DNA of 64,000 nucleotides from Bryocella elongata (GTDB lineage: Bacteria > Acidobacteriota > Terriglobia > Terriglobales > Acidobacteriaceae). The translations under genes were made by a program, and so were the position numbers. The notes under the pieces were generated by a model. That model was not told where the DNA came from. It searched no databases and saw only the letters and a list, made by a program, of their open reading frames with translations. The stretch lies in contig NZ_FNVA01000008.1 of the NCBI RefSeq assembly GCF_900108185.1, positions 186,001 through 250,000 on the forward strand, read 5' to 3'. Below, in pieces: positions 1 to 64,000 of this stretch; position 1 is the first letter of the stretch; every line of letters begins with the position of its first letter.

Positions 1-327
1 GAGGACTTGGACGGGATCGAGGCCCTGCTGGTCGACGAAGATCGCGATGAGATAGGACCAGACGAGGTCCGGGGTCCATGTGTCGGGAGCGGGTGGCGGC
101 AGGTTCTCGCGCTTGTGGAAGAAGAGGAGCGTTCTGCCGGTGATGGTGGAGATGGCGGGCAGGTGATCGGGTGTGACGAGGTTCGGCGTGGGAATGAGCT
201 TGAGTTTGGCGCAGAGGAGCGCGTAGAGCTCGCGGACGGTGTGAATGTCACGGACTTCGTCGTCGGCGAGGGTGATGGCGAAGACTTCTTCGCAGCGGAG
301 GACGAGTTCTACGGCGTCGAGGCCCAT
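1..327 (-). CDS. acyl-carrier-protein-like protein, 3' end outside window
   Basis: The 109 visible residues begin MGLDAVELVLRCEEVF and run off the left edge, so the C-terminus is missing. The opening matches the helix-II region of acyl carrier proteins (usual pattern DSLDxVELV..EEeFgi.i.D). The phosphopantetheine-bearing Ser is replaced by the start Met-Gly, so the first helix and the prosthetic-group site are absent. After about residue 45 there is an unrelated extension rich in Pro and aromatic residues. A TTG four codons upstream (position 339) with GGAG before it is an alternative start but does not restore the Ser. The family assignment is by pattern only; the role is unknown, possibly a non-acylated partner of a lipid or polyketide enzyme. 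Confidence 0.55.
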   Translation of the reverse strand, partial: MGLDAVELVLRCEEVFAITLADDEVRDIHTVRELYALLCAKLKLIPTPNLVTPDHLPAISTITGRTLLFFHKRENLPPPAPDTWTPDLVWSYLIAIFVDQQGLDPVQVL

Positions 328-348
328 GGGGGAAGGCAACTCCGATTG

Positions 349-573
349 TCAGGGATTCTTCGTGGGGAGCGGTGGGTTAAAGATGGCGTGAACTTCTGAC
401 TCGAGTTGCGCCGCCGCCTTGTCCCCGCGCGCAAAGGCCTCTGCTGACTCGACGAGCCGCTCAAGGTTCAATAGGCCCCCGACGCGCGTTTCGAGCTTCG
501 AGCGGAGTTTTTGATCGTGGCCGGGCCTGAAGCCGGTTTTTGACTCTTCCTGGCAAGCACAGCGGCAGAGCAT
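349..573 (-). CDS. small protein with Cys pair and PGHD motif
   Basis: This encodes 74 residues starting MLCRCACQ. It carries C3, C5 and C7, followed by FRPGHDQKLRSKL around residues 15-27 and a mostly helical, charged C-terminal half. The CxC...F.PGHD.KL arrangement resembles a short domain recurring in small bacterial proteins, probably a metal-binding knuckle, but I cannot name the family with certainty. No clear Shine-Dalgarno is visible before the ATG. Upstream of this start the frame continues open only as proline- and arginine-rich sequence antisense to the transposase relic, so I cut it here. It lies between the acyl-carrier-like gene and a repeat-rich patch. The function is unknown. 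Confidence 0.5.
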   Translation of the reverse strand: MLCRCACQEESKTGFRPGHDQKLRSKLETRVGGLLNLERLVESAEAFARGDKAAAQLESEVHAIFNPPLPTKNP

Positions 574-684
574 GACCGCAATCGTAGCGGGAGAGCCGAG
601 TTGAGGAAAGGCAATTCCGTCGTTGCGGCTCCGCCTGCACTCCAGCCTTCGGCAGAGCGGAAGCGCCTGCGGCGGGGGCTCTTT

Positions 685-704
685 GGCCCGGTTAAAACCG
701 GGCC
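685..704. repeat. R2 palindrome GGCCCGGTT-AA-AACCGGGCC
   Basis: A perfect 9-bp inverted repeat with a 2-bp centre, nearly identical to the one at 18715-18734 (centre GA there). It directly precedes the transposase relic. The preceding bases 630-684 (cctgcactccagccttcgg and following) are similar repeat-like sequence. Confidence 0.8.
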
Positions 705-708
705 CTTC

Positions 709-879
709 CGGGTGGTCGCGGGGCCGGAGGAGTGGGCGTGGTCGAGCTTCCGGCAGTGGTGGGGCGGTGAGGTTGGGGTGGTGGAGGTGGAGTATCCGGC
801 GCTGGCGCGGAGGCGCGGCGGGTTGGGAGAGAAGCTCGGGCCGGATGGACGGGTGAGGAAGATACCTGAGTCCGAGTAA
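709..879 (+). pseudogene. REP-associated tyrosine transposase (RAYT/IS200-like), C-terminal relic
   Basis: The frame encodes RVVAGPEEWAWSSFRQWW and then GEVGVVEVEY...ALARRRG before a TAA stop at 877-879. The string VAGPEEWAWSSFR is the conserved end of Y1-type transposases linked to REP palindromes (usual form ..P..WxWSSYRhY..G). The catalytic HUH histidines and the tyrosine helix are absent, because the sequence upstream is replaced by R2 repeat sequence. It is therefore a decayed C-terminal piece of about 57 codons. RAYTs are known to mobilise REP hairpins, which fits the R1 hairpins immediately downstream. Confidence 0.75.
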
Positions 880-888
880 GTGGGCGCC

Positions 889-1050
889 CCACGTCTCGCG
901 TTTGAGACGTGGTGGTGGTGCGGGTGTTTGGGGGAGACTTGTGGTGGTTCGGGATGGGTGGTCTTGCGGGGCATCCTGCGAACCCATGTCTCAGAATCGA
1001 GACATGGGCACCCGATTTGTGGTGGTCCTTCGGGAGACATGGGCCACCCG
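889..1050. repeat. cluster of R1 palindromes next to the transposase relic
   Basis: Two hairpins are complete: 889-912 (CCACGTCTC / GAGACGTGG, 6-base loop) and 983-1008 (CCCATGTCTC / GAGACATGGG, 6-base loop). A partial right half lies at 1034-1050 (GAGACATGGGCCACCCG). The second has the full flanks seen elsewhere, CATCCTGCGAA on the left and GCACCCG on the right. The first has a GGGCGCCCC left flank and so appears to be in the opposite orientation. Confidence 0.85.
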
Positions 1051-1055
1051 CCTAA

Positions 1056-1373
1056 CTATTTCTTTTTCGGATTCTTTTTCGGACGGCCGGGGGTCTTGTA
1101 GTTGGTAGTCTTCTCGATTTTGGAGATTTCCTTGTCGATTTCGTTCTGGAGGCTCGTCATTTTCTCCATCACTTCGGCGCGTCCGAGCCTCTTGCCCTGT
1201 TCCTGCGCAGCCTCAAGTAAATTGATTAAATGTGCGCCCGCGAAAAGGTCAAGCTTTTCGCTGACGATGTCCCATGAGTGGTGGATCTTAGGACCCACGT
1301 ATAGAGTTATCGATTTGTTCCCGCCTATAACGTCGAGCTTCTTGTACTTCCCCGCATTCTTCGTGCTGGCCAA
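1056..1373 (-). CDS. hypothetical lysine-rich protein
   Basis: This encodes 105 residues, read from a TTG start because GAGGAGG lies 5-6 bases upstream and no in-frame ATG is better placed. The N-terminal half (K.LDVIGGNKSITLYVGPKIHHSWD) looks like a small mixed alpha/beta fold. Residues 60-90 form a charged amphipathic helix or coiled coil (EVMEKMTSLQNEIDKEISKIEK), and the tail TPGRPKKNPKKK is strongly basic. There is no signal peptide or membrane segment. Codon use is more AT-rich than in the flanking housekeeping genes. It is divergent from the DUF5343/HEPN pair across a 150-bp gap and may belong to the same acquired module, for example as a nucleic-acid-binding or antitoxin-like partner. 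That role is conjecture. Confidence 0.6.
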   Translation of the reverse strand: MASTKNAGKYKKLDVIGGNKSITLYVGPKIHHSWDIVSEKLDLFAGAHLINLLEAAQEQGKRLGRAEVMEKMTSLQNEIDKEISKIEKTTNYKTPGRPKKNPKKK

Positions 1374-1523
1374 GACGCCTCCTCAGTTTCGCACAAAGGT
1401 TACCGCAGAAATTCGCGCTTGCCAAGCAAATGCCGTATCCCACTTCAGGTGCGTGCCATTCCTCTTATACTGTGGTACCGTCAGTGGCTATCATGATGGC
1501 GATGATTCAAGAAAGGTCGGCTT

Positions 1524-2237
1524 ATGGCAGAGGTATCGAATCCGGCAGTTGTGGCTCCTACGGAGGCCGCAGGTAAGGCTAGCTCGAAGAAGCTCGGCAC
1601 CCAGTTGCCCTATCTTGCATCTCCAGGTTCGATCAAGACCGCCCTCGATCGCATTAGGGAGGCGGCGGCGCCTGAACGCGTTCATCTCGATTTTGTAAAT
1701 ACCATCCTGAAGATGAAGGGCGGGACAGGAGCCGCTGTCATCCCGTTCTTGAAGAAGATTGGCTTTGTGGCATCTGACGGCAGTCCCACTGAGCTGTATA
1801 AGCGATTTCGCAATAAGACCTCGGGAGGGGCCGCAATGGCGGCGGCCATTAGATATGGATACAAGCCCCTAGGGGACTCCCGAGAGTATTTTTACAAGTT
1901 GGATGACAAAGACTTACTTAATCTGATTGTCGAAGTCACCGGGGCTGAACTCAATAGTTCTGCGGCGAAGCAGATTCTCTACACCCTGAACGCGCTGAGG
2001 GAATACGCCGATTTCGCTGCGGCGCAGCCTGGAGACGGCGAAGTTCAGCAGACGAGTATCCAAGAGGGGAGCAGCGGGGGCAGTCGGCCCGGAGGGGCAG
2101 ATCGAAGCAAATACGAGGGCGTTGGCCTGCGCTTGGGGTACACCATCAATCTGAATTTACCCGCCACCACAGATCAAGCCGTGTTTAATGCGATTTTCCG
2201 TAGCCTAAAGGAGCACCTCTTGTCATATGGCGAATGA
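1524..2237 (+). CDS. DUF5343 domain protein
   Basis: This encodes 237 residues with AGAAAGG eight bases before the ATG. After a flexible Ala/Lys-rich start, residues 25-160 (LPYLASPGSIKTALDRIREAA..., FLKKIGFVASDGSPTELYKRFR, AAIRYGYKPLGDS) follow the DUF5343 pattern: a winged-helix-like part, then a helical part. The last 75 residues contain a low-complexity Gly/Ser/Gln linker and end in a predicted beta/helix (YTINLNLPATTDQAVFNAIFRSLKEHL). It overlaps the next gene by 11 bp, so the two are probably translationally coupled. DUF5343 proteins are found in accessory islands and have no firm biochemical role. Here the partner is a HEPN protein, suggesting a regulator or sensor of a HEPN ribonuclease (inference). 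Confidence 0.8.
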   Translation: MAEVSNPAVVAPTEAAGKASSKKLGTQLPYLASPGSIKTALDRIREAAAPERVHLDFVNTILKMKGGTGAAVIPFLKKIGFVASDGSPTELYKRFRNKTSGGAAMAAAIRYGYKPLGDSREYFYKLDDKDLLNLIVEVTGAELNSSAAKQILYTLNALREYADFAAAQPGDGEVQQTSIQEGSSGGSRPGGADRSKYEGVGLRLGYTINLNLPATTDQAVFNAIFRSLKEHLLSYGE

Positions 2238-2829
2238 GAACTCAGGAGTCCTGGGCAGGATCAAGGAATTCGGAATGACGAATCAGATGCTCGCGGATGA
2301 TCTCTTGCGCATTGGGGCGGCGCACGGGGTCGACCTCGGGCATCTCGCCAGCGGCGCCAATGCCGCTGAGGACGCATACTATCCTCAATTTCCTGCTCGT
2401 ATCAGGGCGGAAGCTCATCGTATGGCGCGGCACTACGAGCTTTTCTATTGTTTGGAGGTGTCTGTCCGAGACCTTGTTAATGTCACGCTTACCGAGTCGA
2501 AGGGAACGGACGACTGGTGGGCGACTGACTGCGTGCCCCAGCAGATCAAGCTAGACGTCAGCGGTCGCATCAAGGCGGAAATAGATTCTGGCGTAAGCCG
2601 GCGGTCGGACGATGAGTTAGACTTCACGACGTTCGGCGAGCTCGGCACGATAATCGTCGTAAATTGGAATTCATTCGGCGGTATTTTCACGAGTAAGAAG
2701 GCTGTCGAGAAGGTGGTCGGCAGTCTAAATTCCTTACGAAATCCCATCGCGCACTGCTGCCCGCTCGCAGAGGATGAGGAGGTACGGCTTAGCCTCGCGC
2801 TGCGCGATTGGTTTCGGCTGATGGAATGA
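2227..2829 (+). CDS. Swt1-type HEPN domain protein
   Basis: This encodes 200 residues; GGAG lies about 12 bases before the ATG, inside the end of the DUF5343 gene. Residues 60-200 fit the Swt1-like HEPN fold: a helix YELFYCLEVSVRDLVNVTL, then DWW, then FGELGTIIVVNWNSF, and the signature LNSLRNPIAHC. In that signature R171 and H176 form the RX4H motif that is catalytic in HEPN ribonucleases. The first 55 residues are a separate helical segment (MLADDLLRIGAAHGVD). The motif is intact, so RNase activity is plausible. The gene pair ends 8 bp before the convergent stop codon of ffh. The family is well supported; the role as toxin or defence effector is inferred. Confidence 0.8.
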   Translation: MANENSGVLGRIKEFGMTNQMLADDLLRIGAAHGVDLGHLASGANAAEDAYYPQFPARIRAEAHRMARHYELFYCLEVSVRDLVNVTLTESKGTDDWWATDCVPQQIKLDVSGRIKAEIDSGVSRRSDDELDFTTFGELGTIIVVNWNSFGGIFTSKKAVEKVVGSLNSLRNPIAHCCPLAEDEEVRLSLALRDWFRLME

Positions 2830-2837
2830 ATTGCAAC

Positions 2838-4223
2838 CTACCTTCCGAACTTTTGGCCGCCGCCTAGTTGGGACATGAGGCGTTGTTGCATTTTGCCTCC
2901 TCCTGAGCCCATGGTTTTGAACATTTTGGCCATCTGGTCGTGTTGTTTCAGTAGGCGGTTGACTTCGGCTACTTCGACTCCGGCGCCTTTGGCGATGCGT
3001 TTTCTGCGGCTGCCGTTGATGATGGCGGAGTTGAGGCGTTCCTTCTGGGTCATGGAGTTGATGATGGCTTCGACGCGGCCGAACTGTTTCTCGTCGACCT
3101 GGGAGGCGGCCTGCTGCATGCCGGCGAAGGGGCCTACCGAGGGCATCATCTTCATGATGGATTGAATGCTGCCGAGCTTCTTGATCTGGCGGAGCTGTTC
3201 GCGGAAGTCGTCGAGGGTGAAGCCGTCGCCCATGAGAGCTTTCTGGGCGAAGGCGGTGGCCTTGGACTTGTCGAGCTTTTCTTCGGCGCGTTCGAGCAGG
3301 GTGGCGATGTCGCCCATGCCGAGGATGCGGCCGACGATGCGGTCGGGGTGGAAGGGCTCGAAGGCGTCGGGCTTCTCGCCGGTGCCGAGGAACTTGATGG
3401 GGGCGCCGGTGATCTGGCGGATGGAGAGCGCAGCGCCGCCGCGGGAGTCGCCGTCCATCTTGGTGAGGATGGCGCCGGTGATCTGGAGACGGTCGTTGAA
3501 GGCCTTGGCGGAGTTGACGGCGTCCTGGCCGGTCATGGCGTCGGCGACGAAGAGGATCTCGGAGGGGTTGAGCTCCTTTTTGAGGGCGGCCATCTCGTCC
3601 ATGAGGGCCTCGTCGATGCCGAGGCGGCCGGCGGTGTCGACGATGAGGATGTCGTGGGCGAAGTTGCGGGCCTCTTTGTAGGCGGCCTTGGCGAGGCGGA
3701 GGACGGCGGCGGTGTTGTTGTCGGTGGCGGCGTCGTAGGCGCCTTCGTAGATGGCGGCGCCGACGGACTGGGCGACGACCTTGAGCTGCTCGCGGGCGGC
3801 GGGGCGGTAGACGTCGACGGAGACGAGCAGGGGGCGGTGGCCGCCCTTCTTGAGCCAGGTGGCGAGCTTGCCGGAGGAGGTGGTTTTACCCGAGCCCTGG
3901 AGGCCCGCCATGAGGATGACGGTGGGGGGTTGGGAGGCGAACTTGAACTTGGCAGTGTCGCGGCCGAGGACGTTGAGGAGCTCGTCGGAGACGATCTTGA
4001 CGATCTGCTCGGAGGGGTTGAGGGCTGTAGCGACGGAGGCGCCGATGGCCTTGGCGCGGACCTGCTCGATGAGATCGCGGGCGACGGTGAGGTTCACGTC
4101 GGCTTCGAGGAGGGCGACGCGGATGTCGCGGAGGGCGTCGTTGATGTTCTCGTCGGTGAGTGTGCCCTGGCCGCGGAGGGACTTGAAGGAGCGCTGGAGC
4201 TTGTCTGTGAGGGTCTCGAACAT
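2838..4223 (-). CDS. ffh: signal recognition particle protein Ffh
   Basis: This encodes 461 residues, the usual length. Ffh binds SRP RNA and signal sequences and hydrolyses GTP with FtsY to target membrane proteins. The N domain covers residues 1-95. The G domain has P-loop GLQGSGKTT (107-115), DTAGR (196-200) and TKMD (254-257). The Met-rich M domain from about 330 includes IQSIMKMMPSVGPFAGM and RRKRIAKGAG, ending GGGQKFGR. The start is MFETLTDKLQRSF, standard for the family; the frame continues open far upstream but only as antisense to the recombinase gene. It is convergent with the HEPN gene. Confidence 0.97.
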   Translation of the reverse strand: MFETLTDKLQRSFKSLRGQGTLTDENINDALRDIRVALLEADVNLTVARDLIEQVRAKAIGASVATALNPSEQIVKIVSDELLNVLGRDTAKFKFASQPPTVILMAGLQGSGKTTSSGKLATWLKKGGHRPLLVSVDVYRPAAREQLKVVAQSVGAAIYEGAYDAATDNNTAAVLRLAKAAYKEARNFAHDILIVDTAGRLGIDEALMDEMAALKKELNPSEILFVADAMTGQDAVNSAKAFNDRLQITGAILTKMDGDSRGGAALSIRQITGAPIKFLGTGEKPDAFEPFHPDRIVGRILGMGDIATLLERAEEKLDKSKATAFAQKALMGDGFTLDDFREQLRQIKKLGSIQSIMKMMPSVGPFAGMQQAASQVDEKQFGRVEAIINSMTQKERLNSAIINGSRRKRIAKGAGVEVAEVNRLLKQHDQMAKMFKTMGSGGGKMQQRLMSQLGGGQKFGR

Positions 4224-4562
4224 GGCAGTTTCTATTTTACGGGGAACGGGATGCGGTTTCCGGGGAAAGGCGAATGCTAAGGAGGCTGAGGGCGCTAAGG
4301 TGTGCCACGGGATTGGTGGCGGGATGTAGGAGAGCGGATTTCTGTAGAGCGATGAGGTCGTCAGGTCGCGCGCGGGGCGCGCTGGAGGGATGAGGAAGAG
4401 CAGCATAGGGAGTCGAAGCAGCAGATCCCCTCCGGGGATAACAACAAGAAAGGCAAGAACCACAAAGGGAAAGGCAAGTGTGGGGGCGGGTTCGTGTCTG
4501 GCTTGGTTCGGGATCGGGGGTGAGGGCTGGTGCGGGGAGCGGCGGGGCGACACAATCGAGAG
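4224..4562. other. divergent intergenic region, ffh / recombinase
   Basis: This 339-bp spacer holds the promoters of ffh (leftward) and the recombinase (rightward). I see a purine-rich stretch (4437-4478, acaagaaaggcaagaacc and similar) but no convincing gene. The conserved SRP RNA domain IV loop is not present, so the 4.5S RNA is not encoded here. Confidence 0.5.
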
Positions 4563-5543
4563 ATGGCTGCCGGGACGAGTGATGTGACGCTGCTGCGGGA
4601 GTACGCGAGCCATCTGCGGGTGGAGCGGGGACTGCGTCCGCTGAGCGTGGAGGCGTACCGGAGCGACCTGGAGATGTTTGCGGAGTTTCTGGATGGTGCC
4701 GGGCGGACGTTGATGGTGGCTTCGCAGGAGGATGTTGCGGGGTTCATGCAGCATCTGCGGGAGCATGGGCAGGAGTCGCGGTCGGTGGCGCGGAAGCTGA
4801 GTTGCCTGCGGGGGTTCTTCCGGTGGCTGCTGAAGGACAAGCGGATTCAGCGGGACCCGACGGTGAATATCGAGAGCCCGAATGCGTGGAAGGTGCTGCC
4901 GAAGGCTCTGGCGGAGGATGACGTCAACGAGATGCTGGAGCGACTGGGTGCGGCGGCTCGGGCGGACGATGCGGATGCGCTGGCGTTGCGGGATGCGGCG
5001 ATGGTCGAGCTGCTGTATGCGGGCGGGCTGCGCGTGGGGGAGATTGTGGCGCTGCGGCAGGAGGATCTGCGGCTGCAGAGCGCTACGGTGCAGGTTCGGG
5101 GCAAGGGCGATAAGGAGCGGATTGTGCCGATCGGGGTGTCGGCGATTGCGGCTCTGGAGCGGTATGTGGAGCGGGGGCGACCGGAGTTGTTGCGGGCGCG
5201 GAAGGCGGGCAGTGGCGTTGTCCGGGAGCTGTTTCTCAGCGTGCGGGGGCGGGCGTTGACCACGCAGGCGGTGTGGCAGATGGTGCGCGGGGTGAACTCG
5301 CAGGCGAGCCCGCATAAGTTGCGGCATAGCTGTGCGACGCACATGGTGTCGCATGGAGCGGACTTGAGGACGGTGCAGACGATCCTGGGGCATGCGGATA
5401 TTGCTACGACGCAGGTGTACACGCACCTGGCGATTGACCGGTTGAAGCAGGTGCATCGGAGCTTTCATCCGCGGGCGCGGATGAAAGAGGGGTCAGGGGT
5501 CAGGGCCCAGGGGCCAGAGGGCGATGTTGAGGTGGGGGCGTGA
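4563..5543 (+). CDS. tyrosine recombinase, XerD-like
   Basis: This encodes 326 residues. It has a SAM-like N-terminal core-binding domain (about 1-105) and a catalytic domain with all six expected residues: R157 (LLYAGGLRVGE), K181 (GKGDKER), H251 and R254 (HKLRHS), H277 (LGHAD), and nucleophile Y286 (TTQVYTHL). The ending LKQVHRSFHPRA is XerD-like. It would resolve chromosome dimers at dif together with the similar protein encoded at 5883. The ATG at 4563 gives the family-normal N-terminus. An extra tail of about 17 residues (GSGVRAQGPEG...) is encoded by a GGGTCAGGGCCCAGG-type repeat that also occurs inside the second recombinase. The stop overlaps the next gene's GTG start. Confidence 0.9.
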   Translation: MAAGTSDVTLLREYASHLRVERGLRPLSVEAYRSDLEMFAEFLDGAGRTLMVASQEDVAGFMQHLREHGQESRSVARKLSCLRGFFRWLLKDKRIQRDPTVNIESPNAWKVLPKALAEDDVNEMLERLGAAARADDADALALRDAAMVELLYAGGLRVGEIVALRQEDLRLQSATVQVRGKGDKERIVPIGVSAIAALERYVERGRPELLRARKAGSGVVRELFLSVRGRALTTQAVWQMVRGVNSQASPHKLRHSCATHMVSHGADLRTVQTILGHADIATTQVYTHLAIDRLKQVHRSFHPRARMKEGSGVRAQGPEGDVEVGA

Positions 5544-5875
5544 AGCGTCTGCCGAATCGTACGGCAGCGATTCTGGCTTCAGCTATCCTGCTGACTGCTT
5601 TGTGGCCACTACTGTATGGGCTGCTTTCGCTCCGGTTTCATCTGCCTGGAACACCAGATTGGTGCGTCGCGTTCTTATGGCTGCTTCTGCCTCTTACTCC
5701 GCTGTCCGAAGTTCTGGGGCGTTTGCCCGTCAACGCCCGGCTTGTCATTTTTGCTATTGCCGCGTGGATTTTCTATTTCCTACTTGTCCGGTGCGTCTTC
5801 ATCTACCCCAGTTTTCGGGGAATGATTCGACGTTCGGCCCAGTGGTATGTGGCGAGGTCACATCGTGAAAGCTGA
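5540..5875 (+). CDS. small membrane protein between the recombinases
   Basis: This encodes 111 residues from a GTG start that overlaps the preceding stop (GTGA). It has two strong hydrophobic segments, roughly residues 8-30 ([21 protein letters not shown]) and 66-90 ([20 protein letters not shown]), and a weaker one at 42-56. The C-terminus is basic. An overlapping frame (5524-5868) is also open but gives a non-hydrophobic composition without a known pattern, so this frame is preferred. Base composition is visibly less GC-rich than in either recombinase. I do not recognise a family. The tight overlap on the left and 8-bp gap on the right suggest cotranscription with both recombinases. Confidence 0.55.
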
Positions 5876-5882
5876 AGGCAGC

Positions 5883-6866
5883 ATGATCAGTGACTATGCG
5901 GAGCGGTTTCTTGCGATGTTGCGGGGTGAGCGGGGGGCTTCTGAGCATACGGTGCGGGCTTACTCGCGGGAGGTGCGGGGATTTGTCGCGTATCTCGTGG
6001 AGAGTCTTGGTGAGGATGTGGAGGTGCGGTCGATTGAGCACACTCATATCCGGAGTTACATGGCGGTGCTGTACGACAAGGGGCTGACGAAGGCTTCGAT
6101 TGCGCGGGCGCTGGCGGCGATACGGAGCTGGTTCAAGTGGCTGGCGAAGATGGGCGTCGTGGAGGCGAATCCTGGAGCGCTGGTGACGACGCCGAGATTG
6201 CCGAAGCATCTGCCTCGGGTGCCGAGTATGGAGGATGTGAACGGGGTTCTCGATTCTCTCGAACAAGGCTCAGGGCCCAGGGCTCAGGGCCCAGACGGCG
6301 GAGAGGCGGACGCTACAGCATGGCCGGAGCGGGATCGGGTGATCTTCGAGTTACTGTACGGCTGTGGGATTCGTAACTCGGAGTTAGTGGGGCTGGACTT
6401 AGTAAGTGTTCGCTGGAAGGATGAGGCGCTTCGGGTGTTTGGCAAGGGTCGCAAGGAGCGGATGGTGCCGCTGGGCGATGCTGCAGCGGAGGCGATCCGG
6501 GGCTATCTGCCGGACCGTGCGGCGAGGCTGGAGCGGGCGGGCAAGGGCAAGCTGGTCCATGAGGGTCCGTTGCTGGTGAATCTGCGGATGCGAGGGACGT
6601 GCCGGCTGACGACGCGGAGCGTGGGGCGCATTGTGAAGCGGATTGCGTTGAGTGGAGGGCTGCCGGCGGATGTGCATCCGCACACGCTGCGCCATGCGTT
6701 TGGCACGCACATGCTGGAGGAAGGCGCGGACCTGCGTGCGATCCAGGAGATGCTGGGGCACGAGCGGCTGTCGACGACGCAGCGGTATACGCAGCTGACG
6801 GTAACGCAGGTGCAGCGGGTGTATGACGAGACGCATCCGCGGGCTAAGTTGCAGCAGAACAGCTGA
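5883..6866 (+). CDS. tyrosine recombinase, XerC-like
   Basis: This encodes 327 residues. The catalytic set is complete: R164 (YGCGIRNSE), K188 (GKGRKER), H267 and R270 ([13 protein letters not shown]), H293 (LGHERL) and Y302 (TTQRYTQL). The ending [11 protein letters not shown] is XerC-like, complementary to the XerD-like protein encoded upstream. Between the core-binding and catalytic domains (residues 127-147) is an insert [20 protein letters not shown], encoded by copies of the same GGGCCCAGG repeat found at the end of the first recombinase. The ATG at 5883 gives the standard [13 protein letters not shown] start. An earlier ATG at 5847 lies inside the membrane-protein gene and adds nothing conserved. 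Confidence 0.9.
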
Positions 6867-6970
6867 AGAGCAGAACAGCGGAACAGCTGGGAGCGAATAG
6901 CGAGATAGCTTGATCGAGCTGGGAGCTACGAGCCAGGAGCTGGGAGCCAGGAGCTTGGGAGTTGGGGACC
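6867..6970. repeat. degenerate tandem repeats after the XerC-like gene
   Basis: Short, imperfect units follow the stop codon: agagcagaacagcggaacag, gcgaatagcgagatagct, then three copies of gggagc(t/c)a-type units (gagccaggagctgggag). The gcgaatagc text recurs at 27722-27750 after the aldose epimerase gene. No gene or terminator was seen. Confidence 0.6.
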
Positions 6971-7025
6971 TTCCAGATTCCAGATGCCAGTTGCCTTGGG
7001 TGGTTGGCGATGCCATGCTGGAGGT

Positions 7026-7487
7026 ATGAAGTTTCTGGCGGGTTTGCTGGTTTGCGGTGCGATGGCGGTTAGTGCAGTGAGCGCGAGGGCGCAGGATAAC
7101 GGCTATTGGCGTGCTTCCAGCGAGACCGCGAAGTCGACGACGGGTGACATTGGCATTGGCACGCTGAAGGTGACGATCAACTTCGCGCTGTACACGATTG
7201 CCCAGATCCACAAGGTGGATGCGGCGCAGGCTCGGGCGGTATTTGACATCGATGCTCCTGAGGGCGCGGTGGTGGGCAACCTGTATCACCTGAGCATCGA
7301 GCCCGGCAAGAAGCTGCTGCACAAGAACACATTGTGCGGCAACGAAGAGACGCAATACATGGTGACGGCGGTGGTGGGCAAAGAGCTGCACGTGGCGTTT
7401 TTCTCGGGCTCGGCGATGCCGGAGCTGAAGGCGGAGGCGATCATGAACTCGACGACGCTTTGCGGGACGTATACGTATATGAGGTAG
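7026..7487 (+). CDS. exported hypothetical protein
   Basis: This encodes 153 residues. MKFLAGLLVCGAMAVSAVSA followed by RAQ is a clear Sec signal peptide with AxA-type cleavage, so the mature protein of about 130 residues is periplasmic or secreted. GGAGG precedes the ATG at the right distance. The mature part is predominantly beta (TLKVTINFALYTIAQIHKV, AVFDIDAPEGAVVGNLYHLSIEPGKKLL), with cysteines in LCGNEE and LCGTY near the C-terminus that may form a disulfide. I do not recognise the family; the pattern is reminiscent of small acidobacterial exported proteins of unknown role. It is a single gene, with the DoxX-like membrane protein gene downstream after a repeat. Confidence 0.65.
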   Translation: MKFLAGLLVCGAMAVSAVSARAQDNGYWRASSETAKSTTGDIGIGTLKVTINFALYTIAQIHKVDAAQARAVFDIDAPEGAVVGNLYHLSIEPGKKLLHKNTLCGNEETQYMVTAVVGKELHVAFFSGSAMPELKAEAIMNSTTLCGTYTYMR

Positions 7488-7609
7488 CGGCTGCGCCGTT
7501 AGCGGGCTTCGCCCGGTAGCCGCTGCGCGGGAAGCGCTTCGCGTTCGTGTGAGGGCGCTGGTAGCTGAGGGGCCCACCCGATGGTGGTTGTCCTGATGCA
7601 TCCTGCGAA

Positions 7610-7635
7610 CCCATGTCTCAAGAGCGAGACATGGG
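7610..7635. repeat. R1 palindrome
   Basis: CCCATGTCTC / GAGACATGGG with loop aagagc, preceded by GCATCCTGCGAA and followed by GCACCTGGGG. It sits in the 273-bp gap between the exported protein gene and the DoxX-like gene. Confidence 0.85.
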
Positions 7636-7760
7636 GCACCTGGGGTATGCGCGGGGTTGTGTACACTACGGACATTCCTGACCAGATTTTGAAATAGCTC
7701 TGCCTGTTGTCGTCTGCGGGTTTCCAAGCGTATTGAGCGCGGGAATCGGAGGTGTGTTGC

Positions 7761-9095
7761 ATGAGCAGTTCTGTGGCCGTGGTGTCTTCGATTGAAGCGG
7801 TGGAGGTTGTGAACCCTGCGTCGGCGGTGTGGTCCTTGCCGCGGAAGATCGCGTTTCGGGTGGTGTTTCTGTACCTGACGCTCTATATGTTCTGCAACGG
7901 GAACGTGACGATCTTCACGCCGCTGGAGGTCTTTCCGTCGATCGACAAGCCGCTGGCGACGGCGCTGGCGCAGCCGATGGCGGCGTTGACGCAATGGTGG
8001 GCGGTGCGGCTGCTGCACCTGACGGGCATGGCGGCGGCGTGGCATCGCGATGGCAGCGGGGACACGCTGCTGAACTACCTGCTGTGTGTGACGTTTCTGG
8101 TGATTGCGGTGGTGGGCACGGCGGTGTGGTCGGTGCTGGACCGCAAGCGGGCGAACTACGACACGCTGTATGCGTGGCTGCGGTTCCTGGTGCGGTTGAA
8201 TGTGGGCATCGGGATGTTGCAGTACGGGTTTTACAAGGTGTTTCCGGTGCAGATGCAGCCGCCGAATCTGGCGGTGCTGAATGAGCCGGTGGGCAACAGC
8301 TCTCCGATGACGCTGCTGTGGACGCTGTTGGGGCTGGTGCCCATGTATGAGCGGGTGTGCGGCTTCGCAGAGGTTGCGGGCGGCGTGCTGATCCTGTTCC
8401 GGAGGACGGCGCTGGCGGGAGCGATGCTGAGCGCGTTCGTGATGACGAACGTGGTGCTGTACAACCTGTTCTTCGATGTGCCGGTGAAGTTGTATGCGAT
8501 TCATCTGCTGGCGATGGCGTGCTTTGTGATGCTGCCGGACATGAAGCCGCTGTGGGAGTTCTTCGTGATGCAGCGGCACACGCGGCCGGTGGGCGTGTGG
8601 GTGCCTCCGGCGCAGGGGCTGAGCTTGCGACGGGCGATTGTGGGCTTCGAGGTTGCGTACATGGTGCTGAGCGTTTGGGCGCTGGCGGCGTATGACAGCG
8701 GACGCTACGCAACGTACCTGGCGTCGGTGCAGAAGCCTTCGCCGATACGCGGGCTATGGGAGCTGGATGCGGGACAGACGATGCCGAAGATGTTCGGCGG
8801 GGCGCAGTGGTACTCGATCTCGATCGATAGCCTGACGCGCGGGATGGCGCGGTCGACGGACGGGCAGCTGTACCGGATGTACCTGACGTACGACGAAGCG
8901 AAGCACAAGCTGAAGATGACGAGTCGCGGCGGAAGTGGCGCGGTGAACTACACGTGGCAGACGCCGGATGCGAATCACCTGGTTCTGAGTACGGAGGGAT
9001 CTTCGATGGAGTTTCATCGCGTGGCTACCCCGGCGAGCTACCCGCTGATGACGCGGGGATTTCACATGATCAGCGAGTGGGGGTATGAGAGGTGA
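7761..9095 (+). CDS. DoxX-like multi-pass membrane protein with C-terminal extra-membrane domain
   Basis: This encodes 444 residues, started at the ATG because GGAGGT lies 7 bases upstream. About eight hydrophobic segments span residues 25-290 (for example IAFRVVFLYLTLYMF, LLNYLLCVTFLVIAVVGTAVW, MTLLWTLLGLVPMYERVCGFAEVAGGVLILF, YAIHLLAMACFVMLP). The part IGMLQYGFYKVFPVQ ... GFAEVAGGVLILFRRT is the DoxX/DoxD-like four-helix pattern. After a last helix near 290-310, the final 120 residues (KPSPIRGLWELDAG...GAQWYSISIDSLTRGMARS) are soluble and beta-rich, repeating a strand-turn pattern and ending STEGSSMEFHRV. The function is unknown; relatives are annotated only as DoxX family or hypothetical. 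Confidence 0.7.
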   Translation: MSSSVAVVSSIEAVEVVNPASAVWSLPRKIAFRVVFLYLTLYMFCNGNVTIFTPLEVFPSIDKPLATALAQPMAALTQWWAVRLLHLTGMAAAWHRDGSGDTLLNYLLCVTFLVIAVVGTAVWSVLDRKRANYDTLYAWLRFLVRLNVGIGMLQYGFYKVFPVQMQPPNLAVLNEPVGNSSPMTLLWTLLGLVPMYERVCGFAEVAGGVLILFRRTALAGAMLSAFVMTNVVLYNLFFDVPVKLYAIHLLAMACFVMLPDMKPLWEFFVMQRHTRPVGVWVPPAQGLSLRRAIVGFEVAYMVLSVWALAAYDSGRYATYLASVQKPSPIRGLWELDAGQTMPKMFGGAQWYSISIDSLTRGMARSTDGQLYRMYLTYDEAKHKLKMTSRGGSGAVNYTWQTPDANHLVLSTEGSSMEFHRVATPASYPLMTRGFHMISEWGYER

Positions 9096-9167
9096 GGGCA
9101 GCGGGCAGCGCCCGTTGGCGCTTCGTGTTAGCGGGCTGGACTGGTGGTGACCGGACGCGTTGCTGTT

Positions 9168-9200
9168 GAGCTGTAGAGGTGCGAGGTTTTCAGGTAAAAG
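9168..9200 (+). repeat. R3 element
   Basis: GAGCTGTAGAGGTGCGAGG followed by ttttcaggtaaaag. It lies in the 130-bp convergent gap between the DoxX-like gene and the rhodanese gene. Confidence 0.7.
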
Positions 9201-9225
9201 CGAGGTGTGAGGTTGAGTGGCGTGC

Positions 9226-9549
9226 TCAGTAGCGGGGGACGTGGGGATCGATGGCGCGGGACCAGGCGTCGATGCCACCGGCTACGGACTGGGCGTAGGG
9301 GAAGCCCTGGTTGCGGAGCCAGACGGTGACGTTGAGGGAGCGGGCGCCGTGGTGGCAGAGGACGAGGATGGGCTTGTCTTCGTCGAGCTCCTGGAAGGCG
9401 CGCTTGGGGACGTCGCCCATGGGCATGAGGGTGGAGCCTTCGATGTGGGCGGTGTCGTACTCCCAGGGCTCACGTACGTCGAGGAGCAGAGGCGGGTTGG
9501 CGGAAGCAAGCTGGGTCTTCAGGTCGTCGACGGTGATCTCGAGATTCAT
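9226..9549 (-). CDS. rhodanese-like domain protein
   Basis: This encodes 107 residues forming a single rhodanese domain. It shows the opening strand/helix EITVDDLKTQLAS, the LLLDVREPWEYDTAHIEGS block (residues 20-39), and the active-site loop LCHHGARS with C64 as the sulfur-carrying cysteine. The sequence then runs to GFPYAQSVAGGIDAWS. The length is typical of GlpE-like single-domain sulfurtransferases, which move sulfane sulfur to acceptors such as cyanide or thioredoxin in the cytoplasm. No signal peptide is present. It stands alone, convergent with the membrane protein gene and divergent from the SRPBCC operon 111 bp away. Confidence 0.92.
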   Translation of the reverse strand: MNLEITVDDLKTQLASANPPLLLDVREPWEYDTAHIEGSTLMPMGDVPKRAFQELDEDKPILVLCHHGARSLNVTVWLRNQGFPYAQSVAGGIDAWSRAIDPHVPRY

Positions 9550-9660
9550 GCTGTATGCATGGTACCCGGCGCGGTGCGAAGAGCGATAACCGAAGTTGCC
9601 TTGCTGTGGCGGTGACAGGCATCACGGCGATGGCGATGGCACGAGCCAATACTTTGCAGC

Positions 9661-10449
9661 ATGGAACGTTCCGTAATCCCTGTGGAGACGAATCTCCATA
9701 CGGGCGAGGTGGTTTCAGTAGCGGCTCCGGGCGCGGACGACCTGGATGATCCGAGCAGCGTGGTGGAATCGTCTGATGGTGGCGAGGCAGGCGTAAGAGC
9801 GGGCCTGAGTCCATGGCTGCGCCTGTTCTGGGGCGTTCTGCGCTGGTTCAAGGGCACAGCGACCGAGGAGTTGATCACGACGACGGTGACGTTGCCGGAG
9901 TCTCCGGAGCGGTGCTGGACGGCGGTGGTGTTCTACGAGGAGATTCCCGGGGTCGCACCGCGGTTGTTGCGGAGGGTGCTCCCGGCGCCGGTAAGGACGC
10001 GGGGATCGAAGTCGGGGCCGGGAGCGCAGGTGGACTGCGTGTACACGAGCGGCTTTCTGGCCAAACGGATTCTGGAGGTCTCGCCGCCGACGCGGCTGGT
10101 GTTCGATGTGGTGGCGTCGCACCTGGGGATCGAGGACTGCGCGGTCGCGGTGCAGGGAGCGTATGTGCTGCGGCGGGCGAAGAGCGGGACGGAGATTGTT
10201 CTGACGACGCTGTACCGGACGACGCTGGGGCCGCGGTGGCTGTTCCGTCCGCTGGAGGCGTGGGTGCTGCATTCGCTGCACCGGTACGTGCTGCGCGGGC
10301 TGGTGCGGTCGTTGAACAGGCCCGGCGCGGGGCCGGGAGCGGCGTCGATGGCGAATGTGAAGAGTGGAGGTTCCAATGCTGGATCTGGCGATACCGTCTC
10401 CACCGATTCTGTTGCTGCGCGTGGGCGTCGCGGCGGTGTGGCTGTATGA
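9661..10449 (+). CDS. SRPBCC-like protein, first gene of a lipid-related operon
   Basis: This encodes 262 residues. The first 60 are low complexity and acidic and may not all be translated; no good ribosome binding site precedes the ATG. Residues 70-225 show the START/SRPBCC pattern: TATEELITTTVTLPESPERCWTAVVFYEEIP, a strand series with VYTSGFLAKRILEVSPPTRLVFDVV, then KSGTEIVLTTLYRTTLGPRWLFRPLEAWVLHSLHRYVLRGL, a long terminal helix. Such domains bind hydrophobic ligands. The gene overlaps the next by 74 bp. Its partners, a DoxX-like protein and a DUF3419 (BtaA-type) transferase, suggest a membrane-lipid task, which is inference. Confidence 0.65.
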   Translation: MERSVIPVETNLHTGEVVSVAAPGADDLDDPSSVVESSDGGEAGVRAGLSPWLRLFWGVLRWFKGTATEELITTTVTLPESPERCWTAVVFYEEIPGVAPRLLRRVLPAPVRTRGSKSGPGAQVDCVYTSGFLAKRILEVSPPTRLVFDVVASHLGIEDCAVAVQGAYVLRRAKSGTEIVLTTLYRTTLGPRWLFRPLEAWVLHSLHRYVLRGLVRSLNRPGAGPGAASMANVKSGGSNAGSGDTVSTDSVAARGRRGGVAV

Positions 10450-10768
10450 GGGGCTGTGGTGCAAGGTGCTGGCGAAGGCGCCGTCGCAAAAAGAGGTAGT
10501 GAGTGCGGTGCCTCGTTTCGGCGGATGGGCTGCGCCGTTTTTGATGGTGCTGGGCGTTGTGGAAGCGGCACTTGGCGTATGGGTGTTGTGGGGCTTCGCT
10601 CCGGGGCTGTGCGCTGTGACGCAGACGGTCTTGCTGGTGACGCTGAATGCGAATGGTCTGCTGTGGGCTCGCAACATGATTCATGACCCGGCAGGCATGG
10701 TGGTGAAGAATGCGGCGTTCCTGATGCTGGCATGGGTGTGTGGCGCCGCGGGTGGGGTGCGGCCATGA
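10376..10768 (+). CDS. DoxX-like small membrane protein
   Basis: This encodes 130 residues with four hydrophobic helices: ILLLRVGVAAVWLYEGLW (10-30), WAAPFLMVLGVVEAALGVWVLWG (50-73), LCAVTQTVLLVTLNANGLLWA (78-98) and NAAFLMLAWVCGAAGG near the end. A GTG 12 bp upstream is possible, but GGAGG sits correctly for the ATG chosen. The ending MIHDPAGMVVKNAAFL matches the DoxX_3 style subfamily. It overlaps both neighbours (74 bp upstream, ATGA downstream), so the three genes form one operon. Confidence 0.75.
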   Translation: MLDLAIPSPPILLLRVGVAAVWLYEGLWCKVLAKAPSQKEVVSAVPRFGGWAAPFLMVLGVVEAALGVWVLWGFAPGLCAVTQTVLLVTLNANGLLWARNMIHDPAGMVVKNAAFLMLAWVCGAAGGVRP

Positions 10769-11718
10769 GCGTTGTGGCGACGCCGCCGAGCACGGGTCCG
10801 ACACCGGCAATCGCTGATACTGCCTGGTCTGCCGGGCGGCTGGGTGCCCGCCAGGGGGAACGCCGAATCCTCTTTGGCCGCATGTACGAGGATGCGGAGG
10901 TGGAACGAGCTGTATTCGCGGGCAAAGGGCGGGTGTTCTGCATCGCTTCCGCGGGAGATACGGCACTGGCACTGGCAGAAGAGCATGAGGTGGTGGCATG
11001 CGACATCAACCCGGTCCAGCTGGAGTATGCGCGGGAGCGTGGACAGGGAGCTCCGCGACGGGTTGGAGATGCTGACCGGGCGATGGCTGCGATGCGGAGG
11101 TTGATGCCGCAGATCGGCTGGAGCCGCGGGCTGCTGGAAGAGTTCCTCAGCATGCGGGATGTGGAAGCGCAGTCGGAGTTCTGGCATCGCAACCTGGATA
11201 CGTGGAGATTTCGCAAAGGGATGGAGCTGCTGATGTCGAGAGCAGTATTGCGGAGGGTGTATTCGGAGCCGTTGCTGGCCGCGCTCGAACCTGAGTTTGG
11301 CAAGGTGCTGTGCCAGCGCATGGAGCGGACGTTTTCACGTCACCCGAATGCGGAGAATCCCTATGCGCGGGCGCTGCTGCTGGGTGAAGCCGAGGAGCAG
11401 GCGATAGATATGGCGCGCGGCGGCAGCGTGACGTGGCGTGATGGCGATGCGGCCAGCGTGCTGGAGGCGTTGGCGGAGGGCAGCGTGGAGGGGTTTACGC
11501 TGTCGAACATTCTGGATGGAGCTTCAGCGGGCTATCGCGAGCGGCTGATGCGTGCGGTGGCACGAGCGTCTGCCGCGGGAGCGATGCTGGTATTGCGTAC
11601 GTTTGGACGGAGCACGGGCTTTCCGTTCTGCGAGGACTGGAGTGAACGGGACAGGTCCATCCTGTGGGGCGAGGTGACGGTGGCAACGGCGGACCACTAC
11701 CTTTCCGTCCTGGGATGA
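10765..11718 (+). CDS. DUF3419 protein, BtaA-like SAM-dependent transferase
   Basis: This encodes 317 residues, starting at the ATG of an ATGA overlap. DUF3419 includes BtaA, which moves the 3-amino-3-carboxypropyl group of S-adenosylmethionine to diacylglycerol. The SAM site is seen as RVFCIASAGDTALALA (residues 57-72) followed by VVACDINPVQLEYAR (78-92). Also present are REGQGAP..., FWHRNLDTWRFRKGMELLMSRAVLRRVY, and a later YRERLMRAVARASAAGAMLVLRTFG block. The order and spacing fit BtaA, but no BtaB methyltransferase lies next to it, so the final lipid may not be DGTS. The overlapping DoxX-like and SRPBCC genes probably act with it. Confidence 0.8.
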   Translation: MSVVATPPSTGPTPAIADTAWSAGRLGARQGERRILFGRMYEDAEVERAVFAGKGRVFCIASAGDTALALAEEHEVVACDINPVQLEYARERGQGAPRRVGDADRAMAAMRRLMPQIGWSRGLLEEFLSMRDVEAQSEFWHRNLDTWRFRKGMELLMSRAVLRRVYSEPLLAALEPEFGKVLCQRMERTFSRHPNAENPYARALLLGEAEEQAIDMARGGSVTWRDGDAASVLEALAEGSVEGFTLSNILDGASAGYRERLMRAVARASAAGAMLVLRTFGRSTGFPFCEDWSERDRSILWGEVTVATADHYLSVLG

Positions 11719-11741
11719 CAGATATAAGCGTTGCTTGAACC

Positions 11742-11778
11742 GCGCAGAGGCGACGAGATGCTCTCGTCGCCTCCGCGC
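11742..11778. terminator. convergent hairpin
   Basis: GAGGCGACGAGA / TCTCGTCGCCTC, perfect 12-bp arms with loop TGC and further GCGC pairing outside. It fills most of the 79-bp gap between two convergent stop codons (DUF3419 and the chemoreceptor). It lacks a long T run. Confidence 0.65.
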
Positions 11779-11797
11779 ATTTGGGTGTCCAGCGGGA

Positions 11798-13282
11798 CTA
11801 GCTGGCGTAACGGAGCGATGGGGAGGTTCGCTGGTGGGCGAAGTTCCCGGCCTGGGACTCGCCGACCCCGACCATCTTGCCGAGGCGACCGGCGACGTGA
11901 TGGAGGGTTTCGGACTGGGCGTTGAGCTCTTCGGCGGCTGCTGCGCGCTCCTCGGCGGCAGCTGCGGTGCGCTGGGTGGCCTGCTCGATGCGCTGGACGG
12001 CCTGGCCGATCTGGCCGACGCCACGTCCCTGCTCCTGGCTGGCATCGGTGATCTGTTGGACGAGGCCTTTGAGCCTGGAGAATGCGGCTGTGACCTGCTG
12101 GCCGCTCTCGGTGAGAGCTGAGATGAGGGTGCGGCCGGTGTTGGCGTTCTTGACGGAGCGGTTGATGAGCACGGTGATCTCGTCGGAGGCCTTGGTGCAG
12201 CGCTGGGCGAGGTTGCGGACCTCTTCGGCGACGACGGCGAAGCCCATGCCGGCTTCTCCGGCGCGTGCGGCCTCGACCGCGGCGTTGAGGGCGAGGATGT
12301 TGGTCTGGAAGGCGATCTGCTCGATGATCTGGAGGGTCTGCGCGATCTGGTGACTAGTCTCGCTGATGGCGTTCATGGCATCGACGCAGTCTGCGACGCC
12401 CTGGTTGGCGGCGGCGGAGTTGGTCTCGGCTTCCAGCATGACGGAGAGCGCGTTGTTGGCATTGGCCGAGTTGCGCTGAGCCATGGAGCTGACCTGCTCG
12501 GTGGCGGCCGAGGTCTCCTCGGTGAGGGCTGCCTGTTCGCTGGCGTCGCGGGAGAGGGCCTGGGCGGAAGTTGCGATCTCGTTGGAGGCCTGCGCGATCT
12601 GCGAGGAGCCGTCGCGGAGTTCGTGGACGCTCTCGCGGAGGTCGCTCTCAAGCTTCTGAATCACGACGAAGAGCCAGGCACCGACGGCGAGGCTGAGGAC
12701 GACAAGCGCAATCTGGCTGATGAGGCCGTTGTGCACGGTGCTCTCGAGGGTGGCGCCGATGTCGGCGATGCGTCCCTCTTCGCGCTTCTGGAGCTTTGCA
12801 GCGAGTGCGTTGACGTTGGAAGAGATGGGGAGGAGCTTCGAGGCGTACTCGGCACGTGCTTCCGGGAGGCGGTGAGCGTCGACAAGGGCAGCGAGGGAAG
12901 TGGCCTCGTTGTTGAGATCCTGGTTGGACTTCTCGAGTGTCGCGACGAGCTGCTTGCCTTCAGCAGTGATGAGCAGGGGGCGAAACTGCTCGAGAATCTC
13001 ACTGAAGCGTGCGGAGCTCTTTTCCAGGGTCGTGCGGGCTGCGGCGATGCCATGCTCGTCGTTGAGGACGGCGCTGGTGAGCTGGCTTTGCTGCGCGGAG
13101 GAGATCTGGAGCGCGAGGGCTTCCAGTTCGCCGGAGAGGCCAAGCTTTACGGAGTCCCCATGAACGACGCGGTGGACTTCGTCGGTGGTGCTCTGGAAGA
13201 TGAGTACGGCAGTGGTGCCCATGATGATGGCACAGAGTAGCGCGGCCCCATACAACATCAACAGTTTCTTCTTGATCGACAT
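11798..13282 (-). CDS. methyl-accepting chemotaxis protein
   Basis: This encodes 494 residues. A first transmembrane helix (residues 8-30, [20 protein letters not shown]) is followed by a helical periplasmic sensor of about 160 residues (four-helix-bundle type) and a second helix near 190-210 ([21 protein letters not shown]). The cytoplasmic coiled coil carries the signalling tip [20 protein letters not shown] with [20 protein letters not shown]. The stretch between TM2 and the coil lacks a recognisable HAMP domain. The protein ends SPSLRYAS without a CheR-binding pentapeptide. It would relay attractant signals to CheA/CheW encoded elsewhere. The hybrid kinase gene follows 97 bp upstream on the same strand. 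Confidence 0.93.
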
Positions 13283-13379
13283 CCAGCTTCACTCCTGCGT
13301 CGATATTCCATTCGTGGGCGAGGCTATCGCCGTTACGAGGAGATCGGTAACAGGGCTATCGGCAGGCAGGGGAGAAGGT

Positions 13380-16112
13380 TTAGAACGCCGTTTTGATACG
13401 GGGAGGATTTGGGGCGTGTGCAGCGGAGATTTCCCCATTCAGGATGGAGTTGACCTTGGCGAGCAGCTTCTTTCGATTGAAGGGCTTCTGGAGGAAGGTG
13501 TGCTCTGTGGCGGCGCTGTTGCGGCCCTGTAGGACGTCGCTGGGGTAGCCGGACATGAAGAGGACCTTGGCGGTGGGGTAGGTGGTGGCCAGGTCGCCGT
13601 GGAGCTCGACGCCGTTGCGTCCGGGCATGATGACGTCCGTCAGGAGGAGATCGATGCGGGGCTTGTCGCGCGAGATGAGTTCCATGGCTGACTCGGCGCT
13701 ATCAGCCTCGAGGATCTGAAAGCCGGCTTCGCAGAGCATTTCGACGGTGAGTTCGCGGAGAGGAGCGTTGTCTTCGACGACCAGGACGACCGGCTTTGCC
13801 TCGAGCTCCTGCACGGGTGGGGGCGGGGGGACGACTGGCTCGACTGCGGCGCGGGGCTCGGCGTGAAGGGTGGGCAGGTAGAGGGTGAATGTCGTTCCGT
13901 GGCCCATTTCGCTATGGGCGTCGACGAAGCCACCGCACTGGAGCGCGATACCCTGCACCGCGGCGTATCCGAGACCGTCGCCCTCCATTCCGGGGCGGGT
14001 GGCGCCGAAGGGTTCGAAGATTCGCTCGATCTGCTCGGGTGACATGCCTGGACCGGAGTCCGTGACGGAGATGGCATAGTAGGACCGCGCGCGGCAGGCG
14101 GGATGGAGGACGCGGGCTGTCTCGGGCGTGAACTGTACGGGATGCAAGCTCACGACGACGTGCCTGTCTCCACTCGCCTCGCGGGCTTTCGCGGTCAGGG
14201 TGAGGAGTGCGCGTTCGATGAGGGTCGGATCCGCATGAATGAGTGCGGGCTTTTGGTCGGGGACCAGCTTGACGCGGCAGGAGGTTGGATCCGTCGATTC
14301 GGAGCGTTGACGGAGTTGCTGCAGGACTTCATTGAGGTCGAGGTCGCGGGGGAAGGCTGCATCGTGATTGCTGAGGGCGAGGAGCTGGCCGGTGAGTTCG
14401 GTGGCGCGTGACGCTGCTGTGCGAATGCGATCGAGCTGGGTGTCGAGCTGGGCGGTCGGGCCAGACTCTGCCTGCTCGGTGGCTGCGGTGATGACGCCGA
14501 GGAGGTTGTTGAAGTCGTGGGCGAGGCCACCGGCTAGCCGGCCGATGGCCTGGGTCTTCTGCAGGTCGGCCGTTTGCTGCTCGAGACGCAGCTCGTCTGT
14601 GACGTCGCGGGTGACGTTGACGACGCAGGGCTGGCCGCTGATTTCAAGCTGCTGGGCGTCGATGACCCCGTCGCGAATCTCACCGTCGCCACGGCGGAAC
14701 TTCATGCGGAAGTCCTTGACGCTGCCTAAGTTGGTGACGGCTTGGCGAAGCTGCTCCCGACGTTCGGGGTCGACCCAGAATTCGTAGTCGGGGGTGGACC
14801 GGCCGATGACTTCCTCTCGGCGCCGATCCATGAGGGTCAGCTGAGCTTCGTTGGCATCGATGACGACGCCAGTGTCCCAGTTGATGAGGATGACGGGGAA
14901 GGGCGAAAGCAGGAAGGCTTTGCGGAAGCGCTCTTCCGTGGCTTCAAGATGGGCCTGGGCTTTGCGCTGTGCGGTGATGTCCTCCGTAAAGAGGATGACG
15001 CCGCTTACGGCACCGTTGACGTCGCGCCATGGGTAGATCTGCCAGCGAATCCATTGCGTGGAGCCGTCGGGACGCCGGAACGGTTCGGCGTTGCAGTCGT
15101 GCTGCTCGCCTTCGAGAGCGAGCTGGTGGATGCTGCGAAGTGAGGAGGGAAGATCGGGAAAGACGTCATAGTGCCCGAGGCCGATGACGTTCCTACCAAC
15201 CAGGTCGAAGTCCTCCAGGAAGCGCCGGCTGACCTTCATGTAACGCATCTGGCGGTCGAACATGGCGAGGCCGACGGGTGCGTTCTCGATGAGCAGCTCG
15301 AGCCGGTCGCGGTTGGCTTTGAGCTCGTCTTCCGCGAGCTTGCTGGCGGTGATGTCGCTGAAGGAGGTCACGGCGCCGGCGATCGTTCCATCCGAGGCGC
15401 GCAGGGGCCGGGCATTGACCTTGAGCCAGTGGCGATTGCCGCTGGCGTCGGGGAGATTCATGCGGACGTCGGTGACGCTTTCGCCGGAGACGATGACCCG
15501 GGCGCTGGGAATTTCCGTGAGCGCCATGACGCGCCCCTGCTCGTCGAGAGAATGGGCGCGTGGGTCGGTCGCGGGATTAGCGAAGGCAGCGGCCGAAACT
15601 CCGAGGATGCGGGTGACGGCGGCGTTGGCGGTGACACCAGCCCCGCTGGCATCGACGAAGAGCACGCCTTCCTCGAGGTTGTCGAAGACAGCCTGAAGGC
15701 GGGCGTTTGCCTGGGCGAGCTGCATCGCGGAGGCGTCCGCCTCGGCGCGGGCTTTTGTAGCGGCAACCGATTCCCTGCGCGTGCGCGTGGTGACCAGCCA
15801 GGCCATGGCCGAGGCGGTGACGACGAAGGTGGCGAAGGCGATGCCGGTGGTGGCCCTGGAGAAGACGACGGATCCGGATGGAGGCACCAGAAAGGCGTAC
15901 GCGCAGAGCCCGCAGAAGATACCGGAGAAAAAACCTGACCACACGCCTGACAGCAGCGCTGCGACTGCTACGGCGGGATAGAACGTCAGGTAGGGTGGCA
16001 GCGGACCGAGAAACTGACGCAGGGCGAGGTGCACCAGCAGGGCAGACCCCGCACAGAGCAGTGCGGTCGCGAGATCGCGACTGCGAGCCGTGACGAACTG
16101 TCTTGACGGCAT
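13380..16112 (-). CDS. membrane PAS hybrid histidine kinase / response regulator
   Basis: This encodes 910 residues. The ATG at 16112 (AGAGAGGG upstream) is preferred to a TTG six codons earlier. The order is: three to four N-terminal helices (residues 15-105) of DUF4118/KdpD-like type; a short coiled coil; four PAS/PAC modules (for example LQAVFDNLEEGVLFVD, LELLIENAPVGLAMFD, FRKAFLLSPFPVILIN); and a HisKA domain with GRLAGGLAHDFNNLLG (phospho-His near 531). The HATPase follows, with DSGPGMSPEQIERIFEPFGATRPG and GHGTTFTLYLP. Last is a receiver with LLLTDVIMPGRNG (phospho-Asp near 826) and the KPF lysine. HDFNNLLG kinases with a fused receiver usually act without a dedicated DNA-binding partner nearby; none is seen here. 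Confidence 0.93.
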   Translation of the reverse strand: MPSRQFVTARSRDLATALLCAGSALLVHLALRQFLGPLPPYLTFYPAVAVAALLSGVWSGFFSGIFCGLCAYAFLVPPSGSVVFSRATTGIAFATFVVTASAMAWLVTTRTRRESVAATKARAEADASAMQLAQANARLQAVFDNLEEGVLFVDASGAGVTANAAVTRILGVSAAAFANPATDPRAHSLDEQGRVMALTEIPSARVIVSGESVTDVRMNLPDASGNRHWLKVNARPLRASDGTIAGAVTSFSDITASKLAEDELKANRDRLELLIENAPVGLAMFDRQMRYMKVSRRFLEDFDLVGRNVIGLGHYDVFPDLPSSLRSIHQLALEGEQHDCNAEPFRRPDGSTQWIRWQIYPWRDVNGAVSGVILFTEDITAQRKAQAHLEATEERFRKAFLLSPFPVILINWDTGVVIDANEAQLTLMDRRREEVIGRSTPDYEFWVDPERREQLRQAVTNLGSVKDFRMKFRRGDGEIRDGVIDAQQLEISGQPCVVNVTRDVTDELRLEQQTADLQKTQAIGRLAGGLAHDFNNLLGVITAATEQAESGPTAQLDTQLDRIRTAASRATELTGQLLALSNHDAAFPRDLDLNEVLQQLRQRSESTDPTSCRVKLVPDQKPALIHADPTLIERALLTLTAKAREASGDRHVVVSLHPVQFTPETARVLHPACRARSYYAISVTDSGPGMSPEQIERIFEPFGATRPGMEGDGLGYAAVQGIALQCGGFVDAHSEMGHGTTFTLYLPTLHAEPRAAVEPVVPPPPPVQELEAKPVVLVVEDNAPLRELTVEMLCEAGFQILEADSAESAMELISRDKPRIDLLLTDVIMPGRNGVELHGDLATTYPTAKVLFMSGYPSDVLQGRNSAATEHTFLQKPFNRKKLLAKVNSILNGEISAAHAPNPPRIKTAF

Positions 16113-16571
16113 GACGCCCTCTCTCTGCAACCCTTCGTCTCTGCCCGGTCGAACGAGGTTGATGCTAACGACTTCGATGCGCTGTGGGGACTCCTGCTGC
16201 CTACCACTGTTGTGGATTCCCGAACCGTCGGTTTCGTTTCGGGACTTTATATGACGACCTAACGGCGTTCCAAGCGCACACGTTTATCAAACAGGGACAT
16301 ATTTTCCTGCGCGATGCCACGTTGGTTGCACGGAATCAAGTCAGGAAATGGCGGCAAAGTAATCCCTGCGGCTCGTCGGTTTTTATTCCGAGATACCCGT
16401 GACGGTGCAGCGCCAGACGTGCCTGTCAGGCAGGATTGTATGGATCGATCAGGTTGTGGTTCAGCAGGATCAGCGCGCTCGGGATGGTTGGCGTAGCGCA
16501 AGAAAAGGGCTGGCGGGGGAGATAGTCTTCGCCCAACCAGCCTTTCCTTTCGGCAGTTACTTTGAGATACC
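16113..16571. other. 459-bp spacer between sdhA and the hybrid kinase
   Basis: No sdhB or other coding pattern is visible in any frame. The right end holds the sdhA terminator. The rest (about 16131-16500) is unstructured and of mixed composition, and presumably contains the kinase promoter. Confidence 0.55.
16502..16545 (-). terminator. terminator of sdhA
   Basis: Read on the minus strand, AAAGGCTGG and CCAGCCCTTTT form a stem around a loop of about 23 bases and end in TTTTCTT. It lies 26 bp after the sdhA stop. Confidence 0.6.
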
Positions 16572-18344
16572 TTATGCGGTCGCGTCGTAACGGCGTGGCC
16601 GTGGGGTGATGTATTGGATGTCGACGTCCTCGAACTCGAGCTTCGGGGCGCCGTCGACGAAGCTGGCCTTGGTGGTCTTGAGGAAGCGCTCGTCATCCCG
16701 CTCGGGGAAGTCCGGCTTGTAGTGGGCGCCGCGGCTTTCGTCGCGGGCGGCAGCGCCCTGAACGATGACCCGGGCGAGCTCAAGCATGTTCCAGAGCTGG
16801 CGGGTGAAGGCGAAGCTGGTGTTGGCCCACTGGCTCTTGTCGGAGAGGTTGACGTTCTTGTAGCGATCCATCAGCTCGACGATCTTGGCGTCGGCTTCGG
16901 CGAGGCCGGCGTTGTAGCGGATGATGGTGGCGTGCTTGGTCATGGTCTCGCCGAGCTCGCGCCAGACGCGGAAGGGATTCTCCTTGCCCTGGTTGGAGAT
17001 GAGGGCCTGGTTCATCATCTTCTGCCGGGCGAGCTCAGCGGCGTGGCCGCCATCGCCTGAGGCTGCGGGAAGGGTCTTCGCATACTTCATGGCGTTGGGG
17101 CCGGCGATGAAGCCACCGTAGATGCAGGAGAGCAAGGAGTTGGCGCCGAGGCGATTGGCGCCGTGGATGGAGTAGTCGGCCTCACCCGCAGCGAAGACGC
17201 CGGGGATGTTGGTCTGCTGCTCGAAGTCCACCCAAAGGCCGCCCATGGTGTAGTGCATGCCGGGGAAGATCTTCATCGGGACCTTGCGGGGGTCATCGCC
17301 GACGAACTTCTCGTAGATCTCGAGGATGCCTTCGAGCTTGTGCTGGCGCTCGGGCGAGAGGTGCGAGACGTCGAGGTAGACCATAGGTTGGCCGTCGATT
17401 CCCATGCCGTTCTCGTAGACGACCTTGAAGATGGCGCGGGTGGCGACGTCGCGGGGGACGAGGTTGCCGTACTTGGGGTACCACTCTTCGAGGAAGTACC
17501 AGCGATCGCCTTCGGGGATGGTTTCGGGAGCGCGCTTGTCGAGCTTGTCCTTCGGCACCCAGACGCGGCCGCCTTCGCCGCGTGCGGACTCGGACATGAG
17601 GCGGAGCTTGTCTTCGCCGGGGATGGCGGTGGGGTGGACCTGGATGAACTCTCCGTTGGCATAGTACGCGCCCTGCTGGTAGAGCGCGGACTGCGCGGAG
17701 CCGGTGCAGACGACGGAGTTGGTGGACTTGCCGAAGATGGCTCCGTTGCCGCCGGTGCAGACGATGATGGCGTCGGCGGGGAAGGTGCGGACTTCCATCG
17801 TGCGGAGGTCCATGGCGCAGATGCCGCGGGCGACTCCGTTGGAGTCGAGGACGGCGGAGAGGAACTCCCAACCTTCGTACTTGGTGACCTTGCCTTCGGA
17901 CTCGAAGCGGCGGACCTGCTCGTCGAGGGCGTAGAGGAGCTGCTGGCCGGTCGTTGCTCCGGCGAAGGCGGTGCGGTGATAGAGCGTTCCGCCGAAGCGG
18001 CGGAAGTCGAGCAGGCCTTCGGGGGTGCGGTTGAAGGGCACTCCCATGCGATCGAGGAGATCGATGATGGCAGGGCCCATGGCCGTCATGGCCTTGACGG
18101 GGGTCTGGTTGGCGAGGAAGTCGCCGCCATAGATGGTGTCGTCGAAGTGCTTGAGGACGTCGTCGCCTTCGCCCTTGAGGTTCTTGGCGGCGTTGATGCC
18201 ACCCTGGGCGCAGACGGAGTGTGAGCGCTTGACCGGGACGATGGAGAAGAGGTCAACCTTGCCGCCGGCTTCGGCGATCTTGATGACGGCCGAGAGGCCT
18301 GCGAGGCCTCCGCCGACTACGATGATGCGGGGTGTTGCTGCCAT
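16572..18344 (-). CDS. sdhA: succinate dehydrogenase / fumarate reductase flavoprotein subunit
   Basis: This encodes 590 residues. The protein oxidises succinate with covalently bound FAD at the cytoplasmic face of the membrane. The dinucleotide site is IIVVGGGLAGLSAVIKIAEAG (residues 7-27), and H42 in RSHSVCAQGGIN is the flavin-linked histidine. Active-site regions include FRRFGGTLYHRTAFAG, HPTAIPG and GGLWVDFEQQTNIPGVFAAGE, with an Arg-rich stretch near 280-300. The pattern fits the non-classical B-type enzymes that pair with a single five-helix cytochrome b558, matching the sdhC gene at 19844. The usual iron-sulfur subunit gene (sdhB) is absent on both sides. Confidence 0.95.
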   Translation of the reverse strand: MAATPRIIVVGGGLAGLSAVIKIAEAGGKVDLFSIVPVKRSHSVCAQGGINAAKNLKGEGDDVLKHFDDTIYGGDFLANQTPVKAMTAMGPAIIDLLDRMGVPFNRTPEGLLDFRRFGGTLYHRTAFAGATTGQQLLYALDEQVRRFESEGKVTKYEGWEFLSAVLDSNGVARGICAMDLRTMEVRTFPADAIIVCTGGNGAIFGKSTNSVVCTGSAQSALYQQGAYYANGEFIQVHPTAIPGEDKLRLMSESARGEGGRVWVPKDKLDKRAPETIPEGDRWYFLEEWYPKYGNLVPRDVATRAIFKVVYENGMGIDGQPMVYLDVSHLSPERQHKLEGILEIYEKFVGDDPRKVPMKIFPGMHYTMGGLWVDFEQQTNIPGVFAAGEADYSIHGANRLGANSLLSCIYGGFIAGPNAMKYAKTLPAASGDGGHAAELARQKMMNQALISNQGKENPFRVWRELGETMTKHATIIRYNAGLAEADAKIVELMDRYKNVNLSDKSQWANTSFAFTRQLWNMLELARVIVQGAAARDESRGAHYKPDFPERDDERFLKTTKASFVDGAPKLEFEDVDIQYITPRPRRYDATA

Positions 18345-18382
18345 TGTTCGGGTCCTATCTAGAGATCAAAATCCAGCGTGAA

Positions 18383-18670
18383 TCAAAATCCAAGGCCAAG
18401 GTCAACGAGTATGGTCATGAGGGCTGCAAGAGAGGCGGCGAGCATCGCTGCGAGGTATGCGCGGCGGAACCGAGCTCGGACGGGGCTCTCTGCAAAGGAA
18501 AATCGATGGGCGCGCTCGAGCAGGAGAGGAATGTGGAGCGGGAAGTCGCTCGGGTTAACGGTCCTGACGCCTTTGAGTTCATCGATCAGTTTTTCTCGAA
18601 GGAATATCGCATAAATTCCGGCGCAGCCAGCGACGAGAAGGGCGAAACCGCGAATGAGATTGGCTGCCAT
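18383..18670 (-). CDS. small membrane protein in the sdh cluster
   Basis: This encodes 95 residues with GGAGGG ahead of the ATG. The N-terminal helix MAANLIRGFALLVAGCAGIYAIFL (1-24) and C-terminal helix AYLAAMLAASLAALMTILVDLGLGF (70-95) flank a charged loop (REKLIDELKGVRTVNPSDFPLHIPLLLERAHRF). It ends 38 bp before sdhA and so is likely cotranscribed. It is not similar to the two membrane proteins encoded next to it. The family is unknown. Confidence 0.65.
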   Translation of the reverse strand: MAANLIRGFALLVAGCAGIYAIFLREKLIDELKGVRTVNPSDFPLHIPLLLERAHRFSFAESPVRARFRRAYLAAMLAASLAALMTILVDLGLGF

Positions 18671-18680
18671 TTTTCCCTCC

Positions 18681-18734
18681 AGGGCTAAAGCCCTTCGCGC
18701 TCTGCCGTTCTTGTGGCCCGGTTGAAACCGGGCC
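18681..18734. repeat. R2 palindromes (two)
   Basis: AGGGCTAAAGCCCT at 18681-18694, and GGCCCGGTT-GA-AACCGGGCC at 18715-18734, joined by cttcgcgctctgccgttcttg. They lie between two small membrane-protein genes of the sdh cluster. Confidence 0.85.
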
Positions 18735-18778
18735 CTTCCGTTCTTGCCTCGGCGTGGGTCTTGCCGGGGTTTGGTTCG

Positions 18779-19183
18779 TCAGGGTTGAGGCCCCTGGTGT
18801 GCGTAGACGTGGAGAATCTTACTGCCGGTGTAGGCCAGCGCCCAGATACCACCCATCGAAATCGACAAGGATCGCAGGACGCCGTAGATATCCGCTTTCC
18901 AGCTGTCCGGGAAGAGATTTCGATATACGGTCTCGAGCTCGGAACATTGAGCTATGCCAAGATGCCACATTGGTTTTACCGGAGCGTACCGCTGGGTGCG
19001 ATTGATCTGGTTCACCATGGATCGCTGAAGAAAACCCATGCCGGGGAGTGTGATCAGCAAGCCAGCGACTTGCACTGATCCAATCAGCCAGAAGAGGTTG
19101 ATGGCTGCAGCGTCGGACAACCGTGCGAGCGCCAGCGAAAGGCTGACGATCGGGGAGGTGACGATGCTTGGGGTTGCTGCCAT
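18779..19183 (-). CDS. small membrane protein in the sdh cluster, paralogue of the next gene upstream
   Basis: This encodes 134 residues; GAGGGAAGCAAGG precedes the ATG. Two hydrophobic segments (residues 22-50, INLFWLIGSVQVAGLLITLPGMGF, and 103-122, GVLRSLSISMGGIWALAY) flank a soluble stretch with INRTQRYAPVKPMWHLG and ELETVYRNLFPDSWKADI. That stretch aligns with the protein at 19361-19666 (INRSGHRSPVRHWQV ... ELEHTHRELFPGSWKLDA), showing the two are paralogues. No known family comes to mind. Its place between sdhC and sdhA suggests an accessory role in the complex or its assembly. Confidence 0.7.
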   Translation of the reverse strand: MAATPSIVTSPIVSLSLALARLSDAAAINLFWLIGSVQVAGLLITLPGMGFLQRSMVNQINRTQRYAPVKPMWHLGIAQCSELETVYRNLFPDSWKADIYGVLRSLSISMGGIWALAYTGSKILHVYAHQGPQP

Positions 19184-19198
19184 CCTTGCTTCCCTCAG

Positions 19199-19329
19199 GG
19201 GCTGAAGCCCGTCGCGCTTTGGGTCTCTTCGGCACGGCTGAAGCCATGTCCTGCCGTTCGTACGTTCCTTCAAAGCTCCGGGGCTTAAGCCCCTTCGGTG
19301 TTGCCTGCGTTCCGCGGGCTGAAGCCCGC
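19199..19329. repeat. R2 palindromes (three)
   Basis: GGGCTGAAGCCC at 19199-19210, GGGGCTTAAGCCCC at 19280-19293 and GCGGGCT-GA-AGCCCGC at 19314-19329. Between them lies gcgctttgggtctcttcgg and a near-palindrome cggctgaagcc. They fill the 177-bp gap between the paralogous small genes. Confidence 0.85.
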
Positions 19330-19360
19330 TGCTACTCCGGTACGGCGCGCCGTACTTCAA

Positions 19361-19666
19361 CTAATGCTGCGCGGTTCTGTTGGAGAGCATGCTCCAGAGG
19401 ACCGATACCATCACGACGCCGAGGACCATGGAGAGGCGCCGAACCATCAGAAATGCGTCGAGCTTCCAGCTGCCGGGGAAGAGCTCGCGGTGGGTGTGTT
19501 CCAGCTCGCGATACTGCTTCCAGGTGATCACCTGCCAGTGGCGGACGGGGGATCGGTGGCCGGAGCGATTGATCTCCGCGATGAGCCAGTGCTCGAGGAG
19601 GCAGAAGCCCGGGACGAGGATCAGTACGGCGGTGATCAGGAGCGTCTGCAGGACCCGGAGCGTCAT
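19361..19666 (-). CDS. small membrane protein in the sdh cluster
   Basis: This encodes 101 residues. The first helix is VLQTLLITAVLILVPGFCLLEHWL (5-28), followed by a soluble stretch with WQVITWKQYRELEHTHRELFPGSWKLD, and a second helix RLSMVLGVVMVSVLWSML (77-94). It is a shorter paralogue of the protein encoded at 18779-19183. GGAG stands nine bases before the ATG. The surrounding order on the minus strand is sdhC, this gene, its paralogue, a third small membrane protein, then sdhA. Confidence 0.7.
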   Translation of the reverse strand: MTLRVLQTLLITAVLILVPGFCLLEHWLIAEINRSGHRSPVRHWQVITWKQYRELEHTHRELFPGSWKLDAFLMVRRLSMVLGVVMVSVLWSMLSNRTAQH

Positions 19667-19728
19667 GGTGGTTGTCTCCGAAACCCTTTGCGTTGGCGCG
19701 GGGTTCGAGCGTTCGGTTGCGTACCTCG

Positions 19729-19780
19729 GGGGCTAAAGCCCCTTTCGTTCTTATTCTGGTGTCACGGCTGAAGCCGTGAC
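19729..19780. repeat. R2 palindromes (two)
   Basis: GGGGCTAAAGCCCC at 19729-19742, and GTCACGGCT-GA-AGCCGTGAC at 19761-19780 (perfect 9-bp arms). They lie between sdhC and the first small membrane gene. Confidence 0.85.
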
Positions 19781-19843
19781 CTGCCGTTCGTGGCGATTCA
19801 AGTCAAACGCAGATTCCCTTCGGGAATGACAAGCAAAACAAGG

Positions 19844-20611
19844 CTATCGTGTCTGCGACAGGGAGACCGGGGAAGCGGGCGCCGAGATGCTGGTGTGCAC
19901 GTCTGGCATGGCGTCTTCTGGGGCTGGCGGGGCGATGACGATGGCGATGATGCTGGCGAGGCCCATGGCGCAGATGAGGGTGCCACCGGCGGCGCACGCG
20001 TAGCCGAAGGTCTTGCGGGCCTTTTCGCCGGGGGTGATGCCCCACTTGGCGGCGAAGAGCCAGACGCCGTAGGCGAAGTGCCAGCAGGTCGCGATCATGG
20101 CGATGACGTAGATGGCCAGCATCCAGGGATTGGAGAGCTCGTGCTGGACCTTGGCGAAGGCTGCACCGGGGTGTTCGGGGAGGCTGACGCCGGTGAAGCG
20201 TTCGCGGTACAGGTGCTGAATGATGTAGAGCAGCGCGATGATGCCGGTGATGCGCTGGGCGATGTAGCCGAAGTTGCCGGCCCAGGGGTAGACGTTGACG
20301 TTGCTGCGTCCCTTGAAGGCGATGACGACGCCGTAGAGGGCGTGATAGGCCAGGGGGATGAAGATGAAGGCCCACTCCAGCACGCGGACGAGCGGCAGGG
20401 AGTTGAGGAAGAGCACCTGCTTGCCGTAGGCGACGGGACCGTGGAGGATCTCGAAGTTGGAGAGGATGTGCTCGAGGAGGAAGGCGCCGATGGGGACGAT
20501 TCCGGTGAGCGAGTGCAGCTTGCGCCACAGGTAGCTATCACCCTGTCCGGCGCGGAGCGGTTGCACGCCACGGGGCGAGCGGGAGGACGGGGCTGGTGCG
20601 GTGGCGGCCAT
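19844..20611 (-). CDS. sdhC: succinate dehydrogenase cytochrome b558 subunit
   Basis: This encodes 255 residues. It is the membrane anchor that binds haem b and the quinone, handing electrons from SdhAB to menaquinone. Five transmembrane helices are visible: LHSLTGIVPIGAFLLEHIL (33-51), VLEWAFIFIPLAYHALYGVVIAF, ITGIIALLYIIQHLY, WMLAIYVIAMIATCWHFAYGVWLF and AAGGTLICAMGLASIIAIVIA. Candidate haem histidines are in KLHSLTG, LLEHIL, AYHALYG, IQHLYRE and CWHFAYG. The length and helix count match the Bacillus-type single cytochrome subunit. It is the first gene of the sdh cluster; the promoter lies in the 287-bp gap to the GH39 gene. Confidence 0.93.
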   Translation of the reverse strand: MAATAPAPSSRSPRGVQPLRAGQGDSYLWRKLHSLTGIVPIGAFLLEHILSNFEILHGPVAYGKQVLFLNSLPLVRVLEWAFIFIPLAYHALYGVVIAFKGRSNVNVYPWAGNFGYIAQRITGIIALLYIIQHLYRERFTGVSLPEHPGAAFAKVQHELSNPWMLAIYVIAMIATCWHFAYGVWLFAAKWGITPGEKARKTFGYACAAGGTLICAMGLASIIAIVIAPPAPEDAMPDVHTSISAPASPVSLSQTR

Positions 20612-20822
20612 GCTTATCTTCTACTCCTATAGGTCCTGAGGGAGGGCAAACGGACGCTGGAGCGCGGAAGAGATGGACCCGCACGGCACGTTTGCGGCAG
20701 GTCGATTCTTCCACCGGCATTTAAGCAGCGTCAAGGGAAAGGGTTGAGGTACGCGCGGTTATCGAAGATTCTGTGCGGAGATGGGGCGTCGGCGCCCATG
20801 ATGAGCCCTGGAAGGCCACAAC

Positions 20823-20860
20823 TCTTCGAGATGCGGGGCACCCGGATTCGTGGTGACGCC
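20823..20860 (+). repeat. partial R1 element
   Basis: Only the right half is present: cttcgagatgcggggcacccgg followed by attcgtggtg, matching the GAGAYGTGGGGCACCCGG half of complete copies. Confidence 0.5.
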
Positions 20861-20898
20861 CGAGGTTGCGGTTCTGCTAGATTGCGGTCGAGTCTCTT

Positions 20899-22647
20899 AT
20901 GCGAAATCTTTTGGTGGTGTGTTCGGTCGTGACGTCGGTTGTTGCCAGTGGTCTGTCGATTGCAGCTCAGAAGCCGGTTGGGGCGGAGCCGGTTCGGATC
21001 GCGGTGGATCTGGACGCGAAGCAGGGGGCGTTCAAGCCGGCGTATGCGTGGTTTGGGTATGACGAGGCGAACTACACGACGATGAAGGACGGCCGGGCGC
21101 TGCTGGGTGAGTTGCATGACCTGACTCCGGCGCCGGTGTACATCCGGGCGCATCATCTGTTGACTTCGGGCGATGGGAGGGCCGAGCTGAAGTTCAGCTC
21201 GACGAATGTGTATACGGAGGATGCGCAGGGGCGGCCGCATTACGACTTCACGCTGCTGGATGGGATCTTCGACGCGTGGAAGGCGGCGGGGGTGAAGCCG
21301 ATGGTGGAGCTGGGGTTCATGCCGAAGGACCTGGCTGCGGTGCTGCCGAACCGGCATGAGCCGTACCAGGTGCACTACCCGGCGTCGACCGTGTCGGGGG
21401 CGTCGAACAATCCTCCGAAGGACTATGCGAAGTGGGAAGAGCTTTGCCGCGTGGTGACGGCGCATCTGGTGGAACGGTATGGGCGCGACGAGGTGCTGGG
21501 GTGGTACTTCGAGGTGTGGAACGAGCCGGATATTGACTATTGGCATGGGTCGATGGAGGACTACTTCAAGCTGTATGACCATGCGGTCGCGGGCGTGCGG
21601 GCGGCGCTGCCGGGGGCGCGCGTGGGAGGGCCGGCGACGACGAGTCCGCGGAGCGAGAAGGCGCGGGGATTCCTGAAGGCGTTTCTGGACCACGTGCAGG
21701 GTGGGAAGAGCGATGCGGGTGGAGGCAAAGTGCCGCTGGACTTCATCAGCTTCCATGCGAAGGGATCGCCGGCGATTCAGGGCGCTGCGGTAACGATGGG
21801 GATCGATCGGGAGCTGAAGGACGTGGACGCGGGGTTTGGCCTGATTGCGAGCTACTCGAGGTTCAAGGGGCTGCCGATCATCCTGAGCGAGGCGGACCCG
21901 GAGGGGTGCGCGGCGTGCAGCTCGCGGGTGAACCCGGCGAACAACTATCGGAATGGGACGCTGTATCCGGCGTATACGGCGGCGGCTTACAAGGCGCTGC
22001 TGGACCTGAACGCACGGCATGGGACGAACCTGATCTCGATGCTGAGCTGGAGCTTCGAGTTCGAGGACAAGGAGTACTTCGAGGGATTTCGGGATCTGGC
22101 GACGAATGGCATCGACAAGCCGATCCTGAATTTGTTCCGGATGCTGGGGATGATGGGCGGCGAGCGGGTGGCGGTGACGAGCTCGGGTGCGGTGGCGCTG
22201 GATACGATGGTCGCGAGCGGAGTGCGGGGTGCGGCGGACGTGGATGCGCTGGCGACGCGGGATCGCGACTCGGCCGAGGTTTTGGTGTGGAACTACCGGG
22301 ATGAGACTGTTGCGGGGCCTGGCGCGAGGACCGTTGTTGGGGTGAAGGGAATTCCTGCGGGCGTAAAGCGCGTGCTGGTGGAGGCGTTTCGGATCGACGG
22401 GACGCATAGCAATGCGTACACGGAATGGTTAGGGATGGGGTCTCCGCCGCAGCCTGACTCGGAGCAGCGGATGAAGTTGAAGGCGGCGGGACAGTTGGCG
22501 ATGGTGGGATCGCCGCGATGGCTGGAGGTCAGGGACGGAGAGGTGGAGATCCCGGAGGATGTGACAGGGGAGTCGGTCTCGTTGCTTCGGCTGAGCTGGG
22601 TGGGGGAAGTGAGGGCGAAAGCTGTAGAGGTGCGAGGAGTGAGGTAA
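20899..22647 (+). CDS. GH39-type glycoside hydrolase (beta-xylosidase-like)
   Basis: This encodes 582 residues. A signal peptide (MRNLLVVCSVVTSVVASGLSIAA) directs export. The TIM barrel of family GH39 is seen as YIRAHHLLTSGDG (81-93), LLDGIFDAWKAAGVKPMVELGFMPKDL (119-145), and GWYFEVWNEPDIDYW with acid/base E209. Next come VPLDFISFHAKG and GLPIILSEADPEGCAAC with nucleophile E331. A beta-sandwich follows from about 450. GH39 enzymes release xylose or iduronate from glycans. The final codons (KAVEVRGVR) and the stop lie inside an R3 repeat, so the native C-terminus may have been altered. It is monocistronic, divergent from sdhC. Confidence 0.83.
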   Translation: MRNLLVVCSVVTSVVASGLSIAAQKPVGAEPVRIAVDLDAKQGAFKPAYAWFGYDEANYTTMKDGRALLGELHDLTPAPVYIRAHHLLTSGDGRAELKFSSTNVYTEDAQGRPHYDFTLLDGIFDAWKAAGVKPMVELGFMPKDLAAVLPNRHEPYQVHYPASTVSGASNNPPKDYAKWEELCRVVTAHLVERYGRDEVLGWYFEVWNEPDIDYWHGSMEDYFKLYDHAVAGVRAALPGARVGGPATTSPRSEKARGFLKAFLDHVQGGKSDAGGGKVPLDFISFHAKGSPAIQGAAVTMGIDRELKDVDAGFGLIASYSRFKGLPIILSEADPEGCAACSSRVNPANNYRNGTLYPAYTAAAYKALLDLNARHGTNLISMLSWSFEFEDKEYFEGFRDLATNGIDKPILNLFRMLGMMGGERVAVTSSGAVALDTMVASGVRGAADVDALATRDRDSAEVLVWNYRDETVAGPGARTVVGVKGIPAGVKRVLVEAFRIDGTHSNAYTEWLGMGSPPQPDSEQRMKLKAAGQLAMVGSPRWLEVRDGEVEIPEDVTGESVSLLRLSWVGEVRAKAVEVRGVR

Positions 22648-22650
22648 GTA
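22621..22650 (+). repeat. R3 element overlapping the GH39 stop codon
   Basis: GCTGTAGAGGTGCGAGG then agtgaggtaag. The first 17 bases are identical to the R3 copy at 24781. The TAA at 22645-22647 ends the GH39 gene within it. Confidence 0.65.
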
Positions 22651-23074
22651 CCGGTGCGAGCGGGTTCTGTTGAGCTATGAGGGCGGTAGCGATGAGCGGT
22701 GAGGATGGGCTTGGTCAGGGTCTTTCGTCTGGTTTTCGTCGATGGCGAGGTAGCGGGTGGCGTCGGGGTGGACCAGCAGAAGGTGGAGAGCCGCTTGTCG
22801 GTTTGTGAGGGTGTCATGGGCTGTTGTGGTTAGTTGGTGAGCGTTGGGGTCCTTCGACTGCGTGGATCGCGGCTTCGCTGCAACCCGCTTCGCTCAGGAC
22901 GACGGGTGTGGTGGTGGTCCTGACAGATCCTGCGAACCCACATCTCAAAGGCGAGATGTGGGGCACCCGGAGTGCGCGACGCAAAGAAGCGGGTCTCTCC
23001 ACTGCGCAGGACGAAAAAGCTGTCCTGCTTCGGTAGAGATGACACATCTTCGCCGCGTTTGAGCTGACGGTCTG
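22648..23074. other. 427-bp intergenic region with an R1 hairpin
   Basis: It contains degenerate gagctatgagggcggtagcg-type repeats after the GH39 stop and the R1 hairpin at 22937-22962 (CCCACATCTC / GAGATGTGGG, loop aaaggc), with TCCTGCGAA and GCACCCGG flanks. No gene is seen; short open frames here are made of the repeat. Confidence 0.7.
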
Positions 23075-24532
23075 CTACTTCACGGACTGGATGAGCTGGG
23101 CTTCGAACTGGACCATGTGGCGGTAGTTGTCGACGCCGATGTGTTCGTTGAAGCCGTGGGCCATGGTCATGCCGGCGGGGGTGATTTCGAGCGGCGCGAA
23201 GCGATACACGTTGGGGCTGATGGCGTAGTAGTAGCTGGCGTCGGTGGCGGCCTGGACCATGTAGGGCGAGACGACGGCGGTGGGATAGAGCTGGTGGATG
23301 GTGGTCTGGAGATCGTTGAAGCCTTCGGAGGTGGTGGGGGAGACGGGGCTGGGATTGCGTGCGGAGCCGGCGGCGGTGACCTCGACCTTGATGCCGGGGT
23401 CGTTGAGTTTTTCGCGGACGGCGGCGATGACGGAGTCGGTGGTTTCGCCGGGCAGTATGCGGAAGTTGACGACGGCGGAGGCGGTGGTGGGCAACACGTT
23501 ATCTTTTGTCCCGCCGGTGACCATGTCCACGGCGGTGGTGGTGTGGTAGCCGCCGGCCATCTTTGGATCCTTGAGGCCTGAGGAGACGATGAGTGGCTTG
23601 AAGAGCCAGAGGTTGGCCAGGGCGAGCCTCTTGCTGAACGGCATCCAGGGCGCGAGGGCCTCGAACTGCTTGACGGAGGGTTCGGGAAGACCGCCGGGGA
23701 AGGGATTGGCCTCGAGGCGGGTGATCCCGAGGGCGAGTTCGCCGATGGCGGTGTGGGCGGGGGGCTCAGACGAGTGGCCGCCGGTGCCGGTGGTGCTGAG
23801 CTTGAGGCTCAGGTAGCCCTTCTCCGAGACGCCAATGACGGCGAGGGGACGGTCGAGGCCGGCGAGCATGCCGGTGACGACGGCTCCGCCTTCGTCGACG
23901 ACGAAGTGGGCGTGGACGCCGCGGGCGGCGAGCTCCTTGACGATGCCGGAGGCGCCCTGCGAGCCGCCGTTTTCTTCGTCGTCGCCGAAGGCGAGGACGA
24001 TGGTGCGGGCGGGGGTGAAGCCCTGCGCGAGGAGGGTTTCGGCGGCTTCGAGGGTGGAGAGGACGGCGGCCTTGTCGTCGAGGGTGCCGCGGCCCCAGAT
24101 GGAGCCTTCGGCGACGTCGCCGGAGAAGGGCTGGTGCTTCCAGTGGTCGAGGGTGGACTGCTCGACGGGGACGACGTCCATGTGGCCCATGAGGATGACG
24201 GGCTCGGCTGAGGGGTCTTTGCCCTTCCAGGTGAAGAGGAGCGAGCCGGAGGGGAGGACCTCGTGGGTCATGGCGGCGTGGACGTGGGGGAAGCTGGTGG
24301 CGAGGAGGTCGCGGAAGGCCGTCATGGCGTCGGCGTCGATGGGCTGGCCGAAGTTGGAGACGGTCTGGATTTTGACGGCGGAGGCGAAGCGGTCGACGGC
24401 GCCGGCGTCGACAGTGATCAGCGTGGCGGGCGGCACGGAGGCCTGTTCGGGCTTGAGGCGCACGGTACGTACGACCAGGATAGCGGCGAGGACGAGGACG
24501 GCGACGAAGAACAGCGCGAGCAGACGCTTCAA
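23075..24532 (-). CDS. M20 family metallopeptidase, membrane anchored
   Basis: This encodes 485 residues, read from a TTG with GGAG ten bases upstream (MKRLLALFFVAVLVLAAILVV), which gives a clean N-terminal membrane anchor or signal. The longer open frame upstream is repeat-derived. Zinc ligands follow the M20/PM20D1 pattern: GHMDVVPV (His, Asp), GRGTLDDKAAV (bridging Asp), GDDEENGGS (catalytic and metal Glu pair), VVDEGGAV, and the terminal MAHGFNEHI histidine. A dimerisation lid (SLKLSTTGTGGHSSEPP...) is present. Relatives hydrolyse N-acyl amino acids or dipeptides. It is a single gene with rdgB 374 bp upstream on the same strand. Confidence 0.9.
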   Translation of the reverse strand: MKRLLALFFVAVLVLAAILVVRTVRLKPEQASVPPATLITVDAGAVDRFASAVKIQTVSNFGQPIDADAMTAFRDLLATSFPHVHAAMTHEVLPSGSLLFTWKGKDPSAEPVILMGHMDVVPVEQSTLDHWKHQPFSGDVAEGSIWGRGTLDDKAAVLSTLEAAETLLAQGFTPARTIVLAFGDDEENGGSQGASGIVKELAARGVHAHFVVDEGGAVVTGMLAGLDRPLAVIGVSEKGYLSLKLSTTGTGGHSSEPPAHTAIGELALGITRLEANPFPGGLPEPSVKQFEALAPWMPFSKRLALANLWLFKPLIVSSGLKDPKMAGGYHTTTAVDMVTGGTKDNVLPTTASAVVNFRILPGETTDSVIAAVREKLNDPGIKVEVTAAGSARNPSPVSPTTSEGFNDLQTTIHQLYPTAVVSPYMVQAATDASYYYAISPNVYRFAPLEITPAGMTMAHGFNEHIGVDNYRHMVQFEAQLIQSVK

Positions 24533-24710
24533 TGGGATTCTCCGGGCGGCGCTGGGCCGCGGTTGCGGTGGTGCTGATGCTGTGCTGCAGGCTGGAGCTT
24601 CGCGGGTAAGCGAAGGCACCTCTGCCGATTGAGGGCAGGAGGTCAGTTGGAGTTCAGGTAAGGCAGGGCTTTGGGTGAGAGTAGCACGGTGCGGGGGAGC
24701 TTTAGCATCC

Positions 24711-24745
24711 CGCGAACCCACATCTCTTCGAGATGTGGGTTCGCG
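24711..24745. repeat. extended R1 hairpin
   Basis: CGCGAACCCACATCTC / GAGATGTGGGTTCGCG, perfect 16-bp arms with loop TTC. The left flank TGCGAA of normal R1 copies is here mirrored on the right, giving a longer stem; GCATCC precedes it as elsewhere. Confidence 0.85.
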
Positions 24746-24780
24746 GATTGTGGGTGACCTGCAGGTGCTGGGGCTCCGGA

Positions 24781-24900
24781 GCTGTAGAGGTGCGAGGTGT
24801 TCAGGTAGGAGCCAGGAGCGAGTGGCGGGGGCTGGAGTGTGTGCGGGTGCTTGTTCGCTGTAGAGGTGTGAGGTGTCCAGGTAAGAGCCAGGAGCGAGTG
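24781..24900 (+). repeat. two R3 elements
   Basis: Copy one (24781-24825): GCTGTAGAGGTGCGAGGTGT, then tcaggtaggagccaggagcg and agtgg. Copy two (24857-24900): gctgtagaggtgtgaggtgt, then ccaggtaagagccaggagcg and agtg. They are about 90 percent alike by eye. Confidence 0.8.
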
Positions 24901-24906
24901 GAGGAG

Positions 24907-25581
24907 TCAGAGGCCGAAGGCGGCGATTTCGGCGAGGAGGCTGCGGAAGGCGCGGCCACGGTGGCTCAGGGACCACTTCTTGTCGGCGGGGAGTTCTGCG
25001 GTGGTGAGGTATAGCGAGGGGATCAGGAAGAGGGGATCGTAGCCAAAGCCGTTGGTGCCGCGGGGCGCGTCGAGGATTTCGCCGTCGACGGCGCTGGTAG
25101 CGCGGAGGAGGACGTGGCCGTCGCGGGCGAGTGCGAGAGCGCAGACGAATTTTGCAGTGCGGGGGGTGTTGGCGGGGAGGGCGCGGAGGCGTTCGAGGAG
25201 GAGGGCGTTGTTGCGCTGGTCCTTGGAGAGGGGTGGTTCAGCGGAAGCCCACGTCTCAGAAGAGAGACGTGGGGCACCCGAATTGGTGGGAGCAAGATAG
25301 CCGGCGTCGTCGGCGTAGCGGGCGGAGCGGACTCCGGGTTCGCCGTGGAGGGCGTCGACTTCGAGGCCGGAGTCGTCGGCGAAGACGAAGAGGCCGGGAG
25401 CGGCGAGGGAGCAGGCGACGGCTTTAAGTTCGGCGTTGCCCATGAAGGTGGGCGCGTCTTCGACGGGCTCGGGGATGTCTTTGAGGCCAGGGAGGGGGAG
25501 GACGTCGATGCCGGCGGAAGAGGCTGACGTGGAGAACTCGCGGAGCTTGCCGGGGTTGGAGGTAGCAGCGTAGAGGATCAT
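24907..25581 (-). CDS. rdgB: dITP/XTP pyrophosphatase (RdgB/HAM1) with in-frame repeat insertion
   Basis: This encodes 224 residues, slightly longer than the usual 195-205. The enzyme hydrolyses non-canonical purine NTPs to monophosphates, keeping them out of DNA. Family signatures are ATSNPGKLREF (residues 5-15), FADDSGLEVDAL (66-77), GEPGVRSARYA (79-89), GTNGFGYDPLFLIP (near 175) and SHRGRAF (near 206). Between SARYADDAG and the conserved NNALLLERL is an insert of about 20 residues (APTNSGAPRLSSETWASAEP), encoded exactly by an R1 palindrome. The ATG at 25581 has GGAG upstream and lies 19 bp after the IclR gene, so the two are cotranscribed. Confidence 0.93.
   Translation of the reverse strand: MILYAATSNPGKLREFSTSASSAGIDVLPLPGLKDIPEPVEDAPTFMGNAELKAVACSLAAPGLFVFADDSGLEVDALHGEPGVRSARYADDAGYLAPTNSGAPRLSSETWASAEPPLSKDQRNNALLLERLRALPANTPRTAKFVCALALARDGHVLLRATSAVDGEILDAPRGTNGFGYDPLFLIPSLYLTTAELPADKKWSLSHRGRAFRSLLAEIAAFGL
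25248..25273. repeat. R1 palindrome inside rdgB
   Basis: CCCACGTCTC / GAGACGTGGG with loop agaaga, followed by GCACCCGAATT. It keeps the rdgB frame open and adds amino acids to the protein. Confidence 0.85.
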
Positions 25582-25600
25582 GCGGCGTTGACTCCGGAGC

Positions 25601-26443
25601 TCATGCGTGTCCACCTATGGCGCGGGTGATTTCAGCGGCAGCGTCGCGGGAAAGGTCGATGACTTTGGCGAGCGGGGTAGCGGCGTCCTTCTGCTGGATG
25701 TAGGGAATGGTCAGAGCACCGATCGCGGAGTTTCGGCTGTCGAGGACGGGGAAGCTGATGTTGACGACACCTTTGACCTGGTAGCTGTCGCGCTTTTCGA
25801 AGCCAGCCTTGCGAATGCGCGTGAGGTGCTGGGCGAGGTCGCGCGGCGGTTTGCTGCCGGTCTGGCGGGTCCACTCGGCAAGGGTGCGCTGGAGGGCAGC
25901 CTGCTCCATGTGGGCGAGGATGACGTAGCCGGATGCGGCCTCCATGAGGTCGATGGCGGAGCCGGGTTTGACGTAGAAGCCGACGGGGGTGGGTGGGTTG
26001 ACCTGCGCGAGGATGACGACGCGGGCGTCTTCGACGACGCCAAGATGGCAGGACTGCTGTGCGTCGTGGGCGAGGCGCTCGATGACAGGAAGGGCGTCGG
26101 CGAGGAGACGCTCGGTGGGCGGATGCTCCTGCACGAGGCGAAATAGCTGGAGGGTGAGGGCGTAGCGTTCGCCATCGACGATGGCGATGTAGCCGCGGCG
26201 CTCGAGTGTGACGAGCATGCGGAAGATCTCGGAGATGGTGCGGTCGAGACGGCGGGCGATCTCGCTCTTGGTGAGGCCGTCGCGCTGTCGGGCGAGGAGC
26301 TCGAGGACGTCGAGCCCCTTTTCGAGGGCGGGTGTGGAGTAGTTGGTTCGGCCGTCGCTTGAGACGTCGTTGAGGTCGGGGGACGGGGCGTTGCTGGTGG
26401 CGGTGTTGCGTCTTGCGGTGGCCTTCGTACGGGCGGCTGACAT
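25601..26443 (-). CDS. IclR family transcriptional regulator
   Basis: This encodes 280 residues. After a Lys/Arg/Ala/Thr-rich start of about 35 residues, the winged helix covers ALEKGLDVLELLARQRDGLTKSEIARRLDRTISEIFRMLVTLERRGYI (41-88). The effector domain follows (HLGVVEDARVVILAQVNPPTPVGFYVKPGSAIDLMEAASGYVILA ... GVVNISFPVLD). IclR proteins sense small carboxylates or sugar acids. The ATG at 26443 (MSAARTKAT) is taken because more distant starts only add unrelated sequence. It is divergent from the aldose epimerase gene (169 bp), which it may control, and upstream of rdgB in the same transcript. Confidence 0.9.
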   Translation of the reverse strand: MSAARTKATARRNTATSNAPSPDLNDVSSDGRTNYSTPALEKGLDVLELLARQRDGLTKSEIARRLDRTISEIFRMLVTLERRGYIAIVDGERYALTLQLFRLVQEHPPTERLLADALPVIERLAHDAQQSCHLGVVEDARVVILAQVNPPTPVGFYVKPGSAIDLMEAASGYVILAHMEQAALQRTLAEWTRQTGSKPPRDLAQHLTRIRKAGFEKRDSYQVKGVVNISFPVLDSRNSAIGALTIPYIQQKDAATPLAKVIDLSRDAAAEITRAIGGHA

Positions 26444-26612
26444 CGTGGTATCAACGTACCGAAGCTGGGGCGGGAAGTACAGCGGTTTGGGACTGCCAGC
26501 GTCGCATGAGAGCAGGTATGATCCCGCTGGGAATACGATTACATCCGGACGGCAGCGAAAGGCGATGCGGCGGCCAGGGACGGATGAACCGGCACGGAGG
26601 ATGAAGGACGAG

Positions 26613-27713
26613 ATGACGAAGATTGGAACTCTGGCAGCGTTGGCGCTGCTGGCCGCAACCAGTGTGCATGCCGCCGTGACGTCGAAGGACTGGGGCACGG
26701 GCCCCGATGGCAAGGCCGTAGAGCTGTACACGGTGACCGATGGCGATTTGACGGTGACGATCACCAACTTCGGCGCGCACATTGTGAGCATCGAGGCACC
26801 GGACCGTGCAGGCAAGAAGGCCGACGTGGTGCTGGGCTACAAGGATTTGGATGGCTACCTCGCGGAGAAGAAGGCGTACCTGGGCGCGGTGGTGGGTCGC
26901 TATGGCAACCGGATCGCGAAGGGTGTATTCACGCTCGACGGAAAGACCTACCAGATCCCGACGAACAACAATGGCAACGCTCTGCATGGCGGAACGGTGG
27001 GCTTCGATCGCAAGGTGTGGAGCAGCAAGACGCTGGCGGACGGGGTGGAGCTGACCTACGTGAGCGCAGATGGCGAGATGGGGTTTCCGGGCACGTTGAC
27101 GGCACATGTGAAGTACACGCTGGAGGGCAGGAGCTTGCACATCGAGTACAGTGCGACGACGGACAAGGATACGGTTCTGAACCTGACGAACCACAGCTAC
27201 TTCAATCTTGGCGGCGAGGGTTCCGGCGATATTCTTGGCGAGAAGATCATGATCAACGCGGACCGGTATACGCCGGTGGACGCGGGGCTGATTCCAACGG
27301 GCAAGCTGCCTTCGGTGAAGGGCACGCCGTTCGATTTTCTGAAGCCGACAGCGATTGGAGCGCGCATTGAGGCGAATGACGAGCAGCTGAAGATTGCGGG
27401 TGGCTATGACCACAACTTTGTGCTGAATGGCGGCAAGGAGTTGCATGTTGCAGCGAAGGTCGAAGACCCGAAGAGCGGACGCACGCTGACGGTGACGACG
27501 ACGGAGCCGGGGGTGCAGTTCTACTCGGGCAACTTCCTGGATGGCAGCGCGACTGGGGTTGGCGGCAAGCCGTACGTGAAGCATGATGGGTTCTGCCTGG
27601 AGACGCAGCACTTTCCGGACTCGCCGAATCATCCTGCGTTTCCGTCGACGGAGCTGAAGCCGGGACAGGTGATGCGGTCGACCACGATCTTTACGTTTGG
27701 GGTGGCTAAGTGA
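26613..27713 (+). CDS. galM: exported aldose 1-epimerase
   Basis: This encodes 366 residues. The ATG at 26613 begins a signal peptide MTKIGTLAALALLAATSVHA, so this mutarotase is periplasmic; an ATG at 26601 is in frame but has no spacing from GGAGG. The enzyme interconverts alpha and beta anomers of aldoses. Conserved blocks are TITNFGAHIVSIEAPDR (47-63), VGRYGNRIAKGVF, NALHGGTVGFDRKVW, LNLTNHSYFNLGG with the catalytic His, DAGLIPTGKL, YDHNFVLN, and EPGVQFYSGNFLDG followed by FCLETQHFPDSPN with the catalytic Glu. It is monocistronic. A GATTACA-containing half operator at 26530-26543 lies upstream. Confidence 0.93.
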   Translation: MTKIGTLAALALLAATSVHAAVTSKDWGTGPDGKAVELYTVTDGDLTVTITNFGAHIVSIEAPDRAGKKADVVLGYKDLDGYLAEKKAYLGAVVGRYGNRIAKGVFTLDGKTYQIPTNNNGNALHGGTVGFDRKVWSSKTLADGVELTYVSADGEMGFPGTLTAHVKYTLEGRSLHIEYSATTDKDTVLNLTNHSYFNLGGEGSGDILGEKIMINADRYTPVDAGLIPTGKLPSVKGTPFDFLKPTAIGARIEANDEQLKIAGGYDHNFVLNGGKELHVAAKVEDPKSGRTLTVTTTEPGVQFYSGNFLDGSATGVGGKPYVKHDGFCLETQHFPDSPNHPAFPSTELKPGQVMRSTTIFTFGVAK

Positions 27714-27715
27714 CG

Positions 27716-27753
27716 GCTAGAGGCAGCGAATAGCGGAATAGCGAATAGCTAAG
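27716..27753. repeat. short degenerate repeat after galM
   Basis: Units agcgaatagcggaatagcg and aatagctaagag, resembling the sequence after the XerC-like gene at 6880-6905. Confidence 0.4.
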
Positions 27754-27826
27754 AGTAGGGCAGTGGGAGGGTCGGCGTTTGCCGGCCCTTCTTCTTGCGG
27801 TGAAGACGGTGTGGCAGGAAAGAGGA

Positions 27827-27855
27827 TTGACCCGGGAGTGTGCCATGTGTACTAT
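27827..27855 (+). promoter_or_regulatory. sigma70-type promoter of the GntR-ABC operon
   Basis: TTGACC (27827-27832), 17-bp spacer, TACTAT (27850-27855). The predicted start of transcription near 27862 is only about eight bases before the ATG, so the message would be nearly leaderless. Confidence 0.65.
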
Positions 27856-27872
27856 GCGTGCTAGTACACATG
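27844..27872. promoter_or_regulatory. YtrA/GntR-type operator
   Basis: Perfect 11-bp arms CATGTGTACTA / TAGTACACATG with a 7-bp spacer. The core GTACTA...TAGTAC is the type bound by YtrA-subfamily regulators. It covers the -10 box, the transcription start and the ATG of the regulator gene itself. Confidence 0.8.
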
Positions 27873-28268
27873 ATCCCATTTCGATTGACGGTGCAACCCG
27901 GGGTTCCTATCTACGAGCAGGCGGTCTATGCTGCGACGCGAGCGATTGTGGCGGGACAGATGCGGCAGGGTGATCCATTTCCCTCCGTGCGCGTGCTTTC
28001 GCGTGAACTGAAGATCAACCCGAATACGGCGCAGAAGGTGGTGGCGCAGCTGCTGAACGATGGGCTGCTGGAGTCTCGTCCCGGGATTGGCACCGTGGTG
28101 GCGAAGCGGCCGGGCTCGAGTTCGAGTGAGCGGGCGGCGTTGTTGAACCGCAGCATTGAAGAGCTCGTGGTGGAGGCGAAGCGGCTTTCGATTTCGCGGG
28201 ACGACGTGCTGGCGGCGATCGACAAGCACTGGCAGCGGTTGTCGAGCGTGGAGGGGACGTACCGATGA
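27870..28268 (+). CDS. GntR family regulator, YtrA subfamily
   Basis: This encodes 132 residues. The winged helix (PIYEQAVYAATRAIVAGQMRQGDPFPSVRVLSRELKINPNTAQKVVAQLLNDGLLESRPGIGTVVA, residues 13-78) is followed by only a short helical dimerisation tail (SERAALLNRSIEELVVEAKRLSISRDDVLAAIDKHW), the mark of YtrA regulators that control ABC transporter operons. A farther in-frame start at 27840 lies before the -10 box, so the ATG at 27870 is used; it has no Shine-Dalgarno. It overlaps the ABC ATPase gene (ATGA). It probably represses its own operon through the operator overlapping its start. Confidence 0.9.
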   Translation: MIPFRLTVQPGVPIYEQAVYAATRAIVAGQMRQGDPFPSVRVLSRELKINPNTAQKVVAQLLNDGLLESRPGIGTVVAKRPGSSSSERAALLNRSIEELVVEAKRLSISRDDVLAAIDKHWQRLSSVEGTYR

Positions 28269-29197
28269 CGGCACCTGCTGCGATTGAGGTACGGCAGCTT
28301 GCGAAGCGGTTCGGCGCGACGACGGTTCTGGCTCCGCTGGATCTGACAGTGCCGCGGGGAGCGATCTTTGCGTTGATCGGTCACAATGGCGCGGGCAAGA
28401 GCATGTTGATGAAGCTGCTGCTGAATATTGTGCAACCGAGCGAAGGCCATGCGAACGTGCTGGGGATGCCGACGAGCCAGCTGCGGGGCGAAGCGTTCAC
28501 GCGCATCGGGTACGTGTCGGAGAGCCAGGAGATGCCGGAGTGGATGACGGTGGGCGCGTTGATGGCGCACCTGCGACCGATGTATCCGCGATGGGACGAT
28601 GCGGGGCTGCTGGAGGAACTTGATCTGCCTGCGGAGCGGAAGATCAGGGAGCTTTCGCGCGGTATGAGGATGAAGGCCGCGCTGGCGAGCGTGCTGGCGT
28701 TCGGTCCTGAGCTGCTGCTGATGGATGAGCCGTTCTCCGGTCTGGACCCGGCGGTGCGCACGGAGCTGATTCAGGCGCTCCTGGACCGTACGCACACGGA
28801 GGACCCTGCGAGGGCGACGACCATTGTGATCTCTTCGCATGACCTGGACGAGATGGAGTCGTTTGCTACGCACGTGGGCTTCTTGCAGCGAGGCACGCTG
28901 CTGTTTGCGCAGCCGATCGATGCGTTGTTGACGCGCTGCCGGGAGGTGACGGTGACGTTTGAGGGCGACGTAGCCGCGAGCGTGCGGGCGAAGCTGCCGG
29001 AGGGTTGTGTTGCGGCGGAGTCCAGCGGGGCGATGCTGCGGTTCGTGGACCTGCGGGTGCATGTCGAGGACCATGAGGGCGCGATCCGCGCGCTGATGCC
29101 GGACGCGGTGCAGGTGCAGTCGGAGCCGATGAGCCTGCGGACGATCTTTCTGGCGCTCAACAAGGCTCCTCGCGCGGAAGAGAGAGGGCGCGCATGA
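28265..29197 (+). CDS. ABC transporter ATP-binding protein
   Basis: This encodes 310 residues. Walker A is GHNGAGKS (39-46) and the signature is LSRGM (130-134), a deviation from LSGGQ seen in other YtrB-like proteins. Walker B is LLLMDE (150-155) with D-loop SGLD, and the switch His is in ISSHDLDEME. The C-terminal 90 residues form an extra domain (VTVTFEGDVAASVRAKLPEGC...). Overlaps at both ends (ATGA on each side) place it in a three-gene GntR-ATPase-permease operon. Such exporters are often induced by cell-envelope-active compounds. Confidence 0.93.
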   Translation: MTAPAAIEVRQLAKRFGATTVLAPLDLTVPRGAIFALIGHNGAGKSMLMKLLLNIVQPSEGHANVLGMPTSQLRGEAFTRIGYVSESQEMPEWMTVGALMAHLRPMYPRWDDAGLLEELDLPAERKIRELSRGMRMKAALASVLAFGPELLLMDEPFSGLDPAVRTELIQALLDRTHTEDPARATTIVISSHDLDEMESFATHVGFLQRGTLLFAQPIDALLTRCREVTVTFEGDVAASVRAKLPEGCVAAESSGAMLRFVDLRVHVEDHEGAIRALMPDAVQVQSEPMSLRTIFLALNKAPRAEERGRA

Positions 29198-30657
29198 CGC
29201 AGCTCCGGTTGATCGTCTGGAAGGATGTGCGGCAGCTGTGGCCGCAGCTGAGCGCGTATGCGCTGCTGCTGGCGATGTATGGATGGGGGGTTCCGCAGAC
29301 GTGGCCGGGGAGCGCGTCGAACAGCTTTCTGGCGATCTTCGTGACGTTGCTGAAGTTGCTGCTGATCGCCTCGCAGTTTGTGCTGATCACGAGCGTTGTT
29401 CATGCAGACCGGCTGGTGGGAGAGGAGCAGTTCTGGATTACGCGGCCGTATGACTGGCGAACGCTGCTGGGAGCGAAGCTGCTGTTTGTGGTGGCGTGCG
29501 TGGAGCTGCCCCTGGTGCTGATGCAGGCGCGGCTGCTGGAGGCGGCAGGTCTGCATCCCTGGGCTGTGAAGATGCGCGTGGTGGTGTCGCTGCTAAGGTT
29601 CCTGCTGCTTCCTTGTCTGCCGATGATGTTGGTTGCCGCTGTAACCGAGACACTGGCGATGGCATTTGTGTTCCTGGCCGGGTTGCTGGTGGCGTTCGCG
29701 GGATTCGAGCAGTTTGCTCTGACTGGCACGTTGTCGCGGATGTCTCCGCCGTTTGAGGTGGTGGTGTATGGCGGGGTGTTCAGCGTGCTGGTGATGGCGA
29801 TGCTCGCTTACCAGTACGCGCGACGACGTACGATGCAGTGCCGCGTGGCGATGGTGGCGACGCTGGCGCTGCTGCTGGTGGTGAGCTTTGGCTACGACCG
29901 GCAAGGATTCGGTGCGCCCGTCGAGGAGCTGATACGGAGCCAATATGCAACGCCTGGCGGCGGCCTGCGTGCGGTGTTCGGGGGGCCGGTGCCGTATGAA
30001 GAGCGTGGGGAAGACCTGCAGTTTTTGCGGAACTTCGTCGAGGTGAAGTTGCCGATCCGATTGGAGGGGCTACCTGCGGATGCAAGGATCCATCGGCCGA
30101 ATGTGGCAGTGGCGTTCGAAGCGGGCGGCGTCCGCTATGCAGGGCCGTGGCAGAACGCGAGCGTGAGCGAGAGTGCGATTGGCTTTCCGCTGCCGAAGGA
30201 CATTTATGACCGCGTTGCGGGAACGGATTTGACGCTGCACCTTGAGCTGATCGCGGAGGAGCTGAATGTTAGCGAGATGAAGCAGGTGACGGTGGAGGAG
30301 CGGTTCGCAGGGCCAATGGGAGGCAACTGCATCCTGTCCCGTGGGAAGGTGGTTTGCCGCTTCGCGTACCAAGCGTGGACGCCGACCCATGTGGAAGCGG
30401 TGACGGGGTCGTTGGGATGCAATGTGGCGGGCAAGCCGATGCATGTGGGAGCGTGGCTGCTGGAGATACCGCAGGGGACCACGTATGACCCGGTGGTGAA
30501 CGAGACGTTATCGCTTGGCGGCCGGGTGTGCGCGGGGGATGCGCTTCGCTTCACGGAGTATGGTTCGCCGCAGAGGTTTCGCGTGGCGGTCGATGCTCCG
30601 GGCGTGAGGCTGAGTGATTACCGTGCGGTCGATGAGCCGGGCGGGGCGCGGCCCTGA
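29194..30657 (+). CDS. ABC-2 type permease-like membrane protein
   Basis: This encodes 487 residues. Residues 1-240 carry about six hydrophobic helices (LSAYALLLAMYGWGV, LAIFVTLLKLLLIASQFVLITSVV, LLFVVACVELPLVLMQA, MLVAAVTETLAMAFVFLAGLLVAFAGF, VVVYGGVFSVLVMAMLAYQY, VAMVATLALLLVVSFGY). The remaining 245 residues are soluble, beta-rich and probably extracytoplasmic, with four cysteines (NCILSRGKVVCRF, LGCNV, GRVCAGD). The start overlaps the ATPase stop. The large C-terminal domain is not a standard ABC-2 permease part and may bind a substrate. Confidence 0.8.
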   Translation: MTQLRLIVWKDVRQLWPQLSAYALLLAMYGWGVPQTWPGSASNSFLAIFVTLLKLLLIASQFVLITSVVHADRLVGEEQFWITRPYDWRTLLGAKLLFVVACVELPLVLMQARLLEAAGLHPWAVKMRVVVSLLRFLLLPCLPMMLVAAVTETLAMAFVFLAGLLVAFAGFEQFALTGTLSRMSPPFEVVVYGGVFSVLVMAMLAYQYARRRTMQCRVAMVATLALLLVVSFGYDRQGFGAPVEELIRSQYATPGGGLRAVFGGPVPYEERGEDLQFLRNFVEVKLPIRLEGLPADARIHRPNVAVAFEAGGVRYAGPWQNASVSESAIGFPLPKDIYDRVAGTDLTLHLELIAEELNVSEMKQVTVEERFAGPMGGNCILSRGKVVCRFAYQAWTPTHVEAVTGSLGCNVAGKPMHVGAWLLEIPQGTTYDPVVNETLSLGGRVCAGDALRFTEYGSPQRFRVAVDAPGVRLSDYRAVDEPGGARP

Positions 30658-30752
30658 TCTTTGAGGCCGCAGATTTGGTGTCGATCCTAAGACATTCCGG
30701 TAGCCACTCTCTTCGAAATATGGCTACCGGGTGTTGTGCTGGTCGAAGCGAG

Positions 30753-32852
30753 CTACCTGGTGCGGAACTCTTTGACGATGGCGGGGTCGGCGAGGGCCTT
30801 GATGAAGATGCCGCCGACGACGCTTCGTGCCTGGAAGCCGCGTTGTTTGCCGTCGTCGGTGTTGTACCAGTCGGTGGTGGGGACGCGGGAGGTTGTGGCG
30901 TCGGCCCAGACGATGAGGCGGTGGATGAGGTCTGCGGACTGGGCCTGGTCGCCGAGGGTTGCGGTCCATACCTCCCAGTCGAGCTTGGTGAAGTTCTTAC
31001 GCTCGTCGAGGGGAAGGCCGTAGATCTGCAACTTGGTGGAGTAAAAGGCCCAGTCCTTCTTCGCGACGGAGGCGGGAAAGAGGTGTAGGTCGAGTAAGTC
31101 GTCCCAGACGAGGTTGTATTTCTGGCTCCAGGTGTTTGGCTGGTCGAAGGCGAGACGGAAGTGGTCGCCGTCGTCGGCCATCTTCTGCCACTGGGCTGGC
31201 ATGGGCTGGACGATGTGCTGGAACTTCGCGGCGAGGTCGTTGTCGCCGACGCCGCGGGCGATCTGCACGAAGGCGCCGAGGGCTTCGATGGCCTTGATGG
31301 AGAGGTTGGTGTTGTGGGCGAGGTGGCCGGCGAAGTCATCGGTGCTTAGCTGGTTGTCCGGATCCAGGCCCTTGGCGGCGAGGAAGTCGGCCCAGCGGGT
31401 GAGCTGGGGCATGTACTTCTTCGCGAAGGCGTAGCTGCCCTGGGCGCGGCCTAACGCGTCGATCATGATGAGGAGGTTGCCGGACTCTTCGACCGGCATC
31501 TGGTTCTCTTCGTCCTTCTCGCCGCCGCCGTAGACCTGGCCGTTGGCTAGAGGATACGTGCCGAGGTCGTGCGGGGCGAAGGGGAACTTCCAGCGATCCA
31601 TCGCGGCGTAGCGCATGAGGGGTTCGAGCTGGGCTTCGAGCAGCGTGGGGTTGAAGAGCAGGAAGAAGGGCGACGAGGGGTAGGTGACGTCGACGGTGTC
31701 GATGCAGCCGTTGGAGTCGTTCTCCTTGGAGAAGAGCATGGGTGTGCCGTCGACGTCGGCGACGAGTTTGTGGGCGGCGATGGTCTGGCGGAAGACGAGA
31801 GAGGTGAGGTAGGCGTAATCGTCGCCACCGAGCCTGCGCATGGCGGCGGTCTCCTGCTGGTCGAAGGCGTCCGCTTTGGCTTCGAGCGAGGGCAGCTGGG
31901 TCTCGGCGAGGCCGAGCATGTCGGACTCGGTCATGCCGTTGCGCTGCCAGTACTCGCGGAGGCGGCGGCCGAGGTACTCGATGGCGAAGGTCTCGGTGTA
32001 GGCGGCAATGATGTGGCGCGTGACGGGCTGTGTGCCGACGGAGCCGAGGGGGATCTCGACGGCGAGATGGGCTGCGCTGCCGGAGGAGCTGCCGGCGGGT
32101 TTGGGCATGGAGAGCTCGTCGGCGTCGTCGAGATGGCCATTGGTGACGAACTGATGCAGAGCGTCGGAGGATAGCTCGGTGGAGGCCATGTTGCCGTCGG
32201 GGACTGCGAGGTGGAAGTAGCCCCAGTCAGCGCGGACGCGATCGCCAGAGCGATTGAGGTAGTTCTGGTCGCGTGAGCCGACGGAGAGCACCGTGAGGCC
32301 GTGGGTGTGGTTGCGGGACCAGGTGACCTGCTCGGAGGCGTCGTTGACGGCGATGACGGGATCGACGTCGAGGAGGAGCTGGACGTCGTGCTGCTTGCCG
32401 TCGGTGGCGACGGCCTGCCAGGTGAGGTAGGAGACGGGGCGGGAGAGGACGTCGAGGTCGCCGGGGAGCAGTGGCGTGAAGAAGCTGACGCGGAGCTCGA
32501 TGCCTGCGGCGGCGAAGCGATAGCGCGAGTGCAGCGGGGTGACCTCGAGTGAGACCTGCTGCATGGCGTCGTCGGCGGAGATCGCACGGCGACGCGTGCC
32601 GGGACCCATCCAGCGATAGACGTGGCCATCAATGCGCGCGAGGCCCGTCATTGGCTGCGGAGCTTCGGTCCAATGCTTCGTGACGGTGTCGGTGAGTTTG
32701 TCGCTCATAGACCAGACGCTGAAGAAAGGATCATTGGCGAAGAGGGGGACGGCTGGAGGACGGTGCGGCGCTGCCTGCTGCGCGAGGACAGGGCAAGCGA
32801 ACAGGAGGCAGGAGAGTACGAAAGGAGCGGCTTGGCACAGGCGACGCGTCAT
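30753..32852 (-). CDS. exported glutaminase-family protein (DUF5127/DUF4965/DUF1793)
   Basis: This encodes 699 residues. MTRRLCQAAPFVLSCLLFACPVLAQQ is a signal peptide. After it come PPAVPLFANDPFFSVWSMSDKLTD and HWTEAPQPMTGLARIDGHVYRWMG, the standard opening of GtaA-like proteins. The DUF4965 stretch (NGCIDTVDVTYPSSPFFLLFNPTLLEAQLEPLMRYA...FAPHDLGTYPLANGQ) and the DUF1793 helical toroid (GNLLIMIDALGRAQGSYAFAKKYMPQLTRWADFL...) follow. Fungal GtaA deamidates glutamine; bacterial members in glycan loci are of uncertain substrate and may be glycosidases. It is divergent from lacI across 147 bp containing a shared 14-bp operator, so it is a likely LacI target. Confidence 0.85.
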   Translation of the reverse strand: MTRRLCQAAPFVLSCLLFACPVLAQQAAPHRPPAVPLFANDPFFSVWSMSDKLTDTVTKHWTEAPQPMTGLARIDGHVYRWMGPGTRRRAISADDAMQQVSLEVTPLHSRYRFAAAGIELRVSFFTPLLPGDLDVLSRPVSYLTWQAVATDGKQHDVQLLLDVDPVIAVNDASEQVTWSRNHTHGLTVLSVGSRDQNYLNRSGDRVRADWGYFHLAVPDGNMASTELSSDALHQFVTNGHLDDADELSMPKPAGSSSGSAAHLAVEIPLGSVGTQPVTRHIIAAYTETFAIEYLGRRLREYWQRNGMTESDMLGLAETQLPSLEAKADAFDQQETAAMRRLGGDDYAYLTSLVFRQTIAAHKLVADVDGTPMLFSKENDSNGCIDTVDVTYPSSPFFLLFNPTLLEAQLEPLMRYAAMDRWKFPFAPHDLGTYPLANGQVYGGGEKDEENQMPVEESGNLLIMIDALGRAQGSYAFAKKYMPQLTRWADFLAAKGLDPDNQLSTDDFAGHLAHNTNLSIKAIEALGAFVQIARGVGDNDLAAKFQHIVQPMPAQWQKMADDGDHFRLAFDQPNTWSQKYNLVWDDLLDLHLFPASVAKKDWAFYSTKLQIYGLPLDERKNFTKLDWEVWTATLGDQAQSADLIHRLIVWADATTSRVPTTDWYNTDDGKQRGFQARSVVGGIFIKALADPAIVKEFRTR

Positions 32853-32871
32853 GACTTTTTGTCCCGGAAGT

Positions 32872-32885
32872 TGCAAAGGATTACA
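32872..32885. promoter_or_regulatory. LacI-type operator, glutaminase/lacI promoter
   Basis: TGCAAAGGATTACA (minus strand TGTAATCCTTTGCA), 20 bp upstream of the glutaminase ATG. Its TGTAAT could also serve as a -10 box. It matches the operators at 34042, 39295 and 39671. Confidence 0.6.
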
Positions 32886-32999
32886 TTTGTTGCTGGCGAA
32901 ACGGTGTCACAACGGTCGCCGCGTTGTCAATCAGTACAAATGGACTACCGGGGACTAGAACCCCTGTCCTTTCTAAGGGCTATACTCCCGAGAAGAAGC

Positions 33000-34019
33000 A
33001 TGGATATTCTTGCGGTTGCACGAAAAGCAGGCGTTTCAACGGCCACGGTTTCCCGGGTTCTGAACGCGTCCCCGAAGGTGCGCGCGGCTACCGCGGAGCG
33101 CGTGCGCACGGCGATCGCGGAGCTGAACTATGTTCCGAATAATTCGGCACGGAGTTTGCGGTCGGGCAGAAGCAACCTGATGGGTCTGCTGATCTCGGAT
33201 GTGCGCAATCCATTCTTCCCGGATCTGATCGAGCACTTTGAGTCGCTCGCTGGGCAACATGGGATCGACGTAACGTTCGTGAACACGGGGTACAGCGAAG
33301 AGCGATTCTCGAACGGTGTGCGGCGGCTGCTGGAGCGCGGCGTGGATGGGATAGCGATACTGACCTCGGAGCTGAGCCGGGAGGGCATTGACCGGCTGCG
33401 GGCGACGAACACGCCGGTGGTATTTCTGAACCAGCCCACGGTGATCGGGAACTATCCGAACATCACGGTGGATTACGTGAAGGGGTTTCGCGATGCGGTG
33501 GACCATCTGCGGATGCTGGGACACTCGCGGATCGCGTTCCTGTCGGGGCCCCCGACGTTGAGTTCCGCGACACGGCGTCGCAAGGCGTTCCTTGCGGCGA
33601 TGCGCGCGTGTGGCATGGACAAGGAAGAGCCATGGGTGTTTGAAGGCGACCACAAGATTGCAGGGGGACGCCTGGTGGCGCAGCAGTTGTTCTCGATGGC
33701 GAAGCCCCCGACGGCGCTGATCTGCTCGAACGACATGATGGCGGTGGGTGTGTTGCAGGGAGCGAGCCAGCTCGGCGTTCGTATCCCGGATGCGCTGTCG
33801 CTGATTGGCTTCGACGACCTGTTTCTGTGCGAGGCGGTGCAGCCTGCGCTGACGAGCCTTCATCTGTCGCGCCAGGAGATTGCGAGCCGGGCGTTTTATG
33901 CGCTGCAGGCGGGGCGGGAAGATATGCCGCAGGCTCATGCATCGGTGATATTGCCGCATCTTGTGGTGCGTTCGTCGACGGCGCCGGTGGGTGGGAGCAA
34001 GGGGAAGCTGAAGCGGTAG
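33000..34019 (+). CDS. LacI family transcriptional regulator
   Basis: This encodes 339 residues. The helix-turn-helix MDILAVARKAGVSTATVSRVLNASPKVRAATAERV (1-35) begins right at the start codon, with the hinge helix NNSARSLRSGRSNL (44-57). The periplasmic-binding-protein-like core has LMGLLISDVRNPFFPDLIEHFE (57-78), VTFVNTGYSEERFSNGVRRLLERGVDGIAI, HSRIAFLSGPPTLSSATRRRKAF, ALICSNDMMAVGVLQ and LIGFDDLFLCEAVQPALTSL. It is divergent from the glutaminase gene and directly upstream of the sulfatase gene. Matching palindromes before four neighbouring genes make it the likely local repressor, released by a sugar ligand. Confidence 0.93.
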   Translation: MDILAVARKAGVSTATVSRVLNASPKVRAATAERVRTAIAELNYVPNNSARSLRSGRSNLMGLLISDVRNPFFPDLIEHFESLAGQHGIDVTFVNTGYSEERFSNGVRRLLERGVDGIAILTSELSREGIDRLRATNTPVVFLNQPTVIGNYPNITVDYVKGFRDAVDHLRMLGHSRIAFLSGPPTLSSATRRRKAFLAAMRACGMDKEEPWVFEGDHKIAGGRLVAQQLFSMAKPPTALICSNDMMAVGVLQGASQLGVRIPDALSLIGFDDLFLCEAVQPALTSLHLSRQEIASRAFYALQAGREDMPQAHASVILPHLVVRSSTAPVGGSKGKLKR

Positions 34020-34041
34020 TGGCGGAGGGAAAGGTCCCCGT

Positions 34042-34055
34042 TGTAAACCTTTACA
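34042..34055. promoter_or_regulatory. LacI-type operator at the sulfatase promoter
   Basis: TGTAAACCTTTACA, perfect 6-bp arms. Its right arm TTTACA (34050-34055) can be the -35 box, with TATGGT (34074-34079) as -10 after 18 bp, so repressor would cover the promoter. GGAG precedes the ATG at 34098. Confidence 0.7.
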
Positions 34056-34097
34056 TGAAATGCTCTCCTCGCGTATGGTGGTGCCCGGAGAGTGGTA

Positions 34098-35804
34098 ATG
34101 GACCGCCGACGCTTCCTTGAACTCGCAGCCGGGGCAACAATCAGTGGGAGCGCCGCCAGTGCGGCTGCACCAGCCTATGCAGCAGCACAGACGCGGGGGC
34201 AAGAGGCCTTCGTGGATCAGCGACGGGGCACTGCACCGTTTGAGCGGACACGGCAGGGCCGCGCGCCGAATATCTTCCTGATCTGCGCCGACATGGTTGG
34301 CCCGGACCTCTATCATCCTGAGCGTTCGTTCTCGCGCCATGTGCAGCTGCCGGCGATTCGAGCGTTGATGGATGATGGCACGTTTTTTGCGAATGCGTTC
34401 TGCACGGTGCCCTTGTGCTCGCCTTCGCGGGCTTCGTATCTTACAGGGCGTTACAGCTACATCCAGGGCAACGGAGAGCGTGCTCCTGAAGGGCTGGAGA
34501 CGCAGCTTCGGCGCGATGACACGATCTTTCCGGAGTACCTGAAGGCCAGCGGATACGAGACGCGCCAGGTGGGCAAGGCGCATGTGGGATCGGACAAGTT
34601 TCTCGATGCGTTTGGCGAGAACGACAATCCGTGGGATCGCTGGTCACCCCCGGTGTTCGACGATGATGGATACCTTGCGTATCAGCGATCGCTGGGCGTG
34701 AAGCCGCAGAAGTACTCGCGGGAGATTGTGTTCAAGCAGCAGGATCGCGTGTCGCCTGGGAACTCTGCTGGTGGATGGATTGTGCAGGAGGATGGCAAGG
34801 CGTTTCCGTTCGAAGCGCATTACAGCTACTACCTGGCGAAGCGCGCGGTGGATACGCTGCGGAACTACATGGAGAACGGCACGGCTGCGCGGCACCCGGT
34901 ATATCTGCAGCTGGATATCTTCGATCCGCACCAGCCGTTCTCGATTCCCTCAGGTTTTGAGGAGCGCGAGAAGGAACTGCGTGCCGCGGTGAAGCTGCCG
35001 GCATCGTATGAGCGCGCGGTGCAGAACAACTTCAAGCGCGAGGCCAACGAGCCGGAGATCCTGAACGTCTATCGGCGGTACTGGGGCATCTACGATGCGA
35101 AGGCGCTGGTGGACTACCGCGTGGCGTATGCGTTGCAGATGGAGCTGGTCGATCGCGTGATCGGGTACTTCCTCAGCGAGGTGACGAAGCTGGGGCTATA
35201 TGACGAGAGCGTGGTGGCCTTCATCAGCGATCACGGGGAGATGAACGGACGGCGCGCGATGGTGGACAAGGGCGTGTATCTGTATCCCGACGTGCTGCGC
35301 GTGCCGATGATCTTCAAGGTGCCGGGCGCGGCGAAGGGGCGCGTGGTGCAGGACACGGTATCGCTCCTTGACCTATCGCAGACACTGCTGGATGTTGCGG
35401 GTGTTCGTCCTGAAGCGATGATGGATGGCGTGTCGCTGCTGCCTGTGATTGGGGGTGGCAACGTGGAGCGCGCGAACCGGCTGCTGTTCTTCGGGGGATG
35501 GCATGTGGGTGTGAACTTTGCGTGCGGACTGGAACGTCGCACGAGCGATGGACGGCACTATGTGTATGCGTACAACTGCAGCTCGCCTTGCGATGAGCTG
35601 TATGACCTGGACAGCGAGGACGCGGTGAACCTGATCGATGAGCCGCAGTATGCCGGTGTATGCAAGGAGATGATTCAAGCGCTGGGTGCGGAGTTGCAGA
35701 AAGATCCACGATGGGTTGGGTATTGGGCGGAGTTCCGGATTGCGCGGTATGACGATCTGCCGAAGATGAATGGAGATATGCAGCTGTTTACGAAGCCGAG
35801 TTAG
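34098..35804 (+). CDS. sulfatase, formylglycine type, Tat-exported
   Basis: This encodes 568 residues. MDRRRFLELAAGATISGSAASAAAPAYAAA is a twin-arginine signal. The ATG at 34098 has GGAG seven bases before it, better than the GTG at 34092. The catalytic motif CSPSRASYLTGR starts at C107, which would be converted to formylglycine, so it is a cysteine-type S1 sulfatase. Metal ligands are in NIFLICADMVGPD (58-70) and later VAFISDHGEMNG (Asp-His); VGKAHVG supplies a Lys/His pair. It cleaves sulfate esters from glycans, but no maturase gene is nearby. The gene has its own operator and ends at the hairpin shared with the TonB receptor gene. Confidence 0.9.
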   Translation: MDRRRFLELAAGATISGSAASAAAPAYAAAQTRGQEAFVDQRRGTAPFERTRQGRAPNIFLICADMVGPDLYHPERSFSRHVQLPAIRALMDDGTFFANAFCTVPLCSPSRASYLTGRYSYIQGNGERAPEGLETQLRRDDTIFPEYLKASGYETRQVGKAHVGSDKFLDAFGENDNPWDRWSPPVFDDDGYLAYQRSLGVKPQKYSREIVFKQQDRVSPGNSAGGWIVQEDGKAFPFEAHYSYYLAKRAVDTLRNYMENGTAARHPVYLQLDIFDPHQPFSIPSGFEEREKELRAAVKLPASYERAVQNNFKREANEPEILNVYRRYWGIYDAKALVDYRVAYALQMELVDRVIGYFLSEVTKLGLYDESVVAFISDHGEMNGRRAMVDKGVYLYPDVLRVPMIFKVPGAAKGRVVQDTVSLLDLSQTLLDVAGVRPEAMMDGVSLLPVIGGGNVERANRLLFFGGWHVGVNFACGLERRTSDGRHYVYAYNCSSPCDELYDLDSEDAVNLIDEPQYAGVCKEMIQALGAELQKDPRWVGYWAEFRIARYDDLPKMNGDMQLFTKPS

Positions 35805-35835
35805 ATGGGCAGAGAGTAGACAGTAGAGTGAAAGC

Positions 35836-35870
35836 AAAAGGCCCGCAGCCATGTTGGCAGCGGGCCTTTT
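35836..35870. terminator. bidirectional terminator
   Basis: AAAAGGCCCGC / GCGGGCCTTTT with further GCC-GGC pairing inside, giving T runs on both strands. It lies between convergent sulfatase and TonB receptor genes. Confidence 0.9.
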
Positions 35871-35885
35871 GTTGCGTGGTTGAGG

Positions 35886-38800
35886 TTAGAAGTTGAGGGT
35901 TCCACCGATCTGGACGATGCGGTTGTCGTGGGAGGTGCTGGTGATCTGGCCGAAGGTAGCGTTGGAGGCGATGCCGGAGGCCGGGTTGCCGAACTGGGTG
36001 TGGTTGAAGGCGTTGAAGAACTCACCACGAAGGGTGAACTTCCAATCGCGATAGATGGCGAAGGCCTTGTGTGCGCCAAGGTCCCAGTTGTTGAGGCCAG
36101 GACCGATGACGTCGTCGAAGCCGGCGTTGCCGTACCAGGCGATCACGCCGGGAGTTGCGGGGTGATCGAGGTATGGGTCGGCGTAGCAGGGAGAGACGCT
36201 CGCAACTGCAGGAGCCATCCAGAAGTTGCCATTGGTGCGGACGTTCTTGTTCGCAAGAGCCTTGTGGCCGTTGCAGGTTTCGTCCGCGTGGATGTTTGCC
36301 GGAGACCAGACGGTGCGATTGGGAGCGGTGATGGTGAAGGGAGTACCGCGCTGCATCGTTGCGATGGCATCGATGCTCCAGCCGCCGACGATCTCATTGA
36401 CGACGGGACCAACGTTGTGAAGGAAGGGCTTGCTCTTGCCGAAGGGAAGTTCAGCGACAGCACTGATGACGAGTGAGAGCGGGACGTCCGAGGTGGTGAG
36501 GCCATAGTCGCAGCGGATGCAGCTGCGGTTCTGGTTGAGCGTGCCGTTGGAGCCCTGTTGCGCGGCGGCGAGAGCCTTGGAGTAGTTGAAGTTGGTGATG
36601 AGGCTGAAGCCGTCGGCGAACTGGCGCTGGAACTTTACGAGCAGCGAGTTGTAATTGCCGTAACCAATGCTGGAGGCTTCCTGGATGTAGGGATACTTCG
36701 GGTAATAGGGATTGTTGGCGTTATTGCAAGCGTAGGAGCCGACGGAGGAGCAGTCGATGGGATCGAAGTTCAGAGCGAGGTGATGCGATTCGTTGCCGAT
36801 GTAGGCGATGTCAAGCAGGTACTTGGTGCCGAAGTTGTGCTGGACATCAAGGTTCCACTGCGAGATGTATGGCGTACGGTTGTTGGCCCCGAGATACTGG
36901 ATGGCGCCGGTGACGTTGGCCGCCTGGGTGGGAGTGATCTGTCCGGTAGTGACTGCGGGCATGGCGTTGACGCCCAGCACATAGGTGGGGTTGGGTTGCG
37001 TGTTGGTGACGGAGCTGTTGACGGTGATGTATTCGCTGACGACGGAGTACTGGGCGTTCACGTCCATCTGGGTGGTGTAGTAGAGGCCCCAGCCGGCGCG
37101 GATGGTGGTGTTCTTGAGCGCGGTGGGCGACCATGCGATGCCGACGCGCGGCGCCCAGTTGGTCATGGTCATGGGGTAGACCTCGGGGTTGGTCTGTCCG
37201 AGGGCGGCGAAGGTTTCGAGGCCAGTGTTGAAGTCGAAGCTGTGGATGAGGTTCTTGTCGGAGCCTACGGGGTTGGGGGTGGTGCTACCGAACCAGGCAA
37301 GTGCGACATTGGCGGTCAGCGTTGGCGAGACCTTCCAGGTGTCTTCGATGTAAGGCGACGCGGTGGTCCACCGGAAATGGGTCTTGGGCATACCGATGGA
37401 CTGACCGCTGCTGAGATCACCGAGCAGGAAGTCGGCGAAGGCGTTGCCGGTGTTGGCCTGAACGGTGTAGGCGCTGGTGCCGTTGAGCTGCGCGGTGTAG
37501 GTGTCGTTGAAGGTGAAGACACCGCGTGCGTTGGCGTTGGCGCTGGATTGTACGTTGCGGCTGTAGAGGATAATGGCGCCGAACTTAATCTGGTGGTTGC
37601 CCTTGAGCCAGTTGAAGCTGTCGTGGATCTGGTAGATGTTATCGATATCACCAAGCAATCCGGTGGAGGCTCCGAAGCCTGCGTAGCCGCCGGAGATGTT
37701 GATGCCGGGGACGCCGTTGGGATCTTCAGTCCCTGTGATGTTGAGCTTCTGCTGGAGGCCCGGCACGGTGGCGCCTTCATCGTAGACAGCGTCGCGTACG
37801 ACACCGGCGCGGAACTCATTGACCATGCGCGAATTCAAGGTCCAGTTCCAGCCGAGAGCCACGTACTCGGTATCGAGGGGGTAGTATGCTCCCTGTCCTG
37901 GAAAAAGGCCTGGGTTGCTGTAGGGCGAGTTGAGCCACGTGCCCTGCGCAAAGACCTGATGCTTTGGACCAAGGTTGTAATCGATGCGGCCGGTGAACTG
38001 GTCGGAGTTGAGCGTGGTCTTGGGAGAGCCGTAGTAGCGGCCCTGCGAGGTGGAGATAGCCGGGCCAGCTGCATAGTAGCCGAGCAAGGTCTGAATGCTG
38101 CTGGAGATTCGCGCGGCGGGAATCTTGTTGCCGGGGAACTGCGTGCGCTGGAGGGTAACAGGGTTGAACGTGGTTGGATCGTAGATGGGGGTGGAGAGTG
38201 CGGAAAAGTCACCGCCCAGCATGGCTGAAGTAGGTGTGACGGCGTTGGATACGGCGGTAAGGATCTGACGATAGCCTTCGTAATTGGTGAAGAAGAAGAG
38301 CTTGTCGTGAAGGACGGGACCGCCGAAATAGAAGCCGAACTGGTTCTGGTTATAGGGGCCGGGGAGCTGTGGAACTCCGGCGCTGATGGCGAAGTAGTTG
38401 CGAGCCTGCAGGTAGCTATTGCGGTTATATTCGTAAACTTCGCCGTGGTACTTGTTGGTACCACTCTTGGTGACGGTGTCGACGACGGCGGGGTTGGGGC
38501 CAAGGTCGGGCATGAAGAAGCCGTAGTGGACTTCGAACTGGTCGATGGCTTCGGTGGAGATATTCAGCGAGTTATTTGCGGCGCGGGAGCCCACGGTTTC
38601 GAGGCCGTTGAGCAGGTACATGGTGTAGTCGGGCTCGTTGCCTGCGACGTTGATGGAGAGGCCGGGGTGGCCGGTCTGTGCGATGGAGTTATTCGCAGCG
38701 CCGGAGTTGTTGAAGGCCGCTCCAGAAAGCAAGGCGAGCTGTAGGAAGTTGCGATTGTTCAGCGGCAGGTTCTCGACGCTCTGCGGTCCGATGACGGTGC

Positions 38801-39206
38801 CCATGTCATTGGAGCTGGGGTCGATGAGGTTGCTGAGGCCGCTGGCTTCGACGACGACCTGATCGGAAGCAGAGACGCCGAGCTTGGCGTTCTCAGTGGC
38901 TTTCTGGCCGACGACGAGGTTGAAGCTCGCTACCTTGTATGAGCCGAAGGAGTCCTTGGTGACCTCGAGCGAATAGAGGCCGGGAGAAAGAGCAGGGAAG
39001 GAGTATGCACCCTGGGAATCGGTCGAAGCCTTGAAGATGGTGCCGTTGGATGTGTTGGTGAGAGTGATGTTTGCGTTTGGAATGACCGCACCCGTTGAGT
39101 CTGTGACTGTACCTTCCACAGAGCTTCCGCTTTGTGCGCGGCCGAGCGGTGCGCTGGCGAGTGCGAGGGAAGCGGCCAGCATCCAGTAACGTAAATGGAC
39201 TTTCAT
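35886..39206 (-). CDS. TonB-dependent receptor with carboxypeptidase-like N-domain (1)
   Basis: This encodes 1106 residues. The signal peptide is MKVHLRYWMLAASLALASAPLGRAQ. A carboxypeptidase regulatory-like fold follows (GSSVEGTVTDSTGAVIPNANITLTN ... GAYSFPALSPGLYSLEV, 27-85). The plug has LPLNNRNFLQLALLSGAAF (near 145) and the repeat DYTMYLLNGLETVGSR. The large 22-strand barrel ends QIGGTLNF with a terminal Phe. This Oar-like class, typical of Acidobacteriota, takes up large oligosaccharides across the outer membrane using TonB/ExbBD energy. The promoter and operator are at 39295-39349. It faces GH51 divergently and so is likely coregulated with it. Confidence 0.92.
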   Translation of the reverse strand: MKVHLRYWMLAASLALASAPLGRAQSGSSVEGTVTDSTGAVIPNANITLTNTSNGTIFKASTDSQGAYSFPALSPGLYSLEVTKDSFGSYKVASFNLVVGQKATENAKLGVSASDQVVVEASGLSNLIDPSSNDMGTVIGPQSVENLPLNNRNFLQLALLSGAAFNNSGAANNSIAQTGHPGLSINVAGNEPDYTMYLLNGLETVGSRAANNSLNISTEAIDQFEVHYGFFMPDLGPNPAVVDTVTKSGTNKYHGEVYEYNRNSYLQARNYFAISAGVPQLPGPYNQNQFGFYFGGPVLHDKLFFFTNYEGYRQILTAVSNAVTPTSAMLGGDFSALSTPIYDPTTFNPVTLQRTQFPGNKIPAARISSSIQTLLGYYAAGPAISTSQGRYYGSPKTTLNSDQFTGRIDYNLGPKHQVFAQGTWLNSPYSNPGLFPGQGAYYPLDTEYVALGWNWTLNSRMVNEFRAGVVRDAVYDEGATVPGLQQKLNITGTEDPNGVPGINISGGYAGFGASTGLLGDIDNIYQIHDSFNWLKGNHQIKFGAIILYSRNVQSSANANARGVFTFNDTYTAQLNGTSAYTVQANTGNAFADFLLGDLSSGQSIGMPKTHFRWTTASPYIEDTWKVSPTLTANVALAWFGSTTPNPVGSDKNLIHSFDFNTGLETFAALGQTNPEVYPMTMTNWAPRVGIAWSPTALKNTTIRAGWGLYYTTQMDVNAQYSVVSEYITVNSSVTNTQPNPTYVLGVNAMPAVTTGQITPTQAANVTGAIQYLGANNRTPYISQWNLDVQHNFGTKYLLDIAYIGNESHHLALNFDPIDCSSVGSYACNNANNPYYPKYPYIQEASSIGYGNYNSLLVKFQRQFADGFSLITNFNYSKALAAAQQGSNGTLNQNRSCIRCDYGLTTSDVPLSLVISAVAELPFGKSKPFLHNVGPVVNEIVGGWSIDAIATMQRGTPFTITAPNRTVWSPANIHADETCNGHKALANKNVRTNGNFWMAPAVASVSPCYADPYLDHPATPGVIAWYGNAGFDDVIGPGLNNWDLGAHKAFAIYRDWKFTLRGEFFNAFNHTQFGNPASGIASNATFGQITSTSHDNRIVQIGGTLNF

Positions 39207-39294
39207 GAGTTGCCTCCAGAAATCCTCGACGAGTCGAGGTGTAGTGCACTCAGGAACGCTTTGAAAGTTGAGAGGGAGCGTTACCGGTACAGAA

Positions 39295-39349
39295 TGTAAT
39301 GGTTTTCAAAATCGGCGGAAGCATATTTCCCAGCGCGCGGCACTGTCAA
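39295..39349 (-). promoter_or_regulatory. promoter and LacI-type operator of the TonB receptor gene
   Basis: On the minus strand TTGACA (39344-39349), 18-bp spacer, TATGCT (39320-39325). The operator TGAAAACCATTACA occupies 39295-39308, just after the predicted start of transcription, which suits roadblock repression. Confidence 0.7.
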
Positions 39350-39636
39350 GACGCAAATTGTCACAAGCCTTTCTGCGGAAATGCGCAGTGAGACGGCCCG
39401 GCTATGGCGTGCGAATGCAGTCCGACAGATTCTCTGGGGCGTGTGACGAAGCGGATCCTGAAGAGATCGCTAGATGGCGCAGGGACAACAGGCACGCGGG
39501 CAACAACAGGCAACCACCGCGGTTAGCGGAAGGCCAGCGATGCCGAAGAGCGAGAGAGAAGCGCGCATGTTGATGGCTATCATACACAAAGTGGAGTCCG
39601 GATTGAATGCGAAGGGTATGGAGTGGAGGAGTTCGC

Positions 39637-39684
39637 TTGACAGGTGCGTCGTGTCCGCCTAGCGTTGTTGCGTAAACGATTACA
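39637..39684 (+). promoter_or_regulatory. promoter and LacI-type operator of GH51
   Basis: TTGACA (39637-39642), 17 bp, TAGCGT (39660-39665). The operator CGTAAACGATTACA (39671-39684) covers the predicted start of transcription and ends one base before the ATG, where a Shine-Dalgarno would normally be. Confidence 0.65.
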
Positions 39685-39685
39685 T

Positions 39686-41749
39686 ATGCGATCTGACCTC
39701 ATACTTTCCTCGCTCCCCATTGCTCTTGGCGCCGCGCTGCTGGCGGTTGCCGCGCCCGTCTCAGCGCAGGTGACTGAAGGCAAGCCGATGCCGCCCGTGG
39801 TGAACGTGCATGTCGATGCCGGCGGCGATCTCGGCAAGGTTCCGGAACGGATCTTTGGGACGTTCATTGAGCCGATCGACTATTCGATCGACAACGGTGT
39901 TGTGGCTGAGGTGCTGGTGGATGGCAGCCTGGAGGCCGGGTTGTGGAACCACGCGATGGTGGAGCAGATCTATCGCGATCAACCGGAGCTGATTGAATCC
40001 AGCAACCAGACGGGCATACCGATTCCGTGGGCGCCGCTGAATGCGGCGGCGGGGAACCGCTATGAGCTGCATGTTGGCAACGCGGCAAACAGCTGGCAGT
40101 CGCTGGAGATCATGGGCGTGCCGGGTCAGTTGACGGGAATTGCGCAGAGGGTATACCTGCCGGTGCCGCGCGCGCTGAAGTACAACGTATCGATCTACGC
40201 GAAGCACGTGAGCGGACCGGCGAGGCTCACGTTATCGCTGCGGGCGATGCAGTCGAATGATGTGATCGCAGAGGCCAGCGTGGATGCGGGCGCGGACCAA
40301 TGGACGAAGTACACCGCGACGATTGAACTTAAGCCGGGACAGGTGCGCCGGCTGGAGCCGGTGCGGTTCGCGGTATCGGTGGAAGGCACGGGACGGATCG
40401 ATGTGGACCAGATTTCGCTGATGCCTGCGGATGCGATGGGCACGTTGGATCCGGATGTGGTGCACATGGCCGCGGCGATGCACATGAAGGAGCTGCGGCT
40501 GGGCGGGAACTTCTCGAGCTACTACCACTGGAAGGATGGCGTCGGGCCGCTGGACAAGCGGGTGACGATGGAGAACATCGCGTGGGGCATACCGGAGTAC
40601 AACAACTTTGGTACCGACGAGTTCCTGCAGTTCTGCCAGCTGGTGCATGCGGAGCCGCAGTTCAATGTGAACGAGGGCAGCGGCACTCCGGAAGAGGCTG
40701 CGGAGTGGATGAAGTATGTGCGCGAGCGGTATCACGGGCCGATGATCGTGGAGATGGGCAATGAGCTCTACGGGCACTGGCAGGTGGGATATCCGACGGT
40801 GGATGAGATCGGGCCGAGGACGCTGGAGTTCAGCAAAGCGCTGCGGCCGGTGATTGGCGATGCGACGCTGATGGCGACGGGCGGAACTCCCGATGGATTC
40901 GAGAGGTGGAATGCGGCGCTGATTGCGAATCCGGCGGGGACGCAGGATTTGATTACGACGCACTTCATCACGGGGACCAACCATGTGAAGCTGACGCCGT
41001 ATACGCCGGACTTTATGGCGCAGGCGGCGTATGCGGTGCCGTTCGCGGTGGGGAAGAACTTTGACCGCATGCAGGCGCAGCTGGATGCGAAGCCGGGCTA
41101 CAAAAACACGCACTTCGCGGTGACGGAGTGGCTGTTCAACAGCAAGGGCCAGGGCGAACGGAACTTCACGAACGAAAGCCCCAGCAGCCGCAATGAGGGC
41201 GGCGCGGTGATGATCGCGGCGACGTTCAACACGTACTTCCGGCATAACCAGGAGATCAAGCTGGTGGACATGACGGGGTTGATGGAGTTTGCGGGGATCT
41301 GGAAGCGCAAGGAGCAGGTATTTGGGACGCCTGCGTACTACGCGTTCGGGCTGTACTCGCAGGCGCAGGGGCAGACGGTGTTGCCTGTGGTGACGGACTC
41401 TGGCACGTACAGCGTGAAGAACGGGACGCAGGGGTATGCGGATGCCAACGACGTGCCGTATATCGACGTTGCCGCGACGCGGAGCGTCGATGGGAAGACG
41501 CTGACGCTGTACTGTGTGAACCGGTCCATCAGTGTAGATGAGCCGGCGAGCTTCGATGTGGGGAACTTTGCGGCGGGGCAGGCGTTTGTGCAGCAGATTA
41601 CGGCGGCGTCTCGTTATGTGATGAACGATGAGGTGGAGCCGCAGCGTGTGGTGCCGGTGCCGTTTGGGATGGTGGTGCCGCAGAGTGCGCCGCTGAAGGT
41701 GACGCTGCCGCATGAGTCGGTGACGGTGATTACGCTGAGCGCGAAGTAG
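39686..41749 (+). CDS. GH51 alpha-L-arabinofuranosidase
   Basis: This encodes 687 residues. The signal peptide is MRSDLILSSLPIALGAALLAVAAPVSAQ. Residues 40-250 hold an N-terminal beta part and a carbohydrate-binding jelly roll (GIAQRVYLPVPRALKYNVSIYAKHV...). The barrel has KELRLGGNFSSYYHWKDGVGPLDKR (268-292), VEMGNELYGHW with acid/base E360, and HFAVTEWLF with nucleophile E481. A C-terminal beta-sandwich ends in VTVITLSAK. It removes arabinofuranosyl side chains from arabinan or arabinoxylan. The ATG follows the operator directly and no Shine-Dalgarno is seen; a GTG at 39644 in frame would lie upstream of the -10 box. Confidence 0.9.
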   Translation: MRSDLILSSLPIALGAALLAVAAPVSAQVTEGKPMPPVVNVHVDAGGDLGKVPERIFGTFIEPIDYSIDNGVVAEVLVDGSLEAGLWNHAMVEQIYRDQPELIESSNQTGIPIPWAPLNAAAGNRYELHVGNAANSWQSLEIMGVPGQLTGIAQRVYLPVPRALKYNVSIYAKHVSGPARLTLSLRAMQSNDVIAEASVDAGADQWTKYTATIELKPGQVRRLEPVRFAVSVEGTGRIDVDQISLMPADAMGTLDPDVVHMAAAMHMKELRLGGNFSSYYHWKDGVGPLDKRVTMENIAWGIPEYNNFGTDEFLQFCQLVHAEPQFNVNEGSGTPEEAAEWMKYVRERYHGPMIVEMGNELYGHWQVGYPTVDEIGPRTLEFSKALRPVIGDATLMATGGTPDGFERWNAALIANPAGTQDLITTHFITGTNHVKLTPYTPDFMAQAAYAVPFAVGKNFDRMQAQLDAKPGYKNTHFAVTEWLFNSKGQGERNFTNESPSSRNEGGAVMIAATFNTYFRHNQEIKLVDMTGLMEFAGIWKRKEQVFGTPAYYAFGLYSQAQGQTVLPVVTDSGTYSVKNGTQGYADANDVPYIDVAATRSVDGKTLTLYCVNRSISVDEPASFDVGNFAAGQAFVQQITAASRYVMNDEVEPQRVVPVPFGMVVPQSAPLKVTLPHESVTVITLSAK

Positions 41750-41773
41750 CGGAGGGCGCGAGCGAACGGCTTG

Positions 41774-41869
41774 AGCTATAGAGGTGCGAGGTGTCCAGGT
41801 AGGAGCAAAGAGTGAGGTAGAGGATCTGGCTGTAGAGGTAGGAGGTATTCAGGTTGGATACAGGAGTGA
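41774..41869 (+). repeat. two R3 elements after GH51
   Basis: Copy one (41774-41818): gctatagaggtgcgaggtgt, then ccaggtaggagc and aaagagtgagg. Copy two (41829-41869): GCTGTAGAGGTAGGAGG, then tattcaggttggatacagg and agtga. Confidence 0.75.
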
Positions 41870-41902
41870 GTGGGCCCGCATCTTGAGAAGATGCGGGCCC
41901 AC
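41870..41902. terminator. convergent hairpin between GH51 and GH105
   Basis: GTGGGCCCGCATCTT / AAGATGCGGGCCCAC, perfect 15-bp arms, loop GAG, followed by GTTCTTTG. It may be a further derivative of R1 (shared GTGGG and ATCTT/AAGAT core). Confidence 0.8.
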
Positions 41903-41910
41903 GTTCTTTG

Positions 41911-43077
41911 CTACCTGGCGTAGTGTTTCAGCTCTTCCGCGGTCATGAGGAAGGCTCCGACGCCGTAGACGTAGCTGGAGGTTTCGGTGAAGGCTCCGGG
42001 AGCGGCGCCGATGGGCTGGATGCAGCCGAGGCGGCCGTCGGCGTAGACGTGCTGGAGCATGCCGGCCCAGGCCTTCTCAATGACGGGGCCGTAGGTCTTG
42101 CGGTCGAGCAGGCCGTTGTTGACGCCCCAGGTGAGGCCGTAGGCGAAGAAGGCGGAGCCGGAGATCTCAGGCAGAGGGTAATGCGTGGGGTCGAGGAGGC
42201 TGGGCTTCCAGAGGCCGTCGGGCTGCTGGAGTTCGGCGATGCGGGCGGCCATGTCCTTGAAGAGGGCTTCGTACTTCGGGCGCAGGGGGTCGTTCTTGGG
42301 CATGGCCTTGAGGACGTTTGCGGTACCGGCGAGTACCCAGCCGTTACCGCGGGTCCAGTAGATGTTTTCGCCGTTGGCTTCGTGCTTGCCGAAGTAGGTG
42401 GCATCGCGGTAGAAGAGCTTCTGCTTGGGGTCGTAGAGGTGGTTCTGGGTGAGGGACCACTCGCGGTCCATGGCGTCGATGTACTTGTGGTCGCCGGTGA
42501 TGACGGACATCTTGACGAGGCCAGTAGGCGCCATGAAGAGGGCGTCGCACCACCACCAGAGGTCCTTGTCGAGATTGTCGCGGTAGTCGACGAGGCGGTC
42601 GAAGGTGGCGCGGGTGTCGGCGATGCGGGCGGGATCCTTCTTCTCGGCGTAGAGCTTCTCGTAGGACTGGCCGATGGCTTCATCGTCGGCGTGGAGCGGG
42701 CGGTTGTTCCAGAGCTTCCACTCGTAGCGTTGCGCGTCTGCGAGCACGGCGTCGTGGTACTTCTTGTCGCCGGTGGCATCGGTCGCGGCGAGCAGGCCGA
42801 GGTAGAGCGGAGCGTAGGTCCAGTCCTGATTGAACTTGCCTTTGGCGTTGACGAGTTGCCAATCGGCGACGGTGCGGATGGCCTTGTCGATGGCCTTCTT
42901 GTTTATCGCCGGGGAGAGGTTGGCCATGCCGGAGGCGTCGGGGGCAGAGTTGCCGGCTGCGGCGGTGATGTCCTTGCCGGACATCGGCTTTTCAGGCGCT
43001 TTCTGGGCAAAGGCAGCGGTGGTGACGGCGAGGCAGCAGGAAGCAGTTGCGATCAGGGACAACCGGTTATGAAGCAT
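41911..43077 (-). CDS. GH105/GH88-type unsaturated rhamnogalacturonyl hydrolase
   Basis: This encodes 388 residues. The signal peptide is MLHNRLSLIATASCCLAVTTAAFAQ. The alpha6/alpha6 barrel of GH105/88 shows VADWQLVNAKGKFNQDWTYAPLYLGLLAATDATGDKKY, HADDEAIGQSYEKLY (catalytic-type Asp), DLWWWCDALFMAPTGLVKM (second Asp), GENIYWTRGNGWVLAGTANVL (the typical WxRGNGW motif) and DGLWKPSLLDPTHYPLPEISGSAFFAYGLTWG. It hydrolyses the unsaturated uronic acid left by pectate or rhamnogalacturonan lyases. Its start overlaps the end of the GH2 gene by 11 bp, so the two are coupled. The signal implies periplasmic action. Confidence 0.92.
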   Translation of the reverse strand: MLHNRLSLIATASCCLAVTTAAFAQKAPEKPMSGKDITAAAGNSAPDASGMANLSPAINKKAIDKAIRTVADWQLVNAKGKFNQDWTYAPLYLGLLAATDATGDKKYHDAVLADAQRYEWKLWNNRPLHADDEAIGQSYEKLYAEKKDPARIADTRATFDRLVDYRDNLDKDLWWWCDALFMAPTGLVKMSVITGDHKYIDAMDREWSLTQNHLYDPKQKLFYRDATYFGKHEANGENIYWTRGNGWVLAGTANVLKAMPKNDPLRPKYEALFKDMAARIAELQQPDGLWKPSLLDPTHYPLPEISGSAFFAYGLTWGVNNGLLDRKTYGPVIEKAWAGMLQHVYADGRLGCIQPIGAAPGAFTETSSYVYGVGAFLMTAEELKHYAR

Positions 43078-45568
43078 TGGATCCTCCAACAGAATGGGCA
43101 GCGAGGGCGCCAGCAAGAGTAAGGAACGCAGGGGGAAGATCCTGCGTGGAAACTGAGATGACAGCAGGGCTCGTTGTAGCTACAGAGATGTGTGCGTGGC
43201 CATTGTAAAGCTGCACGACGCGAGAGCCGGTGGGCGTGCCGAGGTTGTCGAGGAGGCGGCCGTTGCCAGCCAGAGCGAAGCGGACCTGGGCGCGGGAGTC
43301 GAGGCAACGAACGCCGTTGGTGTCGAGGAGTTCGGCTTCGACGGTGGCGATGTTGCCGGAGAGGCTGTGAAGTTGGAGCGCGAGCTTCGCGGGCTTGCCC
43401 CATGGACGGGTCTCGTAGCGGAAGCGGATGGTGTCGGTGAGTTGCTGGCCGTCGTGGGTGTGGGCTACTGCGCGTAGCTCGTTGTCTCCGGGGCGGAAGA
43501 TGGCGTTCCAGCGCAGGCCGGCGCAGGGGAAGTCGTTGGGATCGCGCTTGCGTTTGCCTGCGGAGACGCCGTTGACGAAGAGCTCGACCTCGGGGCAGTT
43601 GGAGTAGACGCGGACGAGCCGTGGCTGATTTTCCGCGCCCCAGCGGACGGGCCAGTTGTGACCGAAGAGGCGGAGCATGGGCTTTTGCGACCACCACGAC
43701 TGGAAGACGAAGTAGCCTTCCTTGGGCTGCATGTCGCGGGTGATAAGGCCCTTCTGGTTCACGCGGGGGACGGGGTTTTCGACGCGCAGGGGAGTGGTGA
43801 AGTCCTTGAAGCACCATTGCAGCGCGCCGGTGAGCCAGGGCGTGTTGTCGATGGTGCGGAGGTACCACTCGAAGAGGTCGCAGGCGTAGGTCTCGGTCCA
43901 GGTGCCGTCTTTGGAGACGCGGGCGTCGCCGCCGGAGGGCTTGTAGGCGAGGCCTTTTTCGGCGGGGTCGCTGCTGGGAGGGACGTGGGCGATGGCGGGA
44001 TCGGGCTCTTCGGCAAAGCGGCCGGCGTGGGAGTCGGCGCCCCACTCGACGTGGAGGAGATGGGGGACGATGTTGCGGGCTTTCTCGAGCGCGGGGGCGT
44101 AGTCGGTGTAGACGCCGGAGTACCAGCCGGCCCAGATGGAGGGCGAGTAGACGTCAGGGATGTCCTTGACGAAGTCGCCGCGGCGGTAGCCGGTCATGCG
44201 GGTGGGATCCTGGGCGTGGGCGAGGTCGCGCAGCTCGGTCATGTAGCGGCGGATGGCTTCGTGATCGTTGATGTTGATCTCGGTGGGCCAGTCGTCCTCG
44301 TTGCCGAGGCCCCAGATGAGCACGCTGGGATGATTGCGATGCTGGTCGATGAGGGTGTGCAGCATGCGCTTGCCCATGGCTTCGAAGGTCTCGGAGACGA
44401 TGCCGCTGCGGCACCAGCAGAGCTCTTCCCAGACGAAGAGGCCGAGCTCGTCGCAGAGCTCGAGCACGAGCGCGCGCTGCTGATAGTGGCCGAGGCGGAC
44501 GATGTTAGCGCCCATCGCCTTCAGGAGGCGGAACTCTTCGCGGATGAGCTCGGCGGACATGGCCGCGGCGGTGCCGGCGTGGTCTTCGTGGCGCTGCGAG
44601 CCTTTGAGGAGCAGGCGCTGGCCGTTGAGGAAGAACGGGCCGTGGTCTTGCCAGCGGGTGTGGCGGATGCCGAAGTGATGCGAGGCGCTGGTTGTATCCG
44701 CGCCGGTACCGAGGGTGACCTCGCAGCGATAGAGGTTGGGTTCGCCGGGGGACCAGAGCTTCGGGGCTTTGATCGTGGTGCTCGTGAGCTCGATCTCGCC
44801 CTGCCAGGGAGCGCGTGTTACGTGCTGCGTGTGGACGGTGCGACCGGCGGGGTCGAGGAGGGTGATGGTGAGGTCGAGCTCGCCAGTTGCGGGCTGCGGA
44901 GCGTAGAGGCGTGCGGTGATGGAGATGGCTGCTGGCTTGTCGGGCTCGAAGTCGATGTGAGTGTGGACGGCTTCGAGGGAGACCGCGGGCAAGTAGATGA
45001 GATGGACGGGGCGATAGAGGCCGCCGTAGAGCGTGAAGTCGCTCTGGTCGGAGGGCATGCGGTCGATATTGCGGCCGTTGTCGCAGAGGATGGCCAGTTG
45101 GAGCGGCTCGTTGGGCTTGAGGGCGCTGGTGTGGTCGGTGATGTCGACCATCCACTCGTCGTAGCCGCCGATGTGCTCGGCGATTTTCGTGCCGCCTAGC
45201 CAGACCTCGGCTTGCTGGCCTGCGCCTTCGACGTGGAGCAAGGTGCGGCCGTTGGAATAAGGGTTCGCGACGGCGAGCCTCGTGCGATACCAGCCGAGGC
45301 CGCGATAGGCGGGAGCGTCGGGGTCGCAGGCGTCGTAGTGATTGAAGCAATGCGGGAGCGAGACCTTCTCCCAGGTGACGAGCTCTTCGCTGTGCCAGAC
45401 CTGCTGGCGGCCGTCGAGCGGGCCGCGGTAGAACTCCCAGTTGCTGTCGAGGACGAGGTCATGGGTCGCGGAGCGCTCGGCCTGCTGTGCGGATGCGAGC
45501 GCGGGGAAGGGCAAGGCGGCGAGTGCAGCGGCGGAGGCGCTGCTTTTGAGGAAGGTGCGTCGATTCAT
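43067..45568 (-). CDS. GH2 family glycoside hydrolase, Tat-exported
   Basis: This encodes 833 residues. MNRRTFLKSSASAAALAALPFPALASA is a Tat-type signal. The sugar-binding jelly roll (residues 35-200, VSLPHCFNHYDACDPDAPAYRGLGWYRTRL), an immunoglobulin-like domain and the TIM barrel are in GH2 order. The catalytic acid/base is E424 in LGNEDDWP and the nucleophile is E508 in HVEWGADS. Before them is LLKAMGANIVRLGHYQQ. Two further beta domains complete the protein. Likely activities are beta-galactosidase or beta-glucuronidase. It is first in a two-gene operon with GH105, matching pectin side-chain removal. Confidence 0.92.
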   Translation of the reverse strand: MNRRTFLKSSASAAALAALPFPALASAQQAERSATHDLVLDSNWEFYRGPLDGRQQVWHSEELVTWEKVSLPHCFNHYDACDPDAPAYRGLGWYRTRLAVANPYSNGRTLLHVEGAGQQAEVWLGGTKIAEHIGGYDEWMVDITDHTSALKPNEPLQLAILCDNGRNIDRMPSDQSDFTLYGGLYRPVHLIYLPAVSLEAVHTHIDFEPDKPAAISITARLYAPQPATGELDLTITLLDPAGRTVHTQHVTRAPWQGEIELTSTTIKAPKLWSPGEPNLYRCEVTLGTGADTTSASHHFGIRHTRWQDHGPFFLNGQRLLLKGSQRHEDHAGTAAAMSAELIREEFRLLKAMGANIVRLGHYQQRALVLELCDELGLFVWEELCWCRSGIVSETFEAMGKRMLHTLIDQHRNHPSVLIWGLGNEDDWPTEININDHEAIRRYMTELRDLAHAQDPTRMTGYRRGDFVKDIPDVYSPSIWAGWYSGVYTDYAPALEKARNIVPHLLHVEWGADSHAGRFAEEPDPAIAHVPPSSDPAEKGLAYKPSGGDARVSKDGTWTETYACDLFEWYLRTIDNTPWLTGALQWCFKDFTTPLRVENPVPRVNQKGLITRDMQPKEGYFVFQSWWSQKPMLRLFGHNWPVRWGAENQPRLVRVYSNCPEVELFVNGVSAGKRKRDPNDFPCAGLRWNAIFRPGDNELRAVAHTHDGQQLTDTIRFRYETRPWGKPAKLALQLHSLSGNIATVEAELLDTNGVRCLDSRAQVRFALAGNGRLLDNLGTPTGSRVVQLYNGHAHISVATTSPAVISVSTQDLPPAFLTLAGALAAHSVGGSNAS

Positions 45569-45791
45569 GTGCGAAATTCCGCCGTCATGGGTGAAAATTT
45601 GATGAGAGCCGCGTTTCTTGCTAGACAAACGCTTCAATTGAAGATTTCGGACGTCGAGCGAGGAAAAGTTGGAAGATACAACAAAGCCCAGGCAGCGGAA
45701 GGATACCGCATCCGGCATGGCACATGGAACCGAATCTTTTTAGGCGAAGGGAGGTTGACGAGGCATGGGGGCGGAGAGGAGACTACGCGGG

Positions 45792-46991
45792 ATGCGACGT
45801 CGAGAGTTTCTTGCTGGAGGGCTGGCCGCTGCGGCGGTTGCGGGCCGGAGTGCGTGGGGAAGTCCGCGCGAGACGCCGCTTGTGGATGCGGCCGCGGTGG
45901 ACCGCGGGCGCGTGCTGAAGGCGGCGGAGCTGTATCTGCGCGAGGAGCCGCGGACGATCACGTCGGTGTCGTCGCCGCGGAGCACAGGCGGGGCGCACGA
46001 CTACTTCTCTGAGGGCGACTACTGGTGGCCGGATGAGAAGAATCCGGATGGGCCGTATGTGCGGCGCGATGGGTACTCGAACCCTGCGAACTTCAACGCG
46101 CATCGGGAGCTGTTGATCCGGCTGAGCGTGCAGATGCCGGCGCTGACGGCGGCGTGGGTGCTGACGAAGAATAGCGTGTATGCGAAGCATGCGGCGGCGC
46201 ATCTGCGGGCGTGGTTTGTGGATGAAGACACGCTGATGCACCCGAACCTGGAACATGCGCAGGCGATCCAAGGGGTGACGCCCGGGCGGGGTGTGGGGAT
46301 CATCGACACGCTGCACCTTGTGGAGGTGGCGAGGGCTGCGATGTGGCTGGAGCATGCGGGCGTGATGGATGCAGCCACGCAGACCGCAGTGCGTGAGTGG
46401 TTCCGGCAGTACACCCGGTGGATGATGACTTCGAAGAACGGCCAGGAAGAACGCGACGCGAAGAACAACCACGGCACGTGCTGGGTGGCGCAGGTGGCGG
46501 CGTTTGCTGCGTATGTGGGAGACATCGGGTGGATGGAGTTCTGCAGGACGCGGTACCGGGAGCACCTGATTCCGGAGCAGGTGGGAGCGGATGGCAGGCT
46601 GCCGCTGGAGCTGGCGCGAACCAAGCCGTACAGCTACTCGCTGTTCAACATGGATGTGCTGGCGACGTGTTGCCAGGTCCTGAGCGAAGGCCAACGTGGT
46701 GAGGGAGACCTGTGGCGGTTCAAGACTGCCCAGGGGCAGGGGATTGCGAGTGTCGTGGCATTCATGGCGCCTTACATCCGTGACAAGGCGGCGTGGCCGT
46801 TTGCGAAGGATGTGGAGTACTTTGACGATCTTCCGGTGCGGCAGCCGAGCTTGCTGTTCGCTGGGCTGGCGTATAGGGATCGCGCTTATGTCGAGCTGTG
46901 GCGCAGGCTGAACCCGGATCCGGTGGTGGCGGAGATCATACGGAACTTCCCGGTGCGGCAGCCGGTGCTTTGGGTTTCGCGGGTGGGGTGA
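45792..46991 (+). CDS. alginate lyase family protein (PF05426-like), Tat-exported
   Basis: This encodes 399 residues. MRRREFLAGGLAAAAVAGRSAWG is a Tat signal. The helical toroid opens with FSEGDYWWPDEKNPDGPYVRRDGYSNPANFNAHRELL (residues 67-104), then LTKNSVYAKHAAAHLRAWFVDEDTLMHPNLEHAQAIQGV, GRGVGIIDTLHLVEVARA, and KNNHGTCWVAQVAAFAAYVGD, where N-N-H is the usual active-site motif. YSLFNMDVLATCC follows. The family cleaves uronate-containing polysaccharides by beta-elimination. Substrate specificity cannot be read from sequence. It is divergent from the GH2-GH105 operon across 223 bp, and the start was chosen to begin at the Tat motif. Confidence 0.8.
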   Translation: MRRREFLAGGLAAAAVAGRSAWGSPRETPLVDAAAVDRGRVLKAAELYLREEPRTITSVSSPRSTGGAHDYFSEGDYWWPDEKNPDGPYVRRDGYSNPANFNAHRELLIRLSVQMPALTAAWVLTKNSVYAKHAAAHLRAWFVDEDTLMHPNLEHAQAIQGVTPGRGVGIIDTLHLVEVARAAMWLEHAGVMDAATQTAVREWFRQYTRWMMTSKNGQEERDAKNNHGTCWVAQVAAFAAYVGDIGWMEFCRTRYREHLIPEQVGADGRLPLELARTKPYSYSLFNMDVLATCCQVLSEGQRGEGDLWRFKTAQGQGIASVVAFMAPYIRDKAAWPFAKDVEYFDDLPVRQPSLLFAGLAYRDRAYVELWRRLNPDPVVAEIIRNFPVRQPVLWVSRVG

Positions 46992-46998
46992 GGCCTGA

Positions 46999-47106
46999 TC
47001 TGTAGAGGGCCGAGGTATCCAGGAAGTGCGAGGGGCAGCTTGTTCTGTTGAGCGATGAGGTCGACAGCCATGAGCGATGAGGTCGAGAGCCGTGAGCGAT
47101 GAGGTG
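46999..47106 (+). repeat. R3 element and 22-bp tandem repeat
   Basis: CTGTAGAGGGCCGAGGTATC then caggaagtgcgagg (R3 variant, 46999-47033), followed by 2.5 copies of a 22-bp unit at 47051-47106 (GAGCGATGAGGTCGACAGCC and at; second copy has gagagccgt). Confidence 0.75.
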
Positions 47107-47129
47107 AGATCGCGTGGTCTTTTCGCTTC

Positions 47130-48287
47130 CTAGCTCACGGCCCCGGCGGTAAGGACGAGGGCTACAGCGCCGCGGAGGCGGGCGAGGTTGCCGTCGTAGG
47201 CCGGGCGGAGACTCGTGTTGGCGCGGAGGAGATCCTTGCGCATGGTGGAGTCGATGATGGGTCCGACGCGATGCCATACGGAGGTGATGTCGCCGACGAT
47301 GACGATCTCCTTGGGTGCGAGGGCTGCGACGATGACGCGGAGGCCCTTGCCGAGGTTGGTGGCCATGCGTTCGAGCGCGGCCCCGGCGTGTTTGTCTCCG
47401 GACTGAGCGAGGCCAAGGAGCGCAGGGAAGGTGCTGATGCCGTTGCCACCATTGGCCGCGTAGTCGCGCATTGCGGCGCGATTGGAGGCGAGCATCTCCC
47501 AGCAGCCGTGGCTGCCACAACCGCAGAGGGGACCATCGGGCATGAGCTGCACGTGGCCGAATTCGCCGGCCATGCCGTGCTCTCCGCGGAGGAGCTGGCC
47601 ATTGGCGAGGATGCCGGTGCCGATGCCTTCGGAGACGTTGACGGCGACGATGTCGTGATTGGTCTCGGTGCCCCCGAACCAGACTTCACCGAGGACGCAG
47701 GCGTTGGCGACGTTGTCGATTTCGACGCGGAGGCCGGTGGCTGCGATGAATCGCTTGCTGAGGTCGGCGATGGGGAAGTGGAGGTTGGGGGCGAAGATGG
47801 GCTTGTCGGTCTGAGGATCGGTGCGTCCGGGGAGGCAGATGCCGATACCGTCGAAGGTCTTGTCCTTATGTTCGGCGAGGGTGCGCTTGACGGCGTTGAC
47901 CATGGCGGCGACGGAGCGGTTGTCGCTGGGGATGTTGATGAGGCGCTGCTCGACGATCTTGCCGCAGAGGTCGGAGACGGCGAGGGTGGCCTGCTCGGGA
48001 TGGATGTCGAGGGCGAGGATGGCGCGCTGGGGGTTGATCTGGAGGTAGGTGGGGCGGCGTCCGCGGGGCAGGCGTGCGGTGGAGCCTTCAAGCACGAGAC
48101 GCTCAGCGATGAGCTCCTCGATGATGAGGGAGATGGTGCTGCGCTGGAGGCCGGAGACGCGTGCGAGATCGGCGCGGGAGATGGGCTGCTGCTTGCGGAG
48201 GATGTTGAGCACCAGGCTGCGATTGATCTCTCGCGGCGTGCGGTTGGTGGCGGTCTTCTGGTGCGTCGGGAGCGAGGTGGAATACAT
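47130..48287 (-). CDS. ROK family transcriptional regulator
   Basis: This encodes 385 residues. The N-terminal winged helix is PREINRSLVLNILRKQQPISRADLARVSGLQRSTISLIIEELI (about 18-60). The ROK sugar-kinase-like domain follows with ILALDIHPEQATLAVSDLCG, FDGIGICLPGRTD, EIDNVANACVLGEVWFGG, NVSEGIGTGILANGQLLRG and the signature EHGMAGEFGHVQL. Zinc ligands lie in CGCGSHGCWE. ROK regulators such as XylR and NagC respond to free or phosphorylated sugars. The ATG at 48287 is preferred to a TTG five codons upstream. It is next to GH5 and the second TonB receptor on the same strand, which it may control. Confidence 0.92.
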   Translation of the reverse strand: MYSTSLPTHQKTATNRTPREINRSLVLNILRKQQPISRADLARVSGLQRSTISLIIEELIAERLVLEGSTARLPRGRRPTYLQINPQRAILALDIHPEQATLAVSDLCGKIVEQRLINIPSDNRSVAAMVNAVKRTLAEHKDKTFDGIGICLPGRTDPQTDKPIFAPNLHFPIADLSKRFIAATGLRVEIDNVANACVLGEVWFGGTETNHDIVAVNVSEGIGTGILANGQLLRGEHGMAGEFGHVQLMPDGPLCGCGSHGCWEMLASNRAAMRDYAANGGNGISTFPALLGLAQSGDKHAGAALERMATNLGKGLRVIVAALAPKEIVIVGDITSVWHRVGPIIDSTMRKDLLRANTSLRPAYDGNLARLRGAVALVLTAGAVS

Positions 48288-48407
48288 GAGGGACCTGGAC
48301 AAGAGACGAGAAATACAGGCTCTTGCGAATCAGCAGGATTGTACTGTACGGCGTTGGGACAAAGGCAGCGGCGTTACGGTAACGAGGATGATGCGGTGGG
48401 TTGAGAT

Positions 48408-49682
48408 TTAGTTCTTCGGCGCAACAGTGACTGGAGCGTTGGGCAGAAGAGCGTGGATGTAGCCTTCATTGGGCGTGGAGTTGGGGAACTGGATGTTGTG
48501 GAGGAGCTCGTCCATGGCGGCGTCGATGAGCTGTTGTGGCGGGCGGCTGGTGATGCGCTGCTTGGAGCCGGCGTCTCCGCCGGTGTGGGCGAGTCTGGCG
48601 TAGGCGACGATCTGGTCCCAGCCCTGGGGTGCAGCGAAGGTCATGGGCGAGGAGGTGGCCTGCATCTTCTTGTAGGGCCAGAAGGCCCAGGGGATGGAGT
48701 TGGCGTCGAGCAAAGTGCGGAAGCGGGCGACCCACTCGTCGGGGTTCTCGCCGGATTCGCCGAGCCAGACGGGGACGTTGTATTTGGCGCGGAAGGCGAT
48801 CCAGGGGGCGAGCTTCTCTTGATTCACGCCGACGTTGTAGGTGTGGGTCTGATAGATGATGTTGGCGTCGAAGGGAGGGCCGAAGACGCTGAGGTCGTTG
48901 TCCCACTGGGCGCCGCCGAGGACAAGGGTGTGATGCGTGTCGACCTTGCGGATGGCGGTCGCGATGCGCTTGTAGAGCGGCTCGAGCATGGGGTGAAAGC
49001 GGGCGTAGCCCTGCCAGTTAGGGATGGGCTCGTTGAGCAGGTCGTAGCCGAGGACGATGCGGTCGTTGCGGTAGTGCTTCGCGATGCGTGCCCAGAGGTC
49101 GATGGTCTTCTGTTGCATGCCGGGATCGAGGAAGAGCCAGGGATAGCCGTGGCCGTCGTCGATGTTGTAGCCGGTCTGTCCACCTTCAGCGGCGTGGAGA
49201 TCGATCATCACGTAGAGGCCTTCGGCGCGGCACCAGCCGAGGAGGCGATCGAGGAGCTGGAAGCCTTCGGCGTCGTCGGTCTGGAAGAGCTCCCAATGGA
49301 TGGGCACGCGGACCATGTTGAAGCCCTGGGCGCGGATGAAGTGGATGTCGGCCTGGGTGATGTAGTTCTGGCGATAGGTGTGCCAGAAGGCGTCGGCGCG
49401 GGTGGGGCCGATGAGCTCGGTGACGAAGGCGTGGATCTCTTTGGGGGAGGCGGGGCCACCGTCGAAGTGCCACATGTAGCCTTCGGGGACGAGCCAGTTG
49501 CCGAGGTTGGTGCCCTTGAGATGGAGAGGCTGATTGCTGCCGTCGAGGACTTCAGCGCCCTGGGTGTGCACGAACTGTGCGTGGACGGCCGAGGTGGAGG
49601 CTGAAGCGAAGAGTGCGAGCGCGAGGCTCAAGCAACGAAGGACAGAGCTCGACAACGTGGTGCCTCCAAAGGGCGGGAGCAT
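48408..49682 (-). CDS. GH5 family glycoside hydrolase
   Basis: This encodes 424 residues. The ATG at 49682 begins a signal peptide (MLPPFGGTTLSSSVLRCLSLALALFASASTSAVHA). The cellulase fold is visible as LHLKGTNLGNWLVPEGYMW (residues 52-70), FIRAQGFNMVRVPIHWELF, GLYVMIDLHAAEGGQTG, GYDLLNEPIPNW with acid/base E218, and VPVWLGESGENPDEW with nucleophile E309. GH5 enzymes cut beta-1,4-glucans, mannans or related chains. It is transcribed toward the ROK gene, and the TonB receptor gene lies 114 bp upstream on the same strand, so uptake and cleavage could share a transcript. Confidence 0.92.
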   Translation of the reverse strand: MLPPFGGTTLSSSVLRCLSLALALFASASTSAVHAQFVHTQGAEVLDGSNQPLHLKGTNLGNWLVPEGYMWHFDGGPASPKEIHAFVTELIGPTRADAFWHTYRQNYITQADIHFIRAQGFNMVRVPIHWELFQTDDAEGFQLLDRLLGWCRAEGLYVMIDLHAAEGGQTGYNIDDGHGYPWLFLDPGMQQKTIDLWARIAKHYRNDRIVLGYDLLNEPIPNWQGYARFHPMLEPLYKRIATAIRKVDTHHTLVLGGAQWDNDLSVFGPPFDANIIYQTHTYNVGVNQEKLAPWIAFRAKYNVPVWLGESGENPDEWVARFRTLLDANSIPWAFWPYKKMQATSSPMTFAAPQGWDQIVAYARLAHTGGDAGSKQRITSRPPQQLIDAAMDELLHNIQFPNSTPNEGYIHALLPNAPVTVAPKN

Positions 49683-49796
49683 TGTGGCGGAAGCTATGGG
49701 TGAAGCGCAAAGGTTGAGCGTTTGTAGGGCAAAAAGAAACGGTGGGAAGACGTGGGTGCTGAGGCCTGCACCCACGCTACCCACCGCTGAGGCGAT

Positions 49797-52700
49797 CTAG
49801 AAGAAGAAGCGGCCGGAGATTTGCAGCTTACGTGCGGGCTGCGTTCCGGTGATCTGTCCGAAGGTTGAGCTGCTGAGGAAGGTGGCAGCCGTGGAGTTGG
49901 CCGTCGTGGTGACGGACAGCGAAGAGTTGGGCTGGGTGAAGTTGGTGTGGTTGATGACGTTGAAGGCGTCGAGCCGAAGCTGGAACTTCAGAGCCTTCCA
50001 TACCTGGAAGTCCTTGGAGATCGAGGCGTCGAAGTCGACTTCGCCGGGCGCACGGTTGGAGTCTCTGGGCACGTTGCCGAAGCCGGTGGAGACGATGCGG
50101 GTGCGAACGCCGTTGATGGTCGTGTAGACGGGACCCGAGGGCGTGAGCGGGAAGCTGCTGGTGTCGATGACGGGGTTGTCGAGGTACTGGAGGGCAGCGC
50201 CGTTGAGATAGGGATTGGCGAGCTTGAGGTGCGAGGGATCGCCGTTGGGGCGCTGCTGCGAGACGTTGGAGATCTCACCGCTCTGCGTGATGTTGAAGGG
50301 CAGGCCGGTGTGGCCGACGAAGACCGGCGAGATGTGCCAGCCTTTGAGCCACCAGGGACCGGCGGTGGTGTAGATCATGACGATGTTGAGGGTGTGGGTG
50401 GCGTCGATGTTGGAGACGGTGAAGTCCTTCGCACGGTAGGCGCCGGTGGCGGTGTACTGCGCGTTGGCGGTGCCGAAGGGTGCGGAGAAGTTGTAGATGG
50501 TGGAGCCGTCGTCCATGCTCTTGGCATAGGTGTAGTTGGAGAGGACGGCGAGGCTCTTGGAGAAGTCGCGCCGGACGGTGGCCTGCAGGGCGTTGTAGTT
50601 GGAGTTGCCTACGTGGTCGACGCCGGTCCAGCTGGCGAGCGTGGGGTAGGGCTTGGCGTCCTGCGAGGCCTTGGTGGTGTTGGCGAGGGTGACAGCATCG
50701 ACGCTGGAGAGCGGAACGATGTTGTAGGGGACGTTGTAGGGCAGATGCACGGCGTGGTTGCCGACGTAGTTGACCTCAAGCGTGAGAGCGAGGGGCAGCT
50801 GACGCTGGAAGCCGAGGTTCCACTGCTCGACGACGGGCATCTTGGACATGTAGTTGAACTCGACGCCGGAGATGCTGTAGGGCGAAGAGTCGGTGGCTGC
50901 CAGGTAGACGGGCGACTGGCGAGGATCGTTGGTGACGACGGCGGCGGTGAGTGGGAAGCCCTGAGAGAGCGAGAAGGGCTGCGCGACGCCGGTGCCGAGG
51001 TTGTTGTAGCTGATGTTGTTGTCGAAGCCCGGGAAGGCGACCTGGCCGCCGAGGTTCTGGAAGATGGTCCCGAAGAAGGTGCCGAAGGCGGCGCGGATGA
51101 CGGTCTTCTGGTCGACGCTATAAGCGAGTCCCACGCGGGGCGAGAAGTCGTTCTTCGGGGTGTTGATGTTGAGCGACGGGCTGGCGTTGATGCCGGCGGC
51201 GAGCATCTGGCCGGTGGCGGGATCGAAGCGGCTATAGATGTTGTGCGCGATGGTGAGCGGGGACTCGTACTCCCAACGGATGCCGAGGTTGAGGGTGAGC
51301 TTGGAGGTGGCCTTGTAGTCGTCCTGGAGGAAGACGCCGACGTTCCAGTTGCGTCGTCCGGTGGGCGGCTGAGGCTGCTCGTAGCTGCCGGTTTTGATCT
51401 TTCCGAGGAGGAAGTCAGCGAGGCCGGTGGTGGCGTTGCCGGTGGCGCCCTGGTTGGTGATGGAGCCGTCGAAGCTCAGGTTGCCTTCCGGGCTGGAGGC
51501 CGGGTTATAGGAGTTGAACTGGTTCTTGCGCAGGGAGGCGCCGATCTTGAAGGTGTGCGGGCCCCAGATCTTGGTGATGCTTCCGAAGGGCGTGTAGGTG
51601 TTGGTGATGTTGATCTGGTTGGTATTGGTGTCCGCACCGAGGTTGCTGAAGCCGGGCGAGGTGAGCTCGGGCATCTGGTCCAAGGGCAGCGAAGCGATGC
51701 CGGTGGCGGAGGCAGCGCTTAGGTGCGTGCCCGGCGGGTTGCGGAAGGTGGCGTAGCGGAAGAAGCCCATGTTGAGGTCCATGACGAGGGTGTCGGACCA
51801 GGTGCGGGTGTAGTCGACCGAAGGCAGCCAGGCGTTGGAGCAGGAGCAGTCCCAGGTGGTGTTGAGGAGCGCGGTGGCGAAGGAAAGGGTCTTGCCGGAG
51901 GCGTCCTGGTTGTAGTTCACCGCGTTGGGCGAGGTGTTGGTGTAGCGATAGAGGTTGACGCTGACGCGGTCGCGAGTGGTGATCTGCTCGTCGACACGGG
52001 CCTCAAGACGAAGGTAGTTCGAGGTGTTGTTCTGCTGCGTCGTCCAGTTGCTGGTGTAGCGATTGTTGGTCTTGTCGTAGGTGCCGGTGGTGTTGGGCAG
52101 CGGGACGAGGGCGAGGATCTTCGCGGCTGCGGGATCGATGGGGCCGATCTGGTTGTTGGCGTATGCGACGCTGGTGCCGGGTGCATAGACCTTGACGGCC
52201 GTGCGCGAAGAGCCGTCGACCGGGGAGGTCCCGGCAAGAGCTGCAGAGAGATCGCCGGTGCGCTGCGCGGCTGTGGGGACCGTATCCGTGAAGGATGAGG
52301 TGCTGGGCTGGATGGTGTAGTCGTAGTTGACGAAGAAGAAGGTCTTGTCGCGGCCGTTGTAGATCTTGGGGATGCGGACGGGACCGCCGAGGGAGCCGCC
52401 GACCTGGAAGAAGCGATCCTTGGCGCGTGGCGTGTAGGGCGAGTTGCCGATGGGCTTCAACTTGTTGAAGTAGGTGTTGGCGTCGAAGTCCTCATTGCGC
52501 ATGAGGTAGTACACGTTGCCGTGAAAGGTGTTGGTGCCGGAGTTGGTGTTGGCGGAGAGCACAGCGCCGGCGGTGCGGCCGTATTCGGCGGGGGCGTTGG
52601 TGGAGAGCAGGCGGAACTGGTCGATGCCGTCCGGGGAAGGCAGCGCGAGCGCTGTGCCGGTGGAGGCGATGATCAGCGAGACACCGTTGAGCAGGAAGTC

Positions 52701-53333
52701 GGAGTTCAAGGTGCGGCTGCCGTTGATGGACAGCTGCGAGGTGCTGGGGGTATCGCCGGCGCCGCCGTGGGCTACGCCGGGGATGAAGGCCAGCAGGTTC
52801 TCCGGAGCGCGGCCGACGAGGGGAACGTTCTGGACGTCGGCGGGCGTGATGAGGGTGGAGATCTCGGAGCTGGAGCGCTCGAGCTCGATGCCTTCAGCGC
52901 TGACGCTGACGACGTCGCTGACGGCGCCGACCTGCATGTTGACGTTGATGGAGACGACCTGCGCGACGGTGGCGACGAGGTCATCGGCGACGGACTCCTT
53001 GAAGCCGGTGGCATCGACGGTGACCTTGTAGGTGCCGGGGATGACCTGAGGCGCGACGAAGGCGCCCGCGGAGTCGGAGGTTCCGCTGTAGACGGTGACG
53101 CCGGTGTTCTTGTTAAGGATGACGATCTTTGCGCCGGGGAGGAAAGCTCCGGCGGGATCGAGCACCTGACCGCGGATGGTGGCGTTGGTGTTCTGGGCGA
53201 GAGCGGGGCTGGTAAGGAGCCACGGGGTCGCGACGACGCAACCGCCCAGCACAAGGCTGCCCGCGGTCAAAGGAAGGCCGAGCAAGCGCAGAGCGCGATG
53301 CGACTTCCTGACTGGGAAAGAAGAAGAGATCAC
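49797..53333 (-). CDS. TonB-dependent receptor with carboxypeptidase-like N-domain (2)
   Basis: This encodes 1178 residues if read from the GTG at 53333, chosen because GGAGGT lies six bases upstream; a TTG at 53411 is possible but lacks such a site. A long signal region (VRKSHRALRLLGLPLTAGSLVLGG ... SPALAQ) precedes the regulatory-like domain NTNATIRGQVLDPAGAFLPGAKIVIL (about 48-75). The plug has VPLVGRAPENLLAFIPG and the TonB-receptor stretch INGSRTLNSDFLLNGVS. The barrel ends LQISGRFFF. It is an outer-membrane oligosaccharide transporter of the same class as the other two, but clearly divergent. GH5 and ROK follow downstream. Confidence 0.9.
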   Translation of the reverse strand: MISSSFPVRKSHRALRLLGLPLTAGSLVLGGCVVATPWLLTSPALAQNTNATIRGQVLDPAGAFLPGAKIVILNKNTGVTVYSGTSDSAGAFVAPQVIPGTYKVTVDATGFKESVADDLVATVAQVVSINVNMQVGAVSDVVSVSAEGIELERSSSEISTLITPADVQNVPLVGRAPENLLAFIPGVAHGGAGDTPSTSQLSINGSRTLNSDFLLNGVSLIIASTGTALALPSPDGIDQFRLLSTNAPAEYGRTAGAVLSANTNSGTNTFHGNVYYLMRNEDFDANTYFNKLKPIGNSPYTPRAKDRFFQVGGSLGGPVRIPKIYNGRDKTFFFVNYDYTIQPSTSSFTDTVPTAAQRTGDLSAALAGTSPVDGSSRTAVKVYAPGTSVAYANNQIGPIDPAAAKILALVPLPNTTGTYDKTNNRYTSNWTTQQNNTSNYLRLEARVDEQITTRDRVSVNLYRYTNTSPNAVNYNQDASGKTLSFATALLNTTWDCSCSNAWLPSVDYTRTWSDTLVMDLNMGFFRYATFRNPPGTHLSAASATGIASLPLDQMPELTSPGFSNLGADTNTNQINITNTYTPFGSITKIWGPHTFKIGASLRKNQFNSYNPASSPEGNLSFDGSITNQGATGNATTGLADFLLGKIKTGSYEQPQPPTGRRNWNVGVFLQDDYKATSKLTLNLGIRWEYESPLTIAHNIYSRFDPATGQMLAAGINASPSLNINTPKNDFSPRVGLAYSVDQKTVIRAAFGTFFGTIFQNLGGQVAFPGFDNNISYNNLGTGVAQPFSLSQGFPLTAAVVTNDPRQSPVYLAATDSSPYSISGVEFNYMSKMPVVEQWNLGFQRQLPLALTLEVNYVGNHAVHLPYNVPYNIVPLSSVDAVTLANTTKASQDAKPYPTLASWTGVDHVGNSNYNALQATVRRDFSKSLAVLSNYTYAKSMDDGSTIYNFSAPFGTANAQYTATGAYRAKDFTVSNIDATHTLNIVMIYTTAGPWWLKGWHISPVFVGHTGLPFNITQSGEISNVSQQRPNGDPSHLKLANPYLNGAALQYLDNPVIDTSSFPLTPSGPVYTTINGVRTRIVSTGFGNVPRDSNRAPGEVDFDASISKDFQVWKALKFQLRLDAFNVINHTNFTQPNSSLSVTTTANSTAATFLSSSTFGQITGTQPARKLQISGRFFF

Positions 53334-53434
53334 TGCATTACCTCCGAGAAACGCGCTGCGAAAACTCGCGGCGCCAGTTTGCCATGGACTGTTTTGGCTT
53401 TTGGTGCTCAAAACACGAGCTTCGGACAGACTTC

Positions 53435-53518
53435 CGATTGTTCAAAGACAATCGCTTAACTTCGATCCGGAGCGTCCACTATAAAAACGCAGGGCGAGCA
53501 AGATTGTCAACGATAATC
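53435..53518. promoter_or_regulatory. inverted repeats upstream of TonB receptor 2
   Basis: CGATTGT-TCAAAG-ACAATCG at 53435-53454 (perfect 7-bp arms) and a related GATTGT-CAACG-ATAATC at 53502-53518 (five of six pairs). They lie 100-185 bp upstream of the GTG and may bind the nearby ROK regulator; this is unproven. Confidence 0.45.
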
Positions 53519-53619
53519 CGTAGCTTGGACAAAATGAACAGGTGCTAGTCAAACGTTAGTCTTGAGATCGAGCAAAGCTCAAACGTTGACCCCGGCTCGA
53601 AAGGGGCAAAATGATCCAA

Positions 53620-55905
53620 TCATTTCGAGGGGGTAGCGCGGGAGAGTATCTGTGCGGCGCGCTGGGCGACGGCCGGGTTGGTGGAGAGGCTGGCCTTCTG
53701 GAGCCAGGGAAGAGCCTGACGTAGGTCCCCGAGCTCGATGAAGGTCTCAGCGGTGTCGAGCTGGGCGGGAGCGAAGGAGGGATCCGCCTGGGCGGCGGCC
53801 TGGAAGGCGGCGAGGGCCTGGGGAAGCTTTCCGCGAAGGCGGGCGAGCTGTCCGGAGAGGTCGAGCGCGAGAGCGGAGTGGGGATTGAGGGTGAGTGCAG
53901 CGTGGATCTCGGCTTTGGCCTGGGGGATGTGGCCGTTGCCGAGCAGAAGGATGGCGTAGTCGAGGTGCGGGGCGGGGTCTGAGGGTGCGAGGGAGGCGGC
54001 ACGCTGAAGCTGGAAGGCGGCTTCGCCGGTTTGGCCCTGGGCGCTGAGGAGCTTGCCGAGGTTGGAGCGCGCGGCGGCGTCGTAGGGGTTGATGGAGACG
54101 GCCTGGCGGAGAGCGGACTCGGCCTCCTGCGACTGGCCGGCCTGGGCGAGGAGTGAGCCGAGATTGTTGAGGGCGTCGGCGTAGTCCGGGCGGAGGGTGA
54201 GGGCCTTGCGAAGGTCGGAGATGGCGGAGGTCGAATCGCCCGAGTGGGTTTCGACCTGGGCTCGTTCGTAGAGCAGGAGCTCGTTGGTGGGATCGGAGGC
54301 GATGGCGGTGGTGAGGACCTGCAGGGCCTCGGTGGGGCGCGATGCGCCGGCGAGGGCGACGCCGAGGCGGCGGGCGGCGCGGGAGGATTGTGGGTCGAGC
54401 TCGAGGGCCTTGCGATAGGAGGCGATGGCCGCGTCAAGCTGGCCGTTGTGGCGCAGTGCGTCGCCTAGCTCGATGTAGAAGGCGGGCTCGCGCGGCTTCT
54501 GCTCATCGAGGAGGGTGGCGAGCTGTGGGGCTGCGCTGTTGTTGCTGGAGTCGATGACCTGGGCGACGGCGTTGTAGAGCGCATCGTCGGGGCGCGGGGT
54601 TTCGCCATCGAGCAGGTAGCGGAGGACGGGACCGTTATAGCGCGAGGTGGCTTCGTGCAGCTCGGCGAGTGGTCGTGCAGGAGCGCTGCGCTGGATGAGG
54701 TGATCAGTGACGGCGGCGTGGATGACGTCTTCGGTGCGGCGCTGCGGCATGTGGCAGGACGTGCACTGCTGCGAGTCGGTGTGCTGCTTCGTGGCGACGA
54801 GCTGCTTGAGCTTGGTGGCATGGCAGTTGAGGCAGATGTTGGCGTAGAACTGGGTGCTCTGCGGACCTTTGTGGAGGTCGTGGGGATTGTGGCAGAGCTC
54901 GCAGGTGAGCGCGCCCCTGGTGGCGAGATAGCACTTCGATTGCCTGAGGCGATAGGCGGCGTTCACGATCTCGACGTTGTTGGTGGGGCCGTGGGCGGGA
55001 TCGCGGGTGAAGTAGGCGTTGAAGGTGCTGAGCGGCTGGTTGGGATCGTAGCCAAAGGGATGCTGGTCGTAGCGGCGGATGCGGTCGGGCAGGAGGGTGC
55101 TGGTGGTCTCGAGGTGGCACTGCTCGCAGACCTGCATCTGGCGCTCGTTGGAGAGGTGTGCGGGATTGAGGATGGTGGCGTGGATCTTTGCGGTGTCCGG
55201 CTTGCGGGCTGAGGCGGCCTGCACGTGTGCGGCGCCGGGGCCGTGGCAGCGCTGGCAGTCGATGCCCATGGGGAGCGAGGTGTAGACGGGTTTGGCGGAG
55301 AGATCGCGATGCGTGGGATCGGGGATGGCGGGGTAGCCGTTGTGGCAGAACATGCACTCGTAGGCGATGACGCGGCGGGTCATGGGAGTGGCGTTGTCGA
55401 AGCCGGGGTTCATGGCGAACTCGCCGCCTTGCTGGGATCCGTTTTGGGAGTACCAGGCGAGGGGAAGCTCGATGAGGGTGCCGTCCTGCTCGCGATGGAG
55501 GAAGGTGCGGGCGTGATTGCCGCTGCCCATGACGTAGTCGATGGAGAGCTCTTCTACGTTATCGTCACGGCCATCGAAGCCCTTCTGCCAGCGGCGCTGG
55601 AAGAACCTGCCATCGTGCGCGGTGAGGGAGAAGGAGGTGGAGGACGCGGGATGGAAGTAGGTGCGGGTCTGTGCCGGAGCGGCGATGGTGGTGGCGGCTG
55701 TGGGCGCGTAGAAGGCGTGGGCCATGCCGGTTTCGTTGTAGCCGGCGGTCTCATCACGATGGCAGCGGACGCAGGATTGGGGATCGGCGTAGGCGGAGGC
55801 TGTGGTGGGAGTCGATGAGGGGTGCGGGTGCAGGAAGAGCCATGCGGCCGCGGCTCCTGCGAGGCAGAAGGCGGTGAGGCCGATGGTCCAGAGTTTGCGT
55901 GTCAC
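53620..55905 (-). CDS. seven-haem cytochrome c fused to TPR domain
   Basis: This encodes 761 residues. An N-terminal membrane anchor or signal (MTRKLWTIGLTAFCLAGAAAAWLFL) precedes seven CxxCH haem motifs: CVRCH (45-49), CMFCH, CQRCH, CEQCH, CELCH, CLNCH and CTSCH, all before residue 400. Extra histidines could be distal ligands. From about 460 to the end are seven or eight tetratricopeptide repeats (AFYIELGDALRHNGQLDAAIASYRKALELDP, ADALNNLGSLLAQAGQSQEAESALRQAVSINP and so on). The protein is periplasmic. Such fusions occur in Acidobacteriota and Planctomycetes without known function; electron transfer combined with a protein scaffold is the natural guess. It stands alone among glycan genes. 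Confidence 0.9.
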   Translation of the reverse strand: MTRKLWTIGLTAFCLAGAAAAWLFLHPHPSSTPTTASAYADPQSCVRCHRDETAGYNETGMAHAFYAPTAATTIAAPAQTRTYFHPASSTSFSLTAHDGRFFQRRWQKGFDGRDDNVEELSIDYVMGSGNHARTFLHREQDGTLIELPLAWYSQNGSQQGGEFAMNPGFDNATPMTRRVIAYECMFCHNGYPAIPDPTHRDLSAKPVYTSLPMGIDCQRCHGPGAAHVQAASARKPDTAKIHATILNPAHLSNERQMQVCEQCHLETTSTLLPDRIRRYDQHPFGYDPNQPLSTFNAYFTRDPAHGPTNNVEIVNAAYRLRQSKCYLATRGALTCELCHNPHDLHKGPQSTQFYANICLNCHATKLKQLVATKQHTDSQQCTSCHMPQRRTEDVIHAAVTDHLIQRSAPARPLAELHEATSRYNGPVLRYLLDGETPRPDDALYNAVAQVIDSSNNSAAPQLATLLDEQKPREPAFYIELGDALRHNGQLDAAIASYRKALELDPQSSRAARRLGVALAGASRPTEALQVLTTAIASDPTNELLLYERAQVETHSGDSTSAISDLRKALTLRPDYADALNNLGSLLAQAGQSQEAESALRQAVSINPYDAAARSNLGKLLSAQGQTGEAAFQLQRAASLAPSDPAPHLDYAILLLGNGHIPQAKAEIHAALTLNPHSALALDLSGQLARLRGKLPQALAAFQAAAQADPSFAPAQLDTAETFIELGDLRQALPWLQKASLSTNPAVAQRAAQILSRATPSK

Positions 55906-56045
55906 GTCGTTGTCTTATCGTTGCTCGCGGCCTTGCACTCAGGATGACAGAAGGAGTCGTACCTGACGACCGCGGTTGCCACAAATGAGCCCGGGTCCGA
56001 GAATCCGGGGCACCCGGATGGTGAAGACATCAGGCATCCTGCGAA

Positions 56046-56071
56046 CCCACGTCTCAGAAGCGAGACGTGGG
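56046..56071. repeat. R1 palindrome
   Basis: CCCACGTCTC / GAGACGTGGG, loop agaagc, with CATCCTGCGAA before and GCACCCGGA after. A partial right half (ccggggcacccggatggtg) lies at 56007-56025. Both are in the 266-bp gap between two minus-strand genes. Confidence 0.85.
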
Positions 56072-56171
56072 GCACCCGGAGCATCGCTTCTTCCGATCAG
56101 GTGTTCGTTTAGGAGCGGACAATTCTGATTGACCTTCGAGCTATGAGCTACGGGTCAGATGTTCTGGTGCG

Positions 56172-57212
56172 TTATTCCGGGGGAAGGCCGCCGAGGTAGA
56201 AGGAACTCAGGGTGTCGGCGTGCTCCGTGATGGCCGAGATGGCAGGTGAAGGGAAGCGTGCGGCGTAGGGCTTCGTCCACCAGGCGTCATCGCCGCTGGC
56301 GTTCTTCGGGACCTCCTGCTTGACCTTGGTTCGCTCTTCAAACAACGAAGGGTCGGAGAGGCCGTGGACGCAGAGGGCGACGAGCCGAGCGAGGGCGTGG
56401 TCGTTGGCGGCGTAGAGGTCTTTGCCGTTCGCTTCGCCGAACTCGGCGAGGAAGACGAGAGGCGTAAGGGCGTAGAGGTGATAGTGGAGGGCGCGCTGGC
56501 CGCGGGCCATCTCGAGCGGAAGGACGCCGTCGGGCTGAATCTGGTCGTCACCGTTCTTATAGGTGGCGAGAGCCCAGTCGAGGAGGTCGGGGCGGTTGGC
56601 GACTGCTGCGATGCCGGCGATCTCGGTACCGGCCCAGTAGAGATGGTTGTTCTGCTCGGGCCGCTTCTTCTCCTGGGCTTCGTAGTAGGCGCGGGTGGAG
56701 TCGCCGAGTTTGCCGAGCCACGTTGCGATGGCCTGGGCCTGCTGCGGAGTGTCGAAGCCGGAGTTGCGGACCTTGAGGTAGGCGACGGCCATGGCACCGG
56801 CGAGCCAGCCCTGCACGTAGTAGGCCTGCTGCGAGGACATGTGGCCGGCCATGGTGTTGTTGCGGGCCATCTGTGCGAGGAGTTTGAGGGTGCACTGCGC
56901 GGCCTCGCGAGAGCCGGTGGTGCGGAAGCGGTCGGCCATGTCGACGATGACGTGGGTGGCGTTCTTCACCGGGCCGGAGGATTCGGTGTAGGCCTTCATG
57001 AGGACGGGGTCGACGATGGAGTGGGTGGGATCGTCCTTGCGGTAGAAGCCGTCGGTGATGAGGTCGGCGGGGAGGTCGGGCTGGGTGGGGCAATTGGTTG
57101 CAACATTGGACAAAGTGACCGGCCGATTGTCCCAGGGGGAGTGGACGAGGCCATGGGCCGGTGCGAGGACACCGGCGAAGGCGAAGGCTGCGAAGAGAGG
57201 AGCGAAGCGCAT
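56172..57212 (-). CDS. exported alginate lyase family protein (PL5/AlgL-like)
   Basis: This encodes 346 residues. The signal peptide is MRFAPLFAAFAFAGVLAPAHG. The helical core matches AlgL: PVKNATHVIVDMADRFRTTGSREAAQCTLKLLAQMA (about 78-113), YYVQGWLAGAMAVAYLKVRNSG, QAQAIATWLGKLGDSTRAYYE, and the NNHLYWAGTEIAGIAAV stretch, where N-N-H-x-Y is the catalytic motif. PDGVLPLEMARGQRALHYHLYALTPLVFLAEFGE follows. It would depolymerise mannuronate- or other uronate-rich chains. It is shorter than, and only distantly similar to, the alginate-lyase-family protein at 45792. Transcription is divergent from the third TonB receptor. Confidence 0.8.
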   Translation of the reverse strand: MRFAPLFAAFAFAGVLAPAHGLVHSPWDNRPVTLSNVATNCPTQPDLPADLITDGFYRKDDPTHSIVDPVLMKAYTESSGPVKNATHVIVDMADRFRTTGSREAAQCTLKLLAQMARNNTMAGHMSSQQAYYVQGWLAGAMAVAYLKVRNSGFDTPQQAQAIATWLGKLGDSTRAYYEAQEKKRPEQNNHLYWAGTEIAGIAAVANRPDLLDWALATYKNGDDQIQPDGVLPLEMARGQRALHYHLYALTPLVFLAEFGEANGKDLYAANDHALARLVALCVHGLSDPSLFEERTKVKQEVPKNASGDDAWWTKPYAARFPSPAISAITEHADTLSSFYLGGLPPE

Positions 57213-57515
57213 GCGGTGGGATCTCCGTCACCGAGGATGAAGAAGGGACGGGAGCCCTGTCAAATGCAGTGGTAAGAAGACACGCGTTTGACTTAGGAGA
57301 AATCCATTTGATGCAAGACATTGGAGCGGGCTGCCGCGGAGCTTTGACGGATGCCGGGGGAGTGATGGAGTCCACGCTTCTCGATGCGAAGGGGGCTGTG
57401 TGTTGTGTTACATTCTGGGGTATGCAAACAGCAGGCCACAGCATGAATTGCCGTCTAAGCGATGTCAAGGTGCTCGTGTGCGTGCGATGTACGGTGCGTT
57501 GAAGAGTTGCGAATC

Positions 57516-57572
57516 TTGACATGGTTGTAACATCGCCCTAATCTGGGCAGAACCGTATCAAAAATTTGACAC
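57516..57572 (+). promoter_or_regulatory. promoter and palindromic operator of TonB receptor 3
   Basis: TTGACA (57516-57521), 17 bp, TAATCT (57539-57544). Directly after the predicted start, GTATCAAA-AA-TTTGACAC (57555-57572) forms an 18-bp palindrome with one mismatched pair, suitable for a repressor. It differs from the LacI-type operators of the neighbouring genes. Confidence 0.7.
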
Positions 57573-57770
57573 AGATCCCTTGGGGCTCATGCTCTCGAAG
57601 TATGTGATCCAACGGATTTGAGTCTGCGACTCTTTCTCTTCAAGCAACCACCCCCGTTGCTTTCGCTGTCGTTAGGGTGCATCACGTCATCATGACCTCC
57701 TGGTTGTGATTGCACTTGTCTACCCATAGCCGTAACCCGGAAGCCATCGCACAGCCGTGTCTCTCAACAG

Positions 57771-57792
57771 ACAGCTGCGACGACGCAGCTGT
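57771..57792 (+). promoter_or_regulatory. leader hairpin before TonB receptor 3
   Basis: ACAGCTGCG / CGCAGCTGT, perfect 9-bp stem with ACGA tetraloop, 33 bases before the ATG. No T run follows, so it is not a terminator; it could affect translation or stability. Confidence 0.5.
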
Positions 57793-57825
57793 GTCTTCGC
57801 ACTACCAGCAAGCAAAGGAACAACG

Positions 57826-60800
57826 ATGAAACACTTCTTACGGAGGCCTGGTAAGGCCGGTCTGCTATTTGTCGCTTCAATTGTGGTGTCCAGTGCGCTG
57901 ATGGCGCAGACGTTCCGGGGCGGAATCTCCGGTACGGTGCAGGATCCGTCCGGCGCGGTGGTGCCGAACGCGAAGATCACGCTGGTGGGACAGGACACGG
58001 GCCTGACTCGTGAGACCACCTCGACTGCGGACGGTAACTATACGTTCCAGGACCTTCCGCTGGGCAAGTACACGGTGACGATTACGGCTAATGGATTTGC
58101 GACGTCGAAGGTGGAGAACATCACGACGCGTCCGGGCGAGGTGTACTCGCTGAGCCCGAAGCTGGCAATGGCGGGATCGTCGCAGAGCGTGGACGTGAAT
58201 GCGAATGCGCTGACGCTGGATACGGAGAGCACGACGAACACCTCCGTGGTGGGCGACAAGGCTGTGGCGAACGTGCCGTTGAACGGCCGCGACTTTACGC
58301 AGCTGATCAAGATCGTTCCGGGCTACAACGGAGCTGGATCGCTGAACGGCACGCGCACGAACCAGAACAACTATCAGATCGACGGTGCAGACAACAATGA
58401 CATCTGGCAGAACGGCGCGGCGGCCAACCAGGGCGGCGTGGGTTCGATTGCCGGTGTGACGTTGCCGATCGATGCGATCGACCAGTTCAGCGTGCAGTCG
58501 CAGGGCAATGCGGAGATCGGGCGCAACGGCGGCGGGCTTATCTCGCTGGCGATCAAGAGCGGCACGAACCAGATTCATGGATCGGCGTACTACTTCAACC
58601 GCAACGAGTTCTTTGCGGCGCGAAGCCCGTTCCTGGCGACCTCAGTGCGGAAGCCGGAGCTTCGCAACCAGCAGTTCGGTGGATCGTTCGGTGGACCGAT
58701 CATGAAGAACCGTCTGTTCTACTTTGCGAACTACGAACGCCAGATGTACACGATCCAGAACAGTGCGTATGCGGTGGAGCCGACGGCGGCGTACCTGACC
58801 GAGGCGACGAGCCTGCTGGCGGCGCACGGCTTCAACGTGAACCAGCTTTCGAAGAACCTGCTGGTGTTGTGGCCGGACGCGAATGGACCTGGCGCGGCAA
58901 ACTCGAGCGGCAACTATCTCGATCCGCATCCGCAGCATGGGTATAGCGACAACGCGATCGGCAAGATCGACTGGCAGATTTCAGACCGCCAGACGCTTTC
59001 GGCGCGCGCGTTTGTGGGCACGGGACGTCAGTTTGCCGCAGTGGGCACGAACGTCTTCGACTACTACCAGGTGGCACCGGACATCACGCAGAACTTTACG
59101 GTGGCGCACAACATCGCGATTACGCCGCACATCAGCAACTTCCTGGTGGCGGGCGTGGGCGTGTTCAACCAGACGTTCAACGACGAGAACCACAGCTTCA
59201 ACATGCCGTCGCTGGGACTTGCGGATGGCGTGACGAATCCTTCGCTGTTCGGTGCGCCGACGATCACGATCACGAGCCTGGACGTGACGGGCGAGACGCA
59301 GCCGCTGGGCCGCAAGGACTACACGGGCCATCTGACGGACACGGCGACGTGGATCTTCGGCAAGCACCAGCTGCGCTTTGGTGGTGAGTACCGGCGCAAC
59401 TACATGGACCTGCAGTACCAGCGCAATGTGCGCGGCACGTTCACGTTCAACGGCACAGCGACGCAGGTGAGCTCGACGACGAACCAGCCGAACGTGACGC
59501 TGCCGGCGGGCGCGACCTCGTACTACAACGACACCACCTATGGCGGAAGCGATGTGCGTGCGCTGGCCGATTACCTGGCAGGCTATGTTGCGAGCTCCAC
59601 GTTTACGCAGGGCTACCTGCGACGCAGCATCTACCAGAACACGTTCTCGCTGTACGCGTCGGATGTGTTCCAGGTGTTGCCGAAGTTCACGCTGAACTAC
59701 GGCATTCGTTATGACTACAACGCGCCGTTCAATTCGCCGGGCACGCTGTCTGATTTCCGTCCGGGCACGAGCGGAGCGGATGCGTATGGGCTGGTGCAGC
59801 CGGGGCAGGGGATCGACAAGATCTTCCCGGGCAACTTCACGAACTTTGCACCGCGGTTTGGATTCTCGTACCAGGCGGCGCCGAAGCTGGTGGTTCGCGG
59901 CACGTATGGCATCTTCTTCGATGCGATCAACTTCAACGGCTTCTTCGACAACCGTCCGGGCAACGGCGCCGCGGCGGGTGTGCAGGCGAACCCGACCGGA
60001 GCGACGCCGGTAGAGACGCTGACGGCGACGTACTACCAGTGGCAGAATGGCGTGAATCCGTTCTCCGGTGCAGCTTCGCCCTCGGTGTTCGGCCTGGCGA
60101 CGGTGGATCCGAACTTCCGCACGGCGTATGTGCAGAACTTCAACACGAACCTGGAGTACCAGCTGGGCCGCAACACGGTGTTTCAGGCAGGTTATGTGGG
60201 TTCGCTGGGACGGCGGTTGTTCCAGCTGATTGACATCAACCAGGCGACGTTGAGCCCGACGGGCACGACGGCGACGGCGAACGTGCAGACGCGGCGTCCG
60301 TACTACACGGCTGCGAACATCACGAACGCGAAGTCGATTGCTGCGATCAACGACATCAGCAGCATTGGGACCTCGAACTACAACTCGCTGCAGCTGAGCA
60401 TTCGCACCTCGGGCTTCCATGGCCTGACGGCGCAGGGATCGTACACGTACGGACATGCGCTGGATACGGTGTCGGGCACGCGTGGCTTTGCCCCGCAGAA
60501 CTCGTACAACGTGGCGGGTGAGTATGGGAACGCCGACTTCGACGTTCGCAATACGTTCAATGGCTACGTGGTGTATGAAGCGCCGAAGTTCACGGAGAAG
60601 CTGAAGCTGCTGACGCAGGGATGGCAGGGCAACGCGTTCATCAGCGCGTTTACCGGCACGCCGTTCTCGGTGAAGTCGGGCGCGGACAACAGCCACACGG
60701 GCGAGAACCAGGACCGTGCGAACCAGATTGCGGCACCGACGGCGGGTCTGACTCGCCAGCTGGTGCGCGCGAGTGCGACGTCGGCCCCGTACTATGCGTG

Positions 60801-61116
60801 GGTTGCTCCGACTTCATGGACGGCGAATGCTGCGAACACGTTTGGTACCTCGGCGCGCAATGCGTACCGCGGACCGGCCTTCGCGACTGCGGACATGGCT
60901 CTGGTGAAGAACACGCCGGTGCATCGCGGGGTAAACTTCCAGCTGCGCGCGGAGATGTTCAACGTGTTCAACCGGACGAACCTTGCGAATCCGACGGCGA
61001 CGCTGACCTCTTCGAGCTTCGGCCGGATCTCGGCGACGCGCAACAACAGCGGAGCGCCTGGCATTGGGCCGGGTGAGCCGTTCAACGTGCAGTTCGCGGG
61101 CAAGCTGATCTTCTAA
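57826..61116 (+). CDS. TonB-dependent receptor with carboxypeptidase-like N-domain (3)
   Basis: This encodes 1096 residues. AAAGGA stands eight bases before the ATG. The signal peptide is MKHFLRRPGKAGLLFVASIVVSSALMAQ. The regulatory-like domain is FRGGISGTVQDPSGAVVPNAKITLVG ... GNYTFQDLPLGKYTVTI (30-90). The plug has VPLNGRDFTQLIKIVPGYNG and NNYQIDGADNNDIWQNG, the standard TonB-receptor DGA motif of this class. The barrel ends NVQFAGKLIF. The M28 peptidase gene follows 100 bp downstream beyond a hairpin. Neighbouring alginate-lyase-like and peptidase genes leave the substrate open: glycan or peptide. Confidence 0.93.
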   Translation: MKHFLRRPGKAGLLFVASIVVSSALMAQTFRGGISGTVQDPSGAVVPNAKITLVGQDTGLTRETTSTADGNYTFQDLPLGKYTVTITANGFATSKVENITTRPGEVYSLSPKLAMAGSSQSVDVNANALTLDTESTTNTSVVGDKAVANVPLNGRDFTQLIKIVPGYNGAGSLNGTRTNQNNYQIDGADNNDIWQNGAAANQGGVGSIAGVTLPIDAIDQFSVQSQGNAEIGRNGGGLISLAIKSGTNQIHGSAYYFNRNEFFAARSPFLATSVRKPELRNQQFGGSFGGPIMKNRLFYFANYERQMYTIQNSAYAVEPTAAYLTEATSLLAAHGFNVNQLSKNLLVLWPDANGPGAANSSGNYLDPHPQHGYSDNAIGKIDWQISDRQTLSARAFVGTGRQFAAVGTNVFDYYQVAPDITQNFTVAHNIAITPHISNFLVAGVGVFNQTFNDENHSFNMPSLGLADGVTNPSLFGAPTITITSLDVTGETQPLGRKDYTGHLTDTATWIFGKHQLRFGGEYRRNYMDLQYQRNVRGTFTFNGTATQVSSTTNQPNVTLPAGATSYYNDTTYGGSDVRALADYLAGYVASSTFTQGYLRRSIYQNTFSLYASDVFQVLPKFTLNYGIRYDYNAPFNSPGTLSDFRPGTSGADAYGLVQPGQGIDKIFPGNFTNFAPRFGFSYQAAPKLVVRGTYGIFFDAINFNGFFDNRPGNGAAAGVQANPTGATPVETLTATYYQWQNGVNPFSGAASPSVFGLATVDPNFRTAYVQNFNTNLEYQLGRNTVFQAGYVGSLGRRLFQLIDINQATLSPTGTTATANVQTRRPYYTAANITNAKSIAAINDISSIGTSNYNSLQLSIRTSGFHGLTAQGSYTYGHALDTVSGTRGFAPQNSYNVAGEYGNADFDVRNTFNGYVVYEAPKFTEKLKLLTQGWQGNAFISAFTGTPFSVKSGADNSHTGENQDRANQIAAPTAGLTRQLVRASATSAPYYAWVAPTSWTANAANTFGTSARNAYRGPAFATADMALVKNTPVHRGVNFQLRAEMFNVFNRTNLANPTATLTSSSFGRISATRNNSGAPGIGPGEPFNVQFAGKLIF

Positions 61117-61137
61117 GGCTGCCTGTGGGTGCGTTTT

Positions 61138-61175
61138 TTTGGCCGGCTGTGAAGTCTCTTTCGCAGCCGGCCAAA
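61138..61175 (+). terminator. hairpin after TonB receptor 3
   Basis: TTTGGCCGGCTG / CAGCCGGCCAAA, perfect 12-bp arms with a 14-base loop, preceded by TTTTTTT and followed by ttcatttc. It lacks a long T run after the stem, so termination may be partial. Confidence 0.65.
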
Positions 61176-61215
61176 TTCATTTCTACTTAAGCATTCCCGC
61201 AACAGGAGCTGTTCG

Positions 61216-62730
61216 ATGAAGCGTCTTGTCCCCATTGTCTTGTGTGTTGCAGCCGCGTCCGCGTCGTTGATGGCGCAGGAGCCTGCACGTCCTGCCGGTT
61301 ATCCGGCTGTCCCCGGTCCGCTGACGGCGAAGTACCAGGCCACGGCCGACAAGATTCTTGCTGCGGCGATGAGCGATACCGATGGCTATGCGGACCTGCA
61401 GTATCTGTGCGACCACATTGGCAACCGGAACTCAGGCACACCGCAGCTGAACACTGCGATTGCGTGGGGCGCGGACCTGATGAAGAAGGCCGGGTTGAGC
61501 AACGTGCATGTGCAGCCGGTGATGGTGCCGCACTGGGTGCGTGGGGAAGAGGATGCGGAGTTTGTGGCTCCGGTGAAGAAGAAGATGCACATGCTGGGGC
61601 TGGGCATGAGTGTGGGCACTCCGCCCGAAGGCATCACGGCGGAGGTGGTGTTTGTACACACGTTCGATGAGCTGGATGCGTTGGCGGACAGCGCGGTGAA
61701 GGGCAAGATCGTGGTGCTGAACCCGGGCTGGCATGGGTATGGCGTGAACTCGGGCTATCGCACGGGTTCGGCGTCGCGCGCGGCGAAGAAGGGTGCGGTG
61801 GCGGTGCTGGTTCGCGCGGCGACTCCGCTGGCGCAGCAGCTGCCGCATACGGGCACGCTGGTGTATGCGGAGGACGCTCCGAAGATTCCGGCGGCGGCGA
61901 TCTCGATTGAAGATGCGACGATGATCGAGCGGCTGACGAAGGAAGGCCCGGTGACCGTGCACCTGAAGATGGATGCGCAGCGGCTGCCGGATGTGCAGGC
62001 GGGCAATGTGATCGGAGAGATCCCGGGCAGCGAACATCCGGAGCAGATCGTTGTACTGGGTGGACACATCGATTCGTGGGATGTGGGCCAGGGCGCGCAG
62101 GACGATGGCTCGGGTATCATGGCGACGTTCGAGGCGGTGAGCCTGCTGCACAAGCTAGGGCTCAAGCCGAAGCGGACGGTGCGGATCGTCTTCTGGGTGA
62201 ACGAGGAGACGCTGGGCCGGGGCGCGCTGGCGTATGCGAAGGAGCTGGGCGATAAGGTGTCCACGCATGTTGCAGCTATCGAGATGGACGGCGGCGCGGA
62301 GCGTCCTCTGGGGATGAACTATGGCAGCTTTGGCGGGCCGCGTGGTGGAGGCGGTGGGCGTGCTTCGGGTGCTCCGCGCGTGAACCCGGGCGCAGGGTTC
62401 GATATGAGCAAGCTTTCGCCAGAGGATAAGAAGTCAGTGGATGCAATGCTGGATCTCGTGGCGCTGCTGAAGCCGATCGATGCGGCGACGTGGGCGCCGG
62501 GCGGCGGCGGATCGGATATTGGGCCGATTGTGGCTGAGGGGGTTCCGGCGCTGAGCCCGCACACGGTGGGTGAACACTACTTCGACTGGCACCACACCGA
62601 GGCGGACTCGTTCGACAAGGTTGACCTGACGGACTTCCGGAAGAACATCGGGATGCTGGCGGTGACGGCGTATGTGCTGGCGGATATGGATGAAACGCTG
62701 GTGGGTCACAAGGGGACGTTCCGGGATTAG
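61216..62730 (+). CDS. exported M28 family zinc aminopeptidase
   Basis: This encodes 504 residues. The signal peptide is MKRLVPIVLCVAAASASLMAQ. A protease-associated (PA) insert spans about 140-250 (VKGKIVVLNPGW ... GTLVYAEDAPKIPAAAISIEDA). Zinc and catalytic residues are H284 (GGHIDSWDVG), D296 (GAQDDGSG), E330/E331 (WVNEETLG), D358 (EMDGGAE) and the late histidine in DWHHTEADSFD. A glycine-rich loop (GGPRGGGGGRASG, about 375-388) separates the last blocks. It removes N-terminal residues from peptides in the periplasm or outside. AGGAG precedes the ATG. Confidence 0.92.
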   Translation: MKRLVPIVLCVAAASASLMAQEPARPAGYPAVPGPLTAKYQATADKILAAAMSDTDGYADLQYLCDHIGNRNSGTPQLNTAIAWGADLMKKAGLSNVHVQPVMVPHWVRGEEDAEFVAPVKKKMHMLGLGMSVGTPPEGITAEVVFVHTFDELDALADSAVKGKIVVLNPGWHGYGVNSGYRTGSASRAAKKGAVAVLVRAATPLAQQLPHTGTLVYAEDAPKIPAAAISIEDATMIERLTKEGPVTVHLKMDAQRLPDVQAGNVIGEIPGSEHPEQIVVLGGHIDSWDVGQGAQDDGSGIMATFEAVSLLHKLGLKPKRTVRIVFWVNEETLGRGALAYAKELGDKVSTHVAAIEMDGGAERPLGMNYGSFGGPRGGGGGRASGAPRVNPGAGFDMSKLSPEDKKSVDAMLDLVALLKPIDAATWAPGGGGSDIGPIVAEGVPALSPHTVGEHYFDWHHTEADSFDKVDLTDFRKNIGMLAVTAYVLADMDETLVGHKGTFRD

Positions 62731-62752
62731 CGCACGTCAAGACAGAAGTAGG

Positions 62753-62788
62753 CAAGCCCCGCACTCATGTGCGGGGCTTGTTGTTTCT
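62753..62788. terminator. terminator between the M28 and M24 genes
   Basis: CAAGCCCCGCAC / GTGCGGGGCTTG, perfect 12-bp arms, loop TCAT, followed by TTGTTTCT. The genes are convergent. Confidence 0.9.
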
Positions 62789-62810
62789 GTAGAGGTACGA
62801 GGAACCGAGG
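62787..62810 (+). repeat. short R3 element
   Basis: CTGTAGAGGTACGAGG followed by aaccgagg, matching the left part of longer R3 copies. Confidence 0.5.
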
Positions 62811-62853
62811 TCGCCCGCGTTGCGGGCTTGAGCCACGAGGAAGGGCGATAGCT

Positions 62854-64000
62854 CTAGGCCTTGCCGAAGGGCTCGTCGAGGGAGAGGCTTTGGGGAGTGA
62901 GTAACTCGGCTGCGTTGGCGGTGATGTGGAGTTCGTCTTCGAGGCGGACGCCGAACTCGCCCTTGATGTAGAGGCCGGGTTCGTCGGAGAAGGTCATGTT
63001 GGCGGCGAGGATGGGAGCGCGGTCGTCGAGGAACATGTTGTTCTCGGAGAGGTAGGGCCACTCGTGCATGTCCATGCCGATGCCGTGGCCGACGCGGTGG
63101 GTGAAATATTTGTGGGCGGGACCGTAGCCAGCGTCGGCGATGACCTTGCGGGCGGCGAGATCGACGTTGGCCAGCGGGATACCGGGACGTGCGGTCTTGA
63201 GCGCGGCGGTCTGCGCAGCCTTGACGATGTCGAAGACCTTGCGCATCTTGTCGGTGGGCTTGCCGAAGCAGAAGGTGCGGGTGATGTCGGAGGTGTAGCC
63301 TTCGACGACGCAGCCGTCATCGAGCATGAGGATGGAGCCTTCGCGAATGGTCTGCGGCTTGCGTGAGCCGTGCGGGACGGCGGTGAACTCGTCGATGTTG
63401 AGCGAAGCTTCGCCCTGCAGGCCGGTCTTCGCATAGGCCATGAGGACGAGGTTGTGGACGTCGCGGGTGGTCATGCCTTCCTTGAGCGAGAGGTAGACGG
63501 CCTCGTAGACGGCGAGGGTGGCCGCGCCGGCGGTGCGGAGGCAATCGAGTTCGTGCTCGTCCTTGATGCTGCGGCAGCCGCCGGTGACGGGCGTGGCGCT
63601 GACGAAGTGCAGCGCGGGTGCGGCCTTCATAAGCTCATTCGCGAAGGTGAACTTCATGTTCTCGTCGAGGCCGACGTTGCCGGAGGTGACGCCGCGGGCT
63701 TTGAGTGCAGAGGCGATGAGGGCGAAGGGTGATTCGTCTTCCTCCCAGGTGAGGATCTCGGCTTCGTGTGCGAAGGGTGTGTCTTCGAGCATCTCGACGG
63801 CGCGGTCGTGCTCGAAGGCGGGGCAGACGATGAAGGGCTTGGCCCTGGCGGGGATGACGAGGGCCCAGAGGCGCTCGCTGGCGCCGAGGCGGACGTTGGC
63901 GAAGTAGAGGGTGTTGGAGGTGGAGTTGGCGAGGACGATGGCCTGGATCTTCTGCTGACCCATGAGCTCTTTGGCGCGTGCGATGCGGGCGAGGCGCTCG
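62854..64000 (-). CDS. M24 family Xaa-Pro aminopeptidase, 5' end outside window
   Basis: At least 382 residues are visible; the frame is open to the right edge (ERLARIARAKELM before the internal Met at 63963), so the N-terminus is cut off. The creatinase-like N-domain (IQAIVLANSTSNTLYFANVR...) precedes the pita-bread catalytic domain. Metal ligands are Asp in LMLDDGCVVEGYTSDITRTF (two Asp), His in FTHRVGHGIGMDMHEWP, Glu in FSDEPGLYI, and Glu in GVRLEDELHIT. The enzyme cleaves the first residue before proline. It has no visible signal peptide in this part and is convergent with the M28 peptidase gene. Confidence 0.9.
   Translation of the reverse strand, partial: ERLARIARAKELMGQQKIQAIVLANSTSNTLYFANVRLGASERLWALVIPARAKPFIVCPAFEHDRAVEMLEDTPFAHEAEILTWEEDESPFALIASALKARGVTSGNVGLDENMKFTFANELMKAAPALHFVSATPVTGGCRSIKDEHELDCLRTAGAATLAVYEAVYLSLKEGMTTRDVHNLVLMAYAKTGLQGEASLNIDEFTAVPHGSRKPQTIREGSILMLDDGCVVEGYTSDITRTFCFGKPTDKMRKVFDIVKAAQTAALKTARPGIPLANVDLAARKVIADAGYGPAHKYFTHRVGHGIGMDMHEWPYLSENNMFLDDRAPILAANMTFSDEPGLYIKGEFGVRLEDELHITANAAELLTPQSLSLDEPFGKA

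Follow-up and report, generated by a model that had tools for sequence, protein, structure and literature searches.

A Granulicella-wide palindromic repeat, probably spread by a small transposase, encodes a predicted floppy loop, some 18 residues long, in RdgB

Palindromic repeats that lie inside bacterial genes are already known, both from the Rickettsia palindromic elements (RPEs) and from REPs of the GTAG and CGTC classes. The Rickettsia elements, whose in-gene copies are reviewed in PMC2229807, are, in the accessible portions of that literature, palindromes translated in frame inside conserved genes. A sequence-only reading of the locus described here drew an analogy to them, and the behaviour of the repeat in question, which we call R1, fits: it too is found in frame inside genes. 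The two differ in length, the Rickettsia elements measuring 105–146 bp (PMC2229807, accessible portions) and R1 ~50 nt. As regards the origin of R1, RAYT-associated REPs are closer in kind, given that several relatives have RAYT genes with R1 on both sides. As portrayed in the accessible sections of PMC3116915 (Bertels and Rainey 2011) and PMC3733652 (Di Nocera and colleagues 2013), RAYT-associated REPs and REPINs are, like R1, short covarying palindromes in multiple copies that lie mostly in co-directional or convergent gaps and sometimes flank a RAYT; a preference for such gaps over divergent ones is reported for REPs (PMC3733652, accessible sections) and is seen for R1 as well. The same sections describe a transposase link for GTAG REPs and not for CGTC repeats, which include some Rickettsia elements (RPE-4 and RPE-6 of R. 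conorii are counted as shorter CGTC REPs); CGTC repeats are said there to have no adjacent transposase, whereas R1 flanks RAYTs in some relatives. Unlike GTAG and CGTC REPs, R1 reads GTGC (GGTGC in copies) beside its stem, so that neither tetranucleotide is found, and we file it as a new REP-type family, RAYT-linked, that carries no GTAG or CGTC tag.

Precedents for REPs inside genes are also found in the accessible sections of PMC3733652, where REPs lying wholly within ORFs are listed with their encoded residues, several of them in DNA-repair or tRNA-related genes, and where recB of two Xanthomonas species carries different REPs at about the same site. R1 is another family, and in our case different repeats occupy loops of three proteins rather than of one gene. 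That source further describes TIRtrons/TIRYTs, tyrosine transposases with flanking inverted repeats (some self-complementary), to which we compared R1 by description; those of Acidobacteria include gma794 of G. mallensis, and the motif common to some of them, GGGGWSAS, misfits the GGGGCACC of R1. Granulicella aggregans appears in a table of REP counts in the available part of the RepRanger article (PMC12306157). A description of in-gene REPs in Granulicella was not found in the accessible portions of the open literature, subscription papers lying outside the scope of that search.

R1 is a Granulicella-wide palindromic repeat. In the window, by which we mean the whole 64,000-nt stretch analysed, six matches to the hairpin occur at three or fewer mismatches, as compared with 0.01 expected from shuffles, and the exact R1 pattern occurs at 52 places in this genome and at none in a backwards control. 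A covariance model of 50 positions, built from 20 copies that include the one in rdgB, finds at least 76 matches in this genome at E ≤0.1 and at least 71 at E ≤0.001, counts that may be low since whole-genome searches scored 150 first-look candidates per genome (here 150 of 1931). Counting this genome, at least 26 of the 28 available from the genus have model matches; the exact pattern is present in 21 of 41 genomes, namely this one and 20 of the 24 others of the genus, and in none of the 16 genomes outside it. Across 81 aligned matches, 96.4% of stem cells are paired and 77 cells show double changes versus 19.8 ± 3.9 in shuffles. The alignment had been fitted to the structure, and the counts are biased accordingly; when the partners are shifted by 1 to 3 columns, pairing falls to 25–64%. 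At gathering scores, no Rfam family is found in the window.

Most copies lie between genes. Outside rdgB, the window has plus-strand copies called intergenic at 969..1017, 7596..7645, 22923..22972, 24703..24748 (of a short-loop type) and 56032..56081, the last being the best-scoring match in the genome; a weak and doubtful R1-like match (E 0.079) lies at 20801..20847 on the plus strand. According to gene calls from our own codon-usage script, trained on the same loci, 64 of the 76 matches are outside called genes, with both neighbours running against the element in 30 cases, both running with it in 15, convergent neighbours in 16 and divergent neighbours in 3. Divergent gaps make up 3 of 56 gaps with R1 versus 63 of 243 R1-free gaps (Fisher p 0.0005). 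As in REPs generally, then, R1 is a short palindrome with many similar copies that is mostly extragenic and in co-directional or convergent gaps. Replication-strand bias was dropped as an explanation for R1 favouring one strand regionally, as at least five contigs switch strand.

The copy that drew attention to the family lies in rdgB, a gene of the XTP/dITP diphosphatase family on the minus strand (24907..25581), open from ATG to stop with 224 residues; a GTG upstream would lengthen the ORF to 25614. The element spans 25234..25283 on the plus strand, antisense to the gene, and encodes residues 100–116, NSGAPRLSSETWASAEP; its core at 25248..25273 is a palindrome that pairs perfectly over 10 bp around a 6-nt loop, CCCACGTCTC-AGAAGA-GAGACGTGGG. 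The reading from sequence had placed an R1 palindrome in frame within rdgB with no stop, and the hairpin does indeed sit inside an open minus-strand ORF. This copy scores 56.5 bits against the covariance model, a score that is partly built-in because the copy is among the 20 used to make the model, and the 78-nt stretch around it folds 3.8 sd below shuffles. The remainder of the protein, which had been described as an otherwise normal ITPase, would appear to be just that, as the ORF looks intact and Pfam places the product in the Ham1/RdgB family; a strong coding signal flanks the insert on either side, and every column that is invariant across 57 RdgBs is present.

Most relatives lack the insert. 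In an alignment of 36 RdgB rows (35 besides this one, 3 of them second copies of the same contigs), R1 is found in this genome alone, and the loop without R1 still varies by up to ~10 residues. Among 117 parsed sequences from the best 120 of 8000 scored homologs, the loop measures 14–16 residues in 91, compared with 33 here, so the insert adds about 17–19 residues; an earlier estimate of about 20 was right as to approximate size and not as to the exact figure. The alternative raised with that estimate, that all relatives would share the same residues at this site, is contradicted by both comparisons. The insert is not confined to this strain, as the closest RdgB homolog among those listed (P0122, 76% identical) also has an R1 peptide at the site. 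In an AlphaFold2 model made from 57 sequences (mean pLDDT 94.3), the insert lies in the lowest-confidence stretch, the surrounding block means being 60 and 80, and the flanking helices, residues 83–92 and 120–133, are retained around it; the R1 peptide is predicted to form a floppy loop of ~18 amino acids.

Is rdgB the only gene to have received R1? Twelve of the 76 matches in this genome were called genic, and ten were kept: one each in rdgB, clpB, rimO, eutC, pheT, nei2, ubiD and a gene for an ArnT-like glycosyltransferase, and two in lhr. The two set aside were L188, in which R1 lies 16 nt from a doubtful start of a gene that has no NCBIfam match, and L192, a trpE-like gene with an R1 match of 23.9 bits. 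All nine R1-carrying proteins pass Pfam cut-offs; NCBIfam equivalog cut-offs are passed by the products of clpB, rimO, eutC, pheT and ubiD (menaquinone type) and failed by RdgB, Lhr, Nei2 and the ArnT-like protein. For relatives, 145 matches were reduced to 138 copies by removing 7 duplicates from overlapping loci, a sample of the best-scoring ones plus one or two per genome; 12 of these copies are inside coding-like frames: hemE, tgt, recO, an amino-acid permease-like gene, an aldehyde dehydrogenase-like gene, a TIGR00275 flavoprotein gene, two adjacent ArnT/PMT-like genes, ligD (two copies), a penicillin amidase gene and L236, which has no family match. None of the 61 copies tested in G041, the genome with the most matches, is intragenic.

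A check of the frames used by these copies, suggested at the outset, shows that one is preferred. Of the 22 in-gene copies (10 own, 12 from relatives), 16 are antisense to the gene and 6 are sense. Fourteen of the antisense copies read a GAPRLDSETW-like frame, the other two read the frame that has a TGA in the best-scoring copy (the TGA being absent in these two), and none of the 16 reads the third frame, which is open and hydrophobic (RVPHVSLLRRGFAGC). Given equal odds for the two open antisense frames, a split of 14 to 0 would have a two-sided probability of ~0.0001, a figure to be read with the knowledge that some copies are not independent (in two genomes, ArnT-like genes have one in a similar region). 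We infer that the skew reflects selection against hydrophobic inserts. The six sense copies, for which all three frames are open, read PTSQKRDVGHP-like peptides in four cases, THVSEARRGAP-like peptides in two and the third frame in none. The ten copies of this genome had suggested one exclusive frame per orientation (10 of 10), an idea that was dropped as four copies in relatives use other frames. Two genes carry several repeat-like stretches: an lhr-like helicase gene (L211, 1999–7173) includes, in frame, three stretches of the SSRPE type besides its two copies of R1, and a penicillin amidase family gene (L303, 1525–4779) has R1 in the usually TGA-containing frame and three other, consecutive repeat-like stretches.

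At other sites, the inserts of this genome can be compared with what relatives have in the same segment. The ClpB segment is 37 residues long here and 23–24 in 15 of 25 distinct relatives; in the other ten it is 30–69 residues long, and the R1 peptide occurs in none. For PheT, the segment has 40 residues here versus 30–32 in 21 of 24 relatives, and for RimO it has 130 residues here, 110–112 in 6 of 24 relatives and 118–240, of other sequence, in the remaining 18; the RimO and ClpB comparisons thus indicate that other lineages have their own long linkers there. The EutC segment has 58 residues here; of the four nearest homologs, three have 51 and the fourth has 58 with no R1. The R1 peptides of the clpB, pheT and rimO sites are absent from the aligned relatives, except for a variant in pheT of G042 (L382), an R1-like element with a different stem that lies at the place of our insert in the same orientation and frame. 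Over all sites, RdgB included, the gain from R1 is thus roughly 8 to 19 residues, in some cases in place of local linker: the pheT, clpB and eutC inserts partly replace variable linker and are not clean additions.

Judged from their peptides, loops of RdgB, EutC and RimO hold different repeat types in different lineages, which is new; that the same loops are repeatedly filled by different repeat types goes beyond the prior print that we found. For RdgB and EutC we tallied the best 120 of 8000 scored homologs, which is not a random sample, dropping rows that could not be parsed (3 of 120 for RdgB, 19 of 120 for EutC), and labels R1, R3 and R4 were assigned by regular expressions on the peptides, the R1 labels of P0124, P0125 and P0159 being stem variants judged by peptide resemblance. 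The 117 parsed RdgB loops comprise 95 short, 6 R1, 15 R3 and 1 other long loop, where the R3 peptide is VISTEAQRSGETPVF- or SSRPE...RSGET-like; the 101 parsed EutC loops comprise 60 short, 16 R1, 7 R3, 11 R4 and 7 other long loops, where the R4 peptide is VILSEARSAQSKDPE-like. Where RimO of this genome has R1 in its linker, G001, G018 and G022 have R3-like peptides. R3 and R4 are probably dispersed DNA repeats, judged by word counts of 18 and 42, respectively, in 1.85 Mb of mutually overlapping loci. In an RdgB tree made with the loop removed, R1 needs 4 changes (3 forced by well-supported branches) and R3 needs 9 (7 forced), gains or losses, as compared with means of 5.9 and 14.4 in shuffles, in a tree whose bootstrap had not settled; fewer label changes than in shuffles suggest that inheritance plays a part. 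The RdgB of this genome and P0122–P0125 form one supported group in which all five have a repeat peptide, four R1 and one R3. P0151 equals P0194 outside the loop and has the loop of P0157, by either gene conversion or a chimeric contig. The pair P0151/P0194 was not relied on as a clean empty site, as P0151 comes from a 1132-base contig that may be a chimera. It is tempting, and to our minds somewhat less than an even proposition, to see a few loops of core enzymes in Acidobacteria (RdgB, EutC, RimO, perhaps PheT and ClpB) as places where several mobile palindromic repeats, unrelated to one another, have all landed, such that repeat transposition would be a main source of loop length change and the repeats would have been selected to encode harmless linkers in one frame.

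What might move R1? The RAYT of G041 encodes 168 residues with a Y1_Tnp match, and we recognise in it what we take to be the HVH and YIHRNP motifs; its ORF lies almost flush between inverted R1 copies. A search of the genus with this protein gave 67 matches, and among the 30 loci examined R1 lies within 150 nt of the R1-type RAYT on both sides at 7 and on one side at 6 (one of them weak), and at 17 there is none within that distance. In some relatives, R1 copies thus flank a RAYT gene, as those of RAYT-associated elements do. Six of the seven bracketed loci have inverted copies and the seventh, L430, has two in one direction; the bracketing copies of L437 are weak (26–29 bits), and several RAYTs among the 30 loci contain stops. 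In a broader first set drawn with PF01797, strong R1 matches lie on both sides within 150 nt at 2 of 33 loci (L323 and L325, both among the seven). Close pairs of R1 in G041 are inverted in 15 of 18 cases (61 copies), 12 of these 15 being arranged as around the RAYT. The RAYT of L146 (contig C14) was rejected as a partner, as it is flanked by another palindrome and no R1 match: its gene, 737–2128, has six flanking copies of GGCACGACTTCAGTCGTGCC, a palindrome not found in the window. At ~2230–2265 of the same locus a stretch resembling the downstream flank of R1 (GGGCACCCGGAATTGGTGGG), which lacks a full hairpin, was seen by eye. RAYT matches of another type lie within ~1.7 kb of rdgB in L005 and L002 (G001 and G007).

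We consider it likely that R1 belongs to the REP-type elements, that a RAYT mobilises it in trans and that its genic copies survive where they encode harmless linkers. R1 would be a non-autonomous element of ~50 nt, probably spread in Granulicella by this small transposase of the Y1 family; one copy would have entered the RdgB loop between two helices, antisense and in frame, and would have been retained because its translation, GAPRLxSETW, gives a hydrophilic linker, free of stops, in a loop where changes of length are tolerated. The earlier suggestion that the hairpin is or was mobile accords with this as far as signs of past mobility go; neither excision or transposition nor a duplicated target site was seen, and mobility itself we infer. 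An RNA role, in which the peptide is incidental and the transcribed rdgB hairpin is kept for its effect on termination, mRNA decay or translation speed, seems unlikely to us. It would suit the perfect stem of the rdgB copy, the avoidance of divergent gaps, which places nearly all intergenic copies downstream of a gene, and the excess of antisense copies (30 versus 15 in co-directional gaps, p 0.036; 16 versus 6 in genes, p 0.05); however, these skews in orientation are weak, with copies in clusters that are not independent of one another, stems are mismatched in the nei2, ubiD, eutC and ArnT-like copies, and the RdgB, EutC and RimO loops of relatives hold peptides of other sequence.

Quite unlikely, in our estimation, is that a fast-evolving linker acquired its R1-like sequence when repeat copies recombined or underwent gene conversion, with no transposition. 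RdgB loop length does vary in the absence of repeats, and P0151, identical to P0194 outside the loop and with the loop of P0157, has the look of such an event, but its short contig may be a chimera; moreover, conversion presupposes that the site already held a repeat, and the repeat is all that the unrelated genes bearing R1 have in common. That the hairpin is a chance resemblance and no repeat copy, or that rdgB is a pseudogene, we regard as exceedingly improbable, given hairpin matches far above expectation in the one case and, in the other, the open ORF, the coding signal on both sides and the invariant columns. R1 adds to the known repeats a palindromic family that is translated inside genes and, in relatives, lies beside a candidate transposase. 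The loops occur in many versions, with and without an insert, that serve as natural replicates; are the inserts neutral, harmful or used? The same sets of loops also allow one to ask whether selection on host proteins shapes the reading frame of a mobile element.

In this genome, the candidate mobiliser is reduced to a trace. Three RAYTs of its own exceed the PF01797 cut-off and are 27–30% identical to that of G041, and no R1 lies within ~1.5 kb on either side of these full-length genes. Of an R1-type RAYT, no intact gene was found here, only a C-terminal remnant on the plus strand of the window (~700..879, 5′ part missing), of which 712–798 is a search match (66% identity over 29 residues, E 1.4e-7) and the rest was drawn by eye from the frame; a partial R1 match on the minus strand (889..912) lies 10 nt beyond its stop. 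With only this tail left, the autonomous partner seems to have been lost, and the R1 copies here may be relics. Of the close R1 pairs in this genome, one of seven is inverted and six are direct, whereas inverted doublets predominate in REPINs and among the close pairs of G041. Two further repeats were seen in the window: TGGCCCGGTTAAAACCGGGCCCTTCCG, at 684–710 (the start of the RAYT remnant) and 18714–18740, and a 64-nt family around GCTGTAGAGGTGCGAGGTGTTCAGGTA, at 9154, 24765, 24841, 41759 and 41813.
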